From positions 1 through 25,673 of IMG/VR virus record IMGVR_UViG_3300025669_000176: a DNA stretch of 25,673 nt; one strand, given 5' to 3'. Position 1 is the first letter of the stretch. Each line of letters starts with the position of its first letter. Of this stretch, positions 1 to 25,673 are shown piece by piece. The DNA is from a virus. The notes below the pieces were generated by a model. The model was not told the DNA's origin. It did no database searches and was given only the letters and a program-made list of their open reading frames with translations. The translations under genes and the position numbers were made by a program.

Positions 1-127
1 TGTAGTATATGTTGGTGCAGTACCAGCAAGTGTATAACCATTGCCACTACTATCAGTACCATCACTCTCTAACCTCCAGTATCCCTGTAAATTAGAGTCG
101 TCTAATAGATAGGTGTCGTTGATTTCT
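1..127. repeat. LamG module repeat, copy 2 start (period 717 bp)
   Basis: These 127 bases are identical to 718..844. The offset of 717 bp equals 239 codons, so the repeat is in frame and marks the start of a second LamG module. The copy is cut by the window edge and may be longer. Confidence 0.9.
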
Positions 128-861
128 GGTGCTATGTTATATACTTCTGACACTCTTTTGACACTTGCTTGTGCCACACCAGAAATTTTCTTCATGCCTC
201 CAGAGTATAAAAACTGTACTTCAGCATCAGTTAATGCTCTGTTAAAGATTGCGGCATCGTCTACAATACCATCAAAATACTGACCATCATAACTTCCCTC
301 CCTAGCTATTGAAAAATCTCCGTCAGTGTCGTTGGCAGAACCTGATGCCGACACAGAGGTCTTAGAACCGTTTACAAATATATCTAAGGTTTCAGCAACA
401 CTGTTGTATCTACCTGCAATATGATACCAAACACCAGAGGAATCTAGGGCTGTGCCTGCTGTAACTGTTGTGTTTGTAGTTAACCCAGTCAACACAAACT
501 GAACATTATTACTTTCATTCAGTAAGAATCGGTGAAAATTTGCACCAGCCCCATCTCTCTTAGACATGGGAGATTGGTTTGATGCCAACCCCTCTCTTTT
601 TATCCAATAACACCATGTTTGTGAGCCACTTATCTCTAAGTTAGCACAACTAGCATTAGCAATCGTAATGTATTGTGAACTTCCAGATTCAAAATCTCCA
701 CCATTCCCGAATTTACCTGTAGTATATGTTGGTGCAGTACCAGCAAGTGTATAACCATTGCCACTACTATCAGTACCATCACTCTCTAACCTCCAGTATC
801 CCTGTAAATTAGAGTCGTCTAATAGATAGGTGTCGTTGATTTCTACACCACGACTAGCCAT
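1..861 (-). CDS. LamG-repeat (concanavalin A-like lectin) protein, 3' end outside window
   Basis: An open frame runs from an ATG at 861 to the window edge with no stop; 287 codons are visible. Its start overlaps the stop of the collagen-like fibre gene as TAATG, so translation is probably coupled. The protein begins [20 protein letters not shown] and then shows a LamG/Laminin_G_3-type jelly-roll pattern: GYWRLES, DSSGNGYT, GKFGNGGDFE, a WYHIAGRYN segment, LDIFVNG, and a closing FDGIVDDAAIFNRALTDAEV. After about 239 residues the module restarts with the same sequence, so at least two LamG modules sit in tandem. Such domains bind carbohydrate. At the end of a phage structural cluster, next to a collagen-like fibre, a virion adhesin that binds host glycans is the likely role (inference). 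The total number of modules cannot be seen. Confidence 0.8.
   Translation of the reverse strand, partial: MASRGVEINDTYLLDDSNLQGYWRLESDGTDSSGNGYTLAGTAPTYTTGKFGNGGDFESGSSQYITIANASCANLEISGSQTWCYWIKREGLASNQSPMSKRDGAGANFHRFLLNESNNVQFVLTGLTTNTTVTAGTALDSSGVWYHIAGRYNSVAETLDIFVNGSKTSVSASGSANDTDGDFSIAREGSYDGQYFDGIVDDAAIFNRALTDAEVQFLYSGGMKKISGVAQASVKRVSEVYNIAPEINDTYLLDDSNLQGYWRLESDGTDSSGNGYTLAGTAPTYTT
718..844. repeat. LamG module repeat, copy 1 start
   Basis: This is the partner of 1..127, identical over the whole overlap I can compare. It ends just after the first few codons of the LamG gene. Perfect identity at the DNA level, including third codon positions, indicates a recent duplication or ongoing gene conversion. 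Confidence 0.9.
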
Positions 862-2612
862 TAGATGTGTTCCACTATCACCAGTTGAGGATTAAAGAGT
901 ATTCTATCAGCGTGAGTTGCTACTCCGACTATAGTTATACAGTCATCCGTTGCGCTAGGAGCTGTCTGAGTTAGAGTGTTAGTTGTAGTCCCCGTTAGCG
1001 ATAAATAAATAAGCCCACCGACTGTCCAAGCCCATGTATCGTCTCTGGCAAATCCATTTAGCAAATAATCACCGACGGCATCTGCACTGATTGTTGTATC
1101 TGCACACATACCAACCACTTTTGCTGTTGCTATCGCATCTGCATCGGCTAACGCCATTTCACCAGCAGCATCTATGTAACAAACGTCACCAAAGGCTTGC
1201 GCCTCGTTGGCTGTAAAGTCTCCAATTATTCCACTACAAGTATGATCACTGTCTGGGGTTGAATCTATATTCCATTCTGTACCAACCATGCCAGTATCAC
1301 CCTGAGCACCCGTATCCCCTGCAACCGTAGAATCTGCTCCTGTGTCTCCTGTTACACCTGTATCACCTTGGTCTCCAGTATCACCCTTAACTGTAGAGCC
1401 TGCCCCAGTGTCTCCAGCAACCCCAGTATCTCCTGTCACACTCACGCCCGTGTCTCCTTGATCACCAGTTCCTGTGTCTCCTTGATCCCCAGTATCACCT
1501 TTTACAGTAGAATCAGCTCCCGTGTCTCCAGCAACTCCGGTATCACCCTGAGTACCTGTGTCACCTTGATCGCCAACTCCTGTGTCTCCTTGATCTCCGG
1601 TATCTCCTGCAACCGTAGAATCAGCTCCTGTATCTCCTTGCACGCCAGTATCGCCAGCAGAACCTTCACCAACTCCGGTATCACCTTGATCGCCAGTATC
1701 CCCCGCAACCGTAGAATCGGCTCCCGTGTCTCCTTGATCTCCAACTCCGGTATCACCTTGATCGCCAGTATCCCCCGCAACCGTAGAATCGGCTCCCGTG
1801 TCTCCTTGATCTCCAACTCCCGTGTCTCCTTGATCTCCAACTCCCGTATCTCCTTGGTCTCCAGTATCACCCTTAACTGTAGAGTCTGCTCCCGTATCAC
1901 CTACAACCCCTGTATCACCAGCTACAGTTGAATCTGCACCCGTATCTCCTTGATCTCCGGTATCTCCTGCAACCGTAGAATCTGCTCCTGTGTCTCCTTG
2001 ATCTCCGGTATCACCTTGAACTCCCGTGTCGCCTGCAACTGTGGAATCGGCTCCTGTGTCTCCTTTATCACCAACTCCTGTATCTCCTTGGTCTCCTGTA
2101 TCTCCCGCAACTGTGGAGTCGGATCCTGTGTCGCCAACAACCCCAGTGTCTCCTTGATTTCCGGTATCGCCTTGATCCCCAGTTCCCGTGTCACCCTGAT
2201 CCCCAGTATCTCCTTGCACCGTTGAATCTGCTCCTGTGTCGCCTTGAGTTCCTGTATCGCCTCGATCCCCAACACCGCCTTGAGACCCCGTGTCCCCAAC
2301 CTGTGTCAATAAATCCCAATCAATTGCCGCACCAGAAGGTTCCTCAACGGTAGAAGCCGCATTAACAATCCAAGCAGAACCATTATGTTCCACCGCTTGT
2401 TTATAAGTATAGGTTCCGGCAGACCACGCACCTTCCCACCCTATTCCGGAAGCAAGCGAGGCCCAATAAGTAGCGTTCGGGGGTTCGTTTCCTGTATTAT
2501 CGGCGATACACGCATAACTGCTCGAAAGGTGATCTACAATATCACCAATCGTAAAACTAATAGCTATATCCCAAGGACCTTTGGCTAAATCTGAAAATAA
2601 TTTATTACTCAT
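861..2612 (-). CDS. Collagen-like phage fibre protein with N-terminal carbohydrate-binding-like repeats
   Basis: The 583-aa protein has three parts. Residues 1-100 hold two short aromatic modules resembling carbohydrate-binding type 5/12 domains ([19 protein letters not shown] ending in YW, then [18 protein letters not shown]). Residues about 105-440 are a Gly-X-Y collagen-like stalk dominated by GDT, GDQ, GAD and GVG triplets, broken at intervals by STVA/STVK. It has almost no proline. Residues about 441-583 form a glycine- and threonine-rich beta domain of the kind found at the ends of phage collagen-like fibres. Threonine-rich GDT triplets are also known from Bacillus BclA spore filaments. 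The likely role is a trimeric virion fibre with a distal binding or trimerisation head. The ATG overlaps the end of the upstream HNH gene by 8 nt. Confidence 0.82.
1669..1820. repeat. Perfect 72-bp tandem duplication in the collagen stalk
   Basis: Bases 1669..1748 are identical to 1741..1820, an 80-base match at a 72-bp offset. The unit encodes 24 residues of the GDT-rich stalk, so the duplication keeps frame. The rest of the stalk is made of diverged versions of the same triplets. The exact copy indicates recent slippage or unequal recombination. Confidence 0.9.
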
Positions 2613-3114
2613 TATATTCTGTCACCTTTCTACAATGATCTATGAAATCTTTTACCGAATATTTAAATTTCATTCTATTACAGATATCACAACAAGGCAC
2701 TGAATTTTCTTTAAGATATCCTAACGTATTGTCCATCCTATCCACACCTGTACTGGTACTCGAACCACAATAATAACAATCATTTTCCATAAGATACGTA
2801 AATTCACTTAAGGTTAAATCGAATAAGAGTCCTCTTCTTTTAGCGCCATGTTTATATTGAGCATATTTTCCTTTAATACTTTTATTATTAAACATACTAT
2901 ATTCTCGTCCTGATTTTCTAAGTTTCTCCCTGTTGTTTTCTCTATACTTCTTCTTATATTCTTTCACTTCTTCCACATTATTTTCTGCCCACTCTTTATT
3001 CTTTTTATCAAAATATCCCTTATTCTTCTGATAATATTCTGCCTTTGTAGGCTTTAATCTGGCCTTATTCTGTTTATACCACTTTTTCTTATATTCTTTT
3101 TGACTTTTACGCAC
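2605..3114 (-). CDS. HNH endonuclease (zinc-binding, homing type)
   Basis: This 169-aa protein has a very basic N-terminal half (residues 1-75) of repeated [20 protein letters not shown] segments, likely for DNA contact. A C-terminal HNH domain follows at about 105-165 with the zinc ligands CYYCG and CCDICN, and GVDRMDN and [10 protein letters not shown] as the catalytic region. This matches the compact HNH family common as free-standing homing endonucleases in phages. The start is a GTG nine bases after the stop of the 64-aa gene. The 3' end overlaps the start of the collagen-like fibre gene by 8 nt (ATGAGTAA). It lies inside the structural cluster without any structural role, which suggests a mobile insertion. 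Confidence 0.85.
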
Positions 3115-3123
3115 TATTTATTT

Positions 3124-3318
3124 CTATGCTTCAATTTTTGTTTTCAAATTCCAATTATTAAAGCCTTCCCTGAAAATAAGAACTAAATCTTCAGCAGATC
3201 CAACTAATATAGAATTATTATCGGGAGTTCTAATTTCTAAAGCGTCACTCTGTTGCAGTATTTTGGTCTTTGATGTGCTACTAGCAACCGCATTTTTAGT
3301 TTTATTATTCCAAGCCAA
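3124..3318 (-). CDS. Small hypothetical protein (64 aa)
   Basis: The protein begins MAWNNKTKNAVASSTSKTK. A polar N-terminal tail is followed by a short beta-rich stretch (ALEIRTPDNNSILVGSAEDLVLIF) and a hydrophobic tail containing NNWN. I do not recognise a family. It sits between a small structural gene and an HNH gene on the same strand, with short gaps, so it belongs to the structural operon and may be a minor virion component. ORF size and tight packing are the main support for it being real. Confidence 0.55.
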   Translation of the reverse strand: MAWNNKTKNAVASSTSKTKILQQSDALEIRTPDNNSILVGSAEDLVLIFREGFNNWNLKTKIEA

Positions 3319-3361
3319 TTAAACTCCTATAAATTTCTAGTTAAACCTAGTATACACTTCT

Positions 3362-3658
3362 TTAGTATTTACTGTAATAATTGACGCCAAGCGTAGCATC
3401 ACTGCCGCCATCTCTGTAAGCCCTAAATGCCTTTAAGGTCGCTTTTCCGTACAATGTAAACTCAGAACCAGCTATTTTCAAGAAGCCTGTAGTAGCATCA
3501 GGATTTACACCATCTATACGAAAACGAATTGGTTGTGCTTCTACAACGAACTCTGCTCTAATTACATCGTCTGGAATTGATGATAAACCAATTACTGCGG
3601 TAGTAACGGTTATTTGTTCGTAACCCGCAGGATGCGTTCCCGCTGGATATGTTTCCAT
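3362..3658 (-). CDS. Small beta-rich phage structural protein (98 aa)
   Basis: The start METYPAGTHPAGYEQITVTT is followed by alternating beta strands (IRAEFVVEAQPIRFRIDG, FLKIAGSEFTLYG, LKAFRAYRDGG). This resembles small proteins often encoded just after the capsid genes of phages, possibly head decoration or head-tail joining subunits. The assignment rests on context and overall pattern, with no catalytic motif expected. A clear Shine-Dalgarno (AAAGGA, about nine bases before ATG) supports the start. Confidence 0.6.
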   Translation of the reverse strand: METYPAGTHPAGYEQITVTTAVIGLSSIPDDVIRAEFVVEAQPIRFRIDGVNPDATTGFLKIAGSEFTLYGKATLKAFRAYRDGGSDATLGVNYYSKY

Positions 3659-3694
3659 TTTTAATTTCCTTTATAAACTAATTATTTCCTATAC

Positions 3695-3719
3695 GCGGGG
3701 TTTTTGAATAGAACCCCGC
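3695..3719 (-). other. GC-rich intergenic hairpin
   Basis: GCGGGGTT at 3695-3702 is the exact reverse complement of AACCCCGC at 3712-3719, with a 9-nt loop. It lies between the 337-aa gene and the 98-aa gene. On the minus strand no T-run follows it, so it is not a standard intrinsic terminator. It may be an mRNA-stabilising or processing hairpin. Confidence 0.6.
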
Positions 3720-3754
3720 CAAAAACTATCGAAACTAACTAACTAACTTACCGT

Positions 3755-4768
3755 TTAGGCAGTAGTTATTTGACCATCATAAAGTGGTAGGTAGTAGATT
3801 GTACTGCCGACCAATACCTTTAAGGTAGCCGCAGCGGTAGCAAATGTGTTACCCGTTTGGAGTAACTCCCCGCTTCCCGCAGTTAATCCCTGAATACTCA
3901 TAAGTGTCCCATGTTCATCAAATTCACCTATTGTAGCACCCTGTGCAGACACATGTATGAATGAAACTGGAGTCCCAGTCCCCGCAGATGCGAAGCTTGC
4001 TGGGAAGTTCATCTCTACCTCTAGTGCAGCATAGTTACCAGTGGAAATAGCAGACCCGGGCATTGTCATTTCAGCGACAAAAGCCGAACCTAATCCAGTA
4101 ACAGCACCGTTAGTCTGGAAATCAATCTCCGCTTTCAAAGCGTTAGCCCAACCTCCAAGTGCCACATTGGTTTTCATGTAGAACCTTACCCTACCTCCTG
4201 TTTGACCAATGCCAGTTAACTCTGTACTAAACAGTACAGGCTCGTAACTTGTGCCAGACGTAGAGTCGTTAGTAACGTGTACTTCATAAACTTTACTTGT
4301 TTCAGAAGTATGTTCTAAAGGTGTTCCAGATGTTCCTAATGCCAACTTTAACAGCCCTGCATTAGTTATCGTCGCGTCCCCGCTAATTGAAACAGATGTG
4401 ATTGTAGTGGCATTACCCACAAGAATCTTACCGTCACCAGAAGCATCCAACGCAGCACCAACACTAGAACTATTGCCTACCAAAACGCTACCCTCTGCGA
4501 GAGCTATTTCAGAAACAGCAACATCACCAATTAAGTTGAATGAAGCGGCAGCAGTAGTGCCTACATTTTCGTAAAGACCTTTGACCCCCGTAGCGGCATC
4601 GGTCTTAACAAACAATGCTCCTTTAGCGTACCCTGCCCCCGTGGGAACAGTTAGTCCGCTGACTTTTAACACGTGTCCTACATTATCGTATTCAAGAACT
4701 CTGATAGCAATACTATTAATGCGTCTCCACTGCCCTACAAGCTTAATTGCTCTATTAAATACTTTCAT
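3755..4768 (-). CDS. Capsid decoration or head-fibre protein
   Basis: This 337-aa protein directly follows the major capsid gene and has a very strong Shine-Dalgarno (AAGGAGGT, eight bases before ATG), suggesting high expression. Residues 1-100 resemble DUF2190-like capsid decoration folds (GYAKGALFVKTDAATGVKGL, GDVAVSEIALAEGSVLVG). Residues about 100-140 are repetitive (GKILVGNATTITSVSISGDA), like a short fibre. The C-terminal part is glycine- and alanine-rich beta structure ending in IYYLPLYDGQITTA. The overall look is of an exposed virion protein, either decoration or head fibre. Function is inferred from position and composition. Confidence 0.65.
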   Translation of the reverse strand: MKVFNRAIKLVGQWRRINSIAIRVLEYDNVGHVLKVSGLTVPTGAGYAKGALFVKTDAATGVKGLYENVGTTAAASFNLIGDVAVSEIALAEGSVLVGNSSSVGAALDASGDGKILVGNATTITSVSISGDATITNAGLLKLALGTSGTPLEHTSETSKVYEVHVTNDSTSGTSYEPVLFSTELTGIGQTGGRVRFYMKTNVALGGWANALKAEIDFQTNGAVTGLGSAFVAEMTMPGSAISTGNYAALEVEMNFPASFASAGTGTPVSFIHVSAQGATIGEFDEHGTLMSIQGLTAGSGELLQTGNTFATAAATLKVLVGSTIYYLPLYDGQITTA

Positions 4769-4819
4769 GTTTTAACCTCCTTAAATAAATATTTTCAACA
4801 TAAAGGAAGTCTATCTGAG

Positions 4820-4847
4820 TCCCCCTCTGAAATAAACCGGAGGGGGA
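4820..4847 (-). other. GC-rich hairpin downstream of the capsid gene
   Basis: TCCCCCTC at 4820-4827 pairs perfectly with GAGGGGGA at 4840-4847 across a 12-nt loop. It sits in the 119-base gap between the major capsid gene and the decoration gene. No T-run follows on the minus strand, so it is better read as an mRNA 3'-end stabiliser or partial attenuator than as a terminator. Confidence 0.6.
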
Positions 4848-4887
4848 GGATTAACGTTCCCTTACCTCTGTACCAAAGTAACTATTA

Positions 4888-6039
4888 TTAGTAGCTACTT
4901 ACATCTTGCTGGAGTCTAACCATCAAGAGTGCGCCGTCATCAAATGTCTCGGTACCGACACCGATTATGCCCTTAGATAGGTCGGCAAATCCCTTTTCCT
5001 TATCGGAAACTTTTAAGTCCATAAACTGTAGCACTAAATCAATAGCACCGCGGATCATAAACACAGATTCCTGAATTTGAAGGCTCCAAGCATCTGTTAA
5101 GTCTGAAAGATCTTCAGAAACAGAAATATCTCCGAACCCTGTGAATAACATTCCTTCAGCAGAGGTACAAGAGATTCTTCGTTTTCTACTAAGCAAGAAA
5201 CGATCTCTAGCAGCTAACTGGATGTATTCAGTTCCTACGGCTCCGTTAGTAACAGCTAAAGTCAAATTTGCTCTCGAATTGGCTACGCCAGCACCAATAT
5301 GGACATGACCTGCCGTAGCAATTGTGTCCTTAAAGGTAAACGTAACACCTGAAATTACAACAGTATCGCCATCAGTTGGCTTTGTTGCAATTGTTAGTGT
5401 TGCTGACCAAGGTAGATTGTTGTTCTGCACAACAGTCCATCCCTGCCATGGCCCTACGACGCCATTTTGCAACACTGAGTCTCCTAAACTTGTTTCTCTT
5501 TCACTCTTAGCTCTACGTAACCTAGCAACTGTGCGGGGCCCTAAGACCGCAGCACGTAACGAAGTTTCATAAGGAGCATCAAAAGCACCAAGCTTTCCTT
5601 CTGCTTCTTCCAATATGTCCAAAATGTTCACCGAGGAAACGTCCACGGGAGCATTAGAAATATTATGTTTAGCATTGGAGATCTCACTAAGGAAAATTTG
5701 TTCGACCCTGTTGGACAATCCACGTCTAATAGACATTAAGGAATGTTCAAGAAGATTATAGGGAGTTTGCTTTTCTTCAGTTACATCTATATCCTCAGCA
5801 GCATACTCAAAAGTATCGACTGTCAAGGTTTGTTTTGTAGCTGTTTTAGTCTCAAATGAAATATCACTATGAGGCGTGTAAGTCCCTACTTGTGGATGAG
5901 TTAAGATCGGCCTGTGGGCCTTGTATCCGTTCTCACTTATAAGTTGTTCGAGTGTTTGGTTAGCAAGATATACCGCAGTATTCATTACAAATAGATCTGC
6001 TTGTAAATCTCCCCAAAACTCAAGTCTTGCATCATTCAT
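4888..6039 (-). CDS. Major capsid protein with inserted domain
   Basis: The 383-aa protein sits directly after the scaffold and before the decoration gene, the standard place for the coat protein. The N-terminal part (GYKAHRPILTHPQVGTYTPHSDISFE, then FEYAAEDIDVTEEKQTPYNLL) and the C-terminal ISVSEDLSDLTDAWSLQIQESVFMIRGAIDLVL fit an HK97-fold, P22-coat-like protein. Residues about 211-297 look like an extra beta domain (TKPTDGDTVVISGVTFTF, ANSRANLTLAV, LLSRKRRISCT) of a type also found elsewhere in phage proteins. Its position is comparable to the I-domain of P22 coat. Start: ATG at 6039 with only a weak Shine-Dalgarno. A TATAAT box lies about 55 bases upstream. Confidence 0.75.
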   Translation of the reverse strand: MNDARLEFWGDLQADLFVMNTAVYLANQTLEQLISENGYKAHRPILTHPQVGTYTPHSDISFETKTATKQTLTVDTFEYAAEDIDVTEEKQTPYNLLEHSLMSIRRGLSNRVEQIFLSEISNAKHNISNAPVDVSSVNILDILEEAEGKLGAFDAPYETSLRAAVLGPRTVARLRRAKSERETSLGDSVLQNGVVGPWQGWTVVQNNNLPWSATLTIATKPTDGDTVVISGVTFTFKDTIATAGHVHIGAGVANSRANLTLAVTNGAVGTEYIQLAARDRFLLSRKRRISCTSAEGMLFTGFGDISVSEDLSDLTDAWSLQIQESVFMIRGAIDLVLQFMDLKVSDKEKGFADLSKGIIGVGTETFDDGALLMVRLQQDVSSY

Positions 6040-6091
6040 ACAAATAAACTTTCTTTAAATAAATTAATTTAACTGAATTTAGAGGGGAGAA

Positions 6092-6097
6092 ATTATA
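6092..6097 (-). promoter_or_regulatory. Candidate -10 box for the capsid gene
   Basis: A perfect TATAAT on the minus strand lies immediately after the scaffold stop, about 53 bases before the capsid ATG. No convincing -35 box is seen at 16-18 bases. Extra transcription of the capsid gene would make sense, but the support is a single hexamer in AT-rich DNA. Confidence 0.35.
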
Positions 6098-6098
6098 G

Positions 6099-6773
6099 TT
6101 ACAGGCCTTGTGTTTTCATATAAGCCGCTCTGGCGGCTTTCGTTTTATTCCAATCATTCACACCTTCCTTAGTACCAAAATTAAAGTTGGCAGGATCCAA
6201 CGGTTTAGACAAATCCACATTACCCGAATAAGAACCTTCATTTCCACGTTTAGGACTAGCAGCTTTTATGCGCTCGTCTTTATTAAATTGCTCTACTCGA
6301 AAAACGACATAAGGCAACTTAAACGCTTCCCTCACAGATAACCCTTTGGCTTTGGCTAGTTCCTTGACCTCTGTTTCGATTTCCTCTGGTAGATTAAGAT
6401 CTTTTAAATCTCTTTCTTCCATGATCTCTGAAACCTTTTGACCAACGACACTAGTTAAATCAGCAGAATCACCTTTATTTTCGGGCTTTGCCCCGCCATC
6501 ATCTTGTGGTGGCTTTTGTTCAGCAGTTTTAGCCTCGGCACGGCCGCGCCATTTTATCTTTTGCTTAATAGCACCGGACAATTTAGAACGACTTTCCTTT
6601 TCACGCGTAACGAATTTGTCAAGAAGGTCGCCTTCAAGTTCGGGATCTATTCCCATACTTTCGGCAAGTTGCCCTCTTAAATCTTCGTCTTTAACTTCTG
6701 CTAGAGCCTCCTGTTCAGCTTTTTGCTCCTCGGGAGACATTTCGAGGTTTTCGTCTTTGTTTTTTTCGTCCAT
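6099..6773 (-). CDS. Capsid scaffold protein
   Basis: This 224-aa protein is strongly acidic at its N-terminus (MDEKNKDENLEMSPEEQKAE), highly charged throughout and predicted helical. A low-complexity middle (EQKPPQDDGGAKPENKG) precedes a basic C-terminal segment ending in NDWNKTKAARAAYMKTQGL. Scaffolding proteins typically show this pattern, with a basic helical C-terminus that contacts the coat protein. It lies directly upstream of the major capsid gene. Sequence alone does not prove the function, but position, size and composition agree. Confidence 0.75.
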   Translation of the reverse strand: MDEKNKDENLEMSPEEQKAEQEALAEVKDEDLRGQLAESMGIDPELEGDLLDKFVTREKESRSKLSGAIKQKIKWRGRAEAKTAEQKPPQDDGGAKPENKGDSADLTSVVGQKVSEIMEERDLKDLNLPEEIETEVKELAKAKGLSVREAFKLPYVVFRVEQFNKDERIKAASPKRGNEGSYSGNVDLSKPLDPANFNFGTKEGVNDWNKTKAARAAYMKTQGL

Positions 6774-6829
6774 AGGACTTCTTTCTTTTGCCCATTTGGG
6801 CTAATTTTTTAGATAACTAATTAAAAATT

Positions 6830-7126
6830 CTATTTTTCTTCGTAAATCACGTGACCACAACTGGGACATGTTATTCCGGGCCTAATTTCTTTCATTACCA
6901 CCCCGTATCCTTTACCCTTTTTTATTATAAAATTCTCGGCTAAGGTTTTAAAACCTTCACCGTGTATTTCCAATGTATATTTTCGTACCTCACTTTTACC
7001 TCTATAAACTACAGCCGTATTATAACTACTCTCGACTTCTTTTTGAGGTTCCTCTACTTCTTCTCGAGGTTCTTCGACTTCTTCTTGAAGTTTCTTATCA
7101 GATTTCTTGTTAGATTTTTTATCCAT
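6830..7126 (-). CDS. Small charged protein with C-terminal CxxC knuckle (98 aa)
   Basis: A lysine-rich start (MDKKSNKKSDKK) leads into an acidic repeat (EEVEEPREEVEEPQKEVE, residues about 15-32). A folded part (AVVYRGKSEVRKYTLEIHG, LAENFIIKKGKG) and a C-terminal CPSCGHVIYEEK follow. Only one CxxC pair is present, with a following His, so full zinc binding would need dimerisation or the CxxCxH arrangement. It is encoded just upstream of the scaffold. Function is unknown; a small virion or assembly protein is possible. Confidence 0.6.
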   Translation of the reverse strand: MDKKSNKKSDKKLQEEVEEPREEVEEPQKEVESSYNTAVVYRGKSEVRKYTLEIHGEGFKTLAENFIIKKGKGYGVVMKEIRPGITCPSCGHVIYEEK

Positions 7127-7146
7127 GTTTATGTTCTTTCAAATTT

Positions 7147-7155
7147 AGTATATCA
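7147..7155 (-). promoter_or_regulatory. Extended -10 promoter candidate (TGATATACT)
   Basis: On the minus strand TGATATACT matches the extended -10 pattern TGnTATAAT with one mismatch. It lies in the gap before the 98-aa gene, about 20 bases from its ATG. There is no clear -35, which extended -10 promoters can lack. It could drive the scaffold and capsid genes. Confidence 0.4.
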
Positions 7156-7170
7156 TACAAAATCAAATAA

Positions 7171-7677
7171 TTATATTACTTCGTTTTCGTCTTTTTTAAC
7201 TAGAACAAGTATGTCAGATAATTGTTGGGCAGTTATATTTTCAGGTAATTCTTCTCGAGAAAGAGAGTAGAGTACAAACTCAATTTTCTCCTGTAATACA
7301 GTTCTAAACTCATCGTTCATTTTTTGCTTAATATCTATCACATCTTTATATTCAATTTTAAGCTTGTCCCAAGCAACCTTAAATTCTTCTTCATCCTCTA
7401 TAACAAATTTACCAACACCACTTACATTAGACACTATTGCTTTCCCATGTTCGTCCTTAGTAGCGTGCGATCTTGCTAATTCAACACGTTTTCTATCATA
7501 CTCTTGAAATTCTTTGGAAGATTCCTGTGCTTTTACTAAAGCAATAACCTCGTCTTTTAATATAGAAATATTACGGGCGATCACATAAGAAAAACGGGGG
7601 CCAGACAAATCTCCAACATTGCGGAGACCAATGTTCAAAGTAAGTACTTCTTCTTTGGTTAATGTTATTTTTGGCAT
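7171..7677 (-). CDS. DUF1617-like phage protein (168 aa)
   Basis: This is a helical, charged protein starting MPKITLTKEEVLTLNIGLRN. The central part holds RFSYVIARNISILKDEVIALVKA, HATKDEHGKAIVSN and IEDEEEFKVAWDKLKIEYKDVID, and the C-terminus ends in ALVKKDE-like charged residues. The order resembles DUF1617-type proteins of siphoviruses: N-terminal helices, a kinase-like KDEHG loop, then an EEFKxxxxxL segment. The biochemical role of that family is not known to me. There is no Shine-Dalgarno. A near-consensus promoter sits so close to the ATG that the mRNA may be leaderless. It lies between terminase and capsid genes. Confidence 0.6.
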   Translation of the reverse strand: MPKITLTKEEVLTLNIGLRNVGDLSGPRFSYVIARNISILKDEVIALVKAQESSKEFQEYDRKRVELARSHATKDEHGKAIVSNVSGVGKFVIEDEEEFKVAWDKLKIEYKDVIDIKQKMNDEFRTVLQEKIEFVLYSLSREELPENITAQQLSDILVLVKKDENEVI

Positions 7678-7683
7678 GGCGAA

Positions 7684-7712
7684 ATTATATCAAAATCCAT
7701 ACTTTTTTGCAA
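7684..7712 (-). promoter_or_regulatory. Strong sigma70-type promoter directly at the ATG (leaderless candidate)
   Basis: On the minus strand TTGCAA (7707-7712), a 17-bp spacer and TATAAT (7684-7689) are seen. TGA in front of the -10 makes it an extended -10. Only six bases (TTCGCC) separate TATAAT from the ATG at 7677, which places the predicted transcription start at the A of the start codon. The TGA of the extended -10 is also the stop codon of the upstream 47-aa gene. Confidence 0.65.
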
Positions 7713-7833
7713 TTTTTTCCTTCTTAATGTTACGTTTTCGTTTCATTTTCTCTCTTGGATCCGGATTTTGAGCACGATTTACTGCATTTTGGAAAAATCT
7801 CTTAAGTTGTGCTTTTGTAGCTTCATTGGCCAT
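7690..7833 (-). CDS. Small basic protein (47 aa)
   Basis: This short frame starts at an ATG two bases after the stop of the 94-aa gene and ends in TGA. It encodes MANEATKAQLKRFFQNAVNR followed by a lysine/arginine-rich tail (KMKRKRNIKKEKIAKK) ending KYGF. The tight spacing and a complete start and stop between two genes make it believable. The strong positive charge suggests nucleic-acid binding (inference). No family is recognised. Confidence 0.6.
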   Translation of the reverse strand: MANEATKAQLKRFFQNAVNRAQNPDPREKMKRKRNIKKEKIAKKYGF

Positions 7834-7835
7834 GA

Positions 7836-8120
7836 TTAAATACCATACCGATCTTTTTTACCTTGTATCACTTCAAGAGGATAATCAACTTTCTCTCTAA
7901 AATCAATTATTGGGCCAAATATTTTCTCTAACACATCTACCGCCATAGCCCTCGCCCTAACAGTTTCTCCCGCCTTTTCATTAGACATATCCTTTAAACT
8001 ATCAATAGAATCTAATTTAGCCATCTCATCTAAAACATATTTTTGGAATTCTTGAAAAACATTATCATTTCGCAACCTTTTTATAAGTTCATCTGAAAGC
8101 ATGGGTATATTATACATCAT
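7836..8120 (-). CDS. Conserved-looking small helical phage protein (94 aa)
   Basis: The gene starts with two ATG codons overlapping the TGA of the terminase large subunit (TTATGATG), so it is translationally coupled to terL. The protein is helical and charged: LSDELIKRLRNDNVFQEFQKYV, then KAGETVRARAMAVDVLEKIFGP and DYPLEVIQGKKDRYGI. Small proteins of this size often follow terminase genes in podovirus-like phages, but I do not know a defined function. It may act in packaging or head assembly. Confidence 0.65.
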   Translation of the reverse strand: MMYNIPMLSDELIKRLRNDNVFQEFQKYVLDEMAKLDSIDSLKDMSNEKAGETVRARAMAVDVLEKIFGPIIDFREKVDYPLEVIQGKKDRYGI

Positions 8121-9610
8121 AAACCATAATTTTTACTTACTTCATTTTTTCTTTTATCGCGCCTATAACGCGAAACAGCTAAACTATAATCATCCATTGG
8201 AGCTTCGGCAATTTCTAATTGCATGGCAGCGCTGTCAAGCGTGTCATCATGCGCCCCTTTTGGAAACACAACCATCTCTACTTCCAAATCTTTACATTCC
8301 CCTTCAATATGATAAACACTTCCACTAGAATATCTCGGAATCAAACCTCTAATTCTAACCTCTTTTTGAGTCTTAGTGTGTTTCAAGGGAATTACATTTG
8401 GAAATTTATTTCTTTTTCTACATTCAGCTTTAAAGAAAGGCTCTAGCACTTTTAAATAAACTGTTTCTTCAATTCCTATCTTTTCAAAATTCTCATCGTG
8501 TAACCTAAAAATATACTTCATAAGATCATCTGAACCGAAATGAACTCGCATAGCTTTTAAATTCCAATTATTCTGTGGATCTACATAATTTCTAACAATG
8601 CCCGAAAAATCATTTTCCTTTTCCTTCCCTCCGGGATCTATCGTGGCAAATTTACGAGTATTAAGTGCGTCAACTTTTTCCCAACTTCTATATTTATTCC
8701 ACTTACTTTTAAATTCTTGGTGTTCGGAGGAAATGGGATTTCCTTGATATAACGCTGAGAACTCATAGGGTCCTAAAGAGTTTTCAGTAACCCTCAGATT
8801 TTCTATAGGAAATCTATCGGGCCAAAGTGCATCTCCTTTTTTTCTATAAGGTTCGTCTTTTATTGCAATAGCCGGGAAAGTTATCCGAGTCCATTTATCG
8901 TAAAATTCTTCACCCTCAATTTTTTGTTTTTCCTCATGTGCTAATAAACGCCCCACTAAATCATCTGTGTGCCACCTAGTATTAATAACAATAATCGCAG
9001 TTCCACCCTCTCTACGAGTATAAAACGTTGACCTGTACCAATTCCACCTAGATTCTCTAATAGTTTCTGAATCAGCTTCTTCTCTATTCTTGAACGGGTC
9101 ATCAATTATACCTATTTTAAAACCTTTACCAGTAATAGAGCCCCCAATACCAACCGCAGTATACCCGCCACCCTTTCCGGTCATCCACCGACCTTTAGCT
9201 TTTGTATCTGCTCGAAGTCTTGCCGCAAAAATATCCTTATAAGATGGGGATTGCATTATATCTCTAGTACCTTGTCCAAATTCAGTAGCCAATTCACTAG
9301 AATAAGAAGAAACAATAATAGGCCAATCGGGATGATGCCCTAAAACCCAAGCTGGGAATTTCTTAGTGGCAAGTTCCGACTTACCGTGACGGGGCGGGCA
9401 GTCTAGGATTATTCTTACATCTCTCCCTTCTTCCACTTCCTTAAGAGCATTTTGAAGTATAGCGGCCACGGTTTCATGGAACCATGTATCCTGATAAGCG
9501 GAATCTGTGGCTATAGCAAAATCAATTAGATTTTTTTTCGCTTGATGTATTACCAGTGTTCTCTTTTCTTCTGGCGATACGATCTGCGATTTTGTCGACT
9601 TGGTCATCAC
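8117..9610 (-). CDS. terL: Terminase large subunit (packaging ATPase/nuclease)
   Basis: The 497-aa product is the phage DNA-packaging motor. Walker A is CPPRHGKSEL (residues about 71-80). Walker B is IGIIDDPF (about 167-174). An arginine/threonine-rich coupling region holds the conserved INTRWHTDDLVGRLL. The C-terminal RNase H-like nuclease domain shows its first acidic residue in KFATIDPGGKE and a late one in GAHDDTLDSAAMQL. The length is typical. The gene begins inside the 3' end of the small-subunit gene; the 89-nt overlap is long, so a slightly later start cannot be excluded. The protein acts at the portal vertex of the procapsid. Confidence 0.95.
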   Translation of the reverse strand: MMTKSTKSQIVSPEEKRTLVIHQAKKNLIDFAIATDSAYQDTWFHETVAAILQNALKEVEEGRDVRIILDCPPRHGKSELATKKFPAWVLGHHPDWPIIVSSYSSELATEFGQGTRDIMQSPSYKDIFAARLRADTKAKGRWMTGKGGGYTAVGIGGSITGKGFKIGIIDDPFKNREEADSETIRESRWNWYRSTFYTRREGGTAIIVINTRWHTDDLVGRLLAHEEKQKIEGEEFYDKWTRITFPAIAIKDEPYRKKGDALWPDRFPIENLRVTENSLGPYEFSALYQGNPISSEHQEFKSKWNKYRSWEKVDALNTRKFATIDPGGKEKENDFSGIVRNYVDPQNNWNLKAMRVHFGSDDLMKYIFRLHDENFEKIGIEETVYLKVLEPFFKAECRKRNKFPNVIPLKHTKTQKEVRIRGLIPRYSSGSVYHIEGECKDLEVEMVVFPKGAHDDTLDSAAMQLEIAEAPMDDYSLAVSRYRRDKRKNEVSKNYGL

Positions 9611-10025
9611 TAAAAGTATTTAAAGGCTCATCACCGGAAGTGATGTCGCTTTTCTCACGCATATTATGGTTACTAGATAATATTAACTTGGCTATCGTAG
9701 AATTATAAGTACCTTCTAAACCACACTCAAGTAACCTCTGTTTTTGCTCTGCGATTATTGTATCCATTGCGACCCTGAATTCTGGATATAATCTGCCCCA
9801 ATCCTCTAGTGTGCTCGGAGCTTTTTTAAGGAATTTGGCGTATCCTTCTATAGTAGGGAGTTTTACCTTGAGAACACTTTTATACATAACATACCCTTTT
9901 TCCTCATTCTGTTGAACTACCTGTTTCTCAAAATCATCCTTACAGATTTTTAAATAATCTTTAAATCTTTGTCCGGAGTAAACCTTTTTATATGTTGTTT
10001 TATTTCCTGAATTTTTATTTCCCAT
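9522..10025 (-). CDS. terS: Terminase small subunit
   Basis: The 167-aa protein contains the classic small-subunit helix-turn-helix region: LPTIEGYAKFLKKAPSTLEDW, then YPEFRVAMDTIIAEQKQRL. The GLEGTYNSTIAKLILSSNHNMREK stretch, seen in many gp3-like DNA-packaging proteins, follows. It recognises phage DNA and hands it to TerL. The start is supported by AGAGGA about seven bases before the ATG, and a TATAAT box lies further upstream. The C-terminus overlaps terL. Confidence 0.88.
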   Translation of the reverse strand: MGNKNSGNKTTYKKVYSGQRFKDYLKICKDDFEKQVVQQNEEKGYVMYKSVLKVKLPTIEGYAKFLKKAPSTLEDWGRLYPEFRVAMDTIIAEQKQRLLECGLEGTYNSTIAKLILSSNHNMREKSDITSGDEPLNTFSDDQVDKIADRIARRKENTGNTSSEKKSN

Positions 10026-10065
10026 ACTGGTTTCCTCTTTTAGTTTTGTAAATTACCATACTCAA

Positions 10066-10071
10066 ATTATA
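10066..10071 (-). promoter_or_regulatory. Candidate -10 box before terS
   Basis: TATAAT occurs on the minus strand in the 52-base gap before terS, about 40 bases from the ATG. The -35 region (AGCGGT at 17 bases) is poor, so this is only a weak promoter call. Confidence 0.3.
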
Positions 10072-10077
10072 CACCAA

Positions 10078-12171
10078 TTATGGTTTTAACCGCTTTCTGA
10101 CTAATTCTTCTTTTCGTTCTTCCAAAGTTTTTACAGTTCTCGGCTTTCTAAAGCCATATTCCTTAAAGATTTTCTTTTTCAACGCATCTCTAGAACTAGA
10201 TTTCAATTTTTCTTTGCTACCATCCGACAATTCCTTATATTCCTGAGTCTTGCGAACTTCGTCAAACCAAATATTGTAAGCTCTATTATAGTTATTATTT
10301 GCTTCTTTAAACTTTTCTTCACCAACTTTTTCTTTAAATTGTTTCATTTCCTCACTAGTACTAGACTCCCAATTACTTCCATACTTATAAGTTGATACAC
10401 TCAAACCAAGAAACTCCGAAATGGTAGTAGCGAAAATCACTTCAAATTTTTCGTCTTTAACATCACCTATCGCCTGTAAAGATAAGGGGGTAACCGAATT
10501 TGTTATAGACTTTTCGATATTAAAAGGTTCCCCACCAAACATTTCTCCCCTGTAATAATCTCGTATAATAGATGCTACAGGCGCTAATTTATTTGAAAAA
10601 ACTCCATCTATAAATAAATCAAAAGCATCCTGCTGACCATACTCTCCTGCTGTTAAATTAGTCCACCTACCTGTAGACGCCTTTTTCCAAACTCCCCACT
10701 CCCCATTATGTTTTGTTGGCATAAGTCTCGCGGCCAACCTAGCAAGAGAACTCATACCACCAGTAATATCAACCCACTTTCCAAATATCTTCAATCTTCC
10801 GAAATTGGTACTTCTAGGATCCTCGTCAACAGAATCCGGATCTAAGAATTTTGCAAGCATAAAAATAGTTCCTAAATGCCCTACTATACTCACTAGATTC
10901 TTTCTAGCTTGGGTTTTAGTAAATGGGGTGGCTTGAGGATCGAATTGATGCGCTGTTAACGTATCAATGTTAGCTTTGAAGAATCTAAGAGACCAAAACA
11001 CAAAATTCAATTTCTTCTGAGTTTCAGCAGTCATGGCAACAGAACCTCTACCTGTTAAAGACCCGACTAAATGCCCTGCCCCCCTCGCCTCCGCAGGATC
11101 TAAAGTATTTAAACCCTGCTTATCCATCATGGATATAAACATATCCGCAAGATCGGCTCTCATTCGTAATGCTCCGCCACTAAAAGCGGTTTCAGATGCC
11201 CTAAATAATCTTCCTAATCCCGGAATCTTCTCGGGAATAGAAGTTGGAAATATTTCCTCATTTGTCACTCCCAACTGATAATTTCCGGCTTTATACTTAC
11301 CGTTAATACTATTAGGACGCGAATAAATATCGGCTCGCACAAAATCCATGGGTTCAAAACCATCTATCTTTTTTGCCTGTAACTCAGCTCCAATATCCTT
11401 AAAAGACTTAACAAGGTTTTGTGTCCATATTCTTTTCTGCTCTAACGAACCATAAAGATTCTTTATACCTTGTCTCCCAAAAAAACTATTATCAATAGAA
11501 GCCATTAATGACTTTCCAAGGTTGTTTAAAAATACCGGGGCTTCTTTTATCGGGGTTAGCAGGGCGTTCACGGGATCTTCTGTAAACTTAACTCGCCTGT
11601 TTTTCGCTTCCAATTTTATTTCTTTTATATAATTTTCTAAAGCAACCTGTTTTAATCCATACTTCAATCTTTTTGAATCATTGACCCATTCTTTTTTAGT
11701 ACCTTGCGGATCGTTTTCCCAGCCCGGGTTATCCCTTAATTTCTGTTCCCAATCACCACGAGATTCCGAAGTTTCCTGTGCCATTTGATTTATATGTTTT
11801 GCTTCTTCAAAAGTTATACCTACACCTAATCTACTTCTCGCCAAATCTTCTTTAAAGCCTTCTAAATTTTTTGGATCTAGAACTCCAATATCTTGCAAGC
11901 GTTCTATCTTTGAAATTATGTCTCGCTTCACTTTAGGAGTCATTCCCAATGCCCTTTTAGCCCAATTCTTAAAACCAGTAACCTGATTTTTCGAGAGTAA
12001 TTTACTTTCGTAAAGGGCATTAATCTTTAAAGCATTTTCGGGATCAACAAATCGTTCAAAAAGAGTTCTTCTTTGCTCACTAGACATTTCTGTCAGCTTA
12101 AAGGGATTTATTTTTTTGCTAACTAGAGCTTCTCTAAACTTAGCTTCTTGATTTTTAGTTAAACACCACAT
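10078..12171 (-). CDS. Large internal virion protein (LPD-type)
   Basis: The 697-aa protein begins MWCLTKNQEAKF. A charged helical N-terminal third includes VLDPKNLEGFKEDLARSRLG followed by VGITFEEAKHINQMAQ, typical of large polyvalent protein-associated phage proteins. The middle has aromatic and hydrophobic stretches (FVFWSLRFFKANIDTL, LVSIVGHLGTIFMLAKFL) that could insert into membranes. A basic helical tail ends in KKKIFKEYGFRKPR. Such proteins are thought to be packaged in the capsid or tail and ejected with the DNA in podoviruses (inference). The ATG lies inside the last 13 bases of the HNH gene. Confidence 0.7.
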   Translation of the reverse strand: MWCLTKNQEAKFREALVSKKINPFKLTEMSSEQRRTLFERFVDPENALKINALYESKLLSKNQVTGFKNWAKRALGMTPKVKRDIISKIERLQDIGVLDPKNLEGFKEDLARSRLGVGITFEEAKHINQMAQETSESRGDWEQKLRDNPGWENDPQGTKKEWVNDSKRLKYGLKQVALENYIKEIKLEAKNRRVKFTEDPVNALLTPIKEAPVFLNNLGKSLMASIDNSFFGRQGIKNLYGSLEQKRIWTQNLVKSFKDIGAELQAKKIDGFEPMDFVRADIYSRPNSINGKYKAGNYQLGVTNEEIFPTSIPEKIPGLGRLFRASETAFSGGALRMRADLADMFISMMDKQGLNTLDPAEARGAGHLVGSLTGRGSVAMTAETQKKLNFVFWSLRFFKANIDTLTAHQFDPQATPFTKTQARKNLVSIVGHLGTIFMLAKFLDPDSVDEDPRSTNFGRLKIFGKWVDITGGMSSLARLAARLMPTKHNGEWGVWKKASTGRWTNLTAGEYGQQDAFDLFIDGVFSNKLAPVASIIRDYYRGEMFGGEPFNIEKSITNSVTPLSLQAIGDVKDEKFEVIFATTISEFLGLSVSTYKYGSNWESSTSEEMKQFKEKVGEEKFKEANNNYNRAYNIWFDEVRKTQEYKELSDGSKEKLKSSSRDALKKKIFKEYGFRKPRTVKTLEERKEELVRKRLKP

Positions 12172-12800
12172 TTTAATTCAATCCTTTCTGTAAATTCCTC
12201 TATTTGATCGATATCATTATTTGTGTTTCCATATATCTGATGAAATTTCCTATGACATATTATACAAAAGGTTATTCCATTATCTATAGCAAATCTCAAA
12301 TCCCCCTCCTCCGCAAAATTTCTAATATGATGTGGGTGTAACTTAATCCCCCCTCTGTTACTACATTTCTGACAAGTCCAATTATCCCTAGCAAAGACAG
12401 CTTCTCTCCACAAACGATATTCCACTCGTTTTCTCCAAATCTTACTTTCATCTGTCTTTCCTTGTCCTCTCCCCCTATTTGCCTTACTTATCTTTTTTCT
12501 TGTTTCTTCCGAATGTCTATACCCCTTACGAGATTCCTGTATTTTATTTATATGTTCTTTAGTAAGCTTCCTACCCCTCAATGCTATCCCAAGTAATAAA
12601 TTTTTCCTACCTTTCAGGGCCAAACTAATTTTATTTTTTGTTTTCTGAGACAATTTACTACCTTTTCTGTTAGTATTTCCCTTCAAAGAACGACTAATTT
12701 TAGCATTCCTTACCTTTGATTTATGCATAGGATGCCCCGTCAAAGCTTTACTAATATTTTCATTATGTTTCTTTGTTCTTTTGTATATTCCTAATGGCAT
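12159..12800 (-). CDS. NUMOD3/HNH homing endonuclease
   Basis: The N-terminal two thirds (residues 1-115) carry several NUMOD3-like DNA-binding repeats: ENISKALTGHP, AKISRSLKGN, NKISLALKGRK, HINKIQESRKG, KKISKANRGRG. The C-terminal HNH domain holds CQKCSNRGGIKLHPHHIRNF and CIICHRKFHQIYG, giving two CxxC zinc knuckles and the HH catalytic pair. I chose the ATG at 12800 over a TTG at 12815 because it starts at MPLGIYKRTKK, a usual start in this family. The gene is wedged between two large virion genes with 18 bases on one side and a 13-nt overlap on the other, as expected for a mobile insertion. Confidence 0.9.
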   Translation of the reverse strand: MPLGIYKRTKKHNENISKALTGHPMHKSKVRNAKISRSLKGNTNRKGSKLSQKTKNKISLALKGRKNLLLGIALRGRKLTKEHINKIQESRKGYRHSEETRKKISKANRGRGQGKTDESKIWRKRVEYRLWREAVFARDNWTCQKCSNRGGIKLHPHHIRNFAEEGDLRFAIDNGITFCIICHRKFHQIYGNTNNDIDQIEEFTERIELKCGV

Positions 12801-12818
12801 ATTAATTATTCCCAAACA

Positions 12819-15572
12819 CTAACAACGAATGCTTTCGAGAAAACTATTCCATTGTCGTAGTCCGGGGGCCTTCTGTTCCTTAGTAATTTTTTCTACTTCC
12901 TGTTTGACTTTTTCAGATATCTTTCTTTTTGTCTTTTTTTCAAAAGCTTCTATTCTAGTATTCACTACATCCTCCATCATTGTAACAGGATTGCTAACAT
13001 CAATCTCACTCAAAATACTTATTTCCTGACCCATTCTTGTAGCCGATAAGGTAGCCAATTTTGTAGCCAATTCGGTATCAGAAGATCCTAATTCTTTTAA
13101 AGCAACATAAATAGAATTTACCAAGAGTCCTTGTGGAGGTTCTATTTTTCCTTTCAAAACTAACAAAGCATCTTCCGGATTATTAGCCACATATTCAGAA
13201 GCTTTCGCTATTTGTTCGACTTTAATCATCTGATTGTATGTCGTTAAACCCAGCCCCTCTTTTAATCTTCGAACATCGCTAATTTTCAACGCATCCAAAT
13301 GACCCGTGACCCTAGCTTGAAGTCTGGATACCTTTTCTATACCTTCTCCAACAGGTAATTGTGTAGAAGGAACACGAAGAATTGCGTGCAACTTCTCCTG
13401 CACTATTAAAGCCCTTGTCCATTCCCGCGTTAGCGCATCGTCCTCTGCTATTTTTAATCTTTCCTGATTTTTACGCAACTGATCTAAATACTTACTTAAT
13501 TTCTTTTCCTCACCTTCCAATTGTGAAATAGTCGCATTTCTAGGAACTTCATCGCCTTTTGTTGGTAACTCTAAAGCAAAATCAAAGGCTTCCTGCTCAC
13601 TAAGATTCGGATAAGCTTCCCGCACATTTTCAACAACACGATTAACAAGATTTTTACTTTTTAGTGAATGCGCTCTGATGGTTTCAATATCCCCCGCCTG
13701 AAACTTTTTACTACGCGCATACACTCTTTTTAAAGTACCAACATCGGTTGTATTTATCCCTGCCCGTTGTTCCCTAGCAATAACGGCTAAAGCCTCTGCT
13801 TGTACTACATTTTCCTGTAATTGAAGTCGCGTATTCTTTAATGTAGTTTTAACATCTCTGATATTCTTAACATTTTTTGTCTGTTCTTCAGTAACTTTTA
13901 CTAATTCTTTCGCTCTCCTGATCTCCTTTTCTTCAACAACAAGTTTCTTTGTAGGCACTTCTTCTTCTACCCTAACACTCTCATACAAATCTCCTACAGT
14001 TTTCAAACCCTCAATATTCCCTTTAGTAACTAAAACAGGCACTTCCAAATTATTACGTTGCGCAATAACGACTCTGTTAGAGCCGTCCGTAGTCTCTATA
14101 GTCTTATCTTCCAAAACATTTACAACAACAGGATCTTTAATACCAACTGCCTTTATATCGGCTTCCAAATTTACAAAAGCCTCACTTTCAACATCAACAG
14201 GATCCCTCGGAACAATTCTATCGGCATCAATAATACCTATTTGAGAATCTGGATCAGTTCCAAAACGAAACACAGCAAAATCTTCAGCAGAAACTAATTT
14301 ATGAGCATCCTTTTCCCTAGCTATTTCTTTTAACCTTTCAGGTATCTCAACTACTGCGGGTTCTAGTATCTTTGCCTCCCCGACAACTTCTTCCCCTACC
14401 TCCATTTTTGCTTTTGTCTCTACAGCTTTTATATCGGCAGACGTTATATTTCCTATATTCCCTTGTTTAATCTGATTAGCAAAATTAACAGTAATTTGCC
14501 CGCCGGCACCGCCCAGCAAACCCCCAAGACCCGCCATAGCGTTTCTAGCGGCTATCTCATCCATCCCTAGATCCTCTCTAAAAGTACTTTCTACAGCTAT
14601 TTCAATATCCTCTTGAACTATTTCCGTTCCGAACTCTTTCAACGCTGTCTTAACAACAACACGTTTAGTAAATCCGGATACAAACTTGCCCTTTTGTTGC
14701 GGACCAAACAACTCATCAGGAACCCATTTATCTACAAGACCTACTAGTAAACCAGTTCCAAGACCTAAATTCATTGCTTTACCTTTTGGCACACCCGCCT
14801 CTTGGGCAGCGGTACTGATAGAGTCTGCGGTTGAACCAGCAGAAACAGCGTAACCAAGAGCCGGATTTAAAGCAAATGCCCCCATTGACGCTATAACACC
14901 CGGACCCGCATAAAATATAGTTTCAAAAAGAAGCGTGGGTTTAGTATATTTCTCTATTGTCGACGAACTAACCCACTCATCACTTGGTCGAACATCCTCC
15001 CTTTCCCATAAACTTTGTGCGAATCTTTTCATACCTTCTGTCGTTTTACCAACAGTGGTTTCGTAAAAGTTGGCCCATTTATCCCCAATCTCTTTATTTT
15101 TTTCAGGCGTATACAAATCACGAATCGCTTGAGGTTGGTTTTTACCCGCGCGCATTATTAACGGATCTCTAATATCTTGTTCAATACGATAAGCAAGAAT
15201 ATCCGCAGCAAAATCAACTGTTGAAGTTATGAGATTAGATGCCGTGACTGTCGCTCTAGGAGCTAACTTCTTAAAGCCTGTAAAAATATCTGAGACAATA
15301 TTTTTCAAACTACCAAAAAATCCTAATTTTTCTTTAGGAGTTTCAACCTCTAATGCGGGAGATCGCGCAATACTTGGTAAAGTTACTTTCCCAGTGATAC
15401 CGTACTTGGAAGGATTAGCATTAATTGTATTAAATATAGCTTCATTAGAAGGAAGTCCACTAGGTTTGAGTTTAGAAACTCCCAAATCTAAATCAATACC
15501 GGTAGTAACACCAAACCTACTAGGGTTACTTTGGATTGTCTTAAGTATATCTTCATGTCTTGGTATTGGCAT
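12819..15572 (-). CDS. Large internal virion protein with ParB-like domain (917 aa)
   Basis: Two N-terminal repeats of a roughly 20-residue motif appear (ILKTIQSNPSRFGVT and IFNTINANPSKYGIT). Glycine/alanine-rich hydrophobic segments follow at about 213-285 and 342-362, candidates for membrane insertion. Residues about 445-518 resemble a ParB/sulfiredoxin-like domain (IIDADRIVPRD, LEADIKAVGIKDPVVVNVLE, ETTDGSNRVVIAQR). Long coiled coils occupy about 540-720. A C-terminal domain (LPVGEGIEKVSRLQARVTGHL, ASEYVANNPEDALLVLKGKI) ends in WNSFLESIRC. It is probably a packaged or ejected protein. The start is supported by GGAG five bases before the ATG, overlapping the upstream stop region. Confidence 0.72.
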   Translation of the reverse strand: MPIPRHEDILKTIQSNPSRFGVTTGIDLDLGVSKLKPSGLPSNEAIFNTINANPSKYGITGKVTLPSIARSPALEVETPKEKLGFFGSLKNIVSDIFTGFKKLAPRATVTASNLITSTVDFAADILAYRIEQDIRDPLIMRAGKNQPQAIRDLYTPEKNKEIGDKWANFYETTVGKTTEGMKRFAQSLWEREDVRPSDEWVSSSTIEKYTKPTLLFETIFYAGPGVIASMGAFALNPALGYAVSAGSTADSISTAAQEAGVPKGKAMNLGLGTGLLVGLVDKWVPDELFGPQQKGKFVSGFTKRVVVKTALKEFGTEIVQEDIEIAVESTFREDLGMDEIAARNAMAGLGGLLGGAGGQITVNFANQIKQGNIGNITSADIKAVETKAKMEVGEEVVGEAKILEPAVVEIPERLKEIAREKDAHKLVSAEDFAVFRFGTDPDSQIGIIDADRIVPRDPVDVESEAFVNLEADIKAVGIKDPVVVNVLEDKTIETTDGSNRVVIAQRNNLEVPVLVTKGNIEGLKTVGDLYESVRVEEEVPTKKLVVEEKEIRRAKELVKVTEEQTKNVKNIRDVKTTLKNTRLQLQENVVQAEALAVIAREQRAGINTTDVGTLKRVYARSKKFQAGDIETIRAHSLKSKNLVNRVVENVREAYPNLSEQEAFDFALELPTKGDEVPRNATISQLEGEEKKLSKYLDQLRKNQERLKIAEDDALTREWTRALIVQEKLHAILRVPSTQLPVGEGIEKVSRLQARVTGHLDALKISDVRRLKEGLGLTTYNQMIKVEQIAKASEYVANNPEDALLVLKGKIEPPQGLLVNSIYVALKELGSSDTELATKLATLSATRMGQEISILSEIDVSNPVTMMEDVVNTRIEAFEKKTKRKISEKVKQEVEKITKEQKAPGLRQWNSFLESIRC

Positions 15573-15573
15573 A

Positions 15574-17079
15574 TTACTCCGCGCCTACAGACATTGCCCT
15601 TAACACTTGTGCCCTTAGTTCCTCTGGCACTTGAGCTATAGTGGCATATTCCAAATTAATGGCAGTAACCCAATCTTGGATCTCTTGACTACCTTTCGCC
15701 TCCTTAGCTTGCACTGATAATCTATCATATTGCACTTTTAATTCATCCCTCGCATCAGGAGCAAATGTCATTTGTGCAGTTTCTTGAGCAGCATCTACAT
15801 ATTGCTCGAAAGTCATATCCAAACCACCAGCATCCTCCCCACCAATAGCCGCAGCTACAGAGGTTTTTAGACTAGCGGGAACTTGGGCCAAAGTAGCAGC
15901 ACCATTTCTGATTGCCATAGCCCATGCCTGAACTCTTGGATCTTCGGCAGAAATAATAGCTCCAGAATCTCCCGTAGTATCTCTAGGTAATTTATAATAA
16001 TGCTTTTTACCAACAGCATCCGTATAAGTAACCAATTGATCCGCCGGTACTGTGGAAGGATCCACAACAGAGGTTCCACCAGCTAAAGATATGTCATTTG
16101 AAAATTTCCGAATATCTCTATTATGTTGTGCCTTTGTTAGTTTGGCATTTATTTCCTCGATACTATCGTTCAAGGATACTCCCGCCTCCCCCATTAACGC
16201 AGCTTTTGCTGGGTCTGCTAAATTCTTCTTAATTTCATCAGCAGTATCCTCGGCTCTTTTCAAATCCCTTTCAATCAAAGAAACTTGGAAGTCTGCTAAT
16301 TTCTGAGCTTCCTTATCTAAAGATATTATGTCACGATTATTAAGATTCAACACAGTTTCATAATAAGTAAGTTGATCGTTTCTATCTGCTGCGATAGCCA
16401 TTACAGTACGATCAATTAGGTTTTCTGCGACAGCTATTTGTCCATTTCTAGCATTTATAACTGCCTCAATAACGCCAGCCCTTGCAGCTACATCATTCAT
16501 TGTTTGTTGTATTCTTGGATTTCTAATTGCCGCTAGGCCTGTTACTTCTCGCTGTTGCTCAATAAGGCGATTTCCCTCAGTTAACAATGAATCTAATTCA
16601 TTTATTAATTGTTGATTAGCCTCGAAATTTTCATTAATATATAATCTCTCTCTTTCAGCAGTTTCCAATTCCTCTCTAAAAGGTTGTGTTAGCATTTCGA
16701 CTTGGCCTAGAGTCTCTTGTTCCTTTTTACGCAACTCATCCAATCGTGCAGTAACATCTTCCAACCTACCGCCAATAACGCCCTCTATTTCCTTACGGTA
16801 TCTATCTACTTGGCTAGTTACTGAATCCTGATCCCCAAATAATGAACTTGTACCACGAGCCTCCTGCGCTCCTTGTGCTGGTAAATCAACTCCTGTTGAT
16901 GGCCTGATATTTTCTGCGGCTATTGAAGTTCCCACATCGGAAAGAGTTAAAACCTCTCCGGGGAAAATCAAATTAGGGTCTCCTGAACGATAGCCGGAGA
17001 TGCTACCCATATCAATGCCATAATCCTGCGCTATTTGTGAGAGCGTGTCACCTGACTTTACGGTTACTTGTGTTGGCAT
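15574..17079 (-). CDS. LysM-containing helical virion protein
   Basis: The 501-aa protein begins with a LysM domain (residues 4-46: VTVKSGDTLSQIAQDYGI, ending NLIFPGEVLTL), which binds peptidoglycan or chitin-like glycans. About 250 residues of charged coiled coil follow (RKEIEGVIGGRLEDVTARL, LREVTGLAAIRN-like stretches). Near the C-terminus two related repeats occur: WAMAIRNGAATLAQVPASL and WVTAINLEYATIAQVPEEL. Location between the tail fibre and the large internal proteins suggests a virion component that helps DNA cross the cell wall (inference). No Shine-Dalgarno is seen; a TACAAT box is seven bases from the ATG. Confidence 0.72.
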   Translation of the reverse strand: MPTQVTVKSGDTLSQIAQDYGIDMGSISGYRSGDPNLIFPGEVLTLSDVGTSIAAENIRPSTGVDLPAQGAQEARGTSSLFGDQDSVTSQVDRYRKEIEGVIGGRLEDVTARLDELRKKEQETLGQVEMLTQPFREELETAERERLYINENFEANQQLINELDSLLTEGNRLIEQQREVTGLAAIRNPRIQQTMNDVAARAGVIEAVINARNGQIAVAENLIDRTVMAIAADRNDQLTYYETVLNLNNRDIISLDKEAQKLADFQVSLIERDLKRAEDTADEIKKNLADPAKAALMGEAGVSLNDSIEEINAKLTKAQHNRDIRKFSNDISLAGGTSVVDPSTVPADQLVTYTDAVGKKHYYKLPRDTTGDSGAIISAEDPRVQAWAMAIRNGAATLAQVPASLKTSVAAAIGGEDAGGLDMTFEQYVDAAQETAQMTFAPDARDELKVQYDRLSVQAKEAKGSQEIQDWVTAINLEYATIAQVPEELRAQVLRAMSVGAE

Positions 17080-17086
17080 ATTTTTT

Positions 17087-17092
17087 ATTGTA
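17087..17092 (-). promoter_or_regulatory. Possible -10 box seven bases from an ATG
   Basis: TACAAT on the minus strand is separated from the ATG at 17079 by seven A/T bases. No -35 match or Shine-Dalgarno is visible. It fits the leaderless pattern seen at two other genes, but AT-rich composition alone could explain it. Confidence 0.3.
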
Positions 17093-17124
17093 TCTCTATT
17101 TAACCATATAATCTTCTAATATCT

Positions 17125-18792
17125 TTATTTTTTCTTTTTCGTACTTATTTCCTTCATTTTCATTCTTTTTAAATGTTGCTTTCCAAAAGGTGACTTTATG
17201 TTCTTTCCCAAATCTATTTCTACTTCATTATTTAGAAAACCTTTACGAATAGCAGTTATTTCAAACATTACTTTAGTACCCGGTATACCTTTTACATTAA
17301 ATCCAGCATTAGTTGGCGTATCTATAACATGAACAGTATTCTCTCCTATAGGCGTAATTTGCACAGTTATCAAACCATGGGGTTCTGTTACCAATTCAAA
17401 GTGTTTCGGCACTGGTATAAATTCAACTTCTGTTGTTAATTCTAATATCCCTCTATAAGAAACTGCCACTTCAGGAGACTCTATACAGGAATATTTCAAT
17501 AATCTATTTGACTTGTCGGGATGAGGGATAAGAAAATCTTTAGATCCAACAACAGTTAAACCCCCCCCTATCCAAACTCCATCATCAATTGTCATATCAT
17601 CAGAAATATAAAGCCCATCATGTATTTCAATATGTCCCTGTCCCTCATCATAAATATCATCAACTTCAATCGCATTGTAAAAAATCCCAACTGTAGCATG
17701 ACAGTTTGTCATTGTTGCAGTAGCAATCTCGGAAATATTATGATTGTTCATATCCAAATTACCACCCATAGACAGAAAACCAACCTCACTAATAGTGTGG
17801 GCGTTCATGTCCAAATTACCGCCCATATATGTGTCGTCAGCGATAACGATGCTCCCAGTTCCAACACCAAGATATAAATCTACGTCTGCCGTAATATAAA
17901 TACCATCATTAGAATCTAGCCAGAGTCCTCTATTATCATAAGAAGCTACTCTTACAACTGGAATAGACGCATAAGTATCTTCATCTATTTCAAACACCCG
18001 ATCATTTCCCGCATCAAAAAACTTTATAGTTGCCGCAGCGGCGGCTAATTCCACCCGAGCCCCAGATGCCCTCGTTTTAATAGTAGTACCTATAATAGTT
18101 CCACCTGTAATAGTCGGGGCAGACATAGCAATACTAGCAACTACATACTTGGCGGTAACGCCCAAAGCATCCACGAAACCCGTAGTGATAGTATTCCCAA
18201 TAATCGTAGTAACTCCCGCAGCATCCTCATAGCCCGTTGGATCGTACCCAGCACTGAATGTCGTAGAACCGCTTATCGTAATATTATCTGCTGCTATTCT
18301 AATACCTTCAGCAGAAGCGTTAATCGTTGCGATTACTGCTCCTGTAGCACCGGAAGAACTAAGAGGTACAAAATCTAATTTTCCAAGGGCTACAGTGCCC
18401 GTAGTTATCTTTGCACCTGTTATTGTCGTTACGTTGGAATTTACATCCGCGGCAGCCTCCCCTTCTTCTAAGAACCCACCAATACTTAAACCGCCCCCAT
18501 CCCATGCTATTTGCGTTCCTTCGGGATCTCCTGCTCTAAATTTATATACGTCATCGTGTAAACCAACAAAAACGCCAATACCTTCGTCATAATCTACAAC
18601 ATCTCCAAAAAGCATACGTTCAGCAACACCTTGTATTCTAATCTTTCCGTGTCTTAACTCGCTAGAACCGGCTTGAAGTCCTCCTAGAATTTGAGCAGTT
18701 TGGTCTTGAAAAGAAGAAGGAAAATGTAACTCATCCGCAAGCGTTGGCACACGCATTTTTGGCGATAAATCTTTTATCTTTTTTGTTGGCAT
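17125..18792 (-). CDS. Tail fibre or tail tip protein (555 aa)
   Basis: The N-terminal 110 residues form an attachment region (FPSSFQDQTAQILGGLQAGS, GIGVFVGLHDDVYKFRAGDP). A long glycine/isoleucine-rich repetitive beta stalk follows (TTITGAKITTGTVALGKLDF, GGNLDMNAHTISEVG and GGNLDMNNHNISEIA repeats). The C-terminal domain (DFLIPHPDKSNRLLKYSC, ESPEVAVSYRGILELT, ending in a VMFEITAIRKGF strand) is one I know as a recurrent end domain of phage fibre proteins. A KKKK tail closes it. It probably contacts the host surface. The ATG at 18792 lies a few bases from the stop of the nozzle-like gene. Confidence 0.75.
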   Translation of the reverse strand: MPTKKIKDLSPKMRVPTLADELHFPSSFQDQTAQILGGLQAGSSELRHGKIRIQGVAERMLFGDVVDYDEGIGVFVGLHDDVYKFRAGDPEGTQIAWDGGGLSIGGFLEEGEAAADVNSNVTTITGAKITTGTVALGKLDFVPLSSSGATGAVIATINASAEGIRIAADNITISGSTTFSAGYDPTGYEDAAGVTTIIGNTITTGFVDALGVTAKYVVASIAMSAPTITGGTIIGTTIKTRASGARVELAAAAATIKFFDAGNDRVFEIDEDTYASIPVVRVASYDNRGLWLDSNDGIYITADVDLYLGVGTGSIVIADDTYMGGNLDMNAHTISEVGFLSMGGNLDMNNHNISEIATATMTNCHATVGIFYNAIEVDDIYDEGQGHIEIHDGLYISDDMTIDDGVWIGGGLTVVGSKDFLIPHPDKSNRLLKYSCIESPEVAVSYRGILELTTEVEFIPVPKHFELVTEPHGLITVQITPIGENTVHVIDTPTNAGFNVKGIPGTKVMFEITAIRKGFLNNEVEIDLGKNIKSPFGKQHLKRMKMKEISTKKKK

Positions 18793-18794
18793 CT

Positions 18795-20243
18795 TTAGTT
18801 CTCAATAAAATTTCCCAGTAAAACGACTTTTCTAATTGGACAAGTATCTGTTGCGTCTCCTGTAGAATAACTAAGCAACACCCGCACATCCTCAACAGAA
18901 GGTAATCCTATTGATCTGAACAAATGTCTAGTTTTATTTACCCCAGCTATCTCAAGTGCCGTAGTTGGTTTAGCCGCCTCTTGCCCTTGATTCCCCTCAA
19001 TCTGTATTGTTGCTTTTGCGTCACCAACCAAAGGCTTTGTAGATACAATTACTGTATGTATTTTCCCCAAACGCCTATCGGCACTAATATCTATAAAAAG
19101 ACTTTTCCATTCTGAATCTGTAGAATATCCGCTAAACTTTGCAAGCCTATGATTATCCCCACCATCAGAAGAAGCTACCAAAGGCGTACCGAAAGGCGCC
19201 GCTAGGCCACCTACGGTTGCGTGTCCACCATCAGCTAACTTACTTATTTGTGCTGGCAGTTGTTCTACAGAGGCCCCAAAACTCCAAACATCTGTGCTCG
19301 AAATAAAGATTATTGTATTTTTGTATAAAGTCTTTTGTCTGTGTGTTGGTAAAGATCCCGAGAAGTATCTGAGAGATTTAATAACACGTCCCGATAAATA
19401 ACCAATGGTATAACCTCCAGATGTCGTGTCTGTATAAGTTACATAAATAACACCGTTGTAAACATAAAGAAAACCTATCTTTTGCATACCCATTCCGGTT
19501 TCGTCAAGAAGTATATTTGATAACGCAGAACCATCGTACATAAACATCTGACTCTTTCGATCCCCATAATTAACAGCTATCCACCAATAATTTGAGTGAA
19601 AAAGCACGTCTGCTACTTCGGCCCCACTTCCAAAATCAAGTTGTTGTACGTTTAGCGTCGCTAGACCTTCGATGTACACGCCTAAATACTGCCCGTTACC
19701 AAAAACCATAACATCCTCTTTTACAGCTACAGGATGCGGAGCTTTCTCCAAAGCCGCATCTGCAACACTTCCCCAAGTATGATCAATAATCTTAGTAGTT
19801 AAATCCATTTGAAGAATATCGCCGCCAGCAGCCTTATTAAAAAAACCGTACAGTTTGTTACTAAGTCTAACTAAAGATTCACCCTCAGTCATATTTGTAA
19901 CGGCCTGTGGCCATACTGGATCCCCGCCCTCAATAACAGTAGTGGCATTTAATTCAAAAAGCTTTGTTGCTCCTATGGCATAAGTCAAAGTACCCGCAGC
20001 ATTTGTCGGCTGCTCTAAGATAAAACGTATTAACTCACTAACAGCACCTTCTTGATCGCCGTTTGTTAAGTCTACTAGCGCGGGAGATTGTGTAAGAAAT
20101 CCGGGCAGTGAAATAATATCTGCTTTCATTTCCGAGGCGTGTCCAACATCACCTATATAAGTTTCAGTATCTATATGTGCAAGCGGCGCTAGCCCTTTGT
20201 TGATCCCGTCTATTATAATTCTAAAATCAATATCGGCTGGCAT
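18795..20243 (-). CDS. Tail nozzle/hub protein, beta-propeller-like
   Basis: This 482-aa, beta-rich protein has regularly spaced blade-like strands: LVRLSNKLYGFFNK, HPVAVKEDVMVFGNGQYLGV, DVLFHSNYWWIAVNYGDRKS, GFLYVYNGVIYVTYTD, KTLYKNTIIFISSTDVWSFG. The tail nozzles of T7 (gp12) and P22 (gp10) are propeller-based and follow the portal/adaptor genes in related phages. This gene directly follows the portal, with TAATG overlap. Sequence similarity to a named family is not clear to me, so the call rests on repeat pattern, size and position. Confidence 0.62.
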   Translation of the reverse strand: MPADIDFRIIIDGINKGLAPLAHIDTETYIGDVGHASEMKADIISLPGFLTQSPALVDLTNGDQEGAVSELIRFILEQPTNAAGTLTYAIGATKLFELNATTVIEGGDPVWPQAVTNMTEGESLVRLSNKLYGFFNKAAGGDILQMDLTTKIIDHTWGSVADAALEKAPHPVAVKEDVMVFGNGQYLGVYIEGLATLNVQQLDFGSGAEVADVLFHSNYWWIAVNYGDRKSQMFMYDGSALSNILLDETGMGMQKIGFLYVYNGVIYVTYTDTTSGGYTIGYLSGRVIKSLRYFSGSLPTHRQKTLYKNTIIFISSTDVWSFGASVEQLPAQISKLADGGHATVGGLAAPFGTPLVASSDGGDNHRLAKFSGYSTDSEWKSLFIDISADRRLGKIHTVIVSTKPLVGDAKATIQIEGNQGQEAAKPTTALEIAGVNKTRHLFRSIGLPSVEDVRVLLSYSTGDATDTCPIRKVVLLGNFIEN

Positions 20244-22024
20244 TATTCTATTGGGGGCTGCTGACCCGTTCTAACTGGGGAGGCTGAAGAAGCGGCGGGT
20301 TTTCCTGCCTCACTTACTACTGGAGTTGGTTGTTCAATCTTAGGCGGGATCGGTATATTTCTGACACGGTATATTTGATCCAATAACCACGCCCTTCGCA
20401 TTGGATCTTCTTCTAAACCTACTAGAGTAATTAGATCAGTCACTTGATCTGCAATATCAGAATTTTCGCCGGTAATAGTAACATAGAGCCTAGGCAACAC
20501 ACCTTTCCAAATCTCCTTTGAATTCTCGATAATCGGGTCAATCTCGCTTAGTTCGTCTATCTTCACGGCCTTGATAGCATCTGCTACTTCTTGAGTATGT
20601 GGTCCTATCTTAACCAAATTATTCATATACCACTGATCTACCATTATTTCTCTTAACTGTTCTAGTATCTCTATTTCGCCCACTAGTGTAAAAATATCCT
20701 CACCGCTTAATTCCTTAACAAGTTTCGGCAATATCCATTCCCGGAATACCCGCTTATAAGGTAGCGTAATCTTTTGCCTTAACAATACGAACATCATGCC
20801 GGCGTTCCGATCCATTAAAGCCCCTAGCCTAAATGGTGTGCCGCTAGGCATAGTTTCGCCACGTACGATTTCAAAAGAGTTTGAGAGCCTGTCGGCATCT
20901 TCCATTAATCGGTTCCAATCCATAATAAGTTGATCTAGCCCGCGCATACGCGTATCAACTTGTGTTAAATCATCTGAAATGATTACATCGCCGTTGTCGA
21001 TGTCGGCTCTTATGTTCTGCATAATTCGAGCACTGCTACTTCTAAACACAACCTTTGAAGCCCAGTCCAAGCCCCTCGCTAGTTGATTCCCTATTTCATT
21101 GGCCCGAATCTGGTGATCGAATAACAATTCATACATACCAACACGCCAAAATCTTCCCTCATACTTACCGCGATGAGCATAAATATAATAGTCGGACAGC
21201 TTGCTGTCTAGCTTTTCGGCAAATAGAATATGCTTTGTGCCTGTTCCATTATCCCGAAGCCCTGCAATAACAACCTTTGCCAAAAAGTATTTATTGCTAT
21301 CGCCGCCGGACATACCTGTAATTTGATTATATTCGGCCTCGGAGACTTCTCCGGAATACTCAAAGATCTCATACCTCTTTGTGGTTGATGATATGGAAGT
21401 TGTATTCTCCGTTGCTTTGAATGATTTGTTACTTAAGTTAGCGATAACTGTGTCGACCTCGGCTTGATCCCATGCGGACATAGTCTTCAATTGCGAGGCG
21501 GTCATTACATGACGTTCAAGGATCGCCGTATCGTCAACAGTTTCCGCAAGCTGGTTTGTGATATACGTATTCAAAGGGTCGACGAGCTCGTAACCACCGC
21601 TAACGCGCTTAAAGCCGATATTCCCGTTTGCTGTGTATTCTTCGACTGCTGACTTAAGCTTCATGCCCTCGCCGTTCTCAGCCATCCAATCTTTAAGCAC
21701 TGCATTAGATACAAATGCCGCAGCAAAGTCTTTTATAGGGTTCCGAGAGAATACAAGTATGTGCTTTGTATCAAATCGAATGTTCTTGGTTTCCGAGTTT
21801 GCCCGGGGAAGGATGATGTCGTAATAGTAATTATATGATAAATCCTCATTAAGCTTTGACCCGGACAGATCCCTATTCTTAAACTTATAGATACGCTTAA
21901 TAGTCCGGTGTTGACTAAAATGAACACCTTCCGATAATTCCACTGATTTGGATCTATAGTTTCCGATTTCAGTTTCAATTCTTTTGTATAGCGTGTTACC
22001 TTGTGTATTTCGACTTTGTGGCAT
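20243..22024 (-). CDS. Portal protein
   Basis: The 593-aa protein forms the dodecameric DNA channel at one capsid vertex (family knowledge). Key stretches are KYEGRFWRVGMYELLFDHQI and ANEIGNQLARGLDWASKVVF at about residues 287-331, a pattern common in portals of uncultured podovirus-like phages. An earlier variable wing region and a long helical stem region (ALMDRNAGMMFVLLRQKITL, FREWILPKLVKELSG) also appear. A proline/alanine-rich C-terminal tail ends PPIE. A strong Shine-Dalgarno (AGGAAGGA, three to five bases before ATG) supports the start. It lies between the adaptor and the nozzle, as expected. Confidence 0.85.
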   Translation of the reverse strand: MPQSRNTQGNTLYKRIETEIGNYRSKSVELSEGVHFSQHRTIKRIYKFKNRDLSGSKLNEDLSYNYYYDIILPRANSETKNIRFDTKHILVFSRNPIKDFAAAFVSNAVLKDWMAENGEGMKLKSAVEEYTANGNIGFKRVSGGYELVDPLNTYITNQLAETVDDTAILERHVMTASQLKTMSAWDQAEVDTVIANLSNKSFKATENTTSISSTTKRYEIFEYSGEVSEAEYNQITGMSGGDSNKYFLAKVVIAGLRDNGTGTKHILFAEKLDSKLSDYYIYAHRGKYEGRFWRVGMYELLFDHQIRANEIGNQLARGLDWASKVVFRSSSARIMQNIRADIDNGDVIISDDLTQVDTRMRGLDQLIMDWNRLMEDADRLSNSFEIVRGETMPSGTPFRLGALMDRNAGMMFVLLRQKITLPYKRVFREWILPKLVKELSGEDIFTLVGEIEILEQLREIMVDQWYMNNLVKIGPHTQEVADAIKAVKIDELSEIDPIIENSKEIWKGVLPRLYVTITGENSDIADQVTDLITLVGLEEDPMRRAWLLDQIYRVRNIPIPPKIEQPTPVVSEAGKPAASSASPVRTGQQPPIE

Positions 22025-22040
22025 AATTCCTTCCTATTCT

Positions 22041-22757
22041 TTAGAGGCCATAACTGCGAGCCTGCCGCCTCTTTAATTTTAATTTAGGCCTCTCATCCGG
22101 AGAGCGTAATTGATAGTGTTCTCGCATAGCGTCGGCGATAGCCATTCTTTGCTCTGATAAGGTCTTGACCTTTTCGGCCATTCCGTTGGCTACAGCATAC
22201 CGCAAAGCCGCGCTAACTGATAGGTATTGGTGAAATTGTGCGTTGAATCCCGGCTCGGCCGATGTGGATGATGTAGTAAAATGGTTAGCACCTCTTTGAA
22301 ATTCGATCTCAACACCGTCCGCAACACCATAATCCGGAACAGGAACCGGAAAGACGACACCGCCCACCTTGTAATATGTCGAGGGCGTGCCGGTAGCTGC
22401 CAGATCGGTGTCAGATAATTCCCGCCTAAGTTTCGGGGTTAGTGTGATCCACTTCCCCTGTCTATTCTTTACCCTAACACGATGAATAACGAGAGCAGAC
22501 TCCAACAAAGTGTAATGATCTTGGTTCGCCGTTAGGCTTAATGTCGCGAGGGGGATGTCCGGGTTAGTTGTGTCGTCCCATTTATGGTTCTGATCTGCTT
22601 TATAGAGAATTGAGACGGCCTCATCCCACGCGATGTTAACATTCCGGGTACGATCAGTCAAAGAGTAATCAGCGTTAAGCGTGGCACTGCTACCAAATAA
22701 CAGAAAGTCGATGTCGCCTATTAAACTGACAGCCTTATCGTCCGGATTGAATTGCAT
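22041..22757 (-). CDS. Head-to-tail adaptor (gp4-like)
   Basis: From the ATG at 22757 the 238-aa protein starts MQFNPDDKAVSLIGDIDFLL. It continues with DRTRNVNIAWDEAVSILYKA, TNPDIPLATLSLTANQDHYT, VIHRVRVKNRQGKWITLTP, GTPSTYYKVGGVVF and PGFNAQFHQYLSVSAALRYA. I know this arrangement from adaptor/connector proteins encoded beside the portal in podovirus-like phages (P22 gp4 role). A longer frame begins at a TTG at 22841, but the extra 28 residues are hydrophobic and look non-native. An extended -10 box (TGCTATACT) directly before the ATG also favours 22757. Confidence 0.75.
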   Translation of the reverse strand: MQFNPDDKAVSLIGDIDFLLFGSSATLNADYSLTDRTRNVNIAWDEAVSILYKADQNHKWDDTTNPDIPLATLSLTANQDHYTLLESALVIHRVRVKNRQGKWITLTPKLRRELSDTDLAATGTPSTYYKVGGVVFPVPVPDYGVADGVEIEFQRGANHFTTSSTSAEPGFNAQFHQYLSVSAALRYAVANGMAEKVKTLSEQRMAIADAMREHYQLRSPDERPKLKLKRRQARSYGL

Positions 22758-22764
22758 TGGGGAA

Positions 22765-22773
22765 AGTATAGCA
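22765..22773 (-). promoter_or_regulatory. Extended -10 promoter at the adaptor gene start
   Basis: TGCTATACT on the minus strand matches TGnTATAAT with one mismatch and ends seven bases before the ATG at 22757. There is no Shine-Dalgarno and only a poor -35 (TTCGAT). If active, it would give a leaderless or nearly leaderless mRNA for the connector and portal genes. Confidence 0.45.
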
Positions 22774-22850
22774 CCAAATAAACAGAAATCGAAACACACA
22801 CCCCACCCCCTCGCTACTAAAAGGGCGGTAAATAATTTCAAATGCGTTAA

Positions 22851-22997
22851 TTATTGAAGATTTTTTTCCTTGTTTTTAGCTTTAACCACACGTAGGCGCA
22901 CCATTTCCCGAGCTTGCTCGGGAGACAGCGTGCGCCTTGATTTTCTACCGCCTTTCGCGCCTATTTTAGATAAATATTCTCTAATTGCTTCCTTCAT
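22851..22997 (-). CDS. Small conserved-type basic phage protein (48 aa)
   Basis: This frame begins at an ATG inside the last 17 bases of the 69-aa gene and ends in TAA. It encodes MKEAIREYLSKIGAKGGRKS followed by RRTLSPEQAREMVRLRVVKA and a lysine-rich tail. The pattern KGGxxSRRTLSPEQAREMV recurs in small genes next to phage packaging and connector genes, so I regard it as real although short. A DNA-binding or regulatory role is plausible from its charge and helix pattern, but unproven. Its coding sequence holds a strong nested inverted repeat. Confidence 0.72.
   Translation of the reverse strand: MKEAIREYLSKIGAKGGRKSRRTLSPEQAREMVRLRVVKAKNKEKNLQ
22895..22936. repeat. Nested perfect inverted repeats inside the 48-aa gene
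   Basis: The outer arms GGCGCAC (22895-22901) and GTGCGCC (22930-22936) enclose the inner hairpin CCCGAGCTTGCTCGGG (22907-22922). Both stems are seven GC-rich base pairs, and the internal loops are of 5 and 7 bases. No T-run follows on either strand. It could be an mRNA structure or a protein-binding site within the coding region. Confidence 0.7.
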
Positions 22998-23190
22998 AGT
23001 GAACAAATTCTACCATTTCATACGGTTTTACAAACTCAAGCTTAGAAGTCAGGTAGCCGTCGTCAATAACATCCTGCAACAGACCGCACCTAAAAATAGG
23101 AACGTCCCGAAGGCTAGCGGCAACATCTTCATCAGGAATCAAATCTAAAAGATGTATGCCCAACTTTGTAGCTAATTGCCCGAAAGTCAT
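22981..23190 (-). CDS. Small hypothetical protein (69 aa)
   Basis: The ATG overlaps the stop of the ArdC-N-like gene (ATGA), indicating translational coupling. The protein starts MTFGQLATKLGIHLLDLIPD, which could form a helix-turn-helix-like pair. It continues with VPIFRCGLLQDVIDDG and an acidic, aromatic C-terminus (KPYEMVEFVHYEGSN). I do not recognise a family. It belongs to the same operon as the antirestriction-like gene and the 48-aa gene. Confidence 0.6.
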   Translation of the reverse strand: MTFGQLATKLGIHLLDLIPDEDVAASLRDVPIFRCGLLQDVIDDGYLTSKLEFVKPYEMVEFVHYEGSN

Positions 23191-23474
23191 GCCGGCACCT
23201 TCTCCAGTAGATCCTCATTAAACACCACAAAATAGATGGGCCGACTTACCGCCTCGCTTTTATTCGTAACTTTGTTGAACTCCATATCTTTCGCGAATGT
23301 TCTCAAATGTACCCCGCATCCCTTGGCGTTTACTAGCTTCCTGTGGGCTGTCATAGCTTGTACAAAAGTCAGCCAATTATCAGAAGTATATTTTTTCCCC
23401 GCCTTAACCTGAAGTAGTTCTACTTGGTTTCTGCCCTTGTAGGCAATACCTGTTGTCAAATTTCTTTGTAGCAT
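23187..23474 (-). CDS. Standalone ArdC N-terminal-like (ssDNA-binding, antirestriction) protein
   Basis: The pattern NLTTGIAYKGRNQVELL, SDNWLTFVQAMTAHRKLV, KGCGVHLRTF, PIYFVVFNEDLLE follows the order of the ArdC N-terminal domain (DUF1738 type: N..TG..Y.G.N, W.TF.QA, KG..G, F..FN..L). ArdC proteins block restriction enzymes, and this domain binds single-stranded DNA. The C-terminal metalloprotease domain of full ArdC is absent: the product is only 95 aa. I chose the ATG at 23474 because AAAGGA sits nine bases upstream and the domain begins there. An ATG at 23492 and a TTG at 23534 are possible longer starts. Confidence 0.65.
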   Translation of the reverse strand: MLQRNLTTGIAYKGRNQVELLQVKAGKKYTSDNWLTFVQAMTAHRKLVNAKGCGVHLRTFAKDMEFNKVTNKSEAVSRPIYFVVFNEDLLEKVPA

Positions 23475-23494
23475 TCTTGCTTTTCCTTTCATTT

Positions 23495-23551
23495 GGTAGG
23501 CTCGAGGACTGACGCTCTCCAGCCTACCCGTCAATCAAATGTTTGTCAGTC
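23495..23551 (-). promoter_or_regulatory. Structured 5' region with competing stems before the ArdC-N-like gene
   Basis: In RNA order (minus strand) are GACTGAC (23545-23551), GATTGACG (23529-23536), GGTAGGCT (23521-23528), CGTCAGTC (23507-23514) and AGCCTACC (23495-23502). The third and fifth form a perfect 8-bp stem. The fourth lies in its loop and can pair with either the first (7 bp) or the second (8 bp with one G-U). The last arm ends five bases before the Shine-Dalgarno AAAGGA. The arrangement suggests alternative folds that control translation. Confidence 0.5.
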
Positions 23552-23916
23552 TATAAATCAACTCCTAACTCAAACCCGATATTTCTCGCAGTTTCCTCAA
23601 AACCTAACCACGCAAGCCAGTTCTCGGCGTCGGTGTCGTTAGGTATTTTCAGTTCGCAATTCTCTTGCAACTCTTGGAATAGTTCCATAATGTCGCCGGA
23701 GTGTGTGGCAAAGAATTTGTGTGTGTCCGTGTAGTAGATCAGATCGCCAACTATACCGCTTATGCATCCATGCTGTAGATCCTCAAACATTTGCTCGGGA
23801 GTGTCGTATCCGTCCAACTGGTCAACCAACATCTCAGCGACTGCCTTTTTTAAGCCTGTTGCTTTGTAGTTACCCGATATATTCTCTAATTCTGTTATCA
23901 GTTCTTTATTTGTCAT
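23551..23916 (-). CDS. DUF7222-like phage protein (121 aa)
   Basis: The acidic 121-aa protein contains AVAEMLVDQLDGYDTPEQMF, EDLQHGCISGIVGDLIYYTD, THKFFATHSGDIMELFQEL and ENWLAWLGFEETARNIGFEL. The LQHGC-SG-V--LIYY-DT-KF---H--DI-EL core is one I associate with the DUF7222 family of phage and plasmid early proteins, whose function is unknown. The start is preceded by GGGGGTG about ten bases upstream. It is the first full gene after a strong promoter at 24033-24061 and a leader of about 110 bases. Confidence 0.65.
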   Translation of the reverse strand: MTNKELITELENISGNYKATGLKKAVAEMLVDQLDGYDTPEQMFEDLQHGCISGIVGDLIYYTDTHKFFATHSGDIMELFQELQENCELKIPNDTDAENWLAWLGFEETARNIGFELGVDL

Positions 23917-23939
23917 TCTATATATTCACCCCCTTCAAT

Positions 23940-23993
23940 TTAATTTAGTGGCCCGTTACCAATTATTACGCTTTCAATATAAAAGCCTTTCAT
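23940..23993 (-). CDS. Possible leader peptide ORF (17 aa)
   Basis: Inside the leader of the 121-aa gene an ATG opens a 17-codon frame, MKGFYIESVIIGNGPLN, closing in TAA about 23 bases before the next ATG. No Shine-Dalgarno precedes it. It could be a leader peptide, a remnant, or chance. Confidence 0.25.
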   Translation of the reverse strand: MKGFYIESVIIGNGPLN

Positions 23994-24032
23994 GGAGAGC
24001 AACGGACCGTGTGGTTCTCCCTAACCTTCTTA

Positions 24033-24061
24033 ATTCTATCGTAACCCGCCTACGATGTCAA
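24033..24061 (-). promoter_or_regulatory. Strong sigma70-type promoter with operator-like palindrome
   Basis: On the minus strand a perfect -35 TTGACA (24056-24061), a 17-bp spacer and TAGAAT (24033-24038, five of six consensus bases) are seen. The spacer contains the inverted repeat ATCGTA (24038-24043) and TACGAT (24051-24056), separated by seven bases, so a repressor dimer could block polymerase. Transcription would start near 24026 and run into the 121-aa gene and the ArdC-N-like operon. Confidence 0.7.
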
Positions 24062-24084
24062 GGGAAAATACCCTAGAACCAATT

Positions 24085-24104
24085 AGTGCAACTACCGTTG
24101 CACT
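24085..24104. repeat. Perfect hairpin at the stop codon of the 73-aa gene
   Basis: AGTGCAAC (24085-24092) and GTTGCACT (24097-24104) form an 8-bp stem with a TACC loop spanning the TAG stop. No T-run follows on the minus strand, so an intrinsic terminator is not supported. It lies between the upstream gene and the strong promoter at 24061 and could insulate the two. Confidence 0.6.
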
Positions 24105-24313
24105 ATCCATTCGACACCAAACTCAAATAACAGAAACCTGTTACCGTAACACAAAAAAACCTCCGAAAACCCACGGCTAACGCCGAGCTTCTTTAATTCT
24201 AAAAAAACAGGCTCGCAAGCATCTGCGACCCGTATACGTTTCGCATTATTTTTTTGTCTAGCATAGATCTTATGCAACTTAAATAACTTATCTAACAAAT
24301 CTCTTTTAGTCAT
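24092..24313 (-). CDS. Small hypothetical protein (73 aa)
   Basis: The ATG overlaps the stop of the 81-aa gene by 8 nt, a sign of coupled translation. The protein starts with a basic helix (MTKRDLLDKLFKLHKIYARQ) and ends with aromatic beta-like segments (SEVFLCYGNRFLLFEFGVEW). I do not recognise a family. A role in early phage functions is suggested only by its place next to the replication gene. Confidence 0.6.
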   Translation of the reverse strand: MTKRDLLDKLFKLHKIYARQKNNAKRIRVADACEPVFLELKKLGVSRGFSEVFLCYGNRFLLFEFGVEWIVQR

Positions 24314-24551
24314 CTGCGACCACCTTAAATTTCTCTAACTTGATACCCTTGGAAATAGCTTTAGAATAATTATGCTTAAAAATATCAGGACTAAACACAG
24401 CCACATTCCAATCACCGGTAGTTTCATTTTTACGATTCACTAAAATAAAACCGCCTGTAGAAATAAACCTCTCCTTACATTCATTGTTAAAAAATAATTT
24501 CCTCAAAAATAAACGTCTATTCTTTCTCGTATTTACAACTGCATTACTCAT
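24306..24551 (-). CDS. Small hypothetical protein (81 aa)
   Basis: The protein is basic at the start (MSNAVVNTRKNRRLFLRKLF) and beta-rich later (ERFISTGGFILVNRKNETTG, DWNVAVFSPDIF). No family is recognised. There is no Shine-Dalgarno before the ATG; instead a consensus promoter places the predicted transcription start at the start codon itself. The first codons (ATGAGTAAT) also resemble the repeat motif of the upstream non-coding region. Confidence 0.6.
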   Translation of the reverse strand: MSNAVVNTRKNRRLFLRKLFFNNECKERFISTGGFILVNRKNETTGDWNVAVFSPDIFKHNYSKAISKGIKLEKFKVVADD

Positions 24552-24557
24552 ATAAGA

Positions 24558-24586
24558 AACATACTAAATTTCTATGCCCCTGTCAA
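24558..24586 (-). promoter_or_regulatory. Sigma70-type promoter at the ATG of the 81-aa gene (leaderless candidate)
   Basis: On the minus strand TTGACA (24581-24586), a 17-bp spacer and TATGTT (24558-24563) are followed by six bases (TCTTAT) and the ATG at 24551. The predicted transcription start is therefore at or next to the A of the start codon. No Shine-Dalgarno is present. Confidence 0.6.
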
Positions 24587-24626
24587 GAGGAGTATACACA
24601 CCCCCCTATAAACACAATACTATTGG

Positions 24627-24892
24627 ATGTCGTTATATGACGTTACTCATGAGTAGCTTTCGCCAATAATCGTGAGTAGCTTTTTATCTGATAACAAAGC
24701 CCAAAAACAACAACGTTACTCATTACTCACACTCTCCTAAAGGAGAGATGATGAGTAACGTTTCGTAAGACGTTGGAGGTTTGAGGAGTATTATGAGGAG
24801 TATTTCTAATAAACAGCCCCACGAGAGCATTTCCACAATGCTACTCATGAGTAGCATTCTTGAGTAACGTGAGTAACGTTAAATAACGACAT
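24627..24892. repeat. TGAGTARC repeat and palindrome array (candidate origin or operator cluster)
   Basis: The 342-base gap 24552-24893 holds no believable gene. Within it TGAGTARC occurs nine times: plus strand at 24650, 24673, 24752, 24848, 24861 and 24870; minus strand at 24642, 24715 and 24840. A perfect 22-bp palindrome spans 24837-24858. AACGTTACTCAT (24712-24723) pairs with ATGAGTAACGTT (24751-24762) around a CTCTCCT/AGGAGAG hairpin (24732-24747). The array is framed by ATGTCGTTAT (24627-24636) and its inverse ATAACGACAT (24883-24892). TGAGGAGTATT is directly repeated at 24782 and 24794. It adjoins the helicase gene. Confidence 0.8.
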
Positions 24893-24893
24893 C

Positions 24894-25673
24894 TTAGAAC
24901 AGTCCGCCCCCAACATCGTCCCTTTCTACTATAGGATTACCTAAAAAGAACCATGACTCTCGCCCTTTCTTACTTTTTACAATTGTTTTTGCTTCCGTCA
25001 TATCCTTTAGAGTTCTATCAGCTGTCGATCTTGAAACGCCCCCGGCACTGACTGTTTCCAATAAAATTTGCCTACTCATTCCATTATTAGAGTCGGCTAG
25101 CGCCGCAGTGATTATTTCTTCCGCTTCTTCTGCTTTCTTTGAATCATCACTAATAACAACCCCTAAATAAGTAAAACCTGTGACAGTAGTTTTACCTTCT
25201 TTATCAGGGTTAGGAATAACATCCATTCTAATCATGAACTTATCTAATTTTTGTTCGTCTCTAGTCTTAGTCTGCTCTAGTGTCATTTCAGTTTTAGATT
25301 TGGCAACTGTTTCTAGTCTGAACATTGTAAAAGTTTGCGCGTTGATGTTGGAAGAACCTCGGAGACGCTGCCCGGAGTTTCTGTATACGCCTTGGGATGG
25401 CTTGTTTTCGTGATGTAGAACTAGGAATGCTATGCCGGGAAATAATTGTTTAAGTGCTTCGAAAAATCTTTGAGTATCTTCTGCGGAATTTGCGGAACCG
25501 ATCATTAAATCTACAAAGGAATCTATAACAATGAGACCGATTTCTTTTTGTTCTACAATTTTAGAAATGTCTGCGGCGAATTGAGAGAGGCCGCCCTTGC
25601 CGTTATGGAGTGCAAAAAGATTTGGCTCTTTTAACCAGTGCAGATTTTTAGGAATACCTTTTAAACCCAGTGC
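24894..25673 (-). CDS. RecA-like replicative helicase/ATPase (RepA/AAA_25 type), 5' end outside window
   Basis: The visible 259 residues run in from the window edge, so the true start and the Walker A region lie outside. Visible motifs are a Walker B (GLIVIDSFVDLMIGSANSAE), FFEALKQLFPGIAFLVLHHE followed by NKPSQGVYRNSGQRLRGSS (the loop typical of RepA/AAA_25 ring ATPases), and strand segments TFTMFRLETV and FMIRMDVIPN. The last 75 residues form a winged helix (SNNGMSRQILLETVSAGGVS, RSTADRTLKDMTEAKTIVKS), probably for DNA binding. The gene likely encodes the phage replicative helicase or a related recombination ATPase. The TGAGTARC array begins at its stop codon. Confidence 0.8.
   Translation of the reverse strand, partial: ALGLKGIPKNLHWLKEPNLFALHNGKGGLSQFAADISKIVEQKEIGLIVIDSFVDLMIGSANSAEDTQRFFEALKQLFPGIAFLVLHHENKPSQGVYRNSGQRLRGSSNINAQTFTMFRLETVAKSKTEMTLEQTKTRDEQKLDKFMIRMDVIPNPDKEGKTTVTGFTYLGVVISDDSKKAEEAEEIITAALADSNNGMSRQILLETVSAGGVSRSTADRTLKDMTEAKTIVKSKKGRESWFFLGNPIVERDDVGGGLF

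Follow-up and report, generated by a model that had tools for sequence, protein, structure and literature searches.

A candidate iteron origin behind a phage primase-helicase gene, probably read by the helicase's own winged helix

The usual view of T7-type primase-helicases is that something else (transcription, an initiator or a loader) takes them to an origin. In phage lambda, the O protein is an initiator that reads iterons and is type-specific among relatives; the origin is located within gene O itself, and DnaB of the host serves as the helicase. RepA of the PLEs, satellites found in Vibrio, is an initiator and not a helicase, and the alpha protein of P4 has a C-terminal winged helix-turn-helix (wHTH) and belongs to helicase superfamily SF3.

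Helicases with a C-terminal domain that reads an adjacent origin are already known (SaPI Rep, Cch2, P4 alpha and pRN1), all of them from helicase superfamilies other than the one described here. SaPI Rep and SCCmec Cch2 use their C-terminal domains to recognize iterons that immediately follow the genes encoding them (PMC7581432), and in pRN1 the origin is found downstream of a rep gene encoding a protein with a wHTH at its end (PMC4234260). Passages in two papers portray P4 alpha as a single polypeptide that primes, unwinds and recognizes iterons, with a primase of the bacterial TOPRIM type (PMC4234260; Ziegelin 1993, as cited in PMC8965321). In the RepA/ori modules of PLEs, the DNA-binding domain of the initiator and the iterons covary and are exchanged, and an origin-directed nuclease may select for origin change (PMC8263062). 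For phage helicases of the TOPRIM/RecA-fold type, we found no report of a helicase-read array in the open-access literature.

Here we describe a repeat array beside such a gene. The window, that is, the whole stretch of DNA analyzed, is the entire IMG/VR record IMGVR_UViG_3300025669_000176 (25,673 bp), a tailed-phage fragment with terminase and major head protein matches and with structural genes on the minus strand; the phage genome is incomplete. The helicase family has the TOPRIM and RecA-fold helicase parts of T7 gp4, with a predicted wHTH in place of an acidic C-terminal tail that lacks an origin-reading domain. Lambda O is an iteron-reading, type-specific phage protein, as the helicase here may be, but differs in the place of its origin and the source of its helicase. 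As with SaPI Rep and Cch2, the helicase here is an apparent initiator with a putative DNA-reading domain at its C-terminus, and several short iterons come immediately after its gene; those helicases, however, are D5/SF3- or MCM-like AAA+ proteins, whereas the one here combines Toprim_2 and AAA_25 (SF4/RecA fold), and here the sites occupy both strands in head-to-head pairs, with words that switch among close relatives. P4 alpha with ori and crr, as portrayed in the passages above, unites priming, unwinding and iteron reading in one protein as the helicase here may do, but differs in helicase superfamily, words and layout. ORF904 of pRN1 has its origin behind a wHTH-ended rep gene and a palindromic element (PMC4234260), but that origin is one 100-nt stem-loop without iterons, and the protein carries an archaeo-eukaryotic primase and an SF3 helicase. 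The iterons of PLEs covary with their reader domain, as here; two module types have been described there (PMC8263062), compared with more than a dozen words here.

Results

The array and its sites

Working from the letters of the window alone, an earlier note had described nine clustered copies of TGAGTARC on both strands beside a helicase gene, and the count stood: nine exact sites, six on the plus and three on the minus strand, lie at 24642-24877 (236 bp), with none elsewhere in the record and hence none of the equally dense clusters that would have spoken against the note. Shuffles of the whole record held 1.24 sites on average and at most 4, and in none of 500 dinucleotide shuffles did the densest 240-bp cluster exceed two sites, compared with nine observed. 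A tenth TGAGTA core, TGAGTAAT at 24724, lies inside the block and deviates in its last bases, and an eleventh, at 24545, falls at the next gene's start codon. The stretch from the helicase stop (24894) to that gene (24551) is non-coding, and the GC content of the block (39%) is not distinct. The locus thus has one mark of an iteron origin, short repeats clustered far more densely than expected by chance alongside a replication gene. Its features are as follows, with a strand where one applies.

24626-24893: array of nine exact TGAGTARC sites and one further TGAGTA core, lying behind the helicase stop and ahead of the next gene; a candidate origin of replication
24626-24649: left arm of the outer inverted repeat (24 nt, 92% complementary)
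24870-24893: right arm of the outer inverted repeat (24 nt, 92% complementary)
24642-24657: head-to-head site pair with TG ends in contact, GTTACTCA|TGAGTAGC
24673-24680, plus strand: lone TGAGTAGC site
24712-24723 and 24751-24762: long stem-loop, arms paired at 12/12 positions
24715-24722, minus strand: TGAGTAAC site in the left arm of the long stem-loop
24752-24759, plus strand: TGAGTAAC site in the right arm of the long stem-loop
24732-24747: inner hairpin CTCTCCT-AA-AGGAGAG, flanked by two inverted sites
24837-24858: perfect 22-bp palindrome AATGCTACTCATGAGTAGCATT, a head-to-head pair of TGAGTAGCATT sites
24861-24877, plus strand: direct pair of TGAGTAAC sites, 9 bp apart
24306-24551, minus strand: first gene beyond the array, encoding 81 aa without a family match
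24092-24313, minus strand: gene for a 73-aa protein, a relative of which (82 aa) also follows the array in L009 (sequence comparison by eye)

The 22-bp palindrome and the long stem-loop with its inner hairpin were found as the note had described them. The 10-bp repeat that it saw framing the block is real and larger, as listed, but is not a separate element: it arises because the outermost array copies face each other, as they do in 11 of 19 family members.

The helicase and its predicted winged helix

The array does adjoin a helicase gene, as had been claimed. Its product is a TOPRIM/AAA_25 helicase, full-length relatives of which measure 526-562 aa and carry Toprim_2 and AAA_25.

24894-25673, minus strand: TOPRIM-primase/RecA-fold (SF4, RepA-like) helicase, C-terminal 259 aa, the 5' part being lost at the contig end
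24942-25148, minus strand: predicted wHTH at the helicase C-terminus, residues 176-244 (AlphaFold2 model)
24993-25031, minus strand: predicted recognition helix, residues 215-227 (AlphaFold2 model)

AlphaFold2 models the protein as a RecA core followed by the C-terminal wHTH, the latter with helices at residues 176-194, 201-210 and 215-227 and strands at 231-236 and 239-244, and with a pLDDT of ~90 over most of the domain, falling to 74 at one edge and 69 at the other. Residue 3 of a signature S-x-[ST/R]-T is Ser216 (codon 25026-25028), at the start of the recognition helix in this model. Among PDB folds, the core matched KaiC, DnaB and Twinkle, and SmtB covered the stretch presumed to be the wHTH, all with weak E-values. 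At 5862-6155 and 6501-6989 in L009, the CHC2 zinc ribbon of the DnaG type has a small gene of its own that precedes the TOPRIM-helicase gene, with a RuvC-like gene between the two, which makes this a split primase.

Arrays in related genomes

Relatives of the helicase were collected by protein search from IMG/VR and from MAGs of Shapirobacteria and another Patescibacteria group. Most of them (Patescibacteria phages and their kin) carry, just after the helicase, a both-strand array of a word of ~10 bp that begins with TG and differs among genomes. The earlier note had looked to close relatives for conservation of the motif, and TGAGTARC is in fact absent from the two nearest, L009 and L010; an array of another word stands at its place in both, TGACGATAAT behind the helicase of L009 and TGGCATGCTT behind that of L010, after three small genes, each on both strands. 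Absence of the motif from relatives would therefore mislead as an argument against the note, because the position of the array is conserved and its word is not. Words recovered from other relatives by a blind k-mer scan included TGACGACTAT, TTGCAAGTGT, TTGCAACTGT, TGACCAATG, TGAACACTGTT, TGAACACACT, TTGCACAAGT and TTGCAAAAGGT, among others.

Between 5 and 12 copies of one both-strand 7-mer occurred in 21 of the 23 regions tested (20 of the first family and three isolates), a result reached by 0 of 200 shuffles; the arrays of L024 and L062 were not above chance in this test, and that of L053 is very short. The cultured phages with arrays are Roseobacter phages CRP-406 and CRP-831 and Salicola phage CGphi29. 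Close inverted pairs of sites mostly had their TG ends facing, with 35 head-to-head versus 4 tail-to-tail (19 head-to-head after removal of overlapping TTTGCAAA-type pairs). Hairpins flanked by sites, similar to the inner hairpin of the window, recur in several relatives, and we regard them as seen rather than proven because perfect palindromes in the arrays exceed those of shuffles in length by just a modest margin. Several relatives also have, by eye, an AT-rich tract behind the array.

Further Patescibacteria genomes added distant members or none. Many integrated elements in these genomes have one palindrome alone, often with a serine recombinase behind the helicase; in L053, L062, L054, L058, L059 and L065, nothing more than a minimal array or a short palindrome follows the helicase, and several of these elements carry a gene resembling a serine recombinase. 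Elsewhere, a different primase-helicase (745 aa) has nine GTACTTA sites behind its gene (L087, 3506 onward, and likewise L094), and in CRP-406 (L212) the annotated hypothetical gene CRP406_2 (161-487) shares sequence with the array and is perhaps a spurious open reading frame.

As controls we used 54 distant T7-type TOPRIM primase-helicases, none of which had an array of at least five copies in the 450 bp downstream. Many of these proteins end in an acidic tail like that of T7 gp4, a C-terminal wHTH was noticed in none of them (by eye rather than by profile), and a few of the reading frames are short, perhaps encoding only a primase. The tail is not always paired with an array, because L112, L126-L129 and phage Minerva have helicases with wHTH-like tails and no array.

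The GC skew, which the earlier note had proposed to check, is only weakly compatible with an origin at the array. Minima lay within ~0.5-3 kb of the array in three near-full-length relatives and a local turn lay near it in a fourth, but two isolates showed nothing at the array; nor is the skew decisive as proof of an origin, because gene direction also diverges near the array.

Covariation of word and recognition helix

With words oriented TG end first, the first family splits into TGA and TGC/TGG, and this split follows residue 3 of the recognition-helix signature S-x-X-T. TGC or TGG accompanies Arg, and TGA accompanies Ser, Thr, Glu or Lys, in every one of 20 loci (excluding L020, in which the third base is mixed); the words of L010 and L023 read C or G at base 3 in either orientation. 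On a tree built from the RecA core alone, with the wHTH left out and few branches strongly supported, residue 3 and base 3 each change five times, always together, and in the well-supported sister pair L011 (Thr, TGA) and L012 (Arg, TGC) they differ together. Because so few branches are strongly supported, the formal pair test comprises two pairs only, both concordant. The rule was derived after the first loci had been viewed and was fixed before L029, L030, L053, L062 and L077 were found; the genuine later test thus consists of these five loci, all of which fit.

A second family, marine-type primase-helicases of ~620 aa (L091-L125, L143-L210), carries a very regular array within ~150 bp behind the stop, the copies of which change largely in concert. 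Here the word follows residue X of the helix SN-X-A-V. Asn or Lys goes with GAGAAT, with GA in 19/19 non-redundant loci including two SK-K loci; Ala with AAGAAT or CAGAAT (9/9 loci); Thr with nGGAAT (9/10 loci, the exception being L183, with SKT); and Gly with TA (one locus). A change from SN to SK goes with a core of GAC instead of GAA (L180, L183, L185). In a third set (L188-L210), Asn occurs with GTGAAGTA, Lys with GTAAAGTA and Ala with a mixture of CTAAAGTA and GTA. On a tree of DNA that excludes the wHTH, the Asn/Lys trait and GA switch together ten times, and all six supported independent pairs are concordant (sign test, p 0.031). The AlphaFold model of a second-family helicase was poor (pLDDT 45) and was set aside.

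Discussion

The block at 24626-24893 is probably an iteron replication origin bound by the C-terminal wHTH of the adjoining primase-helicase. The earlier note had read iterons beside a helicase as a classic origin layout, and this is the reading best supported by our results. It is now firmer than the argument from layout, because the word covaries with the recognition helix in two helicase families and because distant primase-helicases apparently without a wHTH tail have no arrays. This covariation gives good support to recognition of the iteron word by the helicase's own wHTH; from it we infer physical binding, helicase loading and origin firing at the array. It also makes the helicase itself a more likely binder than the early phage proteins that the note had proposed to test.

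In the mechanism we propose, the wHTHs of several helicase subunits would bind TGAGTA-type half-sites, singly or as head-to-head pairs, and the sites on both strands would seat subunits or rings in both orientations. The palindromes might aid opening or extrusion of the DNA, the RecA-fold ring would need no separate initiator to load on single strands, and priming would fall to the TOPRIM primase part of that protein.

The wHTH might instead bind the array as a regulator, the block being an operator for the operon from 24551 onward rather than an origin, which we consider rather unlikely. The next genes do follow closely behind the array, the 81-aa gene is preceded by a sigma-70-like promoter match at 24586-24558, and several relatives have a TATAG box and an AT-rich tract between array and next gene. 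Promoter matches were not above chance, however, the layout recurs with quite different downstream genes, and DNA-reading domains on replicative helicases have precedents in origin recognition (SaPI Rep, Cch2 and P4 alpha). That another phage protein binds the array (a repressor, a partition protein or the 73-aa protein) and that the helicase is near through gene order only is improbable: operators or partition sites can form arrays of this appearance and the 73-aa protein has its counterpart after the array of L009, but the word tracks the helicase recognition helix in two families with unrelated downstream genes, and arrays are absent behind all 54 control genes.

The 24-nt, 92% outer repeat could also be taken for the ends of a small inserted, MITE-like element. 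By eye, though, no direct target duplication lies beside its arms, the record holds no further copies of the motif and relatives show arrays of other words at this place instead of empty sites, with no clean empty site with target duplication among the relative loci read; we rejected an insertion element, as neither target-site duplication nor other copies were found, and hold it highly improbable. The array lies at the end of a single metagenomic contig, where a chance cluster or an assembly artifact might be suspected, but the 500 shuffles and the same architecture in the isolate genomes CRP-406, CRP-831 and CGphi29 rule this out for practical purposes.

Returning to an origin read by the helicase, word and wHTH are neighbors, and exchange as a cassette may explain some of the joint switches. 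Co-transfer would still mean a working pair, and that separate lineages repeatedly show the same pairing of residue and base argues for the two functioning together. We lean slightly towards a widespread class of phage origin, in which an SF4 primase-helicase reads the iteron array behind its gene through its own winged helix, and in which the word has switched repeatedly, nearly all copies at once, with one to three recognition-helix residues; this would amount to a readable protein-DNA code under strong selection for word change, for example by origin-directed nucleases or competing phages. By analogy with PLEs, attack by an origin-directed nuclease is a candidate reason for the switching.

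The helicase thus appears to bear its own address reader, with the address beside its gene. If true, this would explain how replication starts in small Patescibacteria phages, whose biology is hardly accessible, and would allow origins to be located by sequence alone in the genomes of uncultured phages. The repeated joint switching is a natural data set for the recognition code of winged helices, and it makes the reason for changes of origin word testable.

Other features of the window

The array region had no DNA similarity to isolate phages and matched no RNA family in Rfam. The 73-aa protein and its counterpart in L009 (9157-9405) belong to no PHROGs or Pfam family and are possibly replication accessories; small proteins like them seem, by eye, to begin behind the array in L014, L021 and L025. 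At the other end of the window, a probable tail-fiber gene (861-2612) has collagen-like repeats and adjoins a gene with duplicated LamG-like repeats (1-861), both noted by eye. Two HNH-type endonuclease genes, probably homing by sequence signature, lie at 2605-3114 and 12159-12815, and the gene at 23187-23534 has a weak match to the anti-restriction family phrog_7245 (E 5e-5).
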